This document shows, piece by piece, positions 1-64,000 of a DNA stretch of 64,000 nt (position 1 is its first letter; each line of letters starts with the position of its first letter). The notes below the pieces were generated by a model. It did not search any database and was not told the DNA's origin. It saw only the letters and a program-made list of their open reading frames with translations. Source of the DNA: Bacteroidota bacterium (GTDB taxonomy: Bacteria > Bacteroidota > Bacteroidia > Flavobacteriales_D > Crocinitomicaceae); the NCBI GenBank assembly GCA_024280295.1, contig JAJRQK010000031.1, positions 1 through 64,000 on the forward strand, in the 5' to 3' direction. The translations under genes were made by a program, and so were the position numbers.

Positions 1-601
1 TCACTGTTTCTTCCCATTCTTTTTTAACTACATCCAAGTTAGGCGTGATACCCGATTCTTTAAGCTTTCTATCTATCTCATTTTGAAAGAAAAGTTCATC
101 TGTATAACGCCAAAGTGAATCTAGCGAATTTTGTATTCTATCTTTAGATTCTTCAGTGCCATCACCAAGACGAATCACCCATTCTGCGGAATGCTTCAAG
201 TGATACTTCGTTTCTTTCAATGACTTCTCTGCAATTGCGGCAAGATGAGAATCGCTTGATTTTGTCAAGGCGTCAAACAAAGGTTTTCGATACGCATCAA
301 ACAAAAACTGACGCATCATAGTCATTCCAAAATCGCCATTTGGCTGTTCCACTATGAGCGCATTTTTGTAGTCTCGATCGAAACGCAAGAATGCAAGATC
401 ATCTTCAGACCGACCTTCCCCCTCAACTTCAGCTGCATACTTCAAAATATTTGTTGCTTGACCTACCAGGTCGAGCGCAATATTTGTCATCGCTATATCT
501 TCTTCAAGGATTGGACCGTGTCCACACCATTCAGACAGTCGATGACCTAGAATTAAACTATCATCACCCAATCGGATTAAATATTCAAATAATGGAGTCA
601 T
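1..601 (-). CDS. paaC: Phenylacetyl-CoA 1,2-epoxidase subunit PaaC (partial)
   Basis: Reading the minus strand from the ATG at 601 gives about 200 residues beginning MTPLFEYLIRLGDDSLILGH; the rest lies beyond the left edge. The DDSLILGHRLSEWCGHGP and EEDIAMTNIALDLVGQA segments are typical of PaaC. In the known complex, PaaC is the structural ferritin-like partner of catalytic PaaA in the oxygenase that epoxidises phenylacetyl-CoA. It follows paaB by 10 bases in the same direction, giving the usual paaABC order. No frame break is seen in the visible part. The real C-terminus cannot be seen. Confidence 0.93.
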   Translation of the reverse strand, partial: MTPLFEYLIRLGDDSLILGHRLSEWCGHGPILEEDIAMTNIALDLVGQATNILKYAAEVEGEGRSEDDLAFLRFDRDYKNALIVEQPNGDFGMTMMRQFLFDAYRKPLFDALTKSSDSHLAAIAEKSLKETKYHLKHSAEWVIRLGDGTEESKDRIQNSLDSLWRYTDELFFQNEIDRKLKESGITPNLDVVKKEWEETV

Positions 602-611
602 TTAGTTTCAA

Positions 612-899
612 TTACATGTGTTCAATTCCGTCTGGAACTTCGTAAAACGTCGGATGTCTATATACTTTAGAATGTGAAGGTTCAAATAACGAATCAGCCT
701 CCGATGGATGCGAAGCATGAATACTATTTGACTCAACAACCCAAATACTGATACCTTCAGACCTTCGAGTGTATACATCTCTTGCATTGTCTACTGCCAT
801 TTCTGCATCCGCAGCCCTAAGGCTTCCAACATGCTTATGATTCAATCCTTGTTTACTTCTAATAAACACCTCCCAAAGAGGCCATTCTTTATTTACCAT
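612..899 (-). CDS. paaB: Phenylacetyl-CoA epoxidase subunit PaaB
   Basis: A 95-residue protein starting MVNKEWPLWEVFIRSKQGL and including HKHVGSLRAADAEMAVDNAR, which is the PaaB signature; the length is normal for the family. PaaB is a small non-catalytic subunit thought to bridge the epoxidase complex or support electron transfer. It sits between paaA (14-base gap) and paaC (10-base gap), so the three are almost certainly co-transcribed. Confidence 0.95.
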   Translation of the reverse strand: MVNKEWPLWEVFIRSKQGLNHKHVGSLRAADAEMAVDNARDVYTRRSEGISIWVVESNSIHASHPSEADSLFEPSHSKVYRHPTFYEVPDGIEHM

Positions 900-913
900 T
901 GTCTTTTTTTATC

Positions 914-1861
914 TTAGGATGCCTTTCTAGCAGCACGTTTTATTGCATGGGCATTTGCAGCCTCACGCACCCACATTCCATTTTCCTTAGCAATCCTTCT
1001 AGCATCGACACGTTCCTTATTGCAAGGACCATTTCCTTTTACAACATTCCAGAATTCATTCCAATCAATTTCTCCGTAATCGTAATGTCCTGTTTCCTCA
1101 TTCCACTTGATATCTTTGTCGGGAACTACAAGTCCTAAAATCTCAATCTGTGGAACTGTTATATCAACCATTTGTTGACGCAACTCATCGTTTGTATGGC
1201 GTTTAATCTTCCACTTCATCGACTGTGCTGTGTGTTTAGATTCTGCATCATTTGGACCAAACATCATTAATGAAGGCCACCAAAAGCGATTCAGAGCATC
1301 TTGTGCCATAGCCTTTTGTTCAGGAGCCCCATTTGCAAGTTGAACCATAATCTCAAAACCTTGTCGTTGATGAAATGACTCCTCCTTACATACTCGAACC
1401 ATTGCGCGAGCATAAGGACCATACGAGCAACGACAAAGAGGAACTTGATTCATTATGGCAGCACCGTCAACTAGCCAGCCAATAGCCCCCATATCAGCCC
1501 ACGATACTGTTGGGTAATTAAATATTGAAGAGTATTTCGCTTTCCCAGAATGGAGATCATCAATTGTATCTTCACGATCTGCACCTAATGTTTCGGTTGC
1601 ACTGTAAAGATATAATCCATGTCCCGCCTCATCTTGTACTTTTGCCAATAAAACAGCTTTTCTTCTCAAGTTCGGCGCTCGTGTAATCCAATTCCCTTCT
1701 GGTAACATCCCAACAATTTCAGAATGTGCATGTTGCGAAATTTGACGAATCAATGTCTGCCGATAATTGTCTGGCATCCAGTCGTTCGGCTCTATCTTGA
1801 TGTCGTTATCAATTTTCTCTTGAAAACGTCGTTCTAGCTCCTGAATATCGAGTTCTTTCAT
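914..1861 (-). CDS. paaA: Phenylacetyl-CoA epoxidase catalytic subunit PaaA
   Basis: A 315-residue protein with the diiron ligand pattern of PaaA: Glu48 (SEIVG), then the EAGH motif at 78-81, and a second carboxylate-His set in [11 protein letters not shown] around residues 160-170. It is the oxygenase subunit that epoxidises the ring of phenylacetyl-CoA in the cytoplasm. It is first in the paaABC transcript; a -7 box (TAATTTTG) lies 20 bases upstream of the start. Two reductases that could supply its electrons are divergent to it. Length and motifs look intact. Confidence 0.95.
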
Positions 1862-1880
1862 AAGGGGAATTGTTGCTCTA

Positions 1881-1912
1881 CAAAATTACAAAAAATCCTT
1901 GATATTATTGAA
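1881..1912 (-). promoter_or_regulatory. Candidate promoter of paaABC
   Basis: On the minus strand TAATTTTG (1888-1881) matches the Bacteroidota -7 consensus TAnnTTTG exactly. A TTC (1912-1910, consensus TTG) lies 21 bases upstream, and the paaA ATG begins 19 bases after the box. The match is by eye only. Confidence 0.5.
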
Positions 1913-1941
1913 TGGAAAAACACAGTAACTAGTTATGAAAA

Positions 1942-3045
1942 TTGCTTAAATTTGGACGCAAATACCAATACAATATGACACCGAAATTTCATTCGTTAAC
2001 CATCAAAGAAGTTCAAACGGAAACGGAAGATACTGTATCAATTAGTTTTGAGATTCCGAATGACTTGAAATCTGATTACGAATTTAGTGCAGGTCAGTAC
2101 TTAACATTAAGAGCCGATATCAATGGTGAAGATATTCGCCGCTCCTACTCCCTTTGCAGTTCAATGAGTCAAGGAGAATGGCGCGTAGCAATAAAAAGAG
2201 TTAAAAACGGAAAATTTTCGACCTTTGCCACGAATAATTTAGCAGCTGGAGATAGCTTGGATGTTATGACACCAATGGGTAATTTCACTTTTACACCCAA
2301 TGCTGAAGTTGAAAAATCGTATGTATTATTTGCTGCTGGATCAGGAATTACACCTATTATCTCAATTGTAAAGACAATTCTTGAAAATGAGCCGAAATCT
2401 GATGTTACCTTATTTTACGGTAACAAGCAAATTCAATCTGTTATTTTCAAAGAAGAAATTGAAGGCTTGAAAAATGAGTTTATGTCTTCATTTCGAATTG
2501 TTCACATCATGTCAAGAGAAAATCTTGGCTCACCCTTATTAAATGGGAGAATTGATCTAAACAAAGCGAATGAATTATTTGAAGCATTCCTTGTAGATTC
2601 AGCTCCGAATCAAGTTTACATTTGTGGTCCTGAGCAAATGATAATCGACGTGAAAGATTCAATGATATCAAAAGGAGTTGCGCCTGAAAAAATCCATTTT
2701 GAATTATTTACAACGACTGCGGTAGAAAATAATAAGAATAATAATGTAACCGATACTCCTAAAGTAGCATCTAATGTTTCAGTAATCATTGATGGAGACA
2801 CTTTTGATTTACACTTAGACTCTGATGGTGAGAGTATTCTTGATGCAGCAACTAAAGCTGGTGCAGATTTACCATTTGCGTGTAAAGGTGGTGTTTGTTG
2901 TACTTGTAAAGCAAAAATTTTACAAGGAACAGCAAGTATGGATATCAATTATGGATTAGAGCCTGATGAAGTGAAATCAGGTTATATATTAACATGTCAA
3001 GCACACCCAACAAGCGATCAACTTGTGGTGTCTTATGACAATTAA
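1942..3045 (+). CDS. paaE: PaaE-type ferredoxin-NAD(P)H reductase, first copy
   Basis: The order is FAD-binding barrel (RRSYSLCSS, about 67-75), NAD(P)-binding lobe (GSGITPIISI) and a C-terminal plant-type 2Fe-2S domain with CKGGVCCTCK plus a distal Cys in ILTCQAHP. PaaE passes electrons from NAD(P)H to the PaaA diiron site. The start is uncertain: the given TTG (N-terminus MLKFGRK) resembles the N-terminus of the next gene (MFKKLFGK), which favours it, but an ATG at 1975 (MTPKFHS) is also possible and a -33/-7-like pair (TTG 1908-1910, TAGTTATG 1930-1937) would suit that ATG. It is divergent from paaA and 11 bases upstream of a paralogue. Confidence 0.9.
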   Translation: MLKFGRKYQYNMTPKFHSLTIKEVQTETEDTVSISFEIPNDLKSDYEFSAGQYLTLRADINGEDIRRSYSLCSSMSQGEWRVAIKRVKNGKFSTFATNNLAAGDSLDVMTPMGNFTFTPNAEVEKSYVLFAAGSGITPIISIVKTILENEPKSDVTLFYGNKQIQSVIFKEEIEGLKNEFMSSFRIVHIMSRENLGSPLLNGRIDLNKANELFEAFLVDSAPNQVYICGPEQMIIDVKDSMISKGVAPEKIHFELFTTTAVENNKNNNVTDTPKVASNVSVIIDGDTFDLHLDSDGESILDAATKAGADLPFACKGGVCCTCKAKILQGTASMDINYGLEPDEVKSGYILTCQAHPTSDQLVVSYDN

Positions 3046-3056
3046 AACTTAAAGAT

Positions 3057-4130
3057 TTGTTTAAAAAATTATTTGGGAAAAACGATAAAGTCAAAATGCC
3101 TAAAGGATTTCATTCAATTGAAATATTGGCAATAACTAAGCTAACTTCTGACACAGTAAAGGTAGAATTAGATATTCCTGCAAATTTGAAACCACTTTTT
3201 GGTTTTACTCCGGGGCAATACCTTAACTTCTCTATTACTGTAAATGGTTCTGAAGAACGTAGGTCCTACTCGATTTGTAGTGGACCTAATCAACCATTGG
3301 CTGTTGCTGTAAAAGAAGTTGAGAGCGGTACTGTTTCAAAGTGGTTCAATAACGATGCTGAAGTTGGCAGTAAATTATTTGTAATGACACCTGAAGGCAA
3401 TTTTACTCGTCCAAAGGAAGTCAATTCAATCATCGCTATTGTTGGCGGGTCTGGAATTACACCAGTAATGGCCATTGCCAAAGCGACTGAAAACTCAGAT
3501 AGAAACATGCAATTATTCTATGGCTCTAGAAAAGAAGATGGAATTATCTTTAAAGACGATTTAGATGCCTTGACGAAGACAAAAACTTCCTACTACTTAA
3601 GTGATGAAGAAAAAGAAGGATATGGAAAAGGTCGAATGGACAAAGATGTCTTTTCGGCAATTATTAAAGCAGATCTTACTATCTTAAAATCGGATGGTTT
3701 TTTCATCTGTGGGCCAGAAGAAATGATTGTCGGTATAATTAGCGTTCTAGAAACATTTGGTGTTGACAAGTCGAAAATTCATTACGAACTTTTTACGACA
3801 CCTGTATTGTTGAAATCTGAATCGGATTCTCAAGCAACTGAATTTTCTGGAGAAAGTGAAGTAACAGTAATCCTAGACGATGAAGAAATTTCATTTAATC
3901 TAGCAGCTGATGGTCTTTCTGTTTTAGAAAAAGTAAATAAGGAAGGATATGATGCCCCCTACTCATGTAAAGGTGGAGTTTGTGCAACATGTAAAGCACG
4001 TGTAATTGAAGGGAAAGTCAATATGACAATCAACTACTCTCTTACAGATAGTGATGTAGAAGAAGGATATATTTTGACATGCCAATCGCATCCTGCAAGT
4101 GAAAAACTCAAGATCACTTATGATGACTAA
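3057..4130 (+). CDS. PaaE-like ferredoxin reductase, second copy
   Basis: A 357-residue protein with the same three-domain layout as its upstream neighbour: RRSYSICSG for FAD, GGSGITPVMAI for the NAD(P) lobe, and a 2Fe-2S centre with CKGGVCATCK and a final Cys in ILTCQSHP. It starts at TTG (MFKKLFGK), or less likely at ATG 3096 (MPKGFHS). The gene follows the first copy by 11 bases, so they are a tandem pair from an old duplication, since they differ at many positions. It may serve PaaA, or may have acquired another oxygenase partner; sequence alone cannot decide. Confidence 0.85.
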   Translation: MFKKLFGKNDKVKMPKGFHSIEILAITKLTSDTVKVELDIPANLKPLFGFTPGQYLNFSITVNGSEERRSYSICSGPNQPLAVAVKEVESGTVSKWFNNDAEVGSKLFVMTPEGNFTRPKEVNSIIAIVGGSGITPVMAIAKATENSDRNMQLFYGSRKEDGIIFKDDLDALTKTKTSYYLSDEEKEGYGKGRMDKDVFSAIIKADLTILKSDGFFICGPEEMIVGIISVLETFGVDKSKIHYELFTTPVLLKSESDSQATEFSGESEVTVILDDEEISFNLAADGLSVLEKVNKEGYDAPYSCKGGVCATCKARVIEGKVNMTINYSLTDSDVEEGYILTCQSHPASEKLKITYDD

Positions 4131-4809
4131 GTCGATTGTAGTTGTAGGAGCAAGTCGCGGGATTGGTTGTGAGGTTGTAAAGCAACTTGCCACTAATACA
4201 AGTTATTCAATTCTTGCGTTGTCTCGAAATGTTGACAGAATGAATACTACTTTTACAGGATTAGCGAATGTCACTTGTGGCAAACTTGATCTCGGAGTTG
4301 AAAATGTTAAGGAACAGTGTGAAAAATTGTTTTCTAAATTGGAATCAATTGATATTCTTATTAATAATGCTGGATTACTTGTCAATAAACCATTTGGTGA
4401 GTTAACGCGGAAAGATTTAACATCCTCTTATTCAGTAAATGTACTTGGGGTAATGGAAACCGTTCAAGCAGCACTTCCGAAAATGAACAGAGCACACATT
4501 GTGAATATCAGTTCGATGGGAGGATTTCAAGGATCAGTTAAATTCCCTGGGTTAACAGCATATTCAACATCCAAGGCCGCACTGTGTAGTTTCACAGAGT
4601 TATTTGCAGAAGAATATAAAGAATCATCAATCACAATGAATTGCCTATGCTTGGGTGCTGCTCAGACAGAAATGTTAGAAGAAGCATTTCCAGGTTATGA
4701 AGCCCCGGTTTCTGCATCAAAAATGGCAGAATATATTGTAGATTTTGCCTTGACTGCAGATCAATGGTTGAATGGGAAAATTATTCCTGTTTCGCTAAGT
4801 ACACCTTAA
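4123..4809 (+). CDS. Short-chain dehydrogenase/reductase
   Basis: A 228-residue SDR. It has the cofactor motif GASRGIG near the N-terminus, NNAG in the middle, a catalytic Ser in NISSMGG and the YSTSK catalytic Tyr/Lys pair. The ATG at 4123 overlaps the stop of the preceding reductase by 8 bases, indicating translational coupling with the paaE-like pair. The substrate is unknown; the context suggests aromatic or acyl-CoA metabolism, but that is inference. The short C-terminus is normal for classical SDRs. Confidence 0.85.
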   Translation: MTKSIVVVGASRGIGCEVVKQLATNTSYSILALSRNVDRMNTTFTGLANVTCGKLDLGVENVKEQCEKLFSKLESIDILINNAGLLVNKPFGELTRKDLTSSYSVNVLGVMETVQAALPKMNRAHIVNISSMGGFQGSVKFPGLTAYSTSKAALCSFTELFAEEYKESSITMNCLCLGAAQTEMLEEAFPGYEAPVSASKMAEYIVDFALTADQWLNGKIIPVSLSTP

Positions 4810-4825
4810 TTGAAAAACGATTTTT

Positions 4826-4929
4826 GCGTTAAGGATAGGAGAGGTATCCTTTTAATACTATAGATGAGCTTGTCGAAAGCTATATTTTAAAAGATTTAAC
4901 GGATAGCTTGACCTTCTTAGGGAACGCCC
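4826..4929 (+). repeat. Dispersed structured intergenic element, copy D
   Basis: It contains GCGTTAAGGATAGGAG, then TATCCTTTTAATACTATAG, an inner spacer, a complementary arm CTATATTTTAAAAGATTT, and GGATAGC ... AACGCCC at the right end. The same blocks recur at 34160, 51921 (opposite strand) and 55431. The outer ends GCGTT/AACGC pair with each other. It fills the gap between the SDR gene and the sigma factor gene. Confidence 0.65.
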
Positions 4930-5021
4930 ACACTCCCACTTCGTTCTAGCTTCTGAAGAGAAAGAAAATCGTCTTGTTACTTTTATTGTTTGTAACATTG
5001 TATATAAAAACAACCGCTTTT

Positions 5022-5591
5022 TTGGCAGCAAAACGAAATATCACACAACTCTCGGAATCTGAAGTAATTGTCCTTGCAAAAAAGGATCAGTTCTATTTTG
5101 GTGTGTTGTACAATCAATATTTCGAGCAAATTTTTCGTTTTGTGTTTAAGCGACTCGGTGGAGATGAAGAAATTGCGGGAGATGTCACTCAACAGACCTT
5201 TATTAAGGCCATGGCTAACCTTGAAAAATATGAAGATCGAGGTTTACCTTTTAGCAGTTGGCTGTATCGTATTGCTCAAAACGAGGTTTCGATGCATTTC
5301 CGAAAGTTGAAGAAGAACTTTTCTGTACCTATTGATGAGAATCGCATTGTGGAAGTTGCAGTAGAGGCGAGCTTATCAACAGAATATATGACTGCCGATC
5401 AGCAGGAGAAATTGATTGAAATGTTGAACGAGTTGGACACAGATCACTTAGATTTAATCGAACTGAGGTTCTTTCAAGAATTGAGTTTTAAACAGATTGC
5501 CGATATCTATAAAATCAGTGAGGCGAACGCCAAAATGCGAACTTATCGTATTTTAGAGAGAATTAATAAAAAGTGGAAGAACGACGAATGA
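5022..5591 (+). CDS. Sigma-70 family RNA polymerase sigma factor (ECF-like)
   Basis: About 189 residues from the TTG at 5022 (MAAKRNITQLSESEVIVLAK). An upstream TTG at 4974 would add a hydrophobic leader (LLLLFVTLYI), which is implausible for a sigma factor. Region 2 is seen in YNQYFEQIFRFVFKRLGGDE and TFIKAMANLEKYEDRGLPF, and region 4 in the C-terminal helix-turn-helix (ELSFKQIADIYKISEANAKM). It would redirect RNA polymerase to a specific regulon. Its stop overlaps the start of a small membrane protein gene (ATGA), suggesting a functional pair. Confidence 0.88.
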   Translation: MAAKRNITQLSESEVIVLAKKDQFYFGVLYNQYFEQIFRFVFKRLGGDEEIAGDVTQQTFIKAMANLEKYEDRGLPFSSWLYRIAQNEVSMHFRKLKKNFSVPIDENRIVEVAVEASLSTEYMTADQQEKLIEMLNELDTDHLDLIELRFFQELSFKQIADIYKISEANAKMRTYRILERINKKWKNDE

Positions 5592-5797
5592 GAAAGTTCA
5601 CGTTAAATAAAGACAAACGGGATTTAAATCCAACTGAAGCACAAATCAAGCGTCAGAAGGACTTTTCACGTCTTCACCATGACTACGAGAAATTAACGAA
5701 ACGAGGGAAAAAGCCATTGTTTCGCGATCCAAAAATGTTTCTTTTCTTGTTGGTGATTGCAGTTATAATATTATTGGTGTTTTTGGGAGAAATATAG
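5588..5797 (+). CDS. Small single-pass membrane protein coupled to sigma factor
   Basis: A 69-residue protein starting MRKFTLNKDKRD. It has a strongly charged N-terminal part and one C-terminal membrane segment (MFLFLLVIAVIILLVFLGEI). The ATG overlaps the sigma gene stop by four bases. No family recognised. The position suggests a membrane tether or anti-sigma-like partner of the sigma factor, but no anti-sigma motif (for example HxxxCxxC) is present, so this is only a guess from context. Confidence 0.7.
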   Translation: MRKFTLNKDKRDLNPTEAQIKRQKDFSRLHHDYEKLTKRGKKPLFRDPKMFLFLLVIAVIILLVFLGEI

Positions 5798-5896
5798 GAC
5801 TCATCATCATTAATTACCGTCTTATTGAAATAAATCGAAATGTATTACCCAATTCTATTCTAATCTTTTCGTAACTTGAACATCTATTGCAGTTTA

Positions 5897-6904
5897 TTGA
5901 AGAATTTAAGAGCATATTCGATCATCTTGACACTTTTACTGAGTACTTCTGTCCTCGGTCAAGATATTCATTGGTCGCAATTTAATGACAATCCTGTTTT
6001 TCAGAACCCTGGTAATACTGGTCAATTTGATGGCGATTATCGATTTATCGCAAATTACAGAGACCAATGGCGAAGTGTAACCGTTCCATTTAATACCGTT
6101 TCAATTTCAGCAGATACTCGTGCGAGCTTTAATAAAAATTTGGGCATTGGTATCTTACTGTTTCACGATGTGGTTGGAGATGGAAAGTTTAGAACTATGG
6201 AGGCTCAATTAAATATGTCCTACATGCTCAAATTAACAGCTGACTCAACTCATTCGATTCGACCAGGATTTAATATAGGACTAAATCATCGTCAATTTAA
6301 TGCGAATCAATTTTATTTCGATAGTCAATTTGATGGCGTTCAATTTAATCCCGCGTTATCAACAAATGAAAATTTTCAATCTCAACGACAGAGTAATTTT
6401 TCTATAGGAATGGGAGCAATTTACCAATACTACCGAAATGATCGATTTAATTTCACTGGAGGTTTCAGTGTATTCAACCTAAATAAACCCAATCAAGGAT
6501 TCTTCGGGTCTGTTGTTGAAAGAGACATACGCATGAACTTTTTCGCTAAAGGAATCTATAAACTCAATTACGATTGGGATTTAGTTCCTGGGATTCAATT
6601 CAACAAGCAAGGAGCCTATCGAGAATTTCTAATCGGTTCCAGTGTTAAATACACGTTAGTTAATCGATTAGGAGAATACAGAGCATTGTATGCTGGTGCT
6701 TTCTATAGAAACAGAGATGCCGCATACTTATCGATTGGAATGGATTACCAAAGTTGGTTTTTTGGAGTAAGCTATGATGTCAACTTTTCAAAACTAGTTC
6801 CTGCAAGTAGATTAAGAGGAGGATTGGAAATTGCCATTCGCTACATCATGCATCATTTTAAACCAAAAAAGATCGTTCATAGAATATGTCCAGATTATAT
6901 TTAA
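5897..6904 (+). CDS. PorP/SprF family outer membrane protein
   Basis: A beta-rich protein of about 335 residues. From the TTG at 5897 it has a clean signal peptide (MKNLRAYSIILTLLLSTSVLGQ); an upstream TTG at 5876 adds seven residues. The mature start DIHWSQFNDNPVFQNPGNTGQF is the hallmark of PorP/SprF family proteins, which sit in the outer membrane and work with T9SS or with single secreted adhesins. The next gene, an OmpA/PD40 protein, overlaps it by 19 bases. That is the usual PorP-PorE type pairing. Confidence 0.88.
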   Translation: MKNLRAYSIILTLLLSTSVLGQDIHWSQFNDNPVFQNPGNTGQFDGDYRFIANYRDQWRSVTVPFNTVSISADTRASFNKNLGIGILLFHDVVGDGKFRTMEAQLNMSYMLKLTADSTHSIRPGFNIGLNHRQFNANQFYFDSQFDGVQFNPALSTNENFQSQRQSNFSIGMGAIYQYYRNDRFNFTGGFSVFNLNKPNQGFFGSVVERDIRMNFFAKGIYKLNYDWDLVPGIQFNKQGAYREFLIGSSVKYTLVNRLGEYRALYAGAFYRNRDAAYLSIGMDYQSWFFGVSYDVNFSKLVPASRLRGGLEIAIRYIMHHFKPKKIVHRICPDYI

Positions 6905-9126
6905 TTATTGTGTTTACTTGTTCAAGTTGGGTGTTGTTAGGTCAGAACAACCTCTCAAAATACTTGGATTTTGCCCAAAAGCAATATGACAAGGGCGATT
7001 ATTTCTATGCACTCAAGTATTATAAGAAAGCAATGGAACTCGATTCAACAGCTGTTGACATACTCTGGAATTATGCGGAGACTCTTCGTGCGTATAAGGA
7101 CTATCGAAATGCCGAATATTATTATGCAAAAGTCTATGATCGGGAAGAGGCTTCAATTTACCCTGCAAGCATATTAAACTGGGGCTTAATGCAAAAACAA
7201 AACGGGAAGTATGCTGAAGCCATAGCAACTTTTAAACGTGCGAAAAAGAAGTACTATAAGGATAAAAAAGGATATTTGTATCAGAAGTCGAAACGTGAAT
7301 TAACAAGTACCATTTGGGCAAAATCGGCACTGATAGATACCGCTGATGTAATATTTACCAGACTTCCAGAGACTGTTAATACAGCTAATTCAGAATTTGG
7401 ACATGGAATCTACAACGGAGAACTCATTTTCTCAAGCTTGCGAGCAGATTCAATAAGTGCTGCTGAAGAAGTTTACGCCCCCAGTTACACGACATCACTC
7501 TATCGAAGTAAGAAATCAGATCTTAATTTTGAAGCATCAGAAAGAATTAAAGACCTGTTCATCGATAATTTGAATACGGGTAATGGTAGCTACTCGTTGG
7601 ATGGAGATCGTTACTATTTTAGTCTTTGTACGGAGCGGAATTTCGAATACACTTGTAAAATCATGGTTGCCCAATATGGAAATGGTCAATGGTTCGCGCT
7701 AGATTCCTTAGGTACTATGATAAATGAACCAGGAACGAATACCAGTATGCCTTCGATTGCAGAATTGAAAGGAGAAGAAGTTCTGATTTTCGCATCAAAT
7801 CGAAAAGGTGGAAAAGGTGGAATGGATATTTATACCAGTAAAATTCGAAATGGAAACCAATACGGTAAAGTTCGCGCAATAAAAGTTTTGAACTCACAAG
7901 ACAATGATGTTACCCCATGGTGGAATCCTCAAGAAAGTAGATTATACTTTTCATCCACGTGGTATGATGGATTTGGTGGATACGATGTATTCTATTCAAA
8001 CTACTCAGCCAAGTTTGAAAAACCAATTAACGTCGGATTACCTATAAATAGTCAAGCAAACGATCTTTATTATTTTAAAGATTTGGATACTGGCTACATA
8101 ACTTCGAATAGACTGGGTGTCCTTTACAGTAAAAACCCAACGTGTTGTAGTGATATTTTTAGCCTAAAACCACCTATTGAAGTTATTCCTCCCACTCCAG
8201 AAGAAACATTAGCCGATCTGAATAAACGATTGCCAGTTACATTGTACTTTCACAATGATGTCCCAAATCCCAAAACACGAGATACAACAACCACTGTCAA
8301 TTACATTAGATCATACGATGAGTACACGGCAATGATTGATCAATATAAAAAAGAATATTCGGCAGGTTTAAGCGGAACTCGTTCCGATGATGCAGAAGAG
8401 GACATTGATAATTTCTTTGTTGAATATGTTGACAAAGGTGTTGCCGATTTAAAATTATTTAGGACGCTACTTTTGATAGAATTAGACAAAGGATCGAAAA
8501 TCAATATTACAATTAAAGGGTTCGCAAGTCCATTAGCCAAGACCGATTACAACGTGAACTTGACAAAGAGAAGAATTAATTCGCTTATCAATTACATGCG
8601 TGAGTATGACAATGGAATTTTTGTGAAATATTTAGATGCGACAGCTGAAAACGGAGGAAAAGTAATATTCTCGCACGTTCCATTTGGCGAATACACAGCT
8701 AATCAGTTAACGAGCGACAATCCGAATGATGTACAGAACTCTGTTTATTCCAGAGCAGCAGCTATTGAGCGAAAGATTGAAATTCAAAGTGTTAGCTATT
8801 TAAATAATGACGAACAATTTGCATTGACGACTGAAGGCCCAGTAATTGATATTGGAACGACCAAGCATGGGGAATCAATTATGGGTAAATTTATTGTTGA
8901 GAATAATTCTTCAAGTTCAATTACAATCTCTAAAATGCGAATTCCATGTGATTGTGTCACAGCTGAGATTTCTAATAAAGAACTTGATCCAGGTGAATCC
9001 ACAGAAGTAAATATGACGATCAACAGCGAGGATCTCATTGATTTCTTTGTCAAATCAGTCTATTTGGGAATTGAAAACTCAGATGAAGAACTTCGTTTGT
9101 ACATGTCTGGACAGATCGAAGAGTAG
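6886..9126 (+). CDS. PorE-like periplasmic protein: TPR, PD40, OmpA and DUF1573-like domains
   Basis: 746 residues. A signal peptide (to about residue 19, VLLGQ) is followed by TPR-like repeats to about 150, PD40/beta-propeller repeats from about 170 to 430 (ANSEFGHGIYNGELIFSS, LIFASNRKGGKGGMDIYTS), an OmpA-like segment around 530-630 (KGFASPLAKTDYNVNLTKRR), and a C-terminal DUF1573-like Ig domain from about 650 (TTKHGESIMGKFIVENN). It is translationally coupled to the PorP/SprF gene. PorE-type proteins anchor T9SS to peptidoglycan. The DUF1573-like tail is an unusual addition. A standalone T9SS accessory role is inferred, not shown. Confidence 0.82.
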   Translation: MSRLYLIIVFTCSSWVLLGQNNLSKYLDFAQKQYDKGDYFYALKYYKKAMELDSTAVDILWNYAETLRAYKDYRNAEYYYAKVYDREEASIYPASILNWGLMQKQNGKYAEAIATFKRAKKKYYKDKKGYLYQKSKRELTSTIWAKSALIDTADVIFTRLPETVNTANSEFGHGIYNGELIFSSLRADSISAAEEVYAPSYTTSLYRSKKSDLNFEASERIKDLFIDNLNTGNGSYSLDGDRYYFSLCTERNFEYTCKIMVAQYGNGQWFALDSLGTMINEPGTNTSMPSIAELKGEEVLIFASNRKGGKGGMDIYTSKIRNGNQYGKVRAIKVLNSQDNDVTPWWNPQESRLYFSSTWYDGFGGYDVFYSNYSAKFEKPINVGLPINSQANDLYYFKDLDTGYITSNRLGVLYSKNPTCCSDIFSLKPPIEVIPPTPEETLADLNKRLPVTLYFHNDVPNPKTRDTTTTVNYIRSYDEYTAMIDQYKKEYSAGLSGTRSDDAEEDIDNFFVEYVDKGVADLKLFRTLLLIELDKGSKINITIKGFASPLAKTDYNVNLTKRRINSLINYMREYDNGIFVKYLDATAENGGKVIFSHVPFGEYTANQLTSDNPNDVQNSVYSRAAAIERKIEIQSVSYLNNDEQFALTTEGPVIDIGTTKHGESIMGKFIVENNSSSSITISKMRIPCDCVTAEISNKELDPGESTEVNMTINSEDLIDFFVKSVYLGIENSDEELRLYMSGQIEE

Positions 9127-9154
9127 CAAACCTCAATTTATCCTAGGAATATCG

Positions 9155-9162
9155 TAGTTTTG
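9155..9162 (+). promoter_or_regulatory. -7 box upstream of the acyltransferase-like gene
   Basis: TAGTTTTG matches TAnnTTTG and ends 18 bases before the ATG at 9181. A clear -33 TTG is not seen at the expected distance. Confidence 0.45.
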
Positions 9163-9180
9163 CGGGAAGAAAATACCAGC

Positions 9181-10383
9181 ATGTCAGAAGATATTGTAGA
9201 AACAGTTAAATCCTCAAAGCCGCGTCTTAAGTTTATCGATATGGCTCGATCTCTGGCAATACTGCTGATGATTGAAGGTCATTTTACTGGAGCTGCTCTT
9301 GGTTCTGAATACCGGAATTACGAATATTCTTTGTTCAAAGTTTGGCATGTTGTACATGGGTTGACATCTCCACTTTTCTTTACAGTAACCGGAATTATCT
9401 TCGTTTATCTATTAACCGCCGATAATAAAGTAAGTTTTCGCGGCAATATCCGTGTGAAGAAAGGTCGAAAGCGTGTATTTCAACTACTCTTTTGGGGATA
9501 TGTGATCCAATTTAATTTGTGGGTATTTGGTAAGGACATTTATTATGGAACAGGATTCCACATGAACTGGTTTTATGCATTTCACGTTTTACAATCCATT
9601 GGAATCGGGTTGGCAATTGTAATCTTAATCTATGGTTTCTATAAACTTCTGAATTTCGGTAAAATTCACTGGTACTACCTCATAGCAGGATTAATCATGT
9701 TCGCTTTTTATGCGGTAATGAAAGATCATATTTTACTTGACAAGAAATTAATTGAAGCAGGTGCAGATCCAAACTACTGGCCAATAAATGCCCCAGCTTT
9801 CATTCAAAATATGTTTTACGGAAAATTTTCCGACTTTAGTTTCGTACGTATGTCTGGATACACCATTTTAGGAGGAATGATAGGCGCGATAATTCGAAAT
9901 CAAGAGCATCGAGTTAGAGAATGGTGGTTTGGAATTCTTGTTATTATCATAGGACTACTCATTTCAATATTTATTCGTGATGTCTTTATTTGGATCGATT
10001 GTTTCACTGAGTGGATTGGTTTAACAGAAAGAGGGGTTTATGAATTAAACGCTACTTCAATATCACGTTTTGGACAAGTTGTCGTATTAATTGGCTTGTT
10101 AATACTAGTCGATAAATACGTGAAAGTTAAATCTGGATTATTTTTAAAAATCGGGCAAAACACTTTCCCAATTTACGTTGTTCATGTTATGATATTGTAT
10201 GGTGGTATCTTTGGATTTGGACTGAAACCTAATGTGTTTGATCGTGACCTCTCCCCGATTTTAGCAGTCACGATTGCAACAACAGCAATTGCTTTTTTCA
10301 TACTTATGGTCGCTTACATCGAGCCACTTCAAAAGTTATATAACGGAATTTTGTATAGGCTAAGATTGAAAAAACGTCCGTAA
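9181..10383 (+). CDS. Multi-pass membrane protein, DUF1624/HGSNAT-like acyltransferase
   Basis: 400 residues starting at the ATG at 9181 (MSEDIVETVKSS), which lies behind a -7 box; an in-frame TTG at 9160 falls inside that box and is rejected. About ten hydrophobic segments are seen. The N-terminal RLKFIDMARSLAILLMIEGH, with its conserved His, and the following SPLFFTVTGI resemble the acyltransferase fold that includes heparan-alpha-glucosaminide N-acetyltransferase-like and OpgC-like proteins. It probably transfers an acyl group to a surface or periplasmic glycan, but the substrate is unknown. Confidence 0.7.
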   Translation: MSEDIVETVKSSKPRLKFIDMARSLAILLMIEGHFTGAALGSEYRNYEYSLFKVWHVVHGLTSPLFFTVTGIIFVYLLTADNKVSFRGNIRVKKGRKRVFQLLFWGYVIQFNLWVFGKDIYYGTGFHMNWFYAFHVLQSIGIGLAIVILIYGFYKLLNFGKIHWYYLIAGLIMFAFYAVMKDHILLDKKLIEAGADPNYWPINAPAFIQNMFYGKFSDFSFVRMSGYTILGGMIGAIIRNQEHRVREWWFGILVIIIGLLISIFIRDVFIWIDCFTEWIGLTERGVYELNATSISRFGQVVVLIGLLILVDKYVKVKSGLFLKIGQNTFPIYVVHVMILYGGIFGFGLKPNVFDRDLSPILAVTIATTAIAFFILMVAYIEPLQKLYNGILYRLRLKKRP

Positions 10384-10407
10384 CTAACCGAACTAGGCTC
10401 AAATGAA

Positions 10408-11481
10408 TTAATTATTGCGTTTATTTTTTTGCTCCTCCTCGCGTTCTTCCCTTCGTCTTCGTCTTCGATTTTCGACAGCGATAAACACAATTCGGTAACT
10501 ATAAATTCTAGCTTCCCCACATTCATTTGTAATATGAACTTTGACTTGACGTGGTTCCGATGTATCGAAAGTATGAGAACCAGACCAACTTTCGGATGTG
10601 TTGCTATCTCCAAAATCCCACAAAACAGAAGTTGCGTTAAGATAGGATGCTGAGTATTCGATACGGTAGTGTATCTCATCATTAGGAAGTTCAACAATTT
10701 GTGTGTCAATGACTATTAATTGTCGATCAAGTTTATACTCTGCACGTTTCTTGTCGAGAACATTTGTAACCGTATTCTTTATCACTTGGGCATCCTTTTC
10801 ATTAACAATGGATAGGTTTTCACTTGCCTGAATACCAAATATGGATTCAAAAAAGGTATTCGCTATCAAATAAGAACCGCTATTACTCGGATGAGCACGA
10901 TCATCAGCGTATAAATCTATTGAGGTAGTATTCTTCACTTCTTTCCAGACCATTCCAACAGGAACAACAGGAACATTGAAAACCTCACCTAGATAAGAAT
11001 AACCTCGCTCAATACTATCAGCCATTTTAGCGTAGGAATTTACTTCTTCTCGTTCGTTGTAACCATCTTCATAGCCCCAAGTCATGTAGAATAATACATT
11101 GGTACACGCATTATTATCGTAGATTGCTTGTGTAATTTTAGACAGAAAAGGAATGGTTGCAGTATCAATGTATTCAGGCTGAAACGAAAGTTCCCTACTG
11201 TATCCTTGTAAGATAATATAATCCCATTTCCGTTTGTTAATCGCTTCGAACATATCAGAACGTTCAGAGTGTTCATGGAAAGAAGCACCAGATTTTGCAC
11301 TTTTCTCGACCAAAACATTCATACCAGCCTTCTTTGCAATTTTGCCGAACATTTTTGGCATGTCATGCATGTGTGTATAGCTATTTCCAATAAAAAGAAT
11401 TTTCAAAGCAGGAATAGTATCAGCGGATGCACTACCCGAAGCAAACAAAGAAATAACTAAATTAAAGAATCTCTTAAGCAT
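10408..11481 (-). CDS. Exported SGNH-hydrolase-like protein with PKD domain
   Basis: About 357 residues from the ATG at 11481, which gives a signal peptide (MLKRFFNLVISLFASGSASA); an in-frame ATG at 11511 adds ten residues. LKILFIGNSYTH is the block-I-type motif of SGNH/DUF4886-like hydrolases and DDRAHPSNSGSYL the block-V Asp-x-x-His. Residues about 270-335 form a PKD-like domain (VLWDFGDSNTSESW). The tail is an odd run of Arg then Glu/Lys (RRRRRREEREEEQKNKRNN). A surface carbohydrate esterase role is plausible. It faces the acyltransferase-like gene, possibly acting on the same glycan. Confidence 0.75.
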   Translation of the reverse strand: MLKRFFNLVISLFASGSASADTIPALKILFIGNSYTHMHDMPKMFGKIAKKAGMNVLVEKSAKSGASFHEHSERSDMFEAINKRKWDYIILQGYSRELSFQPEYIDTATIPFLSKITQAIYDNNACTNVLFYMTWGYEDGYNEREEVNSYAKMADSIERGYSYLGEVFNVPVVPVGMVWKEVKNTTSIDLYADDRAHPSNSGSYLIANTFFESIFGIQASENLSIVNEKDAQVIKNTVTNVLDKKRAEYKLDRQLIVIDTQIVELPNDEIHYRIEYSASYLNATSVLWDFGDSNTSESWSGSHTFDTSEPRQVKVHITNECGEARIYSYRIVFIAVENRRRRRREEREEEQKNKRNN

Positions 11482-11561
11482 GAATTGTCTTATCGAATTG
11501 CGTTTTGTCATAGTCTAAAGCATCTGTTCTAGTTACTATAACTGCAAAATCTGCACCAATG

Positions 11562-11963
11562 TTACATTTTTTGCTGTGCATGCTTAATTTTTTTCGCAAT
11601 TTCCATCAATTCATCTTGAGATAAGTTCAATTTCTTATTCGCGAAATTCATATCTGACAAGGTGTTCATTGGAACTAAATGAATGTGCGCATGAGGCACT
11701 TCAAGTCCAATGACAGATATTCCAACTCTGTTACATGGGTAGGCAATTTTAATTTTTCTTGCTACTGATTTCGCAAAAATCATCATTTCCCCTAAAAGCT
11801 CATCATCGATATCAAAGATGTAATCAATCTCACTTTTTGGGATCACTAAAACATGTCCGATTTTAAGTGGCATAATATCAAGAAAAGCTAGAAATTTCTC
11901 CGACTCTTGAATCTTATAGCAAGGGATGTCTCCTCGAACAATTTTTGTGAACAGCGTCGTCAT
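11562..11963 (-). CDS. HIT family nucleotide-binding protein
   Basis: A 133-residue protein with the histidine triad HAHIHLVP near residue 95 and the conserved N-terminal pattern FTKIVRGDIPCYKI. HIT proteins hydrolyse or transfer nucleotides from nucleoside phosphoramidate or dinucleoside substrates. The start is directly at the stop of greA (shared position 11963), so the two are coupled; greA-HIT adjacency is common in Bacteroidota. The C-terminal part is somewhat charged. Exact substrate unknown. Confidence 0.92.
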   Translation of the reverse strand: MTTLFTKIVRGDIPCYKIQESEKFLAFLDIMPLKIGHVLVIPKSEIDYIFDIDDELLGEMMIFAKSVARKIKIAYPCNRVGISVIGLEVPHAHIHLVPMNTLSDMNFANKKLNLSQDELMEIAKKIKHAQQKM

Positions 11964-12436
11964 TAGCGTGAGATTTCAATTATCTCGAAATGAATAACAC
12001 CATTTGGCGTGTTAACATCTGCTACTTCTCCAACAGACTTCCCAACCAAACCTTGACCGATAGGAGATTCAATACTAATTTTCTTCTCTTTTAGATCTGC
12101 TTCATTTTCGGCAACTAATGTATAGGACATTTCCGCGCCGTTAGAGACATTTTTCATCTTAACAGTTGAAAGAATGTAGGCTTTTGAAGGGTCAATATCT
12201 GAGTCATCTATAACACGAGCTGTTGACAATACGGTTTTTAGTTTTGAGATTTTCATCTCTAGCAACCCTTGAGCTTCCTTTGCTGCATCATATTCAGCAT
12301 TTTCTGATAGATCTCCTTTATCTCTAGCTTCAGCAATTTGCGCAGTTATAGAAGGGCGTTGAACCCTTTCCATATCACGCAATTCTTGTTTCAGTTTTTT
12401 CAGACCCTCTTCTGAGTAGTAGTTGATCTCTGACAT
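11963..12436 (-). CDS. greA: Transcription elongation factor GreA
   Basis: 157 residues from the ATG at 12436 (MSEINYYSEEGLKKLKQEL). The N-terminal coiled coil carries GDLSENAEYDAAKEAQ with its acidic tip, and the C-terminal FKBP-like domain has SPIGQGLVGKSVGEV. GreA stimulates transcript cleavage by backtracked RNA polymerase. An in-frame upstream start (to 12463) would run into the terminator hairpin of the previous gene and is rejected. It is coupled to the HIT gene. Confidence 0.96.
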   Translation of the reverse strand: MSEINYYSEEGLKKLKQELRDMERVQRPSITAQIAEARDKGDLSENAEYDAAKEAQGLLEMKISKLKTVLSTARVIDDSDIDPSKAYILSTVKMKNVSNGAEMSYTLVAENEADLKEKKISIESPIGQGLVGKSVGEVADVNTPNGVIHFEIIEISR

Positions 12437-12451
12437 AATCTTAGTTTTATA

Positions 12452-12486
12452 TAACAAAAACAAGAGAGCCCAAACGGACTCTCTTG
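12452..12486 (-). terminator. Rho-independent terminator of the PorV-like operon
   Basis: Read on the minus strand, an eight-base stem CAAGAGAG/CTCTCTTG, extended by CC/GG with one bulge, encloses a five-base loop and is followed by TTTTTGTT. It lies 28 bases after the stop of the PorV-like gene and just before greA, so it separates the two transcripts. Confidence 0.8.
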
Positions 12487-12513
12487 ACTAATTCAAATAT
12501 ACGAATATTCTTT

Positions 12514-13569
12514 TTATTTCAAGCTAATCGTAGCTCCAACAGTGTGAATGACACCAAATACACCTGCAAAACGCACAGCATATTCAATTCCAAGCGCACT
12601 TTTATTTTCTCCAACTAATGCGTCTACAGAGAATCCAGCAGTAGGGCCAACTAGCGCATTCGAACGATTCTCTAGGCTGAAAAGATTCTCTTCATAAACA
12701 AAACCACCTCGTACGTTAAATCCCATTTTTTCAGTTGTCATCCCGTAATCTAATCCTAAGCGGAACTGATCACTAGAGAATGAATTTGCTGTAAATCCAA
12801 GAGCAAGGATTAATTTGCTCGATTCATCAAAGATAAAATCATAAGACCCACCCATTGACAGAAGAGATGGTATCTCAAAAGTAGCCGATCGTTGTTCTAA
12901 AGTTGCTGTAACACCTGTTTCAACAAAGTTAATCTGTTGAGCCAAGCCATCACCTTTGAAGCGCATAACTGGACCAACATTTTTCAATGCTATTCCAAAC
13001 TTAACTTGATCCTGCTCTCCAGTTACGTAGCGAATTCCTGCATCTATTGCAAGTCCTGTTGCTTTCAAGTTAGATATATTCTCTGAAATAACTTTAAAGT
13101 TAATTCCTCCATAAATAGAATTCGAGAACGTCCGTGCATATCCAACATTAAATACATTAGCACGCGGAGAGAAGAAACCAATATTTCCTTCAGGATTTGC
13201 TACAGTTGTGATTGCAATTTCACCAAAATTAAGTGATTGAACACTTACTGCTATTACAGCATCTTCGGAGATTCTCTGAGCAATACCTGCGCTATTTAAT
13301 GCAATACCTGCAGTACCCAACCAGCTAGTATAGTTGAATTTAATTTCAGTTTTACTCGTAAATGCTAACCCTGCAATATTAGAGAATGTAGCTTCCAAAC
13401 CTCGAGTAGAAGCTATTCCTGCATCTCCAATAGCCGAACTTCTCGCCCATGGGTTGATCAATATGTGACCCGCACCTGCTGATCCAACACGATCCTCGTT
13501 TCCTGCACTAGCAGTGAGTCCAGTAACCATGGCAACACCAAGTAATACTATTTTTCCTATTTTCATCAT
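12514..13569 (-). CDS. PorV/PorQ family outer membrane protein
   Basis: About 351 residues from MMKIGKIVLLGVAMVTGLTASA, a signal peptide (an upstream in-frame TTG at 13584 is less likely). The mature N-terminus, SAGAGHILINPWARSSAIGDAG, is the PorV/PorQ signature and matches the FadL-like barrel fold; the last strand ends in an aliphatic-Lys pattern. PorV is the shuttle that takes T9SS substrates from the translocon to the attachment complex. This copy is 30 bases downstream of a 1409-residue protein with a T9SS-like C-terminus, so it may serve that protein. A terminator follows. Confidence 0.85.
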   Translation of the reverse strand: MMKIGKIVLLGVAMVTGLTASAGNEDRVGSAGAGHILINPWARSSAIGDAGIASTRGLEATFSNIAGLAFTSKTEIKFNYTSWLGTAGIALNSAGIAQRISEDAVIAVSVQSLNFGEIAITTVANPEGNIGFFSPRANVFNVGYARTFSNSIYGGINFKVISENISNLKATGLAIDAGIRYVTGEQDQVKFGIALKNVGPVMRFKGDGLAQQINFVETGVTATLEQRSATFEIPSLLSMGGSYDFIFDESSKLILALGFTANSFSSDQFRLGLDYGMTTEKMGFNVRGGFVYEENLFSLENRSNALVGPTAGFSVDALVGENKSALGIEYAVRFAGVFGVIHTVGATISLK

Positions 13570-13599
13570 TGAACTATTTTTCAACTAGTTAAAGTCTGA

Positions 13600-16500
13600 T
13601 TATATACCTTGTAAATCCACCTGCCGAATTCCTCCAAAGAATTTGACTATTTTTTCTCCAATATCAGGAACATCAATATGAATAATATACACGCCTCCAG
13701 CAATTGGAATTCCTTTGTGGTTATTCAAATCCCAATCAATTGATGTAATTGGGCTATCCTTTTTAAAGGTACGAATCAATTTCCCATTTGCTGAGTAGAT
13801 TTTCACCGTACACACTTCTGGTAGATTAGTAATTTTTACACGTGTATCAAGTCTATTCCGCTCATACTGCGAATAAGCATAATATGGATTCGGAACAACA
13901 TTAATAAGATCTAGCGCACTTGCTAATTGAGTGTCACTACCTATTTCAGTTGCAATATCATCCATACTCCAAGAGTACATAGGAGCACCTCCATTTTGAC
14001 CAGTTGCAACAAAGTTTTTATACTCTTTATTAATACGTAATCTCATTCGGACATCTGTCTCCAATAGCCCATGTCCCGGTTCTAAAAGAGGATATGAAAT
14101 CCATGCTAAGTTTTTGTAAACTCTTTTATTGGCGTTACTATTATTTGCTTCTAACAAGAGCATGTCATTATAGAGAACATGTGTTGCAAGATTAGAAGAA
14201 ATATTTGGGATGTAAGCTGGATAATCAAATCCGGCAAAAAAATTGTTGATTTCCTTCGTATGATATCCCCAAACATAAACCGCATGCATCCCTCCCATTA
14301 ATGGAGTTCCAACACCATCAATTATTCGGTCAGTAGGATTCCAGATCATATCAGAACCATTCTCACCACCAAGGAATGAATTTTCACCAAACGCCATATA
14401 TAAACGAGCACCACTTTCGATATCAATGGCATAGCCAGGGAACCATCCCATACCCGTACTAGTAGGATCTACATTACCATTCACATCAACACTAGGACTT
14501 TTTCTCATTTCACCAGGTTGCGCACCTCCAATATTTAAAGCAACATCTCTTCCCAATTCAATCACTGGACAGCGCGTCCATTTAGATTTATCGCTAGTAA
14601 ACACAATATCTACACTAGGCAAGAAAGAAATCGATGCATCTGATTTGGTAAGATTTAAGATTGCTGATTCACTAAGGTTGAGATAAGCCATCGGCATAAA
14701 ATCAGACTCAAAGCCAACCATTTTGTGAGGAGCAACAATTCCTCCAAGAATGCGACTGTAGTTTTTACCTTCATCCCATGGAGAAGGTTGTGCACTATTG
14801 ACAGAACTCCATGTACCTCCATAATCGGAATAATTACAAGGATCGAAATAAGAAGTTCCACCGCAAATATTTAAAGGATCTGCACTATCATCATTTGGAA
14901 TAAAAATACCCGATCGAATCCAGTTAGTTGGAAAATAACTATCATTATCATTTACTCCAGTAAGCCAAATTTTTGAGCTATCTGAAAACTCAAGACTTGA
15001 AGAAATCATATCTGTAGTCAAGTTCTTTCCACTACCAGCCAGACCTTCAGGAAGGTAATATAGATTCTGATGAATTTTAACTGACACCCCCCATTTAGCA
15101 ATTATTTGTTCATTATCAAAATCAATAGAGAAATCAGAATGAACAGAATCCATTAAGTTTCCACCTTTAGAAGAGTACTGGTAGATTACCCAACTTGCAG
15201 TATCCGTTCCGTTATTATTACTAGGACTATAATCAATAAATTTACACTCAAAATAACCTCCAACAACATTTAAAGGATCCACAACTTTGATATCTATTGG
15301 GCCTTTTCCATATTCATAAGAAGGCGTATCATAAAATCCTGTATTTACAATTGCATTTACAGATGCTTGAGTTAACTCTAAGTCACGATTTCCATTTCCG
15401 TATCCATCTAATCTTGTTATGATTGGACTAGATCCATAGCTCACATTCTGAATTGTTCCTCCAGCTTCAAGAATTGGATTATGAGGAATTGCAGGTACAG
15501 ATTGAATCGCCGTTCCATCAAAACTCAATCGAGATGAGATATAAGGAGTCTTCTGACCATCGAGCGCAGCAGGATCATTAGGATCAAACTTCTTAAACTC
15601 ATTGTGAGCATAAGCTACAGCAATATAATAATATGTCTTATGATTAACCAATGTACGGTTACCCTGTGCAAATTGATCTTCTGTCAATAAGAATGAATGA
15701 CGAATGCCATTATTTTCTCCATCCACTTTTTCAACAGGAATATCTAATCCCAAAGGATCATCAAACTCATAGTTAATTAAACGATCAATTTCATTTTTAA
15801 TATCACACTGAGCGACAAGTCTAGATTTCGTTGCATCATTAATATCTGCAACACCAGCCTCATTATCGATCATTTGATAAATTTGATATCCTTCAAAAGT
15901 ATAAAATCTATCTACCGTAGGATCAGTTATATTCACCTTATCTTCTTGGTGATAAGCTTCTAGAAAGTTACTGGAAGATAAAGGATTCTCTAATATAAGT
16001 ACTAACTGATTTTCAAGTTCTTGAATCACTAACTTAGGAGCATCAGGTGGCGAAATAATTGCAAAGCAAGCATCAAAAAGAGCTTGCGCTTTAGTATCTG
16101 CAGTTAAAAGTGCATCTACCGATCCAAATAAAGTTCCATCCGTTCCTCTTCCATATACAATACCTACAGTAATATTATTGACTGCACCTGGTGTAAGAGT
16201 AAATGGTCCAGCAGATTGTACAAAACGGCGATCAGCAGGAGCATTTGAGTTTGTATTCTCATCCCAATCAAAGCCAGGCTCAACTCCACCAGTTCCCCAA
16301 TTCAGCGGATCAGAATCGCGAGGGTACATATAATCAGTTTCAATATTAGTAACTCCAGGAGAACCTATTGAACCAAGACCACCATAGTATGTCAACTCTC
16401 CATTTGCCCAAGTTCCTCTCATGAAATTATAGTATTCAGAGGCATTCACCGGATCACGGTAAGGGTAGGCTGTACCAGAACCTGTATAATAAACAAATCC

Positions 16501-17829
16501 ACGCATACCGAATCGCTCATTATCCACAATACTATCTCCGTACCCAAGACCAATTCCACTATACACAATACCGTTATCAGCCAATGCTTCGCTAACCGTA
16601 GGTACAATTAATGAATCACCAACTGGATCATAGTACGGACCAACATTATCCTTTCCATCAGAATCTTGATAAGGGCCTTCGAAAAAATCGACACCCACAG
16701 CAGGAGGATTTACTCCATAAGATGGTCCGCCCGTGCCATTATCTATCAAATTACCATTGTAAATATAACTTAAACCTCTTGACACATCACAACCGACATA
16801 ATCATCAGCAAAATTACCAATATCCGCATCCAAGTATTGTGAAAAGTACGTATTAAACAAGGTTTGCGTTCCTCTATTTATTAACTCATAATTAAAAAAT
16901 GTCATTCTATTCACTTCATCGCTTGTTGCAAATGAAAATGCTTGAGCTCTAATTTCCATTCCTATTGGCTCACCTTGAGACTCCGTATGAATATTGCCCT
17001 TATCATTAAAAACCCACCAATTTGTCTCATCACCAAATAACGATATGCGTCTATCCACACCACACTGAATATCATCGCGTCCCAAAATATCATCGTACCA
17101 TGGAGTATCACCAGCAGATGGGTCATAAACTCCATTATTATCAAAATCATAAAATGGAGCTAAGTAGTAATCCTGCGTAAAGAAATCACCATGAGCAGGC
17201 CAATTGTTAATACGGTTCATAACGTCAGCAGAAGGCTGAGAAACTTCATCACAGCCCTCACCACTCATATCTTGATCACAATTCCACCAAATAGTATATT
17301 GTATAACTTCAGATTTACGAATCGTATAAAATTTATCATACGCAACACATACATCTACATCGATATTTGCTTCCCCATGAGCACGAATAACACCATCGCC
17401 AACAGGTTGATTCGGATTATAATTTGAAGATGAAGGATCAACAGTTAACGGTCCTGGCCAAAAATCATTTCCAACATTTCTAAAGGTTAAACCCGCGAGT
17501 TTTAATTGGCCATTAACATCTGTCCCTCCCATCCAGAGTGCCCCAGCGTAAATAACGTGTAAACCACTTCCTCTAGGTATTTCGTAAGAAGCATTACCCG
17601 CAGCTCGATCTTGGAACATACTTCCACCTTGCTCAATTAATGCACGGACATCGTTGAATTCCATGAAAAGTTTAGCGGTTGCTGGTGCACAACTTGCACC
17701 TTTTGCTTGATTTACTGGATTCTTACCCTGCTTATTCGATTTAACATCCGTATTTAAGTAAGCAAAAGAATTATTGGTCCAAGCAAATGAACTTAATCCA
17801 ATTATTAATGCAATAATTTTATTTTTCAT
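13600..17829 (-). CDS. Giant exported protein with T9SS-like C-terminal domain
   Basis: 1409 residues. Signal peptide MKNKIIALIIGLSSFAWTNNSFA, then a long beta-rich region full of Asp/Asn/Gly motifs (for example YDFDNNGVYDPSAGDTPW, Ca-binding-like). The C-terminal 90 residues look like a type A sorting domain: NVVPNPYYAYS, KITNLPEVCTVKIYSANGKLIRTF, GGVYIIHI. An extra tail after the last strand (KFFGGIRQVDLQGI) is unusual for standard sorting signals. It is between a TonB-dependent receptor (22 bases) and a PorV-like gene. I recognise no enzymatic domain; it is probably a cell-surface structural or substrate-capture protein. Confidence 0.8.
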   Translation of the reverse strand: MKNKIIALIIGLSSFAWTNNSFAYLNTDVKSNKQGKNPVNQAKGASCAPATAKLFMEFNDVRALIEQGGSMFQDRAAGNASYEIPRGSGLHVIYAGALWMGGTDVNGQLKLAGLTFRNVGNDFWPGPLTVDPSSSNYNPNQPVGDGVIRAHGEANIDVDVCVAYDKFYTIRKSEVIQYTIWWNCDQDMSGEGCDEVSQPSADVMNRINNWPAHGDFFTQDYYLAPFYDFDNNGVYDPSAGDTPWYDDILGRDDIQCGVDRRISLFGDETNWWVFNDKGNIHTESQGEPIGMEIRAQAFSFATSDEVNRMTFFNYELINRGTQTLFNTYFSQYLDADIGNFADDYVGCDVSRGLSYIYNGNLIDNGTGGPSYGVNPPAVGVDFFEGPYQDSDGKDNVGPYYDPVGDSLIVPTVSEALADNGIVYSGIGLGYGDSIVDNERFGMRGFVYYTGSGTAYPYRDPVNASEYYNFMRGTWANGELTYYGGLGSIGSPGVTNIETDYMYPRDSDPLNWGTGGVEPGFDWDENTNSNAPADRRFVQSAGPFTLTPGAVNNITVGIVYGRGTDGTLFGSVDALLTADTKAQALFDACFAIISPPDAPKLVIQELENQLVLILENPLSSSNFLEAYHQEDKVNITDPTVDRFYTFEGYQIYQMIDNEAGVADINDATKSRLVAQCDIKNEIDRLINYEFDDPLGLDIPVEKVDGENNGIRHSFLLTEDQFAQGNRTLVNHKTYYYIAVAYAHNEFKKFDPNDPAALDGQKTPYISSRLSFDGTAIQSVPAIPHNPILEAGGTIQNVSYGSSPIITRLDGYGNGNRDLELTQASVNAIVNTGFYDTPSYEYGKGPIDIKVVDPLNVVGGYFECKFIDYSPSNNNGTDTASWVIYQYSSKGGNLMDSVHSDFSIDFDNEQIIAKWGVSVKIHQNLYYLPEGLAGSGKNLTTDMISSSLEFSDSSKIWLTGVNDNDSYFPTNWIRSGIFIPNDDSADPLNICGGTSYFDPCNYSDYGGTWSSVNSAQPSPWDEGKNYSRILGGIVAPHKMVGFESDFMPMAYLNLSESAILNLTKSDASISFLPSVDIVFTSDKSKWTRCPVIELGRDVALNIGGAQPGEMRKSPSVDVNGNVDPTSTGMGWFPGYAIDIESGARLYMAFGENSFLGGENGSDMIWNPTDRIIDGVGTPLMGGMHAVYVWGYHTKEINNFFAGFDYPAYIPNISSNLATHVLYNDMLLLEANNSNANKRVYKNLAWISYPLLEPGHGLLETDVRMRLRINKEYKNFVATGQNGGAPMYSWSMDDIATEIGSDTQLASALDLINVVPNPYYAYSQYERNRLDTRVKITNLPEVCTVKIYSANGKLIRTFKKDSPITSIDWDLNNHKGIPIAGGVYIIHIDVPDIGEKIVKFFGGIRQVDLQGI

Positions 17830-17850
17830 AATAATTAATCTAAGTAATAA

Positions 17851-20800
17851 CTAAAAATCAAATTTCACACCTAAACGAATTGTTCTAGGCGAACTAATAT
17901 TAGAAGGATTAGCAATTTTGAGATTGTAATAATCAATAAATGATTGAGTGTCTGTTTGATTTTGAATAGAAGACTGACTATTTGCAGCAGCAAGATATCC
18001 ATCATCATCCCAGTTTCCAGTAGCACGATAAACATTAAGGATATTAAACTGGTTAAAAAGGTTTGTGACACGAACGTATACATTCAAGAAGGCTGCTTTC
18101 TTCCTTTTGCTATCATCTTTTCCAAACTCAAGATCAAAAGTTCTATCTACTTGTAGATCCAATCTATAAGACCAAGGCAATCTAGAACCGTTTTGCGTAC
18201 CATTCAAAGTAGCACCATCTGGATTAAACTGTCCCTCATTTGAAATATTTACTTGATCAGAGTATGGGGATCCAGAGTAGATATTTGAAACTAAATTTGC
18301 ACCTGTATTAGCAAAGAGTTCGAAATCTTTAATTCTTGGCCCATTGTAATCTTTTCCTTCACCATAACGATAGTCCATTGTAATTGCAAAAGCATGACGC
18401 TGATCAAAAGAATAAGGTACAATTGTTCTCAAATTAGGCAAACCAGCATTGATTAAACTTGCAGCAGAAGTTGCATTCGACCCAGTACCTTCAGCAAATT
18501 GCAAAGTATAATTTGCTCTCAATCGCAAATTCCCAGTTCTACGCATGTCGTATTCAACTGTCATCCCTTTCACTGTACCAAAATCACGATTCCCAAATGT
18601 ATTATAGGTAGCAGGGTATGCTTCAAACACACTCACTAATTGAACATTATCTCGTTGTTCTCTATAGAAAGCCGAGATTTTTAATGAGGATGTTTTCGTT
18701 AATACTTGTTGAAAACCAATTTCATAATCTACTGTCTTTTCAGGTCTCAAGTTCGAATTCCTAACAGTTCCTGTTCCTTGCTTAATAAATTGGTATTGAT
18801 AAGGGTCAAATCTAAATCCAGAAGTGGGTCGTTTAGTTAAGACATCATAATGAGCAAAAAATGCTGCCTCATCCGAAATCGGGAAAGAAAAGGAAACACG
18901 AGGCATCACATTAACTTGCGCAGAATAATCTTCGAATGCATCCGCACTAGGAGTATCTTGACTTGGATTAAGAAGCCAAGGTTGGATTCCAGTTGGACCT
19001 TGAATATCTTGAGGATTCTCTATTTCAATTCCATTTGCATCGTACCAAACATTTCCATTTCTAAAGCCATTAATTGCATTAGGGTTATTAGCATCATCAA
19101 CATATACAACATAATCTTCTCCAATCGTTTCAGGAATTGAAATCCAAGAAAGAGATGGGTCACTAGATAATTCACTTCTTGCTTCTGATACTGTACGAGC
19201 ATTAAAGAATAAATATTCATCCTTTAAGACGGGTTGATTTGCATCAAACACATCAACACGAACACCAACATTAAAGACAATATCCTTAAAGGCAAATTTA
19301 TCCATAATATAGCCCGCCATATAAATTGGTTGAAAGGCTCCAACAAAACGTTTGTAATTTCCGTTTTCATCAAACTCGTTAAAATACTTATTAATATCTG
19401 TGGTACCTTTCACCTTATTTCCAGCAGGATCATACCCCCAATAAGAAACATAAGCATTCCCTTGGTTCAACAATTCATCAGGTGAAAACATGTCATAAGA
19501 GAATATATTTGGATCAAATTGATCGATATCAATAAAATCAGATCCAGCACCTCCTTCTCCAATAAATCCATTTTCAAATAAATACTCTCTTAAATTGTAA
19601 TCAAAGAAAGATTGATTGTCATTATTTTGAACACCTCCATAAGAACCATTTCCTAATCCTGCAGCATAGCCAGTATTTAATCGCTCATACGTAACTCTAC
19701 TAAATGAACCAGAATCAGTATAATACCCCGTTGTATTATCGAGTTCAGTAATATGAAAATTGGTAAGTAGTCGTGCAATTGTCCATATTGAAATTGGGCC
19801 ATTATTTGCACTTGCACCAGATCTCCAACCCCTATCCTTCCGTTGCTCAAATTCAAACCCTAAAGAGATTGCGTGATCTCCTATATTTACAGCTCCAGAT
19901 CCTGTTACACGAAACTGATCGTTTTCAGTTTTACGGAAGAAATTATATGGTGACCCAATGTTGTCCCAAATATTATATACATTTTGTGGGGAATCTCCAT
20001 TTCTCAAGGCATTACCTTGCTGAATTTGCAGTAAAGTTTCATAATTCCCTTCTGTTTGTCCAGCATAGATATCAAAATACTGAGAAGTTATTGCTGCAAG
20101 AGCCGAGTTAGTCTCCGAAGGTACGAAGTCAACCTCAATATCTCTAAACCCATTATGAATATAAGTATTTGTACTATCATTAAACTCATAACTTGGACGC
20201 CTCGTAGTTGTGTAAGAACCTAGATGTCCATAATTAAACAAGTTAAATTTATGTTTCGGATCAAAATCATCTCGAATTTCTTTAGAGTAATCAATCATAA
20301 TACTATAATTGGCACTCTTAATCTTAGAGCTTGAACCTTCTTGAGTATTAGAAAACCGCTGCGTCAACCTACCAAAGACACGCCAATCTAGTGTTTTAAA
20401 TGCTCCGAAATTCGAAAAGTTCAGTAGAGAATTCCTATATGAATAAGTATTTCCTCTTTGATAATTTAACGACCCTCCAAACGATAGATTAACAGATGGT
20501 CCTGTATTAACATCAACTTTACCTTGAACTGAAATGTTGGTATTCTTAGCATTCATTCGCCATTTGACTTGTTCGAAATCATCCGTACGCAAATAGTTTG
20601 CACTATATGTTGTGGCCGAACCATCAGATGTAGGACGTAGTGGATTTGCGAGCAACGAATCACGAACATCCTTCTTGATTCTCCATCCGCCGCCATTAGC
20701 CAACGGGCGGTTATCTAGTATATCAGTTAGGTTAACAGAGACCAAAAAACCTAATCTCGGTTTAGTCTTCTTACCCGTAGAATCCTTTTGCATCCATAAC

Positions 20801-21642
20801 GGACCAGAGAACAATCCTTCTACTAAATTATAACCATAGCTATCTAAACCAATTACTTTTCCGTCGTACCCATCAGGATCTTTGCCACTCAAATAGAATC
20901 CAGAAGATACTACTTCAGCACTACCAAAATATCTAGAAGATGGTCCACGAGTTGTAACAGAGATTACCCCACCAGTCGCATCACCGTAGTTAGCAGGAAG
21001 CCCACCTGTAATAACCTTCACTTCTTCAATCGCAGATTTAGGTAGATTCACAGATCCACGAACTTTAATACCATCAATATAGTAATAAGTTGCATCTGAT
21101 CGAGACCCACGAACACTTAGGTCACCTGAGTCTTCGTTTATATTAACCCCTCCTACTGTACCAGCTACACCAGCAGCAGAACGAACTGGCAGACGAGCAA
21201 TATCCTCTCTAGTTATTGTCGCTCCAGAGGAAGCACCATCTCTATTAATAAGAGGCACTTTATAAGCAACAACAATCACTTCATCAACCTCCATGACATC
21301 TTTGGCCTTACCAATATTCAAGTCATCAAGGAATGTTATTTGATCAGAACTAACAATCACTCCTTGTAATTCTTGTGGCTGGTAACCTTCTATCTCATTC
21401 CGAACAAGAACGTCATACGCCCCTGGTGAAATTGAACTAATTTGAAATTTACCATCTTCGTCGGTATTAGCACCTCCTTTAATGGTCCCATCTTGTTTAA
21501 TAACCACCTGCGCATAGGCTACTGGCGTCTTTGTATCCGAATCAGTTACAATCCCTTTTATAGAGCCCAAACCTGATTGAGTATACCCATAAGATACTGT
21601 AAGCAAGACGCCTACAAATAATAAGGTAAGTTTTTTTAACAT
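17851..21642 (-). CDS. TonB-dependent receptor with carboxypeptidase-like N-terminal domain
   Basis: 1263 residues. Signal peptide to about residue 22 (SYGYTQ), then a carboxypeptidase-regulatory-like domain (GSIKGIVTDSDTKTPVAYAQ), a plug domain (ITREDIARLPVRSAAG, SVRGSRSDATYYYIDGIKVRG) and a 22-strand-type barrel ending TIRLGVKFDF. It moves a substrate across the outer membrane using TonB energy. It is the first gene of a triad with the giant surface protein and the PorV-like protein, all on the minus strand with gaps under 31 bases. The substrate is unknown; the two downstream genes are not SusD-like. Confidence 0.9.
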   Translation of the reverse strand: MLKKLTLLFVGVLLTVSYGYTQSGLGSIKGIVTDSDTKTPVAYAQVVIKQDGTIKGGANTDEDGKFQISSISPGAYDVLVRNEIEGYQPQELQGVIVSSDQITFLDDLNIGKAKDVMEVDEVIVVAYKVPLINRDGASSGATITREDIARLPVRSAAGVAGTVGGVNINEDSGDLSVRGSRSDATYYYIDGIKVRGSVNLPKSAIEEVKVITGGLPANYGDATGGVISVTTRGPSSRYFGSAEVVSSGFYLSGKDPDGYDGKVIGLDSYGYNLVEGLFSGPLWMQKDSTGKKTKPRLGFLVSVNLTDILDNRPLANGGGWRIKKDVRDSLLANPLRPTSDGSATTYSANYLRTDDFEQVKWRMNAKNTNISVQGKVDVNTGPSVNLSFGGSLNYQRGNTYSYRNSLLNFSNFGAFKTLDWRVFGRLTQRFSNTQEGSSSKIKSANYSIMIDYSKEIRDDFDPKHKFNLFNYGHLGSYTTTRRPSYEFNDSTNTYIHNGFRDIEVDFVPSETNSALAAITSQYFDIYAGQTEGNYETLLQIQQGNALRNGDSPQNVYNIWDNIGSPYNFFRKTENDQFRVTGSGAVNIGDHAISLGFEFEQRKDRGWRSGASANNGPISIWTIARLLTNFHITELDNTTGYYTDSGSFSRVTYERLNTGYAAGLGNGSYGGVQNNDNQSFFDYNLREYLFENGFIGEGGAGSDFIDIDQFDPNIFSYDMFSPDELLNQGNAYVSYWGYDPAGNKVKGTTDINKYFNEFDENGNYKRFVGAFQPIYMAGYIMDKFAFKDIVFNVGVRVDVFDANQPVLKDEYLFFNARTVSEARSELSSDPSLSWISIPETIGEDYVVYVDDANNPNAINGFRNGNVWYDANGIEIENPQDIQGPTGIQPWLLNPSQDTPSADAFEDYSAQVNVMPRVSFSFPISDEAAFFAHYDVLTKRPTSGFRFDPYQYQFIKQGTGTVRNSNLRPEKTVDYEIGFQQVLTKTSSLKISAFYREQRDNVQLVSVFEAYPATYNTFGNRDFGTVKGMTVEYDMRRTGNLRLRANYTLQFAEGTGSNATSAASLINAGLPNLRTIVPYSFDQRHAFAITMDYRYGEGKDYNGPRIKDFELFANTGANLVSNIYSGSPYSDQVNISNEGQFNPDGATLNGTQNGSRLPWSYRLDLQVDRTFDLEFGKDDSKRKKAAFLNVYVRVTNLFNQFNILNVYRATGNWDDDGYLAAANSQSSIQNQTDTQSFIDYYNLKIANPSNISSPRTIRLGVKFDF

Positions 21643-21871
21643 AAGTACAGTTTATTTAATTATACTTTTTCCTCCTAGAAAGCCCGTAAATATAGAAAAA
21701 ATAAGAATCAATTATTAATTTGTTAAAAAAAATTAAAAAATCCTCACTTAACTTTCCTTAACAAAAGTAGGGAGTTTATTTGGAGTTGGTAATGTGATAT
21801 TAGCACAAATTCAGCAGAATTATACAAGTCTAATTCAATTCGACAAATATTTGTTCTTTTGTAGTTCAATT

Positions 21872-22510
21872 ATGAAGGTCAATTCACATGAAATAAAGAG
21901 TAATTCAACCGTGATTCATTTAATGGATTATAATGCATTCAATCCGATGGAAAACTTGGATCAACTCACCAAACAAGAACAACAAAGAATGCTAAGTTTC
22001 GCTCATACTGGAAGACGCAGAGAATTTGTTGCAACTAGAGTATTACGTCATCAGTTATTCGGACTGAAAAACATAGAATACACTAGAGTTGGCGCACCAT
22101 ATATTAAAGGAGAAGGGTACATTTCAATTAGCCATTCCAAAAGTCTAGTTGGTATAGCCGTTAGTCAAAATTACAAGATTGGACTTGATCTTGAGACACC
22201 TCGTGATACCATTCTCGAAGTTGCACCGAAATTTTTATCCAAGATCGAAGCGCAACAATTTGATATAACAGATAAGGCTGAGATCACTAAAGTGTGGTCA
22301 TGCAAAGAAGCGCTTTACAAGCTCGCAGGACGAAAAAAGATCATCTTTAAAACTGATTTACTACTTAGTAAGGATGAAATAAATAGTTGGAATGGTCAAA
22401 TTGTCAATCTTGACCATGACTTGTATGTGAAAATGGATATCTTTGAGTATAATAATACCGTTGTTTCAATCAATTCAGGAGCTGTTGATAAAGTCTTTAG
22501 AAATATATAA
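21872..22510 (+). CDS. 4'-phosphopantetheinyl transferase (Sfp/AcpS superfamily)
   Basis: About 212 residues from the ATG at 21872 (MKVNSHEIKS); the longer frame from 21794 has an unlikely leader. The key motifs are ISHSKSLVGIAV, IGLDLE (Mg-binding Asp/Glu) and WSCKEALYKL, all typical of the Sfp type. It loads phosphopantetheine onto carrier proteins. The end overlaps the next reading frame, a GGGP synthase. Confidence 0.85.
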   Translation: MKVNSHEIKSNSTVIHLMDYNAFNPMENLDQLTKQEQQRMLSFAHTGRRREFVATRVLRHQLFGLKNIEYTRVGAPYIKGEGYISISHSKSLVGIAVSQNYKIGLDLETPRDTILEVAPKFLSKIEAQQFDITDKAEITKVWSCKEALYKLAGRKKIIFKTDLLLSKDEINSWNGQIVNLDHDLYVKMDIFEYNNTVVSINSGAVDKVFRNI

Positions 22511-23231
22511 CCAAATAAATAAACGAAAAGGGCAAATAGCAGTTCTTATAGATCCAGACAAGTGTGCTAACAAGTACAAATTGTTTGAATTACTAAAGCG
22601 TGCTAAGTTTGCGAATATTGATTTCTTGTTTGTTGGTGGCAGTACTGTTTCGCAACACGATTTTACAGAAGCAGTTGAGTTTATTAAAAAGAACTCTAGC
22701 ATTCCTCTGGTTATCTTCCCTGGAGCCTCACATCAAATTTCCAACGATGCCGATGCACTTCTCTATCTGAGTTTAATCTCTGGTAGAAATCCCGATTTCT
22801 TAATCGGTCACCATGTACAATCTGCCCAAGAAGTTTTTGAAATGGATGTCGAGGTTATACCTACGGCATATATATTGATTGATGGAGGATCTGCCTCTTC
22901 AGTTGCATACGTTAGTCAGACGACACCTATTCCATCTGATCATCACTCTATTATAATGAATACTGCTAAAGCTGGAATACTTCAAGGTAAGCAATTAATT
23001 TATCTTGATGCTGGCAGTGGAGCTAAATATCCAGTACCATCTGAGGTTATTTCTCGGTTACAAGAACTAAACCAACCAGTAATAGTTGGCGGGGGAATCC
23101 GAACTCGAGAAGTAATTGAGGAGTTACATGATTCAGGTGCTAATGTAATTGTCATTGGGAATCAATTAGAAGAAAACATTGATTTTTTACTTGAAATACA
23201 GGACTTCATAAAAACGAATGTTACCAATTAA
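22485..23231 (+). CDS. Geranylgeranylglyceryl/heptaprenylglyceryl phosphate synthase family protein
   Basis: About 248 residues from the TTG at 22485 (other TTG/CTG choices, such as 22443, exist; all overlap the previous gene). A TIM barrel with AVLIDPDKC, FLFVGGSTVS, IFPGASHQIS, YLDAGSGAKYPV and VGGGIRTREVIEEL, the pattern of the PcrB/GGGPS family that joins glycerol-1-phosphate to a polyprenyl diphosphate. Members in Bacteroidota have been reported to make GGGP. The product's fate here is unknown. Confidence 0.85.
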   Translation: MIKSLEIYNQINKRKGQIAVLIDPDKCANKYKLFELLKRAKFANIDFLFVGGSTVSQHDFTEAVEFIKKNSSIPLVIFPGASHQISNDADALLYLSLISGRNPDFLIGHHVQSAQEVFEMDVEVIPTAYILIDGGSASSVAYVSQTTPIPSDHHSIIMNTAKAGILQGKQLIYLDAGSGAKYPVPSEVISRLQELNQPVIVGGGIRTREVIEELHDSGANVIVIGNQLEENIDFLLEIQDFIKTNVTN

Positions 23232-23305
23232 AGATCGAGTCAGTCTACAAATGAGTTTTCGCTAAAATTCAGTTTTAGTTCAAAAATTATTCTTAGATTC
23301 AACTT

Positions 23306-23689
23306 ATGCTAATAAAACGAATTGCAAGTTTTTCTTTTGCTGTCGCCTTTCTTATGGGAATCATACTGTTCACAGGATATGGAAGACAATATATCTCATT
23401 GCCAAATGCCCGTATTGTTTTTATGATTTCTGGAGCAGTTGCACTAGTTTTAAATCTCTTCACCTTCCAATCAAGTAAGCACAATACCGTTTTCAGCTTT
23501 TTTTATTGGGCTGGAAGCATTATTCTTTTCACAGGCTTGATTTTTCAGTTAATGGCATGGAAATATAGCCAAACCATAGTTTTTGCAGGACTTGGAATCA
23601 CTGGCATATCATTTTTTCTAACACCCGATTTAATGGACCAAAAAAATGATGAATCAGAACTACTTGATCGCCCAGAAGATCATACATAA
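23306..23689 (+). CDS. Small four-helix membrane protein
   Basis: 127 residues with about four hydrophobic segments (ASFSFAVAFLMGIILF, IVFMISGAVALVLNLF, SFFYWAGSIILFTGLIF, IVFAGLGITGISFFL) and an acidic cytoplasmic-type tail. No family recognised. Its last ten bases overlap the 3' end of nadC on the opposite strand, so the two genes converge. Confidence 0.65.
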   Translation: MLIKRIASFSFAVAFLMGIILFTGYGRQYISLPNARIVFMISGAVALVLNLFTFQSSKHNTVFSFFYWAGSIILFTGLIFQLMAWKYSQTIVFAGLGITGISFFLTPDLMDQKNDESELLDRPEDHT

Positions 23690-24516
23690 ACAGCTTTTAG
23701 GGACATGTCTAAACTTTGAAAACTATGAGTGAGAGCACCAACAGAAATAAAATCAACACCAGTTTCAGCGTAACTTCTTATAGTTTCTAGCGTTATCCCA
23801 CCTGAGGCTTCAACTTCATAACTAGACGGAATTAGCTTAAGTGAGTTTTTAATTCTTTCAGGCGAAAAATTGTCCAACATTATTCGGTCTACATTGCCAA
23901 CGGCTAGCACTTGTGTAAGTTCATCTTCATTTCGGACTTCAATCTCAATTTTCAAATCCTTTCCAGTTGATTTCAGATAATTGTTTGCATTCTCAATCGC
24001 CGCTTTAATTCCACCAGCATAATCAATGTGATTATCTTTCAACATAATCATATCATATAATGCAAATCGATGGTTATGTCCTCCCCCTATTCGTACAGCC
24101 CACTTCTCCATATACCGAATACCAGGAGTAGTTTTCCTTGTGTCAAGCAGTTTAGCCTTTGTCCCTTCAATCAATTTAACGATTTCATTCGTTTGGGTGG
24201 CAATCCCACTCATTCGCTGCATGAAGTTCAGCACCAAACGTTCAGTTGTTAGTATTGAACGTGATGCTCCCTTAACTATAAAGGCAATGTCTCCGTATTT
24301 CACTTCATCACCATCTTCAATTAATCGCTCAATCGTAAGATTTGAGTCAAATTTTTTAAATATCATCTCAGCAAGATCAATACCAGCAATAATACCATTA
24401 TCCTTAACGATCAATCTTGCTGTCCCAACGCCATTCTCAGGTACACAAGAAAGTGTTGAGTGATCGCCATCACCAACATCTTCAACTAGAGCCGTTTCAA
24501 TAATTTTATCAATCAT
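23680..24516 (-). CDS. nadC: Nicotinate-nucleotide pyrophosphorylase (carboxylating)
   Basis: About 278 residues from the ATG at 24516 (MIDKIIETALVEDVGDGD). The conserved parts are EDVGDGDHST, RLVLNFMQRMSGIAT, LDTRKTTPG, GGGHNHR, LKDNH, IEIEVRN and EASGGI. NadC makes nicotinate mononucleotide from quinolinate in NAD synthesis. The DUF4783 gene starts 26 bases upstream and runs the same way, a neighbourhood often seen in Bacteroidota. The longer in-frame start at 24552 would overlap that upstream gene. Confidence 0.96.
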   Translation of the reverse strand: MIDKIIETALVEDVGDGDHSTLSCVPENGVGTARLIVKDNGIIAGIDLAEMIFKKFDSNLTIERLIEDGDEVKYGDIAFIVKGASRSILTTERLVLNFMQRMSGIATQTNEIVKLIEGTKAKLLDTRKTTPGIRYMEKWAVRIGGGHNHRFALYDMIMLKDNHIDYAGGIKAAIENANNYLKSTGKDLKIEIEVRNEDELTQVLAVGNVDRIMLDNFSPERIKNSLKLIPSSYEVEASGGITLETIRSYAETGVDFISVGALTHSFQSLDMSLKAVYV

Positions 24517-24541
24517 AATCCTAGATTTCAATAATGCACTA

Positions 24542-24925
24542 CTATCTTTCAATGGTCAAGCTTTCAATTTTGAATTTTGAGTCTGATTTTTTGAAATACA
24601 TCACAACCCTAAATTTTTCATTCTTACTACTTACGTAATTTGCAATAGAAAAAGTCCCATTTGAATCTTCCCTGCCTTTAAATGTATAATTGAAAGTTCC
24701 AGCAGGGTGTTTAGCGAAGAAATTCTTTAAGACCAAGGTAGCCTGAGAATGACTGTATGCACCTTCCTTACCTAAAATATTGATCAATAATTTTTCTTTC
24801 CCCAATGCAACAATTCCACTTGCATTGTTAGACTCAAAAGACTTTTCAATCATTGAATAGGGGATATCCGTTGATAGGTTTATCGAAAAGATAATAGATG
24901 TGATTACTGAATAAACAAGATTCAT
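24542..24925 (-). CDS. DUF4783-like exported protein
   Basis: About 127 residues from MNLVYSVITSIIFSINLS, a signal peptide (an in-frame ATG at 24940 adds five residues). The mature part contains FESNNASGIVALGKEKLLI, FFAKHPAGTFNYTFKGRED and FRVVMYFKKSDSKFKIESL. This matches the DUF4783 family (a cystatin/NTF2-like fold of unknown function), which is often next to nadC in Bacteroidota. Function unknown. Confidence 0.75.
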   Translation of the reverse strand: MNLVYSVITSIIFSINLSTDIPYSMIEKSFESNNASGIVALGKEKLLINILGKEGAYSHSQATLVLKNFFAKHPAGTFNYTFKGREDSNGTFSIANYVSSKNEKFRVVMYFKKSDSKFKIESLTIER

Positions 24926-25008
24926 AGCTAATATTTTCACAGTAAACTTACAAATATAGTGCCGAAAGAAAAATTAAAACGCTACAGTTTTTTCAATAAT
25001 TTTACAGC

Positions 25009-25482
25009 ATGAAAATCAAATTAATTTGTGTCGGAAAAACTACAAGCAACTACTTAATTACAGGTGAAAATGAATACCTCTCTCGTCTCAAGCATTATTG
25101 TCAAGTTGAAAAAATTGAAATTCCTGAGTTGAAAAACGCAAAGAAAATGAGAAAAGAACAAATAAAGAAGGAAGAAGGAACTCTAATATTGGAGAAAATT
25201 AATATTAGTGAACAGATAATTCTACTTGACGAAGGCGGGAAATCGTATACATCTATTAATTTCTCAAAACATCTTCAAAAAAGACTGAATCAAGGGGGTA
25301 AATCAATTGCTTTTGTCGTTGGAGGCGCGTACGGATTCTCAGCTGAAGTCTACAGCAAGTCAACTGGCAAAATAAGTTTATCAGAAATGACATTTTCACA
25401 TCAAATGGTCCGTTTGTTCTTTTTAGAACAACTCTATCGTGGGTTTACCATTTTAAAAGGCGAACCTTATCACCATAATTAG
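25009..25482 (+). CDS. rlmH: 23S rRNA (pseudouridine1915-N3)-methyltransferase RlmH
   Basis: 157 residues with the SPOUT-fold features LLDEGGKSY, FVVGGAYGF and LSEMTFSHQMVRLFFLEQLYRGFTILKGEPYHH at the C-terminus (the knot and SAM loop). It methylates pseudouridine 1915 in helix 69 of 23S rRNA. It has full length and no disruption. It diverges from the DUF4783/nadC pair. Confidence 0.97.
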   Translation: MKIKLICVGKTTSNYLITGENEYLSRLKHYCQVEKIEIPELKNAKKMRKEQIKKEEGTLILEKINISEQIILLDEGGKSYTSINFSKHLQKRLNQGGKSIAFVVGGAYGFSAEVYSKSTGKISLSEMTFSHQMVRLFFLEQLYRGFTILKGEPYHHN

Positions 25483-25536
25483 CGTATGTAAATCACGGCA
25501 TAGCCTACTATTATCAAATAAAACTTAGACCGAATT

Positions 25537-26973
25537 TTGAAAACAGATTATTTAGCTCCAACACAAGTCCTGCCCGCTCTAATGTGGATGCTTATCTTGC
25601 TTGTCATTGCTCATCTGTATAGAAGTTCAAAGCAACATGATGTAGCTTATAAGTACTTCCTACCCAACATATATTATAAACTTGGGGCAAGTTTAGCATT
25701 CGCTATATTCTATGCTATATTTTTTGGGGGAGGTGATACTGTTGCCTATTATGATGGTGCACTTGCTTTAAACAATTTATTGCTAGACTCACCCGGAGAT
25801 TACTATCACCAAATGGCAAACACACCAGATTGGAGTTATTACGCCGTTGACTTCACTTCAAGAACTGGATATCCACCAAGTTGGATTTACAAGGAGCCAG
25901 AAGGATACTTCGTTTGTAAAATACTCTCCATATTTACTTTCTTAACATTCAAAAGTTATTTTGCTGCCACCTTTATTATCTCATTCATCACTGCACTAGT
26001 TAGCCATCAGCTTTATCGCTTAACTTTAGACATGAAGCTCTTCAATACTCGGTTTTTAGCATTTGCTGTTCTTTTCATTCCATCTGTTAATTTTTGGTGC
26101 ACAGGAGTATCAAAAGATGCGATAATATTAATCTCTCTTCTTGGAATTACCTATCACTCGTTTCGATTAATATTCCCGAAATATCGAAATAAACTAGTTA
26201 ATTGGTTAATGATTATTATATATGTTACCTTAATATATAATATTAGACCATTTACTTTGATCCCAATAGTATTGCCACTACTTTATGCTTTGAGTGCTAG
26301 ACTGCTCGTTAATATTGGGATGAATGACTTCTTGGTTTCATTCACCCGAACCACCTTTTTGCTCGCAGTTCTTTATTTCGCAGGCTCATCTATCTTCAAC
26401 CAAACTGAAGAAGAATTACTAGAAAACAACAATTTGGTCCAGCAAGCACAAGTAATACAACAAGATTTTCAGAACAATACAACCTATGGCGATAAGCGCT
26501 ATGATCTAGGGAATGTTGAATTCTCAGGCTCTGGATTATTAAAAGTAATGCCTTCAGCAATTCTTCATGGGATACTATCTCCTTTCATTTGGCAAGCGAT
26601 GAACGTCACATTAATACTAAATGGACTAGAAAGTATGCTCTTCATATACCTATTCATTATATTTATGAGGAGATCTCCATTGCGTAAGGTCGCATTTATA
26701 AGGAAAAACGAATTTTTAACCTACTCAATTATTCTTGTGCTAATCCTCGCATTCCTTACAGGACTTACTTCAGGATTGTATGGGGTTTTAGTACGAGTGA
26801 GAGCACCACTTTTAATATTTACAATGCTCATTCTTATAATTGACTGGAGTCAAGTTGACCTCCAGACAAAGCTGAAAAAGAAGAATAAATCGAGTGAATT
26901 TAGTCGGCAAGCTCGAATTGTTGCTTCAAATCTTAAAACGGGCGTAAATGATACATCGAATACAGGAGATTAA
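25537..26973 (+). CDS. Polytopic membrane protein at the start of the polysaccharide locus
   Basis: 478 residues with about ten to twelve hydrophobic helices and a cytoplasmic Lys-rich tail (KLKKKNKSSEFSRQ). It starts at TTG (MKTDYLAPTQVL). The charged periplasmic-type loop around residues 70-115 (FGGGDTVAYYDG, DWSYYAVDFTSRTGYPPSW) and the size recall polysaccharide polymerases or glycosyltransferase-C-type proteins, but I recognise no family motif. It precedes a methyltransferase, asnB and glycosyltransferases, so a role in surface glycan assembly is an inference. Confidence 0.65.
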   Translation: MKTDYLAPTQVLPALMWMLILLVIAHLYRSSKQHDVAYKYFLPNIYYKLGASLAFAIFYAIFFGGGDTVAYYDGALALNNLLLDSPGDYYHQMANTPDWSYYAVDFTSRTGYPPSWIYKEPEGYFVCKILSIFTFLTFKSYFAATFIISFITALVSHQLYRLTLDMKLFNTRFLAFAVLFIPSVNFWCTGVSKDAIILISLLGITYHSFRLIFPKYRNKLVNWLMIIIYVTLIYNIRPFTLIPIVLPLLYALSARLLVNIGMNDFLVSFTRTTFLLAVLYFAGSSIFNQTEEELLENNNLVQQAQVIQQDFQNNTTYGDKRYDLGNVEFSGSGLLKVMPSAILHGILSPFIWQAMNVTLILNGLESMLFIYLFIIFMRRSPLRKVAFIRKNEFLTYSIILVLILAFLTGLTSGLYGVLVRVRAPLLIFTMLILIIDWSQVDLQTKLKKKNKSSEFSRQARIVASNLKTGVNDTSNTGD

Positions 26974-27156
26974 TGTTACCATAAAATCATCAGCCACACA
27001 CCCTTTGTAATAAAAAAAGGCCTCTAGTCCAATCAACTTAGTCACATATATTAATCAAAACAATTCTTATGCCACAGGCAGAAAAAATCATAATTAATTT
27101 ATTACCTCGATAAGTTTCAGTATTTTGCCGTCTAATAGCATTAAAATTCAGTCCAA

Positions 27157-28092
27157 TTGGAATTAGTTGTAGAACAAATTACTACCGAGAATTCGGTTCA
27201 GCTGAAAAAGAACAACACCACAGACACTCACTCTAAGTGTCCGTTGTGTACATCTAAAAAAATCAACAATTTACCAAAATTCAATGGCGCAAAATTAGCT
27301 TCTTGCAGTGAATGTTCTTTTGTTTTTTCGGAGAGAATCCCCACTGGTTTTGAATTAGATCAATTCTATTGCAAAGACTACGAAGTAACTAGTTTTCTTT
27401 CAAAAATTACAATCGCGCGTTACAACGAATTGTTGGATCAATTCGAAAAACATAGGAAGACAAATAGAATATTAGATGTTGGCAGTGGTCATGGATTCTT
27501 TCTTGAAACCGCAAAGAAACGTGGATGGAAAGTTTACGGTTCAGATTATGCTCCTGGTTGTGTTAAACTCTGTGAAAGTAAAGGAATAGAAATGCATAGC
27601 GGGACAATGACTCCCGACGCCTACTATCCTGAAATGTTTGATGTCATTACATCTTTTGAAGTTTTAGAACATGTCAATAATCCAAATGAGGAGCTTGGAT
27701 ATTTAAATACGTTCTTGCGAAAAGGTGGAATCATGTATGTAACAACACCGAACTTTAATTCTGTTCTTCGCTATAAACTTGGAGAGCAATACGATGTAAT
27801 AAATTATCCTGAGCATCTCACCTATTTCACTCAAAAGACATTGATCAAAGTATTCGAAAAAAATGGATTTGAAAAACAAAAAGTTCGAACTACAGGATTA
27901 AGTTTAACTCGTTACAGAACAAGCAAAGGGAAAAGTAATCAAGAATATGTTTCAGAAACATCCGATGATGAGATTCTACGCCATAAAATTGAAAAACGCT
28001 GGCACCTGCGAACGCTAAAAAGCACAACAAATTGGGGACTTAACCTACTTAAAGTTGGCGACAGTTTAAAAGGAACTTTTATTAAACGATAA
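27157..28092 (+). CDS. SAM-dependent methyltransferase with N-terminal zinc ribbon
   Basis: 311 residues from a TTG start. A zinc-ribbon-like Cys set (CPLCTSKK and CSECSF, residues about 29-52) is followed by a Rossmann methyltransferase: ILDVGSGHGFFLE (SAM motif I, near 106), ITSFEVLEHVNNP and LRKGGIMYVTTPN. This Zn-ribbon plus class I methyltransferase is typical of surface polysaccharide loci. Acceptor unknown. It lies 184 bases after the membrane protein, and a poor -7-like TATTTTG is seen near 27121. Confidence 0.8.
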   Translation: MELVVEQITTENSVQLKKNNTTDTHSKCPLCTSKKINNLPKFNGAKLASCSECSFVFSERIPTGFELDQFYCKDYEVTSFLSKITIARYNELLDQFEKHRKTNRILDVGSGHGFFLETAKKRGWKVYGSDYAPGCVKLCESKGIEMHSGTMTPDAYYPEMFDVITSFEVLEHVNNPNEELGYLNTFLRKGGIMYVTTPNFNSVLRYKLGEQYDVINYPEHLTYFTQKTLIKVFEKNGFEKQKVRTTGLSLTRYRTSKGKSNQEYVSETSDDEILRHKIEKRWHLRTLKSTTNWGLNLLKVGDSLKGTFIKR

Positions 28093-28144
28093 AAGAGCTA
28101 GCCTCAAATTTTTTCCCTCTTCTAAAATTCATACTTTTACCCAC

Positions 28145-30046
28145 ATGTGTGGTATTACTGGGTTTATTGATTTCAGAAAAACAACTTCCGAAGAAGAACT
28201 TTGTAAGATGACATCGTCTATCTCGCATCGTGGACCAGATGGCGAAGGGATTGAACTATTCAATAATGAGTTGGCACAAGTTGGATTTGGACATCGCAGG
28301 TTGGCTATTCTAGATCTAACTGAACAGGGAAAACAACCGATGCAATTCGAACATCTCTGGTTATGTTTCAATGGCGAAATCTATAATTTCCAGGAAATAA
28401 AAAAAGATCTAACCAATCTTGGACACTCGTTTCAAGGAGATTCTGATACTGAGATGATTCTACATGCCTATCTTCAATGGGGGAAGTCATGTTTAGATCG
28501 ATTTATTGGAATGTTCGCATTTGTAATTTACGACACGAAGCAAAATCAAGTTTTCTGCACAAGGGATCGGGCTGGAGTAAAACCATTTTTCTATTACTGG
28601 CATGATGGCCTATTCATGTTCTCTTCAGAGCTTAAGTCCTTTCATGAACACACTAGATTTCATAAAGAAATTGACAGAGATGCCGTAGCTGCATTTCTTC
28701 AATATGGTAACGTTCCAACTCCACACTGCATTTTCAAGCATTGTAAGAAGATTAAACCAGGTCATTCATTGATGATTTCTCTTTCGAATAAGTCTATTGA
28801 GGAAACAAAATATTGGGATGTTTATGATGCGTATAATGAGCCAAAACTTGATATCTCGTATTCTGAAGCTAAAGTCGAAACAGAATCACTTTTACAATCT
28901 GCATTTGAATACAGAATGGTATCAGATGTCCCGGTGGGTGTGTTTTTAAGCGGAGGATATGACAGTGTATCTGTTACAGCTCTCTTGCAAAAAGATCGTA
29001 CGGAAAAACTAAAAACATTCACAATTGGAGTGCCTGATTTAGGATTGAATGAAGCACCTTATGCCAAGGAAATTGCGGCTCATTTAGGGACTAATCACAC
29101 AGAAATAACTTGTACCTTAAAAGACGCTTTGGAATTAATCGAAGAGCTTCCATTCAACTACGATGAGCCTTTTGCAGATTCTTCGGCTATTCCAACAACT
29201 CTTGTGAGTAAAATTGCTCGACAAGATGTTACTGTAGCTTTAAGTGCAGATGCAGGTGATGAAATATTTGCAGGCTACAATCGCTATGATTACATGGCCA
29301 GATACGGTGCCAAATTGAATAACATCCCAGGCTTTGTTCGGAAATCAGCAGCTGCAACAATGCGCGTTGTACCTTCTGAATGGATTCCAATTTTGAAGAA
29401 TAAATACAACTTCCATAATCGCTATGAGAAGCTAAAAAATGTACTTCGCGATCCATCTGACCAAAACATAATGTTGAGTTTGAGTCAACAATTTACTGAC
29501 GATCAAATGAAGCGAATAATGACATCTCAATTCGAATCATTAGAAACTGCCTACTCCAGTACACAAATGAACGCTGAAAATAGAACTTCGCTAGCCTATA
29601 TGATGGCAATTGACTATCAAACTTATTTGGTGGATGATATAATGCAGAAAGTTGATCGCGCGACAATGTCGGTCGGACTTGAAGGAAGAGAACCGTTTCT
29701 CGATCATCGCATCATTGAATATGCAGCTCAACTTCCCGACGAATTCAAATATAAAGATGGAATCAAAAAGCGAATTCTACGTGACATTGTTCATCAATAC
29801 GTTCCTCAAAAACTACTTGACAGGCCAAAGATGGGCTTTGCAATTCCAATTGCGAAATGGCTTACAACAGAGTTAAGACCAATGGTTGACGACTTCCTTT
29901 CAGAGAAAAAAATAGTGGAGCAAGGTATTTTAAACTGGGAGGAAGTTGACAAGATGAAGCGAAAATTTTACGGTGGAAAGAAAGAGTATGACACCAAGAT
30001 TTGGTATGTGCTGATGTTTCAAATGTGGTATACGAAATGGATGTAA
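28145..30046 (+). CDS. asnB: Asparagine synthase (glutamine-hydrolysing), AsnB family
   Basis: 633 residues. The N-terminus MCGITGFIDF carries the catalytic Cys2 of the class II glutamine amidotransferase domain, with SISHRGPDGEG and FNGEIYNF. The synthetase half has the PP-loop LSGGYDSVSVTALL and ALSADAGDEIFAGYNRY. It converts Asp plus Gln to Asn, or amidates a sugar acid: copies in polysaccharide loci often do the latter, and this one sits between a methyltransferase and glycosyltransferases. Full length. Confidence 0.93.
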   Translation: MCGITGFIDFRKTTSEEELCKMTSSISHRGPDGEGIELFNNELAQVGFGHRRLAILDLTEQGKQPMQFEHLWLCFNGEIYNFQEIKKDLTNLGHSFQGDSDTEMILHAYLQWGKSCLDRFIGMFAFVIYDTKQNQVFCTRDRAGVKPFFYYWHDGLFMFSSELKSFHEHTRFHKEIDRDAVAAFLQYGNVPTPHCIFKHCKKIKPGHSLMISLSNKSIEETKYWDVYDAYNEPKLDISYSEAKVETESLLQSAFEYRMVSDVPVGVFLSGGYDSVSVTALLQKDRTEKLKTFTIGVPDLGLNEAPYAKEIAAHLGTNHTEITCTLKDALELIEELPFNYDEPFADSSAIPTTLVSKIARQDVTVALSADAGDEIFAGYNRYDYMARYGAKLNNIPGFVRKSAAATMRVVPSEWIPILKNKYNFHNRYEKLKNVLRDPSDQNIMLSLSQQFTDDQMKRIMTSQFESLETAYSSTQMNAENRTSLAYMMAIDYQTYLVDDIMQKVDRATMSVGLEGREPFLDHRIIEYAAQLPDEFKYKDGIKKRILRDIVHQYVPQKLLDRPKMGFAIPIAKWLTTELRPMVDDFLSEKKIVEQGILNWEEVDKMKRKFYGGKKEYDTKIWYVLMFQMWYTKWM

Positions 30047-30117
30047 TGCGACCCGATTATCCAAAATAAACCACAAATCAAGCTTCCTTAAATCTTAAAA
30101 AGCGTTATTATTACGAA

Positions 30118-31359
30118 TTGAATAGAAATCAGCTCCCAATCAAGAAAGTTCTATACATATCATACGACGGAATGACTGATCCACTTGGACAGTCACAGGT
30201 CTTACCTTACATATCTGGATTAACCCAAAAAGGCTACGAATTCCATTTAATTAGTTTTGAGAAAATGGATCGGTTTCGAAAACATAAGAAACATATCCGA
30301 AATTTTTGCGAGAAGAATGATATTAACTGGCACCCTCAGGATTATCAAATTGATGGTGGGTTAAGGAATACGATTAAGCAAGTTCGAAAGATGAGTCGAG
30401 TTGCACTTTTTCTGCACAAACAGCACAATTTCAGCATTATCCATTGTCGAAGTTATATTTCTGCCTTAGTAGGATTGAAAATGAAGCGAAAGTACGGATT
30501 GAAATTTATATTTGACATGCGTGGATTTTGGGCAGATGAACGAGTTGATGGTAAAATCTGGAGTCTGTCTAGTCCAATTTACAAAACAATTTACAACTAC
30601 TTCAAACGAAAAGAAATACAATTTTTTAATGAATCAGATTACACAATCTCTTTGACTGAAAATGGCAGAAATGAGATTCTATCATGGAAGGATTTCCAAA
30701 ATAATCCACCAAAAATAACGGTAATTCCCTGTTGTGTGAACTTAGCTCTTTTCGATCCATCAATAATTACCGAAAAGAATCAAAACGAGCTCAAAGAATC
30801 TATCAGAATTCCATCAGATGCATTTGTACTCGGATACGTTGGTTCTATTGGCACATGGTACATGCTACCTGAAATGTTGGATTACTTTAGGTGCCTCCAC
30901 ACTTCAAATCCCAAAGCAGTATTTTTGTTTGTCTCAGGTGAGAACCCAGAGATGATCAAGGCTGAAGGAAAAAAACATGACATCGATCCTGATCTCATTT
31001 TTGTTACTTCGACCCTCCACTATCAAGTTCCATTATATATTTCCATTTTCGATCATTCTATCTTCTTTATTAGAGCTTCCTATTCTAAAAAAGCTTCTTC
31101 GCCTACTAAACAAGGTGAAATAATGGCGATGGGAGTTCCTTTAATTTGCAATTCTGGAATTGGCGACACGGATGAAATTGTCCATAAATACAATTCTGGA
31201 ATCGTGATCAATGAATTTTCTGAGGAGGAATACAACAAAGAAATTGCAAACGAAATTCAACTTGATCCATTAGAAATAGCCAAAGGAGCGAAGGATTATT
31301 TTTCACTGGAACAAGGTGTGGAAAACTACCTAAAGATTTACAAAGAAATAATGACTTAA
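30118..31359 (+). CDS. Glycosyltransferase family 4-like protein
   Basis: 413 residues from a TTG start. An N-terminal domain with YISYDGMTDPLGQSQVLPYI (a common GT4 entry motif) and HCRSYISALVG, and a C-terminal GT-B domain with LGYVGSIGTWYMLPEM and SPTKQGEIMAMGVPLICNSG, containing the donor-binding ExxxxG-type region (GEIMAMG). It should transfer a nucleotide-sugar-derived sugar in the cytoplasm to a growing surface glycan. Part of the 25.5-33.6 kb polysaccharide locus. Confidence 0.88.
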   Translation: MNRNQLPIKKVLYISYDGMTDPLGQSQVLPYISGLTQKGYEFHLISFEKMDRFRKHKKHIRNFCEKNDINWHPQDYQIDGGLRNTIKQVRKMSRVALFLHKQHNFSIIHCRSYISALVGLKMKRKYGLKFIFDMRGFWADERVDGKIWSLSSPIYKTIYNYFKRKEIQFFNESDYTISLTENGRNEILSWKDFQNNPPKITVIPCCVNLALFDPSIITEKNQNELKESIRIPSDAFVLGYVGSIGTWYMLPEMLDYFRCLHTSNPKAVFLFVSGENPEMIKAEGKKHDIDPDLIFVTSTLHYQVPLYISIFDHSIFFIRASYSKKASSPTKQGEIMAMGVPLICNSGIGDTDEIVHKYNSGIVINEFSEEEYNKEIANEIQLDPLEIAKGAKDYFSLEQGVENYLKIYKEIMT

Positions 31360-31394
31360 GTTAAAAATTAAAGCAAATTTAGATCAAAAATATA

Positions 31395-31426
31395 TTGTTT
31401 AAAGCGTACGATTATCCTTAACTTCG
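31395..31426 (+). promoter_or_regulatory. Candidate Bacteroidota promoter of the epimerase gene
   Basis: TTG (31395-31397) and TAACTTCG (31419-31426, one mismatch to TAnnTTTG) are separated by 21 bases, and the epimerase ATG follows 31 bases later. This is the best spaced -33/-7 pair seen in the window. Confidence 0.5.
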
Positions 31427-31457
31427 TTGCGCTAATCATGCAGATTAAACTACATCA

Positions 31458-32456
31458 ATGAAAACATTAGTTACCGGAGGAGCTGGATTTATTGGAGCAC
31501 ACGTCGTGAATGACTTAATCAAAATGGGACATGAAATTGTGGTTCTCGACGATTTAAGTGGAGGATTTGAAGACAATGTAAACCCTAAAGCAGAATTCGT
31601 ACATGGATCAATTACCGATTACGATCTAGTTCTCGCTTTATTTGACAAACACGAATTTGAATATGTTTATCATCTTGCGGCTTATGCAGCGGAGGGTTTA
31701 AGCCACTTTATTCGAAGGTTCAATTACGAGAATAACTTGCTTGGCAGTATCAACTTAATCAATGCATCTGTGCTTCATAAGGTCAAATGTTTTGTCTTTA
31801 CATCTTCAATCGCGGTATATGGTGCAGCAAAACCACCAATGACAGAAGATACGTTTCCACAACCAGAAGATCCTTATGGAGTAGCTAAGTTTGCGGTTGA
31901 GCAAGATTTAAAAGCTGCTCACGAAATGTTTGGATTGAACTATATTGTTTTCCGTCCACATAACGTTTACGGAGTTTATCAGAACATAGGAGATCGTTAC
32001 AGGAATGTAGTTGGTATCTTTATGAACCAGTTGATGCAAGGGAATTCACTTACTGTTTTCGGAGATGGAATGCAAACAAGAGCCTTTAGTTATATAACAG
32101 ATGTCTCGCCAATAATTGCACGTAGTATTGAGGTAAAAGAAGCATATAACGAAGTTTTCAACCTTGGTGCTGATAAAGAATATACAGTAAAAGAATTAGC
32201 AGAAACCACAATCCGGGTGATGGGAATGACGGAGCCATTGAAATTTCTTCCAGCTCGAAATGAAGTTGTTCACGCCTTTGCTGATCACTCCAAAGTGAAA
32301 CGTGTATTTGGAATTGGAGATTTCACGACACTTGAAGACGGCTTGCAAGACATGGCAGATTGGGCACATTCAGTTGGAGCAAGAGAAAGTAGTGTTTTTG
32401 ATAACATTGAAATTCTTAAAAACCTACCTCCTATCTGGCTTCAAACTGACAAATAA
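31458..32456 (+). CDS. NAD-dependent nucleotide-sugar epimerase/dehydratase
   Basis: 332 residues of the extended SDR type. TGGAGFIGAH is the NAD motif; TSSIAVYG has the catalytic Ser; DPYGVAKFAVEQ supplies YxxxK; FRPHNVYGVYQN and GDGMQTRAFSYITDV match the UDP-glucose 4-epimerase/galactose-type subgroup. It makes an activated sugar for the neighbouring transferases. The exact sugar is not determined. It stands behind a good -33/-7 promoter. Confidence 0.87.
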   Translation: MKTLVTGGAGFIGAHVVNDLIKMGHEIVVLDDLSGGFEDNVNPKAEFVHGSITDYDLVLALFDKHEFEYVYHLAAYAAEGLSHFIRRFNYENNLLGSINLINASVLHKVKCFVFTSSIAVYGAAKPPMTEDTFPQPEDPYGVAKFAVEQDLKAAHEMFGLNYIVFRPHNVYGVYQNIGDRYRNVVGIFMNQLMQGNSLTVFGDGMQTRAFSYITDVSPIIARSIEVKEAYNEVFNLGADKEYTVKELAETTIRVMGMTEPLKFLPARNEVVHAFADHSKVKRVFGIGDFTTLEDGLQDMADWAHSVGARESSVFDNIEILKNLPPIWLQTDK

Positions 32457-32465
32457 TAGAAATTA

Positions 32466-33557
32466 ATGCCGAAAGTTTTATACGTTGGTGCTCACCGAAA
32501 AGATCGATCACCGAGTCAACGATTCCGTTTTGAGCAGTACATGGACTTCCTTTCTCAAAATGGTTTTGAAGGTGAATTATCGTACTTGATAGAAGCTGAG
32601 GATGACAAAAAATTCTACAGTCCTGGGAATTATTTTTTCAAACTAAAAGTATTCCTAAAAAGCTTAAAGAAACGTAAGCGAAATATTAAAGACATTGATC
32701 AATACGATATCGTTTTTATTCAACGCGAAGCCTTTATGACTGGTTCAATTAAATTTGAGACGGCATTCGCAAAATCAAAGGCTAAAGTTATTTTCGACTT
32801 TGACGATTCAATTTGGTTGAGCAATGCATCTGCTGCGAATAAGCGACTAAGCTTCATGAAAGATGCTTCTAAAACATCTAAAATAATTGCGCTTTCAGAT
32901 ATGGTTTTTGCTGGAAATCAATACCTCAAAGATTACGCTTCTAACTACTCGAAAAACATAAAAATAATTCCAACAACGATAGATTTAAATCAATATTCAC
33001 GTATTCAACATGAACCAACTGGGAAAGTTTGCATTGGTTGGAGTGGATCTGTGACAACAATTCAGCATTTTGAATTTGCAATTCCGTTCCTACTCAAGAT
33101 TAAAGAGAAATATCAAGATAGAGTGGAATTTAAAGTCATTGGAGATGCGAACTATTCACACGAAGCATTAAACATTGACGGTATTGGATGGAGTTTTGAG
33201 AATGAAATCAAGGAACTTTCGCGTTTCGATATTGGAATAATGCCACTACCAGATGACGAATGGGCAAGCGGAAAATGTGGTTTGAAAGGTTTACAATACA
33301 TGGCACTTGAAATCCCAACGTTGATGTCACCCGTTGGAGTGAATACAGAAATCATTCAAAACGGTAAAAATGGTTTTTTAGCTACCGAAATTGATGAATG
33401 GGTTGAGCATCTATCCACACTTATTGAGTCTGAGGAATTGCGCAAGAAAATGGGGGGAAATGCGCGAAAAACAGTTGCAGATAAATATTCAGTTGCATCA
33501 CAACGTGACAATTATCTGAAATTATTCACAGAAGTTTTAGAAGGTAAATCAATCTAA
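32466..33557 (+). CDS. Glycosyltransferase (GT-B fold, family 4/1-like)
   Basis: 363 residues starting MPKVLYVGAHRKDRSPSQRF, 9 bases after the epimerase stop. N-terminal RSPSQRFRFEQYMDFL and FIQREAFMTGS, then KVIFDFDDSIWL; the C-terminal domain has CIGWSGSVTTIQHFEF, GIMPLPDDEWASGKCGLKGLQYMALEIPTLMSP and a terminal helix. This is the 'SPSQRFR' class of glycosyltransferases typical of surface glycan loci. The next gene, rdgB, follows by 2 bases, so it may be in the same transcript. Confidence 0.85.
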   Translation: MPKVLYVGAHRKDRSPSQRFRFEQYMDFLSQNGFEGELSYLIEAEDDKKFYSPGNYFFKLKVFLKSLKKRKRNIKDIDQYDIVFIQREAFMTGSIKFETAFAKSKAKVIFDFDDSIWLSNASAANKRLSFMKDASKTSKIIALSDMVFAGNQYLKDYASNYSKNIKIIPTTIDLNQYSRIQHEPTGKVCIGWSGSVTTIQHFEFAIPFLLKIKEKYQDRVEFKVIGDANYSHEALNIDGIGWSFENEIKELSRFDIGIMPLPDDEWASGKCGLKGLQYMALEIPTLMSPVGVNTEIIQNGKNGFLATEIDEWVEHLSTLIESEELRKKMGGNARKTVADKYSVASQRDNYLKLFTEVLEGKSI

Positions 33558-33559
33558 TA

Positions 33560-34135
33560 ATGAAGCTGCTTTTTGCCACATCCAACTTAAACAAAGCTAA
33601 GGAAATTGCGGCTCTTGTTCCAAAAAAATATGAACTCCTCACCTTACACGACCTCAATTTAACTGAAGAAATTCCAGAAACTGCCAATACACTTGAAGGA
33701 AACGCCTTGCAAAAATCAAATTACATCATTGAACACTTTTCACACGATTGTTTTGCAGATGATACTGGACTCGAAATAACCGCTCTTAACAATGAGCCTG
33801 GAGTGAGGTCTGCTAGATATGCTGGAGAAGATCGAAGCGATGAGAACAATATGGAAAAGGTTCTCAATAAATTGAGTGGGGAAAAAGATCGAAGTGCTCG
33901 ATTTAGAACGGTGATTTCGCTTGAACTAAATGGCAAAACGTTTCAATTTGAAGGAATAGTGAACGGTACTATTAGAACGCAAAAATCTGGAAGCAATGGC
34001 TTTGGTTATGATCCTATATTTGAACCTGAAAATTGCGGTAAAACTTTTGCCCAGATGACTATTACTAAAAAAAACAGATACAGCCATCGTGCGCGAGCGT
34101 TTGCAAAAATGATTGCATTTTTAGAGAACCAGTGA
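33560..34135 (+). CDS. rdgB: XTP/dITP pyrophosphatase RdgB/HAM1
   Basis: 191 residues. Motifs: LLFATSNLNKAKEIAALVP (substrate loop), CFADDTGLEITALNNEPGVRSARYAGE (catalytic acidic residues) and GSNGFGYDPIFEPENCGKTFAQM. It removes non-canonical purine nucleotides (XTP, dITP, ITP) from the pool. It begins two bases after the last glycosyltransferase. The structured intergenic repeat (copy A) follows shortly after its stop. Confidence 0.96.
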   Translation: MKLLFATSNLNKAKEIAALVPKKYELLTLHDLNLTEEIPETANTLEGNALQKSNYIIEHFSHDCFADDTGLEITALNNEPGVRSARYAGEDRSDENNMEKVLNKLSGEKDRSARFRTVISLELNGKTFQFEGIVNGTIRTQKSGSNGFGYDPIFEPENCGKTFAQMTITKKNRYSHRARAFAKMIAFLENQ

Positions 34136-34159
34136 TCTTCATCAACACACTTTCGACAA

Positions 34160-34243
34160 GGGATAGCAGTGGCATCCTTTTCCCAACTCAGACTTCGATT
34201 ATGCACAATAGTTGACAGGGAAAGATACAACGGATAGCCCGAC
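34160..34243 (+). repeat. Dispersed structured intergenic element, copy A
   Basis: GGGATAGCAGTGGCATCCTTTT then CCC, an internal spacer, GGG, AAAGATACAACGGATAGCCCG. The CCC/GGG pair closes the hairpin where the other copies use AATCAT/ATGATT or ATGCAC/GTGCAT. It lies downstream of rdgB; the remaining about 230 bases before icd hold no gene I can support, only a degenerate extension of the element and an icd leader region with TATTTTCG at 34425-34432. Confidence 0.6.
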
Positions 34244-34399
34244 CATGGAACGACTCCAGGAGTGAACAGGGATGCCGCCAAAAATTAATTAATAATCATA
34301 CTACCTAATGGTCTAACACTGCCATAGGATAGAACTCAAGTCGCAGCAATAAATTCAATCTAAATTATTACAAACACTAGAATATTTAGTCTGCTTTGA

Positions 34400-36700
<2,301 letters not shown>

Positions 36701-36743
36701 GAGTCAAATGTTTTTTTAAGTAAGTTTAGTAAAAAAGTAAACT

Positions 36744-37793
36744 ATGGTATTAAGATTATTTCTATTCGCTTTTTCAATTGTTACTTCGTTAACACTTTAT
36801 GCCAACTCTGGAATTAGTATTGGTAAAACCATGGTTGTTGTTCTCAATGAAAACACCAGAGAAATCACAGTACACACCAAAGAAAAACTGGAAATTATCC
36901 ACAGACTGGTTCTGCCTAAATCTGGATCAATTAAAAGTATCGCCCTGTCAAGCGATGAGTCTAAAATCTGGTATGTTGTTGGTGAAAAAGCTATCTGTGT
37001 ATCTACTATAAACTGGAAAGAAGTAATTTCAATTTCAGGAGTTAACTCCTATAACTTCCGTTTAGATAAGCAGAATAAACATCTTATTCATTTCAGTGGT
37101 GACGAAAAAATGTCTGCTGTAGATATTTACGATTTGAATACCGCAAAAATCACTGCCCGTGTTAAAGTGAAATTTAGTGACTTTTTAGAATCAATAATCT
37201 ACAACGAGTCGACTGGGATGCTCACCATGTTAGGAACTAAAAAGGATGATAAATCTGAAGTGCCAATGAAAGGAGATGCTGATATACTCTTTCCTGAAAC
37301 AAAAGAAGATGTCAACAAAATGATGCATCACGATGGCAAAACAAGTCAGTTTACCATATATGATGTTCGGAATAACGTAGTTATAGTTAACAAAAGAACT
37401 TTTTATTCTCCCAATTTTTCAACTTCGCTTGAAATGATTGGAGAAGAATTGTTCGCGGTTACCCAAATTGGAACCTGTAAAATATCAGAAGGTCATGAAT
37501 TTACAATGACCTCCCTTATCGCTACAAATGTTTCAGACTTTGCAATCGCTGATACAATGATTGCGGGTGCTACAGGATTTACTTTTTTCACCTACACTTT
37601 AAAGGATGACAAATTCACTGAATTCTATGATGATGAAGTAAATGAACTCTGCCTACAAGCGGATGCCTCTGCCTTTGACAAAGGTGATTATTATATGTGC
37701 TACGAGAACACATTATACCGATTCAAAGATGAAGATGGCTTTGGAGTTCAATTCGTTAATGTTGACATTGATATTAGTTTAAGTAGCACTTAA
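36744..37793 (+). CDS. Exported beta-propeller-like protein of unknown function
   Basis: 349 residues. Signal peptide MVLRLFLFAFSIVTSLTLYA, then repeating strands resembling a WD40/propeller fold (SIKSIALSSDESKIWYVVG, HFSGDEKMSAVDIYDLNTAKI, SLEMIGEELFAVTQIG). No catalytic motif or family recognised. The gene ends just before a convergent RNA helicase. It is in the extracytoplasmic space by its signal peptide; the role is unknown. Confidence 0.7.
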   Translation: MVLRLFLFAFSIVTSLTLYANSGISIGKTMVVVLNENTREITVHTKEKLEIIHRLVLPKSGSIKSIALSSDESKIWYVVGEKAICVSTINWKEVISISGVNSYNFRLDKQNKHLIHFSGDEKMSAVDIYDLNTAKITARVKVKFSDFLESIIYNESTGMLTMLGTKKDDKSEVPMKGDADILFPETKEDVNKMMHHDGKTSQFTIYDVRNNVVIVNKRTFYSPNFSTSLEMIGEELFAVTQIGTCKISEGHEFTMTSLIATNVSDFAIADTMIAGATGFTFFTYTLKDDKFTEFYDDEVNELCLQADASAFDKGDYYMCYENTLYRFKDEDGFGVQFVNVDIDISLSST

Positions 37794-37805
37794 ATTAAAG
37801 TGAAT

Positions 37806-39113
37806 CTATCTTGCTACCGCAATTTTTAAGCGTTTGCCCTTAATTTTTTGTCCGCGAATATTTCGAAGAAACTGGTCACACTTTGATCGCTTAATTGCTA
37901 CATACGAGTGACGATCTTTAGAATCAATAATACCAATATCGTCTTTCGCTAGTTGGCCAACTTTGGCGCAAAAACCAACAACATCAATTTTACCAATTTT
38001 ATCCTTTTTCCCACCACCAATATAAATAGTCTCCCATTCAGGAGTTGGAACGGGACCGTAATCAGGCGTCATTATATTAGTTGGCTTTTCTATATACATT
38101 GGCAATTCAGCCTTGCTAGAGAGGAATAAATAAGAAAAACCGTGTTCGCCCATTCGTGCTGTTCTACCTTTTCGATGAACAAATGCCGATTCACTTCCTG
38201 GATATTGATAATGAACGATATGCCTTACATTTGGAATATCCAACCCCCTAGCACCAAGATCTGTACAAACAATTGTATTCGTGGTGCCATTTGAAAATTT
38301 AATCAACTGACGTTCCCGCATTTCTTGTTCAAGCCCACCGTGATAGATCGAACAACGAATCCCATTGTGATCTAATTCATCTTGCACAGTTTCGCAGACT
38401 TCCCGATAATTGACGAAAATCATGCTTTTCTCCATTCCAAATGAAGCAATCAGCAATGTCAAAGATTCCAAATTGCTTTCTTGAATATTTACGCCATATT
38501 CAACAAGATTGAGTTCTTCATCGTCTTTAATTGCATCAATTATAGTTGGATTTTCAATCCGAAGGAACTCAGGAATATTCTCCAATCGTGTCGCGGAAGT
38601 CAACAAATGATTCTTCAATTTCTTTAGTTGCTCGTAGATATCCTCAATACTATCAAGGAAACCAAATTCCAAGCATTTATCGAACTCATCAATCACGAGA
38701 AACTCAACTGTTCTTAAATCAACATTTCTTCTGTAGATGTGATCTTGCAATCTTCCTGGCGTTGCGATAATCAATGCTGGTGCTTCAGATAAACTATTTC
38801 GTTCCGACTGGACAGAATGACCTCCATAACATGTTGTTACTTTGAATCCTGTTTTCAGCGAGCGGAAAACATTCTCAATTTGCAAGCAAAGTTCACGCGT
38901 TGGAGCAATAATTAATGCTTGAACTTCATTCGCTTTAGCTTCATCTAATCGCTCAATAATGGAAAGAAGAAACGCCAATGTTTTCCCTGATCCAGTTTTT
39001 GAAAGAAGAATGACATCATCACTCTTGTAGAATGAATTCAAGCATTGTTCTTGAATTTCTAATAATTCTTTGAACCCACCAGATTTTAGCGCGCGCGATA
39101 TTTTCTTATCCAT
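37806..39113 (-). CDS. DEAD-box-type ATP-dependent RNA helicase with DbpA-like C-terminal domain
   Basis: 435 residues. Motif I KTGSGKT, Ia PTRELCLQ, motif II IDEFD (DEFD rather than the usual DEAD), III TSAT, VI HRKGRTAR. The C-terminal 70 residues (IYIGGGKKDKIGKIDVVGFCAKVG) resemble the DbpA RNA-binding domain, which directs DbpA to the 23S rRNA hairpin 92. A role in 50S ribosome assembly is likely; the Phe in motif II is a variant worth noting. Minus strand, 36 bases after the thiolase stop. Confidence 0.85.
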   Translation of the reverse strand: MDKKISRALKSGGFKELLEIQEQCLNSFYKSDDVILLSKTGSGKTLAFLLSIIERLDEAKANEVQALIIAPTRELCLQIENVFRSLKTGFKVTTCYGGHSVQSERNSLSEAPALIIATPGRLQDHIYRRNVDLRTVEFLVIDEFDKCLEFGFLDSIEDIYEQLKKLKNHLLTSATRLENIPEFLRIENPTIIDAIKDDEELNLVEYGVNIQESNLESLTLLIASFGMEKSMIFVNYREVCETVQDELDHNGIRCSIYHGGLEQEMRERQLIKFSNGTTNTIVCTDLGARGLDIPNVRHIVHYQYPGSESAFVHRKGRTARMGEHGFSYLFLSSKAELPMYIEKPTNIMTPDYGPVPTPEWETIYIGGGKKDKIGKIDVVGFCAKVGQLAKDDIGIIDSKDRHSYVAIKRSKCDQFLRNIRGQKIKGKRLKIAVAR

Positions 39114-39149
39114 ATAAAAGTGTGTTCTTGAAATCTAAATCAATTTCAA

Positions 39150-40328
39150 TTAGAGCATTTCAATAACTCCAGCTGCTCCCTGTCCAGTACCAATACACAT
39201 TGTGACAACTCCGTATTTTTGCTCACGTCGCTTCAATTCGTTCATAATTTGAACACTCAATTTTGCTCCCGTACATCCAAGTGGGTGACCCAATGATATT
39301 GCGCCACCATTTACATTGACAATGTCAGAATTTAATCCTGCTTCACGAATTACAGCAATTGATTGCGATGCAAAAGCCTCGTTTAATTCGAATAGTGAAA
39401 TATCATTTTGAGTCAACCCTGCAGCTTTAATCGCCTTTGGAATTGCATCAATTGGTCCAATTCCCATTATTCTAGGATCAACACCGACAACAGAATAAGA
39501 TGCGAGTCGAGCTATTGGTTCAAGGTTTAGTTCCTTCACCATTGATTCTGACATAACTAGGCAAAATGCCGCACCATCAGAAGTTTGAGATGAATTTCCC
39601 GCCGTTACAGATCCACCATTTGCGAAAACAGGGCGTAAACGTGCAAGTCCTTCAGCTGTGCTCGCTCTAGGACCTTCATCTGTGTCAACGATATATTTTT
39701 TCTCTTGTCGTTTTTCGTTCTCATCTAAGAAAATATGCTCCACTTCAATTGGAACGATATCATCCTTAAATTTCCCCGCTTTGATCGCAGCAATTGCCTT
39801 ATCGTGTGAAGTTACTGCAAAAGCATCTTGCTCTTCTCGCGTTACTCCATATTTCTCAGCAACAGCTTCAGCAGTTAATCCCATTCCCCAATACCATGTT
39901 GGATTTTCTTTCCCAACTCGAGCATTTGGAACGATTCGCCATCCTCCCATTGCCATTGTCGACATAGATTCAACACCACCCGCTAGAATACAACTCGCCA
40001 TTCCTGCTTCGATTTTCGCTGTAGCAATCGCGATTGTCTCCAAGCCTGATGAGCAGTAACGATTTACCGTCATCCCTGGAACCTTATCAGTATCAAGTCC
40101 CATCAGCGAAACCATTCTACCGACATTCAATCCTTGCTCTGCCTCTGGTGTTGCATTTCCGACGATCACATCATCAATACGTTCCTTATCCAACTGAGGA
40201 ACTTGTTTCATAATATGCTTCACAACATCCGCAGCTAAATCATCTGGGCGGTAAAATCTAAATCCACCTCGACCAGCTTTCCCTACTGCCGTTCTGTAAC
40301 CTGTAACTATATATGCTCTTTCTTTCAT
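39150..40328 (-). CDS. Acetyl-CoA acyltransferase (thiolase, FadA/PaaJ-like)
   Basis: 392 residues from the ATG at 40328 (MKERAYIVTGYRTAVGKAGR). Nucleophile Cys in NRYCSSGLETIA, the GHPLGCTGA loop with the catalytic His, and CIGTGQGAAGV with the second catalytic Cys. It cleaves 3-oxoacyl-CoA in beta-oxidation or the final step of phenylacetate breakdown. It is in line with the fused dehydrogenase/hydratase and MarR regulator upstream on the same strand, with 163 bases between this start and the fused gene's stop. Confidence 0.92.
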   Translation of the reverse strand: MKERAYIVTGYRTAVGKAGRGGFRFYRPDDLAADVVKHIMKQVPQLDKERIDDVIVGNATPEAEQGLNVGRMVSLMGLDTDKVPGMTVNRYCSSGLETIAIATAKIEAGMASCILAGGVESMSTMAMGGWRIVPNARVGKENPTWYWGMGLTAEAVAEKYGVTREEQDAFAVTSHDKAIAAIKAGKFKDDIVPIEVEHIFLDENEKRQEKKYIVDTDEGPRASTAEGLARLRPVFANGGSVTAGNSSQTSDGAAFCLVMSESMVKELNLEPIARLASYSVVGVDPRIMGIGPIDAIPKAIKAAGLTQNDISLFELNEAFASQSIAVIREAGLNSDIVNVNGGAISLGHPLGCTGAKLSVQIMNELKRREQKYGVVTMCIGTGQGAAGVIEML

Positions 40329-40491
40329 AAGATTAGATATTAAGATGAACAGATAATAAGATTTCAAGACTTGACTAATCTTCGAAACTTAAATCCATTT
40401 TACTACCATCGCTTTACATTCAATATTTAATTATTTTACTAGAAGTCTATTTCACGCCCAGTTCTTAAGTCTTGAAGTCTGGTTATTTAAA

Positions 40492-42897
40492 CTAATTTCT
40501 CAATACTTTTCCTGTCTTTACAATGCTCTCCAATCGTTCCAATGTTTTGCGTTCAGTGCAAAGTTCCATGAATGCTTTTCGCTCTAAATCGAGTAAATAT
40601 TGTTCAGAAACGACTGTGTTTTGCGATAAATCCCCTCCGCAGAGGACAAAACCTAGTTTTTCAGAAATTATGCGGTCATGTTCTGACATATATTTCCCTT
40701 CTAACATCGTATTTGCTCCAACGTAGACAATTCCTAAGCCTTCTTGTCCAAGAACAGTGATATTTTTCTCTCTTTTTGGTGCTATGTAGCCCTCGTTCAC
40801 CATATTGATACACGCTTCTTTTGCACGTGTCAATTGTTGCTCACGGCTAACGACTACCTCATCAACTCCTTCTCTCAAATAACCAAGATCGAATGCTTCA
40901 TAAGCTGAAGTTGATACTTTGGCTTGCCCTACAGTTAAGAAACGTTCACGCAATCTATTGATTCGGATATCACCAGTATGAAGCTCATCTGATAGTCGTT
41001 TTGCGAATTCTTTTGATCCACCTCCACCAGGAATTAGGCCGACTCCAAATTCAACTAATCCCATATAGAGTTCAGCATGAGCGACTACCTTATCGGCATG
41101 CATTGAAAGTTCACATCCGCCACCGAGTGCCATATTATGTGGAGCTACAATCACTGGAATATTTGAATATCGAACCCGCATGATTGTATCTTGGAATGAT
41201 TTCACCGCGAAGTTCAACTCGTCGTAATCCTGTTCAATTGCAAGCATAAAGATCATTCCAACGTTTGCTCCAGCCGAGAAGTGTCCGCCAGTATTTGAAA
41301 TCACCAAACCACTGTAATCTTTTTCGGCAAGATCGATCGCTTTATTAATCCCTTCGATTACGCCACCACCAATTGTGTTCATCTTGGTGTGAAATTCGAG
41401 ATTCAAGATTCCATCTCCAAGATCAACGATTGTCGTATCTGAATTCCCCCAAACTTTATTCTCAGATCGCAACGTCTCCAACATGACAAGACCTTCAGTT
41501 CCAGGAATGCTGACGTATGATTTCGATTTAGTGTCGTAATAACGTTTTTCGCCTTTCTCAATTTGGTAGAATGAAGTACAACCAGCATCTTTCATTTCTA
41601 GAATCCAAGCAGCTGCTTTTTTATCATTTCCAGCAATCAACTTTAATCCTTGATCTAATCCGAGAATATCCCAGGTTTCGAATGGACCTAATTCCCAACC
41701 AAAACCAGCTTTCAATGCATCATCTATTTTGTAGAGATCATCAGAAATTTCTGGAAGGCGATTAGAAACATACGCAAACAAGCTTCCGAAGACTTTTCGA
41801 TAGAAATCACCTGCTTTATCTTGTCCCATAAGCAACATTTTTGTCCGTTGCTTTAGGTCATCAATTGGTTTAGCCATGTCTAGTGTAGCAAATTTCACAC
41901 GTTGCTTTGGACCGTATTCCATTGTTTCAAGATCAAGAACTAAGATTTCACTCTTGCCTTTATCGTCTTTAACTTTCTTATAGAACCCTTGCTTCGATTT
42001 AGATCCAAGCCAGTTATTCTCAACCATCTTTGTGATATAATCTGGAAGTTCGAAAAGATGCTTCTCTTCATCATTAGGACAATTTGCTTTCAAGCCATTT
42101 GCGACATGCACTAATGTATCCAATCCAACTACATCACACGTTCTAAATGTTGCTGATTTTGGTCGACCTATAATCGGGCCTGTCAATTTATCAACTTCAG
42201 AAACCGTTAGGTCAAGATCCTTAACCGCATGAAATAGAGCCATGATAGCGAAGACACCTACTCTATTGGCAATAAAGGCAGGTGTGTCTTTACATAAAAC
42301 TGTTTTCTTACCAAGGTAGCGTTGACCGTAGTCCATCAAGAAGTCAATTACTTCAGGATTTGTTTCAGGTGTTGGAATAACCTCCATCAACTGCAAATAA
42401 CGCGGAGGATTAAAGAAGTGTGTCCCACAAAAGTTTGCTTTAAAATCATCACTTCTTCCATCCAACATCATGTGAATTGGAATTCCTGATGTATTAGAAG
42501 TTATCAATGTACCAGGAGTACGGTATTTCTCAACATTCGTGAATACTTGTTGTTTAATGTCGAGACGTTCAATCACCACCTCAATTATCCAATCGCACTC
42601 TTTGATTTTGGCAAGATCATCGCCAAAATTACCTATTTCAATTCTCGAAGCAAATGCTTTTCGATAGATTGGAGATGGATTTGATTTTAGCGCAAACTGA
42701 AGTGCATCATTGACAATTCTATTGCGGAATGTCTTAGATTTTTCATCTACACCTTTTGCTTTTTCCTTCTCATTTAACTCTCTTGGAACGATGTCAAGCA
42801 AAAGGACTTCACATCCAATATTCGCAAAATGACATGCAATTCGAGACCCCATGACTCCAGAGCCAAGGACTGCTATTTTTCTAATGTGTCTATTCAT
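40492..42897 (-). CDS. 3-hydroxyacyl-CoA dehydrogenase/enoyl-CoA hydratase fusion
   Basis: 801 residues. The dehydrogenase part comes first (VLGSGVMGSRIACHFANIG at the N-terminus, then FFNPPRYLQLMEVIP and the two C-terminal helical domains), followed by a crotonase/enoyl-CoA hydratase part (FSAGANVGM, HNMALGGGCELSMHADKV near 570-610). This is the reverse of E. coli FadB domain order. It catalyses two beta-oxidation steps, hydration and NAD-linked dehydrogenation. Its start overlaps the MarR gene stop by 8 bases, indicating translational coupling. Confidence 0.9.
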   Translation of the reverse strand: MNRHIRKIAVLGSGVMGSRIACHFANIGCEVLLLDIVPRELNEKEKAKGVDEKSKTFRNRIVNDALQFALKSNPSPIYRKAFASRIEIGNFGDDLAKIKECDWIIEVVIERLDIKQQVFTNVEKYRTPGTLITSNTSGIPIHMMLDGRSDDFKANFCGTHFFNPPRYLQLMEVIPTPETNPEVIDFLMDYGQRYLGKKTVLCKDTPAFIANRVGVFAIMALFHAVKDLDLTVSEVDKLTGPIIGRPKSATFRTCDVVGLDTLVHVANGLKANCPNDEEKHLFELPDYITKMVENNWLGSKSKQGFYKKVKDDKGKSEILVLDLETMEYGPKQRVKFATLDMAKPIDDLKQRTKMLLMGQDKAGDFYRKVFGSLFAYVSNRLPEISDDLYKIDDALKAGFGWELGPFETWDILGLDQGLKLIAGNDKKAAAWILEMKDAGCTSFYQIEKGEKRYYDTKSKSYVSIPGTEGLVMLETLRSENKVWGNSDTTIVDLGDGILNLEFHTKMNTIGGGVIEGINKAIDLAEKDYSGLVISNTGGHFSAGANVGMIFMLAIEQDYDELNFAVKSFQDTIMRVRYSNIPVIVAPHNMALGGGCELSMHADKVVAHAELYMGLVEFGVGLIPGGGGSKEFAKRLSDELHTGDIRINRLRERFLTVGQAKVSTSAYEAFDLGYLREGVDEVVVSREQQLTRAKEACINMVNEGYIAPKREKNITVLGQEGLGIVYVGANTMLEGKYMSEHDRIISEKLGFVLCGGDLSQNTVVSEQYLLDLERKAFMELCTERKTLERLESIVKTGKVLRN

Positions 42898-43357
42898 TAA
42901 TCGAAGACTTAATTTGTAATTTACTCAACTCAAGGTCCACAGATGCATCAAGCTTTACTGCCACCTCAAAAAATGTTTTTAGTTTTCCGTTCGGAATGCT
43001 TTCCATAAGCGTATGATTGAAGTTAAGTACAAAATCACGTGCTAATCGACGTTTCTCTACTCCTTCATCAGTTAAGAAAATAAGTACTTTTCGTTTATCA
43101 ATATCGTCTGATTTACGATAAATAAGTCCCTTCTCCTCCATTGCTTTTAAAGTCCTGGAAAGACTTGTAGGCTCCATGCCCATTTTCGGCCCAAGTTGTG
43201 TACTTGGAGTTCCTTCTTTATCTACATTTAACAATATAAAACCACTTGAGATCGTCATATCGTACTCAGAGGCTTTTTGATTGTACATTCTTGAAAACTT
43301 GTGCCATAAATGTCTTATCACAAAGTCAACCAGAAATTCTTTCTTATTTTCAGTCAT
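42890..43357 (-). CDS. MarR family transcriptional regulator
   Basis: 155 residues. A winged-helix core with GTPSTQLGPKMGMEPTSLSRTLKAMEEKGLIYR and the wing SDDIDKRKVLIFLTDEG, the classical MarR pattern. It is the first gene of an operon with the beta-oxidation fusion, so it is probably a repressor lifted by an acyl-CoA or aromatic-acid ligand (inferred from position). No operator palindrome was picked out upstream by eye. Confidence 0.88.
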   Translation of the reverse strand: MTENKKEFLVDFVIRHLWHKFSRMYNQKASEYDMTISSGFILLNVDKEGTPSTQLGPKMGMEPTSLSRTLKAMEEKGLIYRKSDDIDKRKVLIFLTDEGVEKRRLARDFVLNFNHTLMESIPNGKLKTFFEVAVKLDASVDLELSKLQIKSSINE

Positions 43358-43478
43358 TGTTAGGGGTGTTGTTACTGTCTTAAAAGACGCACAAAAATAC
43401 TAAAAAGTTTTATGCAGACATAATAAATTAATTAAAAAAGAGATTGATAATTAGAAGGCAAGGAAGGTTGTTGTTTTC

Positions 43479-43883
43479 TTACCAAGTTTTTTCTGAGATA
43501 TGTACAGTACCTTTAAATCTTGAAACAATTTTAGCTTCTTGATTGAAGATACTTACGGCATAAATTCCGATCGTCTTCCCTCTATATACTTCAGTGCATT
43601 CTACAGACAAATTGTCATTCGGGTAAACGGGGTTTACATGTGCAATTGACGTCTCAATACTCACGCATTTCAATCCGTGCGCATTTGCTGAAAAAGCTAA
43701 AGCAGAATCAGAAAGTGAATAAGTAATTCCACCGTGAGCAATGTGGTGTCCGTTTAGCATTTCATCTCGAACAGCGCACTTCAATTTACACGCACCTTTT
43801 TGGATATCAAAAATTTCAATTCCGAGCCAACGACTGAAAGCATCACCTTTCATCATTTCATCAACAATATCTTTTGGCGACAT
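43479..43883 (-). CDS. paaI: PaaI-type hotdog acyl-CoA thioesterase
   Basis: 134 residues with NGHHIAHGGITYSLSDSALAFSAN, the hotdog-helix segment holding the catalytic Asp of PaaI-type thioesterases, and SIETSIAHVNPV. It hydrolyses stalled (hydroxy)phenylacetyl-CoA-type intermediates, releasing CoA. Its partners, the paaABC genes, lie 42 kb away at the left end. It is coupled directly to the 159-residue gene before it (TAA then ATG). Confidence 0.9.
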   Translation of the reverse strand: MSPKDIVDEMMKGDAFSRWLGIEIFDIQKGACKLKCAVRDEMLNGHHIAHGGITYSLSDSALAFSANAHGLKCVSIETSIAHVNPVYPNDNLSVECTEVYRGKTIGIYAVSIFNQEAKIVSRFKGTVHISEKTW

Positions 43884-44363
43884 TTATAATTTAATTGCAG
43901 TACTCATCAATGAAATCATCGCAAGCATTACGATAAATAATTGTGTCGCAGTATCGTCATCCAAAGAAGTTCCATCGATATCTTCAGTACTCACTTCAAC
44001 CATCATAAAACGCGTTAAATCTGGCTGATCATTAAATTCAATGATTGCCTCCTCATCTTCCTGTTTGAAATATTGATCAAGCACATCAAAAAAAGGTTCT
44101 TCAAACTCATCAATTGAACTTTCGTCGATTTGATTCAATAAAACACCCTCTTGAACAAACGCTTCAGAGATCAAGCAATAATAATAAATCAACAAACCCT
44201 CTAGCTTATCATTCTCATACTCAGCAGCTGCTGACATAACATACCCCAAAAGAATAGGTTGAGCTAAGGCATAAGTTTCCGCAACCTTTTCTAAAGCATC
44301 TTCATTAAGGTTGTCAATCTTCTCGATTGATTTTTCAATACTGCTTAAACAGACTTGTTTCAT
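43884..44363 (-). CDS. Hypothetical acidic protein upstream of paaI
   Basis: 159 residues from ATG 44363 (MKQVCLSSIEKSIEKIDNLN); an in-frame ATG further up (44423) gives a longer, less plausible start. The protein is acidic and helical in its first 125 residues and ends in a hydrophobic stretch (LFIVMLAMISLMSTAIKL). No family recognised. It is directly before paaI in the same transcript, so the two may be functionally linked. Confidence 0.6.
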   Translation of the reverse strand: MKQVCLSSIEKSIEKIDNLNEDALEKVAETYALAQPILLGYVMSAAAEYENDKLEGLLIYYYCLISEAFVQEGVLLNQIDESSIDEFEEPFFDVLDQYFKQEDEEAIIEFNDQPDLTRFMMVEVSTEDIDGTSLDDDTATQLFIVMLAMISLMSTAIKL

Positions 44364-44460
44364 GCTAATTGTTTTAGCAAAAATAACTAATTCTTGGACG
44401 AACGATCCTCTAATATCTTGCAATTCGATTTTATCATGTCGATCACATCAATCAGTTCAT

Positions 44461-44468
44461 TATCTTTG
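44461..44468 (+). promoter_or_regulatory. -7 box of the DPP-IV-like gene
   Basis: TATCTTTG matches TAnnTTTG exactly and ends 23 bases before the ATG at 44492; no convincing -33 TTG found. Confidence 0.45.
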
Positions 44469-44491
44469 GGAATCGAATAAATATAACTGAT

Positions 44492-46624
44492 ATGATGAAA
44501 AAAATCCTTTCTCTAATAATAATTGCACTCATTGCAACAACTTCATTTGGACAATCGACCGAGTTAACACTTGAAGAGGCTGTAATGGAGCAATACAGAA
44601 AATTCGCTCCAACATCCTTGATTATGTTCAAGTGGATTCCCGAAACGGTTAATTATACTTATTTAAGTGAAAACTATCAAACACTTATGAAAGCATCTGT
44701 GAAAGATAAATCAGGTGAAGAGTGGATTCGTATTCAAGACATAAACAAAGCCTTGAATTCAGAATTATATTGGTTCTCTGGAATGAAATGGAAAAATCAG
44801 CATGAATTTTGGTTAAATGACGGTCACAATTTCTACATCTATAACACTGAAGATGAGAAAGGAAAAATACTTCATGGACTTAATGATGATGCTGAAAACG
44901 CAACCTTCCATGACGGAACAGAGAACGTTGCTTACACAAGAGATAATAATATCTATCTTCATACTGGAATTGGCCTGAAAGTTATTGTAACAGACAATGC
45001 CGACAAAAACATTGTATCCGGACAGGCAATTGCGAGAAGCGAATTTGTAATTACAAATGGATTATTTTGGTCTCCAAGCGGAAGTCATTTAGCCTACTAT
45101 CAAAAGGATGAATCCAAAGTTCATGATTATCCATTACTGGACATCACAAAAACACCTGGAGAAGTTAGTTTTGTTAAATATCCTATGGCTGGACAAGATT
45201 CTGAAAAAGCACGTGTAGGTATCTACAATCTCTCTACACGCAATACTGTATTTATTTCAACGCGAAATGGAGAAGAAAATTACTTGACAAATTTATCATG
45301 GACACCCGATAATAAATATGTTGTAGTAGCGGAAGTAAATCGAGATCAAGATCAGATGTGGTTAAATGTCTACGATGCAGAAAGCGGCAAATTTGTTCGG
45401 ACACTTTTTGAAGAAACAAGTGATAAATGGATAGAACCTGAGCATCCTGCATTCTTTCCAAATGAAACTTCAAATAATTTTGTCTGGGTTTCTGAAAAAA
45501 ATGGATACAACAACCTTTATTACTATGATTTCGAAGGGAAACTCATTAAACAGCTAACCGATCATAAGTTTGTTGTTAAAGGCATTATGGAGTTTAGCAA
45601 TGGTAATCTTTTCTATACTACAACAGGTGAACGCTCACCACTAGAAACTCAAATCTATTATGTAAATCTAAAAGGGAAATCCAAAATTCTAACAAGAGCA
45701 AATGGCACACATAACGTTGCTATTTCATCTGATGGTAAATACTTCCATGATCATTTTTCGAGTCATGATAAACCAAGTGAAGATTGGATCATCAACCTAA
45801 AAGGTAAGATTGTTACTAAATTGAAATCAGGAGAAACGTTTTTATCAGATTACAATATTGGCACAGCAGAAATTGGTTCAATAACAGCGAAAGATGGTAC
45901 AAGATTGTACACTCGACTCATCAAACCAAGTAATTTTGATTCTTCTAAAAAATATCCAGTATTAGTATATGTTTATGGCGGTCCTCATGCACAAATGATT
46001 ACAGATTCATGGTTGGACGGAGCAAGTTTATGGATGTATTGGATGGCAGAACAAGGCTATCTAGTTTACACAGTTGATAACCGAGGATCTGCAGAACGTG
46101 GTTTCGCTTTTGAATCTCAAATTCACAGACAATGCGGAACGGTTGAAATGGAAGATCAAATCTCTGGGGTTGAATACTTAAAAAGTCTCGATTATGTTGA
46201 TGGCAATCGTCTGGCTGTTCATGGTTGGTCTTACGGCGGATTTATGACAACTTCATTAATGCTTCGCGAAGCAGGAACATTTAACGTAGGAGTAGCTGGC
46301 GGACCCGTAACAGATTGGAAATACTATGAAATCATGTACGGAGAGCGATACATGGATCGTCCAGAACAAAATCCGAAAGGGTATGAAAAAGCTGCACTTG
46401 CTACTCATGCCAATAATCTTGAAGGAGACCTATTACTAATCCATGGGACTTCTGATGATGTAGTTGTTATGCAACATAACCTCACCCTTGTGAAGAAATT
46501 CGTAGAACTTGGAAAACAGATGGACTTTTTCCCTTACCCGATGCATAAACACAATGTCCGAGGAGGAGATCGTGTTCATTTGATGACAAAAGTATTGGAT
46601 TATATATTGGACAACAATCAATAG
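44492..46624 (+). CDS. S9 family dipeptidyl-peptidase (DPP-IV-like), exported
   Basis: 710 residues. Signal peptide MMKKILSLIIIALIATTSFG, an eight-bladed-propeller-type N-terminal domain (VAYTRDNNIYLHTG, LTNLSWTPDNKYVVVAEV), and a C-terminal alpha/beta-hydrolase with VYVYGGPHAQM, the nucleophile elbow GWSYGG, the Asp in HGTSDDVVVMQH and the His in HKHNVRGGDRVH. It cuts N-terminal dipeptides (commonly Xaa-Pro) from peptides in the periplasm. Complete. Confidence 0.92.
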   Translation: MMKKILSLIIIALIATTSFGQSTELTLEEAVMEQYRKFAPTSLIMFKWIPETVNYTYLSENYQTLMKASVKDKSGEEWIRIQDINKALNSELYWFSGMKWKNQHEFWLNDGHNFYIYNTEDEKGKILHGLNDDAENATFHDGTENVAYTRDNNIYLHTGIGLKVIVTDNADKNIVSGQAIARSEFVITNGLFWSPSGSHLAYYQKDESKVHDYPLLDITKTPGEVSFVKYPMAGQDSEKARVGIYNLSTRNTVFISTRNGEENYLTNLSWTPDNKYVVVAEVNRDQDQMWLNVYDAESGKFVRTLFEETSDKWIEPEHPAFFPNETSNNFVWVSEKNGYNNLYYYDFEGKLIKQLTDHKFVVKGIMEFSNGNLFYTTTGERSPLETQIYYVNLKGKSKILTRANGTHNVAISSDGKYFHDHFSSHDKPSEDWIINLKGKIVTKLKSGETFLSDYNIGTAEIGSITAKDGTRLYTRLIKPSNFDSSKKYPVLVYVYGGPHAQMITDSWLDGASLWMYWMAEQGYLVYTVDNRGSAERGFAFESQIHRQCGTVEMEDQISGVEYLKSLDYVDGNRLAVHGWSYGGFMTTSLMLREAGTFNVGVAGGPVTDWKYYEIMYGERYMDRPEQNPKGYEKAALATHANNLEGDLLLIHGTSDDVVVMQHNLTLVKKFVELGKQMDFFPYPMHKHNVRGGDRVHLMTKVLDYILDNNQ

Positions 46625-46667
46625 TTGAACTTCTTATAAAACCCAGCATATTGAAAAATTACACTTA

Positions 46668-47353
46668 GTGCATTTAACTTATACTGATTTGTTACCAACC
46701 AGTAAAGCCGCAATATTGAAAACAGATAAAGCATTAGATATAGTTTTGGAGTTCAAAGGTCAGTCTTTAAAAAAACAACTTTCTGAACTGAAACTAGATA
46801 TGATAGGTAAAAAAAATCAGAGATTCCTGTCAAATCAGAACTTTTTGATGCAGCACTAGTTGTAAAAAAAGCAAGTGCTCAAATTAATGAAGTAGTTCAC
46901 TCAGTTGGAATAATAAACTCTATTTCAGAAATACTTGGTGAAGAAGAAATAATCACAAATCTTTCACTTGCTGCTGGAGATGAAGGAGATGGTTTTGACT
47001 TAGAAACTAATAAGCGAATAGCCGAATTTAAATTCTCTAGGTGGCAAGAAGGAGGCTCAAAAAATGGAATGAGAAAGCGTCATATTTTTGCAGATTTTGC
47101 TAAACTCACCATCTTGAATACGGATAAAAAGAAAGAAATCTACGCTTTAAGTGCAGAAAAAATAATCAACTATTTCAACGGAAAAGCGAGTTGGGAAAAG
47201 GTTCTATCTAAAAGTGGTAATATACAATTTGAACTCAAAGCATACTTAAATGAGATAAAAAAACCTGAGCTAAAAACATTAAAAGATATTTTGTCTGTTT
47301 CGACTGTTGAGATAATTGATTTAGAAAATGTATTAAATAAAGCCAATTGGTAG
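46668..47353 (+). pseudogene. Frame-disrupted PD-(D/E)XK nuclease-like gene
   Basis: Two frames together read as one protein of about 228 residues. The first frame (GTG 46668, MHLTYTDLLPTSKAAIL) runs to a run of eight A at 46809-46816; reading one base back there continues as IPVKSELFDAALVVKKASAQ and on to the stop at 47353. The second part contains GDGFDLETNKRIAEFKFSRW, an Asp then E-F-K spacing like a PD-(D/E)XK nuclease core. It may be a frameshift mutation, a slippage-expressed gene, or a sequencing error in the A run. Close homologues are not recalled with a name. Confidence 0.6.
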
Positions 47354-47474
47354 GACACTCCAAATCCATGCTTTCGTTTATGAAGCATCAGAAGCTTAAT
47401 CACTTCTTCTTGCAAAACTAGCTAACTCGGAAATTACTATCTTTAAGTCAAAGGTATAAAGACGCACACCATTT

Positions 47475-47482
47475 TACCTTTG
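47475..47482 (+). promoter_or_regulatory. -7 box of the PD40 lipoprotein gene
   Basis: TACCTTTG fits TAnnTTTG exactly, 31 bases before the ATG at 47514. Confidence 0.4.
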
Positions 47483-47513
47483 ATCGTTAGCAAACATTTA
47501 GAACAATTGAATA

Positions 47514-48329
47514 ATGAAAAAAATAAATATCGTTTTAATATTTGTGCTGACACTATTTTTATATGCATGCAATTCCAAAAAAAAACAGAAATCAACAGAT
47601 ACTAAACTATCACCTGAAGAAACTTCAGGCGTTTACGATCCAAACATGAAAGAATTCTATTTTTCAAGGCAGAGGAAAGGTGAGGCACCTAAAACGTATA
47701 CTATTCAATATAAGAATGGTGAATGGAAGGAACCAATCATTGAGAACCGTATGATGGATGGATTTATTTCTCCAGATGGCAATACCATGTACTTAGGTCA
47801 TCAATATATGGAACGAACAGCCTCTGGATGGTCTGAAAAGAAAAGTTTAGGCCCACAATTCGAAGAAATTCCTATTATGCGTCTTACAGTTTCAAAGGCA
47901 CACACCTACGTTTTGGATGAACGAGATTCAATTGGTACGATTCGGTATTCTCGATTAATAGATGACGAGCGTGAAGAACCGAAAGCATTTGGCAAAGAAA
48001 TCAATGTAGGAAAATGGACTGCTCACCCCTTTATTGCACCAGACGAAAGTTATTTGATCTGGGATAGTGAACGAGCAGGAGGATACGGTGAAACGGATTT
48101 ATATATAAGTTTTCGCCAGAAAGATGATTCTTGGGGTTCTGCTATTAATATGGGAGAAGACATAAACACCGAATACGAAGATGGAGGTGGCATTGTGACG
48201 ACAGACGGAAAATATTTCTTTTTCAACACCATAAATTTAGGTGAAAATTACAACGAAAGCCAAGCAGATATTTTTTGGGTTAGTGCAGAAGTCATTAATA
48301 AGTTAAGAATAATTGATCGTGAAAAATAA
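47514..48329 (+). CDS. PD40-repeat lipoprotein
   Basis: 271 residues with a lipoprotein signal ending LFLYACN (Cys19 the lipid site) and a Lys-rich spacer. The rest carries PD40/TolB-like repeats (FISPDGNTMYLGHQY, HPFIAPDESYLIWDSERAGGYGETDLYIS, GGIVTTDGKYFFFNT). It is anchored in the periplasm or outer membrane. Function unknown. It follows the frame-disrupted gene with its own promoter. Confidence 0.75.
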   Translation: MKKINIVLIFVLTLFLYACNSKKKQKSTDTKLSPEETSGVYDPNMKEFYFSRQRKGEAPKTYTIQYKNGEWKEPIIENRMMDGFISPDGNTMYLGHQYMERTASGWSEKKSLGPQFEEIPIMRLTVSKAHTYVLDERDSIGTIRYSRLIDDEREEPKAFGKEINVGKWTAHPFIAPDESYLIWDSERAGGYGETDLYISFRQKDDSWGSAINMGEDINTEYEDGGGIVTTDGKYFFFNTINLGENYNESQADIFWVSAEVINKLRIIDREK

Positions 48330-48463
48330 CGATAAGATTAGCATTTATATTTTTGATGATCATGCTACACCTGTGGTAACAAAGTGTATAAAACATAGCT
48401 TGTAAGTGTTAAATCGCAAGGTTTGTACTTAATGATAAAGACCATTACCCTCTACCATAATTT

Positions 48464-48808
48464 TTACTCAAAGTTGTTTATGATTCTTTGCCTGTCTTCA
48501 CTTTGTTTATCATTCTTATGGAAAATCTCAACAAAGATTATTTTATCTTCTTCTTCGAAATGAGCATATATTAAACGTAAACCCGAATTAACCCCTCTCC
48601 CTTTCAAGGATCTACAAGCAATTTTCTTTACTTTTATTACACACGCTTCCAAATCTAAATTGTCAATACGAAAACTAAATGGAGGCCTCGCTTTAGGTTT
48701 CTTTTTTAAAATGGTTTTCACTTCAAATAAATCGTCATTGAGAGTTCTGTATTTTTTTAAGAGCTTTTTTAAATCTCCTTTAAATTCTGCTAATTCGTCA
48801 AAGGTCAT
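48464..48808 (-). CDS. RelE/ParE-like toxin of a Panacea toxin-antitoxin pair
   Basis: 114 residues. The C-terminal half (KKIACRSLKGRGVNSGLRLI, YAHFEEEDKIIFVEIFHKND) matches the RelE/ParE toxin fold, which in this family usually targets mRNA on the ribosome or gyrase. The start overlaps the antitoxin stop by four bases (ATGA), the usual arrangement in which the antitoxin comes first. The exact toxic target is unknown. Confidence 0.72.
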   Translation of the reverse strand: MTFDELAEFKGDLKKLLKKYRTLNDDLFEVKTILKKKPKARPPFSFRIDNLDLEACVIKVKKIACRSLKGRGVNSGLRLIYAHFEEEDKIIFVEIFHKNDKQSEDRQRIINNFE

Positions 48809-49608
48809 GCTTGCTCAATTTCATCACCATAATTTCTTACGGTATAAGGCGTTTCTCTGTAAAAAGCTAATTCATAGTTAATACCTTTACCTTCATCGGT
48901 AACTTCCCATGGTAAATCCTTGTGAGAATAATTACTTATTGCAGCCGCAGACCAATCACTCATTTGTTCAATAACCCTATCAAGAACTTCTGTTTCACTT
49001 GCTTTCAATTCTTTTAAATCTGCTTTCTCTAGTGGGAGGTAGCGCGTTTGAGGATAACCATGATATTCGGTTTTGATCCGTTTCAATGTTCCTTCCTCAA
49101 TCATTTGTTTGATGATTGTATTTAATTTTTGTGGAACAGGACCAAATGGCAATTTTCTATATTCTGCACCTGTTAAATGCTCTTCATATAACTCGTAATA
49201 ATTGAAATCCGAAAAATATAACAGCTTATAGAGAACTGTTTCTCCAACATTTGGTTTCCCTGCACATTTTTCTAAAATGTATAATAACACATTTTTGAAC
49301 TTATCAACCTTTAAATTAGGTACAGAAATACGTTCTTCATCTATGTTAGTACTCTTTTGTTTCTTATCATTAATTTCTGGATGGATCTTAAAATCGTCAG
49401 ACATAAAATCATCTAATGAGAATTCTAATTCCATCGCCAACATTTGTAATTCAATAATATTAACGCCCCTATTTCCTAATTCAATTTGAGCCAAAGATGG
49501 GCGAGAAAGATTAACATTCTTTGCCAAATCTTCTTGTGACAAACCCTTAATCTTTCGAAGCGCAGATATTCTCTGACCAATCTGTTTTTGTGATAATTTT
49601 GCTTTCAT
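48805..49608 (-). CDS. HTH-Panacea (DUF4065/SocA-like) antitoxin
   Basis: 267 residues. The N-terminal XRE-type helix-turn-helix (residues 8-62: RISALRKIKGLSQEDLAKNV, SRPSLAQIELG) is followed by a Panacea/DUF4065 domain (about 100-240: LLYILEKCAGKPNVGETVLY, KLLYFSDFNYYELYEEHLTG, YRKLPFGPVPQKLN). Panacea domains have been described as promiscuous antitoxin modules that neutralise unrelated toxins. The HTH should let it repress its own operon; an inverted repeat lies just upstream. It is first in the operon, toxin second. Confidence 0.82.
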   Translation of the reverse strand: MKAKLSQKQIGQRISALRKIKGLSQEDLAKNVNLSRPSLAQIELGNRGVNIIELQMLAMELEFSLDDFMSDDFKIHPEINDKKQKSTNIDEERISVPNLKVDKFKNVLLYILEKCAGKPNVGETVLYKLLYFSDFNYYELYEEHLTGAEYRKLPFGPVPQKLNTIIKQMIEEGTLKRIKTEYHGYPQTRYLPLEKADLKELKASETEVLDRVIEQMSDWSAAAISNYSHKDLPWEVTDEGKGINYELAFYRETPYTVRNYGDEIEQA

Positions 49609-49625
49609 ACTGATTTACCTTCCTT

Positions 49626-49644
49626 AATATATCATAAAGATATT
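49626..49644. promoter_or_regulatory. Inverted repeat upstream of the HTH-Panacea antitoxin
   Basis: AATAT, nine bases, ATATT forms a five-base inverted repeat 18 bases before the antitoxin start, where an autorepressor operator would be expected. The region is AT-rich, so chance is possible. Confidence 0.3.
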
Positions 49645-49795
49645 GAAATGTTTTAATATAAAACAAAATGATGATCTAATATCTATCAATTGTGATTTTT
49701 TCCCGAAATCCATCCACATTTTTAATGTCCCTCGAAAAAACCAACTGATAGACCAAAACTTGTCAACCTGACTTCGATGGTACTTGTAAATTCAG

Positions 49796-49803
49796 TATAT
49801 TTG
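49796..49803 (+). promoter_or_regulatory. -7 box of the E1 dehydrogenase gene
   Basis: TATATTTG matches TAnnTTTG exactly and ends 25 bases before the ATG at 49829; TTC at 49773-49775 (20-base spacer) may be the -33 element. Confidence 0.5.
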
Positions 49804-49828
49804 ATCACCAAAACAGGAGCAACTAACT

Positions 49829-51922
49829 ATGGCATCAACGGATACCAAATCGAATAAACAAACACTGAAGACGTCTAAAAAGACATTACTTGAGGCATTT
49901 CGCTTCATGTCAACTGCAAAAACGTTAGCTGAAAAATACGAGGAAAACAAGGAAGTTACTGCAAAGTATGTTCACGCAACATCTCGCGGTCATGAAGCTA
50001 TTCAAATTGCCTGTGGAATGCTACTGAAACCTCAAGATTGGGTTGCTCCTTATTATCGTGACGATAGTATTCTTCTCAGTATTGGAATGACTCCCTATGA
50101 GTTAATGCTACAAGTCTTCGCAAAAAAAGATGATCCATTTTCAGGCGGTCGGACTTATTACTGTCACCCATCTCTCAATCGAAATGACATGCCTAAGATT
50201 CCGCATCAATCCTCTGCGACAGGTATGCAAGCAATTCCAACTACTGGTGTTGCAATGGGGATTCAATACAAAGAAATTCAAGGATTAGCAGAAGACTTTA
50301 ACGGAGAAAATCCAGTTGTGGTTTGCTCCCTCGGAGATGCAAGTTGTACAGAAGGTGAAGTTTCTGAAGCTTTTCAGATGGCAGCTTTGAAGCAATATCC
50401 AATCGTTTATTTGGTGCAAGATAACGGCTGGGATATATCGGCTAAAGCTGAAGAAACCCGCGCTCAAGATATTACAAAATACGCTCAAGGGTTTAACGGA
50501 ATTGAGGTTCGAACAATAGATGGAAGTGATTTTGAAACATCTTACCAAACACTCGATGAAGTCTTTAAGATTGTGCGTAAAGAGCGAAGGCCATTCATAG
50601 TTCATGCAAAAGTTCCGTTGCTTGGTCATCACACTTCGGGTGTTCGAAAAGAATGGTATCGGGATGACTTGGAAGAAGCGACAAAAGATGATCCTTTTCC
50701 GAAACTTAAGGACTTGATGCGCTCTGCGGGAATAGGCGAAGTGGATTTGATCAATATCGAGGCAGAGGCTAAAAAGTTGGTGGATACAGATTATGACAAG
50801 GCACTGAACGCTGATGATCCAGACCCAACTTCGATTACAGATCATATTTTCGCACCAACACCCATTACAGAAGAATCTGGAGAAAGAGAACCAAAAGGAA
50901 AGAAAAAGACCGTCATGGTTGATTCTGCCTTATTTGCTGTTCGTGAATTAATGGAAAAACATCCTGAATCGCTTTTATATGGACAAGATGTTGGAGGTCG
51001 TTTAGGTGGCGTTTTCCGTGAAGCAGCAACGCTGGCACAAACATTTGGAGATGATCGTGTTTTCAATACACCAATTCAAGAAGCATTTATTATTGGTTCA
51101 ACTGTTGGTATGTCTGCCGTTGGATTGAAACCAATTGTAGAAGTACAATTCGCGGATTATATATGGCCAGGATTGAATCAACTATTCACTGAAGTGAGTC
51201 GTTCGTATTATCTGTCTAATGGGAAATGGCCGGTGAGTTGTATCATTAGAGTTCCAATTGGAGCGTATGGTTCAGGTGGACCTTATCACTCATCAAGTGT
51301 AGAATCAATACTGACAAATATTCGTGGGATTAAAGTCGCTTATCCATCTAATGGTGCCGATTTGAAAGGATTGATGAAGTCATCTTTTTATGACCCAAAT
51401 CCAGTTGTAATTCTTGAACACAAAGGATTGTACTGGTCGAAGATACCTGGAACAGAAGGTGCGATGTCAATCGAGCCAGACGAAGATTATGTTGTTCCAT
51501 TTGGAAAAGCACGAACTGTACTTGAAGCGAATCAAAAAGCTATTGATAGTGGTGAATCTTGTGCGATTGTAACTTATGGACGTGGAGTTCATTGGTCGCT
51601 TGAAGCTGTTCAAGAATTTGAAGGTCGTTGTGAAATCATTGATCTTCGAACGCTCAATCCATTAGATTATGACGCACTCAATGAAGCTGCACAAAAGCAT
51701 GGAAAAGTTCTACTCGTAACAGAAGAATCCATTGAATCGACGTTTACATTGGGCTTGGCGGGAAGAATTCAGCGCGATAATTTTGAAGCTCTTGATGCTC
51801 CAGTAGCAATAGTTGGATCAGTTGATACTCCTGCAATTCCATTGAATTCAATTTTGGAAGCAGAATTATTGCCAAATGCTGATAAAGTTAAAGATGCGCT
51901 AAGTAATTTGCTCGATTATTAG
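49829..51922 (+). CDS. 2-oxoacid dehydrogenase E1 component, fused alpha and beta subunits
   Basis: 697 residues. The first half is an E1-alpha domain with the thiamine-diphosphate motif (CSLGDASCTEGEVSEAFQMA to VQDNGWDIS), the second half an E1-beta domain (GQDVGGRLGGVFREAATLAQ, VEVQFADYIWPGLNQLF, ILRTI-type end). This alpha-beta fusion is common in Bacteroidota and is usually annotated as branched-chain 2-oxoacid dehydrogenase. It decarboxylates a 2-oxoacid and passes the acyl group to a lipoyl E2, which is not in the window. The stop is at the very edge of intergenic repeat copy B. Confidence 0.9.
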   Translation: MASTDTKSNKQTLKTSKKTLLEAFRFMSTAKTLAEKYEENKEVTAKYVHATSRGHEAIQIACGMLLKPQDWVAPYYRDDSILLSIGMTPYELMLQVFAKKDDPFSGGRTYYCHPSLNRNDMPKIPHQSSATGMQAIPTTGVAMGIQYKEIQGLAEDFNGENPVVVCSLGDASCTEGEVSEAFQMAALKQYPIVYLVQDNGWDISAKAEETRAQDITKYAQGFNGIEVRTIDGSDFETSYQTLDEVFKIVRKERRPFIVHAKVPLLGHHTSGVRKEWYRDDLEEATKDDPFPKLKDLMRSAGIGEVDLINIEAEAKKLVDTDYDKALNADDPDPTSITDHIFAPTPITEESGEREPKGKKKTVMVDSALFAVRELMEKHPESLLYGQDVGGRLGGVFREAATLAQTFGDDRVFNTPIQEAFIIGSTVGMSAVGLKPIVEVQFADYIWPGLNQLFTEVSRSYYLSNGKWPVSCIIRVPIGAYGSGGPYHSSSVESILTNIRGIKVAYPSNGADLKGLMKSSFYDPNPVVILEHKGLYWSKIPGTEGAMSIEPDEDYVVPFGKARTVLEANQKAIDSGESCAIVTYGRGVHWSLEAVQEFEGRCEIIDLRTLNPLDYDALNEAAQKHGKVLLVTEESIESTFTLGLAGRIQRDNFEALDAPVAIVGSVDTPAIPLNSILEAELLPNADKVKDALSNLLDY

Positions 51923-52035
51923 GGCGTTTTAACAGGCTTTACGCTGTATCTTTTAATCATATAATCGCATACTTCGACTGCGCTCGGCATCCCATTTTAT
52001 GATTAAAAGGATGTCGCTCCTATCCTTAACGCGGG
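51921..52035 (-). repeat. Dispersed structured intergenic element, copy B
   Basis: On the minus strand: GCGTTAAGGATAGGAG, CATCCTTTTAATCAT, spacer with GAGCGCAGTCGAAG, ATGATTAAAAGATACAG, then AACGCCC. The arms AATCAT/ATGATT and outer GCGTT/AACGC are complementary. It begins at the stop codon of the E1 gene. Confidence 0.65.
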
Positions 52036-52071
52036 TTTCGCTAGTTAACACACTCATTAATAATTGATTGT

Positions 52072-52137
52072 CATCCATCAGCCCATCTACTGTCCAATGT
52101 GCACTATCATCCCTTAGCGGTAAGTCATCAAGATCTA
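52072..52137 (-). repeat. 66-bp direct repeat R1: displaced copy of the DoxX-like gene 3' end
   Basis: 60 of 66 bases match 53274-53339. On the minus strand it encodes DLDDLPLRDDSAHWTVDGLM, the C-terminus of the gene at 53266-54456, with Thr to Ser and Asn to Asp changes and four silent differences. The last ten bases overlap the 3' end of the fic gene, whose stop codon is formed inside the repeat. It lies immediately 3' of fic. Confidence 0.9.
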
Positions 52138-52718
52138 GCAAATTCGATGAGAGACTTGAAATCATTACAATCTGCTTGTCTCAATGAATTTATATACTTG
52201 CTGCGAACATCGCTTGATGCCGTTCGTCTACCCCACGAAAAGACCTCTCTTCCGAAGAGATTCTGAACCAATACATCAGCCATCAATCGACTATGTCTAC
52301 CATTTCCATTTGGAAAACAATGAATACAAACTAATCGATGTTTGAATCTTATCACAATTTCATCTGCTTCAAAACTCTCTTGTTCAACCCAAAAAAGCAC
52401 ATCATCAAACATTTTTTGCAATTCAGTTGGTATATTCCATTTATCAACACCTATATTTTTATTTGTCCGTCGAAAACTCCCCGCCCAGTCCCAGACCTCA
52501 CCAAACATCAGCTTATGTAATTTTTTCACAAATGATTCTGTTAGCAATTGTACAGAAGAAAGTTTTTTCGTCAGCGTCCAAAGAATCGCTTGTTCAATAT
52601 TTTTCTGCTCAAATTCATCCAGCTCACTTTGTACTAAGATTGTTTGAATTTTCAAGCCATTCTTTTCATCCTCATCCAACGGAGTCTGCCCAGGAAGATA
52701 ATTAAACACTAAGCCCAT
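52128..52718 (-). CDS. Fic domain protein, mobile mystery protein B type
   Basis: 196 residues. A Fic core with HCFPNGNGRHSR around residues 133-144: the catalytic His and GNGRxxR are present, while the usual Asp/Glu before GNGR is Asn, which is normal in this subfamily. GQTPLDEDEKNGL at the N-terminus, FGEVWDWAGSFRRTNKNIGV and the C-terminal ending SLIEFARS match 'mobile mystery protein B' as I remember it. Fic proteins modify targets with AMP or another nucleotide group. Its start overlaps the upstream HTH gene by ten bases, and its stop lies in repeat R1. Confidence 0.9.
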   Translation of the reverse strand: MGLVFNYLPGQTPLDEDEKNGLKIQTILVQSELDEFEQKNIEQAILWTLTKKLSSVQLLTESFVKKLHKLMFGEVWDWAGSFRRTNKNIGVDKWNIPTELQKMFDDVLFWVEQESFEADEIVIRFKHRLVCIHCFPNGNGRHSRLMADVLVQNLFGREVFSWGRRTASSDVRSKYINSLRQADCNDFKSLIEFARS

Positions 52719-53167
52719 AGTGCTTTCGGAAGTTGATTGATTAATTCTATTGTTCGCTCATTAATCGCATTTTCTATTCTTTCTTTGGAGTTTTCCTGCC
52801 CTTCAAGCTTCATGGTCCAAGATGTACGCATGACTATCTCAGTCGCTAGTCTCCTAGCCTTCCTTTCTATGAGTTGATCTAACCCTTGATCCTTTGGCAA
52901 AAAGCCGTACACTAAAGTCATATCTAAAGCTTCAGCCGCTTCTTCAAGGGAACGTAATGTTATTGAACCTTTCGACTCTCGTTGCTCTAAACTTCTCACA
53001 CTCTGTTTAGTAATTCCTAGTTTAGTTCCTAGCTGCTCCAAAGACATTCCAAAAGAACGACGAATGGACTTCACCCATCCAGATTCGGGATTCGTAACAT
53101 TTCGAAGTGATTCAAAAGGTTTCATCCTGTTATTCAACTGATCAATATGAAGTTTTTGTGTGTTCAT
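52709..53167 (-). CDS. HTH protein, mobile mystery protein A type
   Basis: 152 residues. An XRE-type helix-turn-helix around residues 37-75 (RRSFGMSLEQLGTKLGITKQ, SVRSLEQRESKGSITLRSLE) and a helical C-terminus ending in LINQLPKALWA. The family is always found before a mobile mystery protein B (Fic) gene; the two overlap here by ten bases, like an addiction module. It probably represses its own promoter: four TAATACT repeats lie just upstream (53178-53238). The function of the pair has not been established. Confidence 0.9.
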   Translation of the reverse strand: MNTQKLHIDQLNNRMKPFESLRNVTNPESGWVKSIRRSFGMSLEQLGTKLGITKQSVRSLEQRESKGSITLRSLEEAAEALDMTLVYGFLPKDQGLDQLIERKARRLATEIVMRTSWTMKLEGQENSKERIENAINERTIELINQLPKALWA

Positions 53168-53177
53168 AATATAAATA

Positions 53178-53242
53178 TAATACTTAATATTACATTTACA
53201 CTATTTTAGTAATACTATAATAATACTATAATAATACTTTTT
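53178..53242. promoter_or_regulatory. TAATACT repeats upstream of the HTH-Fic operon
   Basis: TAATACT occurs at 53178, 53210, 53221 and 53232. The last three start 11 bases apart, giving two full TAATACTATAA units (53210-53220 and 53221-53231) and a truncated third (TAATACT, 53232-53238). This is one helical turn per repeat, as expected for cooperative binding of an HTH repressor, here probably the mobile mystery protein A product. Confidence 0.45.
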
Positions 53243-53265
53243 TTACTATTAATCTAAATATATCA

Positions 53266-54456
53266 TTAATGAGCATTCATCAACCCATCTACTGTCCAAT
53301 GAGCAGTATCATCTCTTAGTGGTAAGTCATCAAGATCTAACTTGAGAGTTTCCAAACTTTTAATTACCCCATTATCACTCCATGTGAATGCAATCAGATT
53401 TTTTCGATTTTCAACAAACAATTGAAGATCAACATCCTCAAATTTAATCGAACGGGATGACTCAGATATTCGAATACTGTAATCCTTAAAATTACCATCA
53501 ACTGACTCTATGATGAAATAACCCTTTGAATGAATGTGAATTCGTCTTATGGTTGAGTCTCCTAAAAACGCAGCATCTTGATTTTCCACTTGATAACTGC
53601 CATAATAAGGGATAGCACCATAATCAATACCAGAAAAACTTCCTTGATCAATATAAGGCGAGAGTAATTCTAGTGCGAAAACAAAAATAATTCCACCTTT
53701 TAATGCACGCTTTAAAATTGGTTTCAAATTCAAGGTAAGTTCTTGCACTTCAGTCGATTTACCATTTGTGAAAAAGATTCCAATAAGAAAGTTGTACCAA
53801 GGATAAAGAACAAAAGCAGCAAGTAAAACCAAATAGAGCGACAGCATTTTGACTGTAATATCAAATCCGACATTTATTGCGAAAACATTTATCAACACTC
53901 CAAGACCTATCAATGCGCCAAATAATCGGGTTCGTTTCCAGAGTAACAAAAGTCCTGGGAGAACTTCGATAAAGCCCATGAATGTATTGTAACTCGAACT
54001 TGATCCCATTGTGGACCAAAATAAAATATCCTTCGTCAATCCACCAACTGGTGTGAAAAGAGTGTTCGGTTCTGGTTGATAGAATTGAAAGTGAAACAAT
54101 TTATCAAAACCATATTTCAGGAGGAAAAATGCGAGAATGTATGTGCAAGATCTGTGGAGAAAGAGTTGAATTTGAACAGCGCTTAATTTTGATTGTGTCC
54201 GTGCAATAAAGGCCAAAATTAAAGCAGCAAAAGCTAACACCAACATTTGAATATAAAGCGTGGCAGCATCTGATGTTGTTGCCTTTGCTACCAATTCTAA
54301 ATCAAAAATAGATTCACCCAACCATTTGGCTAACGGATAAAATGATTCTGTGATCCAAACACCAGGATGAGGAATTGTGCTAAAATTAAAAGGCAAACTC
54401 ACTGTAAAAAGGAGCATCCAAAATCCTAGTGTATATTTAACAAGTTCCTTCACCAA
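53266..54456 (-). CDS. DoxX-like polytopic membrane protein
   Basis: 396 residues with about seven hydrophobic helices in the first 260 residues, with DoxX-like features (KYGFDKLFHFQFY, GFIEVLPGLLLLWKRTRLFG), then an extracytoplasmic domain of about 140 residues (SFSGIDYGAIPYYGSYQVEN). The C-terminus DLDDLPLRDDTAHWTVDGLM is the source sequence of both direct repeats: the 3' end lies in repeat R2 and a copy (R1) sits beyond fic. It is the third gene of an operon with two exported paralogues. Function unknown; DoxX family members are linked to quinone or redox partners. Confidence 0.72.
   Translation of the reverse strand: MVKELVKYTLGFWMLLFTVSLPFNFSTIPHPGVWITESFYPLAKWLGESIFDLELVAKATTSDAATLYIQMLVLAFAALILAFIARTQSKLSAVQIQLFLHRSCTYILAFFLLKYGFDKLFHFQFYQPEPNTLFTPVGGLTKDILFWSTMGSSSSYNTFMGFIEVLPGLLLLWKRTRLFGALIGLGVLINVFAINVGFDITVKMLSLYLVLLAAFVLYPWYNFLIGIFFTNGKSTEVQELTLNLKPILKRALKGGIIFVFALELLSPYIDQGSFSGIDYGAIPYYGSYQVENQDAAFLGDSTIRRIHIHSKGYFIIESVDGNFKDYSIRISESSRSIKFEDVDLQLFVENRKNLIAFTWSDNGVIKSLETLKLDLDDLPLRDDTAHWTVDGLMNAH
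53274..53339 (-). repeat. 66-bp direct repeat R2: 3' end of the DoxX-like gene
   Basis: Same sequence as R1 at 52072-52137 with six differences, in the same orientation. It is inside the coding sequence and ends five bases before the stop codon. R1 and R2 bracket the HTH-Fic pair; about 1.2 kb separates the two copies. Confidence 0.9.
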
Positions 54457-54475
54457 TCCCTTTTTCTCGAACTTA

Positions 54476-54895
54476 CTAATTCTTTCTTGATTGTAATTTC
54501 GGGAAAATAAGATAGATCAGATAGGAAAGTCCGATAAGCGCAATAAACCAAGGCATGCTGTTTTGTTTGTCCAATCTTTTCTTTTCAGACTTTGAGAAAC
54601 CCACAAAAACAACGTAACTAGGATAAAGTTCTTTTAGCTTTTTGAGGTCATAATCATTCTCAACAAATACTGGATGATCACAAAACGTATCGCGACCATG
54701 CCAATTTGCGTCTTCAATAATACAACCATTTCCAATATAGATGATGCTATCAATACTCCTCGAAGGCAGTCCGTAATTATCATTTTCAGTTGAAAATTCT
54801 GAACTTGAATGACTACGCGCAGCAATAATATCAGTTTGAGCGGTAGTTGACCCGGCGGTAATAAACAATAGGGCGAAAAGCGTTTGTTTTATCAT
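54476..54895 (-). CDS. Exported, C-terminally anchored protein of unknown function, paralogue 2
   Basis: 139 residues. Signal peptide MIKQTLFALLFITAGSTTAQ, a periplasmic domain with TDIIAARSHSSSEF, IIYIGNGCIIEDANW and YVVFVGFSKSEKKR, and one C-terminal membrane helix (WFIALIGLSYLIYLIFPKL). Closely resembles the neighbouring 154-residue protein. No known family. It overlaps that gene by four bases (ATGA) and precedes the DoxX-like gene. Confidence 0.7.
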   Translation of the reverse strand: MIKQTLFALLFITAGSTTAQTDIIAARSHSSSEFSTENDNYGLPSRSIDSIIYIGNGCIIEDANWHGRDTFCDHPVFVENDYDLKKLKELYPSYVVFVGFSKSEKKRLDKQNSMPWFIALIGLSYLIYLIFPKLQSRKN

Positions 54896-55356
54896 GATTT
54901 TACTTTTTTAGCAGTTAATTTCGGGAAAAATATATAACTGGTATACCCTATTAATGATATAGCAACATACCAAGGAATATTTGAATCATCCGTTCTACGA
55001 GAAGTCTTCTTCTCCTTTTTATATTTATCGAAGCCAACAAATTTGACGCTGTTTGGGAAATACTCCTTAATTCGCTTCACATTATAATCAAGTTCTATAA
55101 ACAGTGGGTTGTGACATGAAGTATCCCTAATAATTCCATCACCGTAATACCATTCTTTTGACTCAATGATACATCCATTTCCAATATATTCTATCTTTTT
55201 CAGTTCAGAAGATGGCTCATCTATTCCAAAATTCCCACGATCCAAAGTAACAGAAGAATGAATCTCTCTTGCATGACTTCTGGTTGAAATAATATCAGTT
55301 TGACCAGAAACAAATAGGCCAAGAGTGATCGCCCCAAAGGAAAGAAGTAGTTTCAT
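54892..55356 (-). CDS. Exported, C-terminally anchored protein of unknown function, paralogue 1
   Basis: 154 residues. Signal peptide MKLLLSFGAITLGLFVSGQ, then TDIISTRSHAREIHS, IEYIGNGCIIESKEW, VKFVGFDKYKKEKKT and a terminal membrane helix (WYVAISLIGYTSYIFFPKL). It is the first gene of a minus-strand operon with paralogue 2 and the DoxX-like gene. The shared TDII-xxRSH and IGNGCIIE motifs define a small family I cannot name. The upstream gap (55357-55623) holds intergenic repeat copy C. Confidence 0.7.
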   Translation of the reverse strand: MKLLLSFGAITLGLFVSGQTDIISTRSHAREIHSSVTLDRGNFGIDEPSSELKKIEYIGNGCIIESKEWYYGDGIIRDTSCHNPLFIELDYNVKRIKEYFPNSVKFVGFDKYKKEKKTSRRTDDSNIPWYVAISLIGYTSYIFFPKLTAKKVKS

Positions 55357-55430
55357 AATATCATATTTCTCCTTTGTACATCTTACCGATTGATTCGTTC
55401 AATGTAGAACCGTTAATTCTAAACGATTTT

Positions 55431-55532
55431 GCGCTAGGGGTTGGAACGGCATCCTTTTATGCACGATGGCTGAACGCAGTTGAAGTCTGAGTGCATAAAA
55501 GATATAGAGGAAAACCCGCCAGAGCGCCCTAG
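55431..55532 (+). repeat. Dispersed structured intergenic element, copy C
   Basis: GCGCTAGGGG ... GGCATCCTTTTATGCAC ... GTGCATAAAAGATATAG ... AGCGCCCTAG. The hairpin arms ATGCAC/GTGCAT and outer arms GCGCT/AGCGC are complementary; the outer pair differs from the GCGTT/AACGC of copies B and D by a compensating change. The rest of the 267-base gap shows no gene. Confidence 0.65.
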
Positions 55533-55623
55533 TCTATTAACAAATTGAGGCGCATAACATTATAACTTATCCATCATTTGTATTTGTGCTAGTTGTAATT
55601 TAGAACTGGCAAATTATGTTCGC

Positions 55624-56547
55624 ATGAAAATAAAGCAGACAACAGTAGAAGAAATAGCAGCAATAATCAACTGCCCAATAATTGGAACTCCAGACCAAAT
55701 GGTAACTGGAATTAACGAGATTCATCAAGTTGAAGCTGGTGATGTCGTTTTTGTTGATCATCCCAAATATTATGACAAAGCACTCAATAGTGCAGCAACG
55801 ATAATTATTATAGACAAGGAAGTAACTTGTCCTAAGAGGAAGTCACTTATTATTTCTCAAGCTCCCTTTGATGACTATAATAAGTTAACGCGACATTTTT
55901 CACCTTACAAGCCTCAAACTACTGTAGTTGGAGAGAATACAATAATTGATCCTTCAGCGACTATCTATCCAAACGTTACAATCGGGCATAATTGCACAAT
56001 TGGCAAAAATGTGACTTTGTATGCTGGAGTGGTAATTGGAGATAAATGTATCCTAGATAAAAGTGTAATAGTAGGTCCAAATACGGTAATTGGACATTAC
56101 GCATTTTACTATAAAAAGAAAGATTCAGGTTACGACAGAATGCATACTTGCGGAGGAGTTCATCTTCACAAAAATGTTGAAATTGGCGCACTTTGTACAA
56201 TTGATGCGGGTGTTTCGGGAATGACTGTCATTGGCGAAGGAACAAAACTTGATAATCAAATTCAAATTGGGCATGATACGACAGTTGGCAAGCATTGCTT
56301 AATGGCAGCAAATGTTGGTGTTGCAGGATGTGTTACAATCAAAGATAATGTGACGCTTTGGGGACAAGTTGGATGTGCCAGTGACGTTACTCTTGAAGAT
56401 GGCGTGACTGTACTTGCTCAATCAGGAATCGGGAAAAGTCTCGAAGCTGGAAAGACCTATTTTGGAAGCCCATGTGATGTTGTTAGAGTGAAGTTTAGAG
56501 AATTAGCCGCAATTAAAAAATTACCTGAATTAATCGAGAAAATCTAA
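55624..56547 (+). CDS. LpxD-like hexapeptide N-acyltransferase
   Basis: 307 residues. The N-terminal LpxD-type domain (GINEIHQVEAGDVVFVDHPK, ALNSAATIIII) is followed by a left-handed beta-helix of hexapeptide repeats and a conserved His in IQIGHDTTVG (LpxD-type catalytic His). In lipid A synthesis LpxD adds a 3-hydroxyacyl chain to UDP-glucosamine; Bacteroidota often have a second LpxD-like copy and this belongs to that type by its distinctive N-terminus. It is 1 base from the next gene, a GAF-phosphatase, so the two are co-translated. Confidence 0.83.
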   Translation: MKIKQTTVEEIAAIINCPIIGTPDQMVTGINEIHQVEAGDVVFVDHPKYYDKALNSAATIIIIDKEVTCPKRKSLIISQAPFDDYNKLTRHFSPYKPQTTVVGENTIIDPSATIYPNVTIGHNCTIGKNVTLYAGVVIGDKCILDKSVIVGPNTVIGHYAFYYKKKDSGYDRMHTCGGVHLHKNVEIGALCTIDAGVSGMTVIGEGTKLDNQIQIGHDTTVGKHCLMAANVGVAGCVTIKDNVTLWGQVGCASDVTLEDGVTVLAQSGIGKSLEAGKTYFGSPCDVVRVKFRELAAIKKLPELIEKI

Positions 56548-56548
56548 G

Positions 56549-57784
56549 ATGAAGGACACCTTGATCAAAAATCTTGAAAATCAAATTGAGTTTAGAGACT
56601 TTAAGCTCAATTCGTTATTGGAGGTAACCAAGGCCATCAATTCGAATCGGAGCGTTGAAGAAATCACCCATTTATTTGAGTTCATTATAGGTGAACAACT
56701 AGGATTCGATCGATTTGTCCTCTTCCACAAACAAGATGAGTGGACTTGCCTTTCGCGTGTTGGTTACAAAGGAAAGATCTCAGGCCTTGATATCGAGAAA
56801 GACCTAAGTAGGTTCAAAGAAATCACAATTATTGAATCCTCAAAAACGCAATTACTCAATGATTTTGATGTTATCATCCCTGTTTTTCATGACAATCGAG
56901 CATTGGCATACTTGTTAATTGACAAAATAGATGTAGAATATCAAGGGAGGTATGAAAGCTCTTATCAATATACAGGGTTCATACAAACGCTGACTAATAT
57001 TATTGTAGTTGCGATTGAAAATAGACGCATGGCACATCTTGACATCCTGCAAGAACGATTCAAGAAGGATTTGGAAGTAGCTTCAACTATGCAACGCTTG
57101 CTCTTTCCTAGCGATCTCCCAACGAATAAGCGAATGGATATTTCTGCTCGTTATACTCCACGACATGAAGTTGGTGGCGATTATTACGACTTTATTCCTC
57201 TTGGAGATGATGAGTACATCATTTGTATTGCTGATGTTTCAGGAAAAGGTGTTTCAGCGGCAATGCTAATGGCCAATTTTCAAGCAACAATTCGGACATT
57301 GTTCCAATACCAGCGTTTTGATATGGAGCGCCTCATGAACGAGTTGAACAAAACGGTAATGAACAGTGCAAAAGGCGAAAAGTTTATCACCTTTTTTATC
57401 GCGCATTACAATGCTGGAACACGGAAAATGTCCTATGTAAATGCAGGTCACAATCATCCATTCATCACCAATGGAAAATCTGTCGAGAACTTAGATCAAG
57501 GGTGTATTGGGCTTGGAATGCTAGAAGAACTTCCATTTATTAATGTTGGAGAAAAGGAACTGAAACCAAATACAACAATTGTTCTTTATACAGACGGTGT
57601 TGTTGAGCTCGAAAATGAGGAAGAAGAATTCTTTGGAGCAGATAGACTGGTGAAACTCGTTAATAGTTACTACCCGCTTAACATGGAGGATATGAATAGT
57701 TTGATCTTCTCTAAATTGGATGAATGGAAAGGCCCTTTAGAGCTTGTAGATGACACGGCGATCTTTAGCTGTCGGTTTTTTTAG
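56549..57784 (+). CDS. GAF-SpoIIE/RsbU-like PP2C-type phosphatase
   Basis: 411 residues: a coiled-coil/GAF sensor domain from about 15 to 175, then a SpoIIE-type PP2C domain (RYTPRHEVGGDYYDFIPLGD, ICIADVSGKGVSAAMLMANF, VNAGHNHPFI, VLYTDGVVELENEE, LVDDTAIF). PP2C acidic residues for metal binding are present. Such phosphatases control partner-switching by dephosphorylating anti-sigma-antagonist or related proteins. It is coupled to the LpxD-like gene, which is unusual. No partner kinase or STAS protein is seen nearby. Confidence 0.87.
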   Translation: MKDTLIKNLENQIEFRDFKLNSLLEVTKAINSNRSVEEITHLFEFIIGEQLGFDRFVLFHKQDEWTCLSRVGYKGKISGLDIEKDLSRFKEITIIESSKTQLLNDFDVIIPVFHDNRALAYLLIDKIDVEYQGRYESSYQYTGFIQTLTNIIVVAIENRRMAHLDILQERFKKDLEVASTMQRLLFPSDLPTNKRMDISARYTPRHEVGGDYYDFIPLGDDEYIICIADVSGKGVSAAMLMANFQATIRTLFQYQRFDMERLMNELNKTVMNSAKGEKFITFFIAHYNAGTRKMSYVNAGHNHPFITNGKSVENLDQGCIGLGMLEELPFINVGEKELKPNTTIVLYTDGVVELENEEEEFFGADRLVKLVNSYYPLNMEDMNSLIFSKLDEWKGPLELVDDTAIFSCRFF

Positions 57785-57887
57785 TTCAAAATATTCTCTC
57801 TACGTTATTATTAGGTAAAAGCATCGCTGTTTGCAACCAAGTAATTATGATTACTAGACTTTTTGGTAACTGATTATATCTAATAAA

Positions 57888-58535
57888 TCAAGACTTTTTA
57901 TAGTGCTTTAATTTCTTGAGTAAAGGCATCAAAGTGGTTTTTCCTTTCTCTGTCAAATATGGTTTATATGGCAGAAAAGCAACAGAGATAGCCTGCTCTA
58001 CTTTTTCCTCATCAGATAATTGAGGTTGAAAAATAGCCAACTCCTGTTGCCAATAAGTTGCCAACATATTTTGACTAAAGATAAATCCATTTAGATCAGG
58101 TAGAATATGTTTTTCAAGAAACCCTTCGCTCACAAGATGTTGGAAAATCTGAATACCATGAGCAAAGTGATTTGCAAAAGTTTTCTGAGTATAATCCTGA
58201 ATTTCAGGAATCGTAGTAACAATCTCTGCATATCGTTTATTGAACATAAACTTAAATTTAAGCTGTATTGTAAATGTGCTATACATCATACGATGAAAAG
58301 CAATCAGAGAATTGGGAGTTCGACTTTTTATTATGTTCTGTATCTCTTTATTAATAGCATCGATTAATTGAAGAGATAAGGCATAAATTATGTCATTAGT
58401 AGTAGGGAAATGATAATTTAAATTTCCTACACTTATTTTTAATTCTCCTGCGATATCTCTTTGAGACACATCTTGAATTCCCTTTTCGTTGAACCGCTTT
58501 AAGGCAACTCTCAGTATCTTATCTCTGGTTTTCAT
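57888..58535 (-). CDS. TetR family transcriptional regulator
   Basis: 215 residues. N-terminal TetR HTH (TRDKILRVALKRFNEKGIQD, VSQRDIAGELKISVGNLNYH, FPTTNDIIY), then a ligand-binding helical domain. It is divergent from the cupin gene, and the 101-base intergenic region has two operator-like palindromes, so it probably represses itself and the divergent pair. Inducer unknown. Confidence 0.85.
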   Translation of the reverse strand: MKTRDKILRVALKRFNEKGIQDVSQRDIAGELKISVGNLNYHFPTTNDIIYALSLQLIDAINKEIQNIIKSRTPNSLIAFHRMMYSTFTIQLKFKFMFNKRYAEIVTTIPEIQDYTQKTFANHFAHGIQIFQHLVSEGFLEKHILPDLNGFIFSQNMLATYWQQELAIFQPQLSDEEKVEQAISVAFLPYKPYLTEKGKTTLMPLLKKLKHYKKS

Positions 58536-58556
58536 AATTCAAAAATAAAATAACAA

Positions 58557-58574
58557 TTAGGGTTTCGTCCTAAA
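58557..58574. promoter_or_regulatory. Operator-like palindrome 1 (TetR)
   Basis: TTAGGGTTTCGTCCTAAA: half-sites TTAGG and CCTAA seven bases apart. A related site, inverted, lies 20 bases away at 58595-58611. Confidence 0.5.
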
Positions 58575-58590
58575 ATCAGAAAAAAAATTA

Positions 58591-58598
58591 TATATTTG
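58591..58598 (+). promoter_or_regulatory. -7 box of the cupin gene
   Basis: TATATTTG fits TAnnTTTG; the second operator-like palindrome overlaps it. Confidence 0.5.
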
Positions 58599-58611
58599 GG
58601 CGTTGCCCTAA
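58595..58611. promoter_or_regulatory. Operator-like palindrome 2 (TetR)
   Basis: TTTGGGCGTTGCCCTAA. Its reverse complement TTAGGGCAACGCCCAAA aligns with palindrome 1 (shared TTAGGG, CG, CC, AAA). It overlaps the cupin -7 box, so a bound TetR would block the start of transcription. Confidence 0.5.
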
Positions 58612-58636
58612 TAGTATAAATCAAAGAAATGTCATA

Positions 58637-59179
58637 ATGGATAAAGTAATATTGAATCCAATTTCAGGAGAAAAGGTGACTTTTTTAAAAGAATCATCCG
58701 ACACAGATGGAGAATACAGTAAAGTACTGGTGGAATTGGAACCTTTTGCCAAAGGCGTACCTAAGCACTACCATATTAATTTCACTGAGGAGTTTGAGGT
58801 TTTGGAAGGTGAGATGATGGTGAGGGTAGGCAAAGAAAAAAAAACCCTTAAAAGTGGAGAGAAAGCTCTTATACCAATAAACATGATTCATGCATTTCGA
58901 AACTATACTGATCAGCATGTAAAATTTACTGTTACTCTTAGACCTGGTAGTGTTGGTTTTGAGCGTTCCATTCGAACTTTGTTTGGACTAGCAAGAGACG
59001 GTAAATGCAAGAAAAACGGCTTACCAAAGAGCTTTGTTCATTTGGCTTTACTAGCAAAATGGGGAGAAGGAATGGTTCCTTGGCCAATGTCTATTCTAGT
59101 GAAATTGCTAAATAAAAAAGCTGACAGAGCAGAAGTTAATGGCAAATCTCAAGAATTAATAGACAAATATTGTTCTTAA
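58637..59179 (+). CDS. Cupin domain protein
   Basis: 180 residues with a cupin barrel: YHINFTEEFEVLEGEMMVRV (motif 1, with His and Glu) and PINMIHAFRNYTDQHVKFTV (motif 2, His). Metal-binding cupins range from sensors to dioxygenases; the longer C-terminal part (FVHLALLAKWGEGMVPWPM) is unusual for the simplest cupins. Under a TetR-controlled promoter with the small membrane protein. Substrate unknown. Confidence 0.8.
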   Translation: MDKVILNPISGEKVTFLKESSDTDGEYSKVLVELEPFAKGVPKHYHINFTEEFEVLEGEMMVRVGKEKKTLKSGEKALIPINMIHAFRNYTDQHVKFTVTLRPGSVGFERSIRTLFGLARDGKCKKNGLPKSFVHLALLAKWGEGMVPWPMSILVKLLNKKADRAEVNGKSQELIDKYCS

Positions 59180-59215
59180 CAGCGATCACAGTATCAATAA
59201 AAAAAACATACAGCT

Positions 59216-59602
59216 ATGAATAAAAGTATATTTAAAATAGTAATAAGTTTAGGGGCAATTATTCATTGGATTGGAGTTGTTATAGGTTTAACGAATCCTA
59301 AAATACTGGCAGAAGAATTTGGAATACATTATAGCCAAGAATTCCATAAGCTGATACTACATTTAGCCTTGTTTTTCTTAGTAGTTGCAGTATTCTATTC
59401 ACTGTCTGCATTTTGGGCCTTTAAAAATAAAATTGAAGGATTTCAAATAGGGATTGTTATCGGTGTAGTTACGATTGTATGTTTTGTTATTGATCTTCTA
59501 CTAATAGGCAAAGAAATAGACTACTTGCTTTTAGCAATGGGAGTGCTTACCACTTTAACTGGATATTTAGCATTTAAGCAATCTAATGGGAAGAATACCT
59601 AA
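59216..59602 (+). CDS. Small four-helix membrane protein
   Basis: 128 residues with about four transmembrane segments (KIVISLGAIIHWIGVVIG, LHLALFFLVVAVFYSLS, IGIVIGVVTIVCFVIDLLLI and a last one near residue 110). No family recognised. It is 36 bases after the cupin stop in the same direction, so probably co-transcribed and co-regulated by TetR. Confidence 0.65.
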   Translation: MNKSIFKIVISLGAIIHWIGVVIGLTNPKILAEEFGIHYSQEFHKLILHLALFFLVVAVFYSLSAFWAFKNKIEGFQIGIVIGVVTIVCFVIDLLLIGKEIDYLLLAMGVLTTLTGYLAFKQSNGKNT

Positions 59603-59619
59603 TTGGCTAAAACAATTTT

Positions 59620-59652
59620 CCGAGGTACAACGCAAAAAGTGTAGCACCTCGG
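59620..59652. terminator. Possible bidirectional hairpin terminator
   Basis: CCGAGGT and ACCTCGG pair perfectly around a 19-base loop, 18 bases after the stop at 59602 and about 300 bases beyond the feoB stop on the other strand. No T-run follows, so it may be only a processing or attenuation hairpin. Confidence 0.35.
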
Positions 59653-59857
59653 AATAGAATAAATAAGAGGCCTTTCTCCACCCTGTAATTCGACTATTTT
59701 CCATAAGGCTCAATACAAAATACCACTTTATAGATAACCCCCATTCCGAATGCCAATGAAAATGAATTAAAAAATCTCCATGCCCGATCCCCAAATAATT
59801 ACACCCAAAATTGAATTCTAGAGAAGAATCAGCAGGAATATAATATAAATCGAAACA
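59650..59857 (-). pseudogene. Possible decayed coding fragment
   Basis: The minus-strand frame reads DLYYIPADSSLEFNFGCNYL and then IGHGDFLIHFHWHSEWGLSI, an orderly His-rich stretch, but there is no good start and it runs into the hairpin. It looks like a remnant of a metalloprotein, perhaps a multicopper-oxidase-like tail, yet it may be chance. I cannot name it. Confidence 0.2.
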
Positions 59858-59950
59858 TTATATATCGTTCCATTTGGTCATTTGAACGTCCTTTTGGACC
59901 AGTTGAAATAATCAAGTGAAAAAAAAATCGAATTCAGCATTTTCACTACT

Positions 59951-61387
59951 TTACAATAATATTCTCCAGATCTGCGCAACTAAGAAAGTAACGATAAGTC
60001 CGACAATTACAGGCAAAACAGAAGCGACCACTGTCCATTTCACACTACGTGTTTCTTTGTAAATTGTATAGATAGTTGTACTACACGGGTTGTGAAGCAA
60101 ACTAAAAAGCATCACATTAACTGCTGTCAACAATGTCCACCCACCTTCCTTTAAAATATCTCCCATTGCATTAAAAGAATCTAACTCAAACATTACTCCA
60201 GCACCTTCTCCGCCAGAAATTCCTGTAACCATAATTGTAAGCATCAATATAGTTGGAATAACAATTTCATTAGCTGGAATAGCAACGATATAAGCTAAGA
60301 GAATGACACCATTCAAGCCTAGCAAAAAACCAAACCCGTCCAAAGCATGAATGATCCAAGAAGCAATACTTTCATTTCCGACATCTATATTCGAAATTAA
60401 CCAAATAACTGCACCAGCAGGTGCTGCAAACACAATAGCACGCCATAAAACAATGAGTGTTCTATCTATTAATGAAGTGTAAATAGTTTTCCAAAAAACA
60501 GGTCGCCTGTATGGTGGCAATTCCAAATTAAAGGTGGAGACTTCTCCTTTTAGCATTGTTTTTGATAATGCCCAAGAGAAGAAAAACATAAAAAAGATAC
60601 CAAGAACTGCAATGCCAATTACAGCAGATAAAGAGACAAAACTTGAATAAGACTCTGGCACAACTGCCCCAATAAAAATTGTAGCCAATAGTATTTGTGT
60701 CGGCCAACGCCCATTACATAGTGAAAAATTATTGGTGATAATGGCAATCAATCGTTCTCTAGGGCTATCGATAATACGCGTAGCAATAACTCCTGCCGCG
60801 TTGCAACCAAATCCCATGGTCATTGTTAATGCTTGTTTTCCGTGGGCACCAGATTTTTTAAACATCGTATCCATATTAAAAGCCACTCTTGGTAAATAAC
60901 CAAAGTCTTCTAAAAGCGTAAACAACGGGAAAAATATCGCCATTGGTGGTAACATTACAGCAATTACCCATGCAACTGCCAAATACACACCGTCGAATAA
61001 AAATCCATTTAACCACCAAGGCAAACCAACGCTCTCCCCAAAGTTTTTTAATATTGGATGCGTAATATCTAGCAACAACTCGGATAGCAATCCAGATGGA
61101 TAATTTGCACCAATAATAGTAAGCCATAATACAACTCCTAAAATGAAAAGCATAATGGGAAATCCCCAAATTTTACTTGTTACAATTTTATCTATGTTAA
61201 CATCCAATCTAAATCGAGATTTTTTGTTGGTATATGTAACTGAGTCTTCTACAATTTTGGACGCATCAGCATAGATGCTTTCTGTTAAGTTATCGTGGAA
61301 ATCATCACCAATTTTCCAACGCAATTCTTCAGATAATGATATAATTCTATTTATCCTTTTTCTATTCATTTTACGCAATTTCTCCAT
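59951..61387 (-). CDS. feoB: FeoB membrane (permease) half of a split FeoB
   Basis: 478 residues with about ten membrane helices. It carries the FeoB gate motifs [13 protein letters not shown] and [15 protein letters not shown], each with the conserved Cys. The N-terminal soluble part ([20 protein letters not shown]) continues the helical linker normally fused after the GTPase domain. It can start at ATG 61387 (17-base overlap with the GTPase gene) or at ATG 61369, just after the GTPase stop. Together the two polypeptides make up one Fe(II) transporter, at the end of the operon. Confidence 0.9.
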
Positions 61388-62135
61388 TTTCTAGTGCTTC
61401 TATAATTTGGGTATCTCCTTCTAAAAGTCTAAAAGCAATCCACCTGCTGTTAGAAATATTTGGGTATTCCTTCTCAATTTCTTCACTTAAAACCTGAACA
61501 GATTTTTCAATATTATTTGGTATGTTTTTAATATTATAACGTTTACATTTAATTTTTCCGTTTGCCAATTCACTAATGGTTTGAATCAACTCTGGAATTC
61601 CATTTTGTGACCTTGCGACTGTTGGAATTACAGGTATTCCCAGATCCTTAGACAACGTCCTTGTATCGATTTTAATATTGTTACGACCTGCTTCATCCAT
61701 TAGATTTAGGCATAAAACAGCACTACTTGTGATTTCCAATATTTGCAACACCAAATTCAAATTACGTTCTAACCTACTCGCATCTACGACTATTACCGTA
61801 ACAGTTGGTTTCCCGAAAAGAATGAAATTTCTTGCTACCTCTTCGTCGTTTGATGTAGAAAGCAAGGAGTAGGTTCCAGGCAAATCTATCAACTTAAATT
61901 TCTGTTGTTGGTATTCAAAAGCACCTTCGGCTCTCGTTACAGTTTTCCCAGGCCAGTTCCCTGTATGTTGCCTCAAACCAGTAAGCGCATTGAAAACTGT
62001 ACTCTTACCTGTGTTTGGATTACCAGCAAGTGCAACCACAAAATCAAAATTAGCAGTTTTAATACCTAATTTCTTAAGCTCCCCAACATTGAAGTGAATA
62101 CAATTATCACACGTATTATTCGCCTTGCTTTCCAT
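61371..62135 (-). CDS. feoB: FeoB GTPase half of a split FeoB
   Basis: 254 residues. A Cys pair (CDNC) near the N-terminus precedes a small G domain: GNPNTGKST (G1), DLPGTYS (G3), NLMDEA (G4, NxxD). The helical guanine-dissociation region then ends with [20 protein letters not shown]. FeoB is normally one polypeptide with G and membrane parts; here the stop separates them. GTP binding and hydrolysis on the cytoplasmic side drive or gate Fe(II) uptake. It overlaps the DtxR-FeoA fusion gene by 20 bases. Confidence 0.9.
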
Positions 62136-63150
62136 TATTTTTTATCAGAATTTTTGACGCTTGCTCTTTTCTCAAAGCAATCGTGGTTCCTTTAATTAAA
62201 TACGCTTTCGGTTCACCTAGAGGGTTTAATAAATCGATCTGAACTTTTGAATTTTTCACGAAACCTAAGTCTAATAATCGCCTTCTATTTTCTCCTCTAC
62301 ACTCCTTCGAAAGACCAATAATACTAGCAGTTTCATTAAGCTTCAAACTTGATAAACGAGCAATATTGTCTTCATTTACATTACTGTTTTCTAAAACAGA
62401 AATAGTAATGTTCCCAGCAACTATTGGCGGCAAGACAAACACTTCACCTTCAGAATGAAATACAACTCGCTTTTTATTATTTTCAATTACACGAATAGTA
62501 GAATAAATGTGAATATTCTCAGCCAAAATTTGATTGTAAATGATCTTAGGTTCGTCTTCAATATGAATAATTTTACCAATGCAGTTAACTTCAAATGAAG
62601 ATAGAGGGATGCCCGCTTTTTTAGCTATTCTGCCACTATTTGTTGGAATAGGATCACCGTGTGGATCAAACTTTGGGTTCCCTAATAAAATGGCGAGTTT
62701 ATTAATTTCCGATGTATCTAATTCGTGTTCTTTTTTTTCAGCTCTTTCGTGCCACTCTTCTTTGTGAAATCCAGTTTTTTCAGACAAATATTTCTCCCAT
62801 AATCGGTGCGCTCTGATAATTTGTAAAGCGTATTCATTTCCTTTAGCAGTTAACTTATAAGTATCTTTTTCAAGAAAAATCAATTCACTTTCCATCATTT
62901 TATTGATACTATCAATGATAAGAGTACTTGAAAAATTTAAAGAATTTGTTAAATCATTTGTTGTAATTGAGTTGCTAGCTTCTTGATTGTGATACAGAAA
63001 TTTTAAAACATCCTCAAGAATTGTTTTACCTTTTTGTTGATATGAATTTTTAAGTAAAGTGTAGATTCCATTTTTCGGTCTAAAAACAAAAAAACACAAT
63101 AGACTTCCAGCTAAAAACACCAGTAGTGCAGTTATTGGATTGTAAATCAT
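62116..63150 (-). CDS. Membrane-anchored DtxR-like/FeoA fusion protein
   Basis: 344 residues. An N-terminal membrane segment (ITALLVFLAGSLLCFFVF, residues 6-23) is followed by a DtxR-like winged helix and dimerisation region with HRLWE, the His/Glu pattern of WHERAEKKEHELD and NPKFDPHGDPIP, an SH3-like domain (about 185-255), and a C-terminal FeoA domain (ARLSSLKLNETASIIGLSKE, MxLGF-type RRRLLDLGFVKNSKVQ). A DNA-binding-type domain tethered to the membrane next to FeoB is unusual; it could link FeoB activity with iron sensing. It overlaps the DtxR gene by four bases. Confidence 0.8.
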   Translation of the reverse strand: MIYNPITALLVFLAGSLLCFFVFRPKNGIYTLLKNSYQQKGKTILEDVLKFLYHNQEASNSITTNDLTNSLNFSSTLIIDSINKMMESELIFLEKDTYKLTAKGNEYALQIIRAHRLWEKYLSEKTGFHKEEWHERAEKKEHELDTSEINKLAILLGNPKFDPHGDPIPTNSGRIAKKAGIPLSSFEVNCIGKIIHIEDEPKIIYNQILAENIHIYSTIRVIENNKKRVVFHSEGEVFVLPPIVAGNITISVLENSNVNEDNIARLSSLKLNETASIIGLSKECRGENRRRLLDLGFVKNSKVQIDLLNPLGEPKAYLIKGTTIALRKEQASKILIKNNGKQGE

Positions 63151-63800
63151 CTTTTTAAGTATAAATTTTGAACCACTCCTTCGGAAATACTAAATTGTTT
63201 ATCATCAATCTCTATGGTAATTGAGTTGTCAAAATCTTCTTTATCGATCACCTTAATAGAACAACCAATGATTATGCTGTTTTTGGTTAAGAATTTCAAA
63301 AACTTATCTGAATCATTTCTTACTTCTACAAAAACACCTGTATTGCCTTCTTTTAATTCATCAAGACAAATTGTTTTAATTCTTGTAAACTCTCCATTTT
63401 TATTCGGAATTGGTTCACCGTGAGGATCCGTAGTAGGGAAATTTAAAAAACTATCTAGTTGGTCAGTCAATTTTTCGGATTGAATGTGCTCTAATTGTTC
63501 AGCAATTTCATGTACTTCACTCCAGGAAAAGTTTAATTTTTCTACAAGAAATGTTTCCCAAAGTCTATGTTTTCTAATTACAGAGAGAGCAATCTCCCTT
63601 CCTTTGGAATTTAACTTTACACCTACATATTTCTGATAAATTAAGAGATCTTTTTTTGACAATTTCTTTAGCATATCAGTAACCGAAGATGCCTTAGCAC
63701 TCAATTTTTCTGCAATCAGATTAGTACTTACTTCAGCATTACATTTTTGCTCTAAAGCGTAAATTTCCTTGATGTAATTCTCTTCTGATTTTGTAGGCAT
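63147..63800 (-). CDS. DtxR/MntR family metal-dependent regulator
   Basis: 217 residues from the ATG at 63800 (an adjacent TTG at 63803 also fits). A winged helix (STNLIAEKLSAKASSVTDML, KKLSKKDLLIYQKYVGVKLN), HRLWE and SEVHEIAEQLEHIQSEKL with the metal-ligand residues, then an SH3-like domain. With Fe(II) or Mn(II) it should bind a DtxR box; one is found 32 bases before its start. It begins the feo operon and would control iron uptake. Confidence 0.88.
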   Translation of the reverse strand: MPTKSEENYIKEIYALEQKCNAEVSTNLIAEKLSAKASSVTDMLKKLSKKDLLIYQKYVGVKLNSKGREIALSVIRKHRLWETFLVEKLNFSWSEVHEIAEQLEHIQSEKLTDQLDSFLNFPTTDPHGEPIPNKNGEFTRIKTICLDELKEGNTGVFVEVRNDSDKFLKFLTKNSIIIGCSIKVIDKEDFDNSITIEIDDKQFSISEGVVQNLYLKR

Positions 63801-63815
63801 CAATAATTATTTATA

Positions 63816-63823
63816 CAAATATA
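63816..63823 (-). promoter_or_regulatory. -7 box of the feo operon
   Basis: TATATTTG on the minus strand (consensus TAnnTTTG) 15 bases before the start codon. The DtxR-like box lies over the expected -33 position. Confidence 0.55.
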
Positions 63824-63831
63824 AATATATA

Positions 63832-63847
63832 TTTAGTCATGCCTAAA
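63832..63847. promoter_or_regulatory. DtxR/MntR-type operator before the feo operon
   Basis: TTTAGTCATGCCTAAA is a 16-base inverted repeat with one mismatch (TTTAG ... CTAAA), like the TTTAGGnnnnCCTAAA boxes bound by DtxR/MntR family proteins. It lies over the -33 region and between two divergent -7 boxes. Confidence 0.6.
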
Positions 63848-63858
63848 AATTTGACTCT

Positions 63859-63866
63859 TATATTTG
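63859..63866 (+). promoter_or_regulatory. Divergent -7 box on the plus strand
   Basis: TATATTTG on the plus strand. With the feo -7 box on the opposite strand it flanks the DtxR-like box. Confidence 0.4.
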
Positions 63867-63875
63867 TAAGGATAG

Positions 63876-64000
63876 CTGAAGAAACCCTTCAAAGTACCAG
63901 GCAACTATCAACCAATCGAAGTAATTCGGGTTACTAACATACGAAACAAAAATGAATCGTTGTATCCAAATAACGCAAGACTACGAACGCTCGTTGCATC
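63876..64000 (+). CDS. Unidentified partial reading frame at the right edge
   Basis: From CTG 63876 (just after an in-frame TAG) a frame reads LKKPFKVPGNYQPIEVIRVT, continuing NIRNKNESLYPNNARLRTLV to the edge, with protein-like codon use. It may start at CTG, or near the divergent -7 box without a leader; an ATG at 63952 in another frame (MNRCIQITQD) is the alternative. No family recognised. Regulation by the same DtxR box is possible. Confidence 0.35.
   Translation, partial: MKKPFKVPGNYQPIEVIRVTNIRNKNESLYPNNARLRTLVA

Follow-up and report, generated by a model that had tools for sequence, protein, structure and literature searches.

The window, i.e., the whole stretch of 64,000 nucleotides that was analysed, contains two small genes encoding an HTH protein and a Fic protein, which are bracketed by two direct repeats (Table 1). 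A previous sequence-only reading of this DNA had described 66-bp repeats with 60 of 66 positions identical, both encoding the C-terminus of the adjacent DoxX-like gene, and we found both copies as described (E value of about 5e-23 in a comparison of 800-bp flanks; a longer alignment of 78 bp is obtained at 86% identity). Our recount of the six differences agrees with the one given there, i.e., four silent and two conservative (T/S and N/D), and three of the six fall at third codon positions. The name of the DoxX-like gene is the label used in that reading, no Pfam or NCBIfam match being obtained for this gene at 0.001. The HTH and Fic products, which had been taken for mobile mystery proteins A and B (mmA and mmB), are indeed full-length members of TIGR02612 and TIGR02613, above the curated cut-offs of both families, and their genes adjoin, with ORFs that overlap each other by 10 bp. 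They are the sole genes between the repeats: the other frames of at least 60 aa found there overlap the pair or R1 and, as already pointed out, no integrase lies between the two copies. When positions 52000-53400 were compared with the whole genome, four other matches were found at E ≤ 0.001, of 27-31 bp and all outside R1 and R2; in this search, the 66-bp tail is not a dispersed repeat of the genome. A tRNA or tmRNA target was considered and rejected, none being present in the window.

Table 1. Features of the locus, with their positions in the window
Feature	Position	Strand	Remarks
R2, upstream repeat copy	53274-53339	(-)	working 3' end of the DoxX-like gene; 60/66 identical to R1
R1, downstream repeat copy	52072-52137	(-)	displaced DoxX tail past mmB; possibly the original native tail
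mmB, mobile mystery protein B, Fic domain	52128-52718	(-)	TIGR02613 231.6 bits, cut-off 124.4; PF02661
mmA, mobile mystery protein A, HTH	52709-53167	(-)	TIGR02612 144.8 bits, cut-off 122.6; PF01381
Presumed leader of the inserted unit	53168-53265	(-)	from the DoxX stop to mmA
10-bp overlap TAGATCTTGA, right joint	52128-52137	(-)	last codons and stop of mmB = start of R1; consensus end FARS
DoxX-like gene, target	53266-54456	(-)	ORF; R2 at its end
Pyruvate dehydrogenase E1-type gene, native right neighbour	49829-51922	(+)	Pfam/NCBIfam profile matches

The pair is likely a toxin-antitoxin module. The solved structures nearest in sequence to mmB are FICD and NmFic. In class I Fic toxin-antitoxin systems, the antitoxin carries the inhibitory motif [ST]xxxE[GN]. 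This motif is present in its strict form in 16 of 120 mmA sequences; at the corresponding place, mmA carries M-x-L-E-x-Q, with Met, Leu, Glu, and Gln invariant in 120/120, which resembles the Fic-inhibiting motif without strictly meeting it.

At the right joint, the last ten bases of mmB (TAGATCTTGA) coincide with the start of the DoxX tail. The Fic protein ends in the consensus FARS, and 11 of 13 aligned sequences, counting this one, end at that column of the alignment, so that its stop codon is better not described, as it had been, as created within R1. We read this 10-bp overlap as a microhomology joint; a clear microhomology was recognised in the window only.

Empty sites and borders of the moving unit

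Counting the window's own genome, 80 of the 150 genomes of the family contain a match to the DoxX-like gene. Among 29 relatives, 12 show this gene directly meeting the same pyruvate-dehydrogenase gene, without the pair, and the tail itself aligns, once, in 11 of these 12; for the remaining 17, the stretch examined did not show the dehydrogenase gene. In the four of these 12 that belong to the same genus, the aligned ends of the two genes are 20-95 bp apart, and the DoxX-to-dehydrogenase gap is 1,343 bp in the window. No mmA or mmB match (0.01) and no second tail match were found in any of the 29 relatives. The precise empty site with a single tail, in which the sequence-only reading saw support for an insertion, is thus found, and neither of the two situations which it opposed to an insertion occurs, i.e., two tails without the pair (0/29) or the pair in all relatives (0/29). 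This adjacency in 12 of the 29 relatives, with no pair in any of them, indicates that the DoxX/dehydrogenase arrangement is old and that the HTH-Fic pair is an insertion into it. The same reading had also considered that the 66-bp tail could flank other mobile mystery pairs, which turned out not to be the case: neither R1 nor R2 has a match (E ≤ 1e-3) at any of the 125 other distinct pair loci, and therefore there is no common tail.

Empty sites were also recovered at two other loci (numbered here with the prefix L), with one matched copy in 2 of 4 relatives of L106 and one matched tail copy in 6 of 9 relatives of L099, where two further relatives have adjacent neighbours and a repeat that does not align. 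Two tails without the pair were found in no relative of either locus. L103, with matches on the side of the downstream gene alone, was not counted as an empty site. Outside the integron-like class, the repeat is often an edge of the adjacent gene. It corresponds to the 3' end of the upstream gene in the window, L099, L135, and L170; to the 3' end of a convergent downstream gene in L176, L194, L213, and L221; and to a gene 5' edge in L103 and L106. At the other repeat loci, either no ORF of 100 aa overlaps it or one does so in a different or doubtful way. The insertion at a gene 3' end, as first proposed, thus holds for the window and is not peculiar to 3' ends, given the 5' edges and convergent genes found elsewhere. 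In the same way, from the proposed likeness to the end restoration performed by integrases, the outcome can be kept, the gene end being restored, and the parts cannot, no integrase lying between the repeats.

The ends of the unit are sharp. In 62 inter-locus alignments of at least 80% identity, its right end lies at a median of 8 bp past the mmB stop and its left end at a median of 148 bp ahead of mmA; alignments spanning both genes and running more than 400 bp to the left or more than 300 bp to the right amount to 1 of 1,867. A homologous neighbour is common to 10 of 7,875 locus pairs, and both neighbours to two of them. Such sharp ends and rarely matching neighbours point to a moving unit of about 1.2 kb, composed of the leader, mmA, and mmB, which is found at nearly always different sites and leaves no room for a mobility enzyme.

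Direct repeats around mobile mystery pairs

The mmB protein is found above cut-off in 17 of 150 genomes of the family and in 36 of 392 genomes of the phylum, the window's own being counted in both. A scan of genome contigs for mmB gave at least 535 confirmed stretches, of which the best 80 of 535 were kept. Five duplicates and L108, in which no mmA was found, were dropped, and the repeat survey covered 119 of 126 distinct pairs, the window's included, the seven others having less than 250 bp of flank. Many loci come from metagenome assemblies; L194, L199, L213, L218, and L221 are titled as strains and not as MAGs.

Direct repeats across the pair were detected at E ≤ 1e-10 around 27 of the 119 pairs, against 11 of 627 control intervals (Fisher p 5.5e-15, for intervals that are not independent), and at 1e-3 around 33 of 119, against 24 of 627. 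The control intervals were taken from the same loci, with three non-independent draws per zone, and their 11 positives fall within seven loci. The majority of the pairs (86/119) have no flanking repeat at 1e-3. Of the 27 repeat-flanked pairs, 23 are not integron-like and four are integron-like by label; L138 and L148, among the 27, are repeat-rich. At 1e-6 (3-kb flanks, 95 loci), a repeat is present in 21 non-integron loci and hugs the pair in 19 of them, and tight repeats were seen in 2 of 198 controls (1.5-kb flanks). The repeats found at this threshold measure from 25 to 663 bp, the longest identical one being 25 bp, and in 14 of the 19 loci with tight repeats the far copy starts at most 30 bp from the mmB stop. 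The repeat footprint around mobile mystery pairs is thus general and extends beyond the window. Present around about one in five pairs, it gives a first clue to how they move without a movement enzyme of their own.

Carriage by phages was rejected, no mmB match being found in 50,697 phage records at 1e-15. Among plasmids, 233 of 72,556 records contain mmB at 1e-20, and these are mostly rhizobial. In pTiC58, no direct repeat flanks the pair at 0.01, and in 23 of 60 listed records (of 646 with a match) both neighbours of this pair fit into a span of about 1.5-1.8 kb, which leaves too little space for the pair. Therefore, not every insertion leaves repeats.

HigB loci were used as a toxin-antitoxin control, and gave repeats in 8 of 38 intervals and in 5 of the 19 tested loci (22 fetched). 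Three of them, L328, L330, and L333, with several repeat copies each, are probably attC arrays, and two of the 19, L335 and L336, show a footprint like that of the mobile mystery pairs. HigB is therefore no clean negative control, and the case for a footprint peculiar to mobile mystery pairs is weakened; small toxin-antitoxin modules at large may leave it.

Some of the pairs, a minority, are probably carried as integron cassettes, as suggested by their ends. The integron-like label was given from end motifs (11 loci) and from the reading of the ends in L123, L195, L196, and L204. In Lutimonas halocynthiae, three repeats of about 118 bp each come after an integrase-like gene, and a relative of this repeat (81%) lies directly behind mmB (L192); an integrase together with repeats was seen in one integron-like genome. 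Used as a probe, the Lutimonas repeat missed the other 13 of 14 integron-like loci, whose label therefore comes from their ends; its misses at the window and at 18 other loci say little. The integron-integrase model TIGR02249 matched 21 of 23 genomes at 1e-20, none of them above cut-off, and did not separate the classes.

Origin of the extra tail and explanations of the footprint

Of the 163 differences counted in 12 coding repeats, 104 are at third codon positions (p 2e-15 when compared with one third and 3e-4 with one half). These 12 cases were hand-picked, only repeats with an overlapping ORF being usable; L182 (integron-like), L103 (25 bp), and L154 and L209 (doubtful ORFs) were omitted, and the second repeat of L121, with 14 of 23 differences at third positions, stands outside this sum. 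An earlier sum, over 13 cases of which two were then left out, had given 70 of 118; it lacked L121 and took in a longer stretch of the window. There is no third-position excess in L155 (2/10), L190 (2/5), and L221 (4/8), and the window by itself (3/6) decides nothing. A dead local duplicate would largely ignore the reading frame, so this excess argues that most of the divergence built up while both copies belonged to working genes; the extra tail, at least often, is thus probably foreign and would have arrived with the pair.

The locus L121 (genome G455, of the genus g83, which includes a Chlorobium ferrooxidans genome) presents, like L194, a larger or more complex duplication. There, a neighbouring gene is present twice, as a fuller copy which carries a premature stop and, next to it, as a second copy that is split by the pair. 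Over 663 positions, the extra copy has 9 private states, where 24 relatives have 2-30; at 47 of the 61 differing sites, both states are present among these relatives. The fuller copy stands at 92.6% to another species, against 90.8% to the neighbouring copy. At third positions, the presence of both states can also come from repeated change. At L099, one sister species favours the upstream copy by 9:4 at the sites where the two copies differ, and another the far copy by 13:9. The proposal of the sequence-only reading that one tail copy came from a homologous gene under selection is hence supported, by the other loci (codon pattern, L121) more than by the window. In the window itself, R1 keeps a serine that the tails of L007, L008, L009, and L010 also carry at this position, a hint, given by one residue, that R1 could be the native copy and R2 the newcomer.

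The best explanation, to which we give an even chance, is that the pair came on the DNA of a related bacterium together with the DoxX tail of this bacterium, and was joined by homology on the left and by microhomology on the right. The HTH-Fic unit would move horizontally as about 1.2 kb, from the leader to the mmB stop, and would have entered already joined to the donor tail. On the left side, recombination with the resident gene through the tail homology would leave this gene ending in the donor tail (R2). On the right side, the 10-bp microhomology behind mmB would join the resident gene upstream of its own tail, the native tail being displaced (R1). As a net result, the DoxX-like gene and its neighbour would remain intact and nothing essential would be lost. 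A microhomology on the right with homology on the left fits homology-facilitated illegitimate recombination or a replication template switch; the entry route may be transformation, and the pair would be retained through its action as a toxin-antitoxin module. We infer the order of events, the native copy, the one-sided homology with its microhomology joint, the transformation, and the toxin-antitoxin retention. ComEC-type PF03772 was found in 4 of 5 genomes (the window's included), against 10 of 14 control genomes, which lends weak support to transformation. However, the close starts of the far copy (14/19) do not speak for this explanation, since a random illegitimate joint would scatter more, and they would be easier to explain with a specific enzyme or with a circular form of fixed structure. 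Among the loci compared, no donor genome carrying the pair at DoxX came to light (both neighbours in common in 2/7,875 locus pairs). By extension, small toxin-antitoxin modules could generally spread transposase-free, with a foreign gene edge as homology arm, a microhomology at the last stop codon, and targets repaired when invaded, a tentative generalisation that we consider unlikely.

The footprint could also result from a true long target duplication, in which the resident target would be duplicated by the enzyme responsible for inserting the unit, the copies drifting apart afterwards. This possibility, unlikely in our view and yet the first among the alternatives, agrees with the empty sites at the window, L106, and L099, with the sharp unit ends, and with what is proposed for restriction-modification genes (PMC3874152), where a compact unit of the addiction type is likewise bracketed by repeats that are long, variable, and of the order of 100 bp. 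But in most of the coding repeats, the differences obey a coding constraint even though one of the two copies is a fragment; the extra copy of L121 is not decaying; and no identical repeat exceeds 25 bp, even if short-read assembly may lose identical ones.

A circular intermediate, which we regard as rather improbable, would be formed by excision of the unit and one tail between the repeats, and would integrate in a relative through one crossover within that same tail. It would account for the tails on both sides, for the foreign divergence, and for the close junction between the mmB stop and the tail, and L121 resembles its product, the pair there splitting a second gene copy that comes after a fuller one. 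On the other hand, it predicts the same target gene in several species, which the rarity of common neighbours does not reflect, and the far copy of L106 appears native and not hybrid (few sites).

It is improbable that a tandem duplication of the gene end, or of some larger stretch, had long existed at the site and that the pair arrived by chance between its copies. Local duplications are common, and those of L121 and L194 are larger or more complex; however, the repeats hug the pair far more often than in controls (19/21 against 2/198), and two-tail, pair-free relatives are absent at the window, L106, and L099. Finally, it is very improbable that the window repeats are attC sites of an integron cassette: such a reading is likely for a minority of pairs, with attC-like ends on both sides in 11 of 126 and the 81% match of the L192 flank to the repeat behind the integrase-like gene, but the window repeat is coding, weakly folding, and devoid of attC-like ends, and was rejected as attC on its coding nature and its ends.

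Comparison with known systems

Integrase-driven islands restore the 3' end of the gene in which they insert, leaving a replaced or hybrid end and a displaced tail on the far side. The window locus is alike in its replaced or hybrid gene end and in its displaced far-side tail, and unlike in that no integrase lies between the repeats, that 5' edges are also used, and that the repeats vary from one site to the other. Chromosomal integron cassettes are a probable parallel for a minority of the pairs and differ from the window locus.

In homology-facilitated illegitimate recombination, the joint is made at a few bp of identity. The window shows 10 bp at the right joint and the tail homology at the left. 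Both have homology at one side and a few bp of identity at the other (PMC6382021), whereas here the event is recurrent with the same unit bounds, and the cases of that paper are transformation experiments. The mobile mystery families TIGR02612 and TIGR02613 themselves are defined by sequence, and their entries are silent on how these proteins move.

The closest parallel concerns restriction-modification genes, whose insertion with long target duplication was reportedly described by Nobusato in 2000 and Furuta in 2010. The target duplications reported for these genes are long and variable, with sizes of the order of 100 bp (PMC3874152, PMC3031569, PMC1643837). The likeness lies in a compact unit without transposase, in long variable repeats, in a single-copy empty site, and in a type of unit thought to be addictive. 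In contrast, the HTH-Fic pair is not a restriction-modification system, and its repeats diverged as coding sequences in most coding cases, which points to a foreign tail rather than to a plain duplication. A literature search, in which subscription journals were thinly covered, gave no paper tying long target duplication to mobile mystery or other toxin-antitoxin pairs. Together, the footprint, the unit ends, the empty sites, and the probably foreign tail make the movement of mobile mystery and solitary toxin-antitoxin modules testable, and these findings may also bear on the long target duplications of restriction-modification genes.

Surroundings of the mmA/mmB pair

The match to the Flavo-1 RNA is flanked by the pyruvate-dehydrogenase gene on one side and by R1, the displaced DoxX tail beyond mmB, on the other, and a whole-genome search revealed four other places sharing pieces of 27-31 bp with this stretch. 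The DoxX-like gene is adjoined by two small genes, relatives of which also adjoin it in other genomes. Elsewhere in the window, an HTH gene with a SocA/Panacea domain is followed by a small gene, the two overlapping by 4 bp; they may constitute a second toxin-antitoxin pair, 2.5 kb from mmA/mmB.

Features in the window and in the compared loci
Feature	Location	Strand	Remarks
Flavo-1 RNA (Rfam RF01705)	window 51926-52046	-	42.6 bits; gathering score 42
Two neighbouring related small genes	window 54476-55356	-	proteins ~40% identical
SocA/Panacea HTH gene and small gene	window 48464-49608	-	ORFs and domain match
Repeats of 205 bp around HigBA pair	L336 938-1142 and 2185-2389		95% identical
mmB 3' end and convergent DUF3991/toprim gene end	L338 (pTiC58) 3510-5448		40 bp overlap
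Integrase-like gene, then three repeats of ~118 bp	L341 7247-10338		close to contig end

Loci from other genomes and plasmids

In one toxin-antitoxin locus (L336), HigBA sits between repeats that take in the 3'-terminal part of an ORF lying upstream. On the Ti plasmid pTiC58, the convergent gene shares its last 40 bp with the 3' end of mmB, and mmA/mmB are absent between the same neighbours in related plasmids. In Lutimonas halocynthiae (L341), the integrase-like gene and its repeat array probably represent a chromosomal integron.
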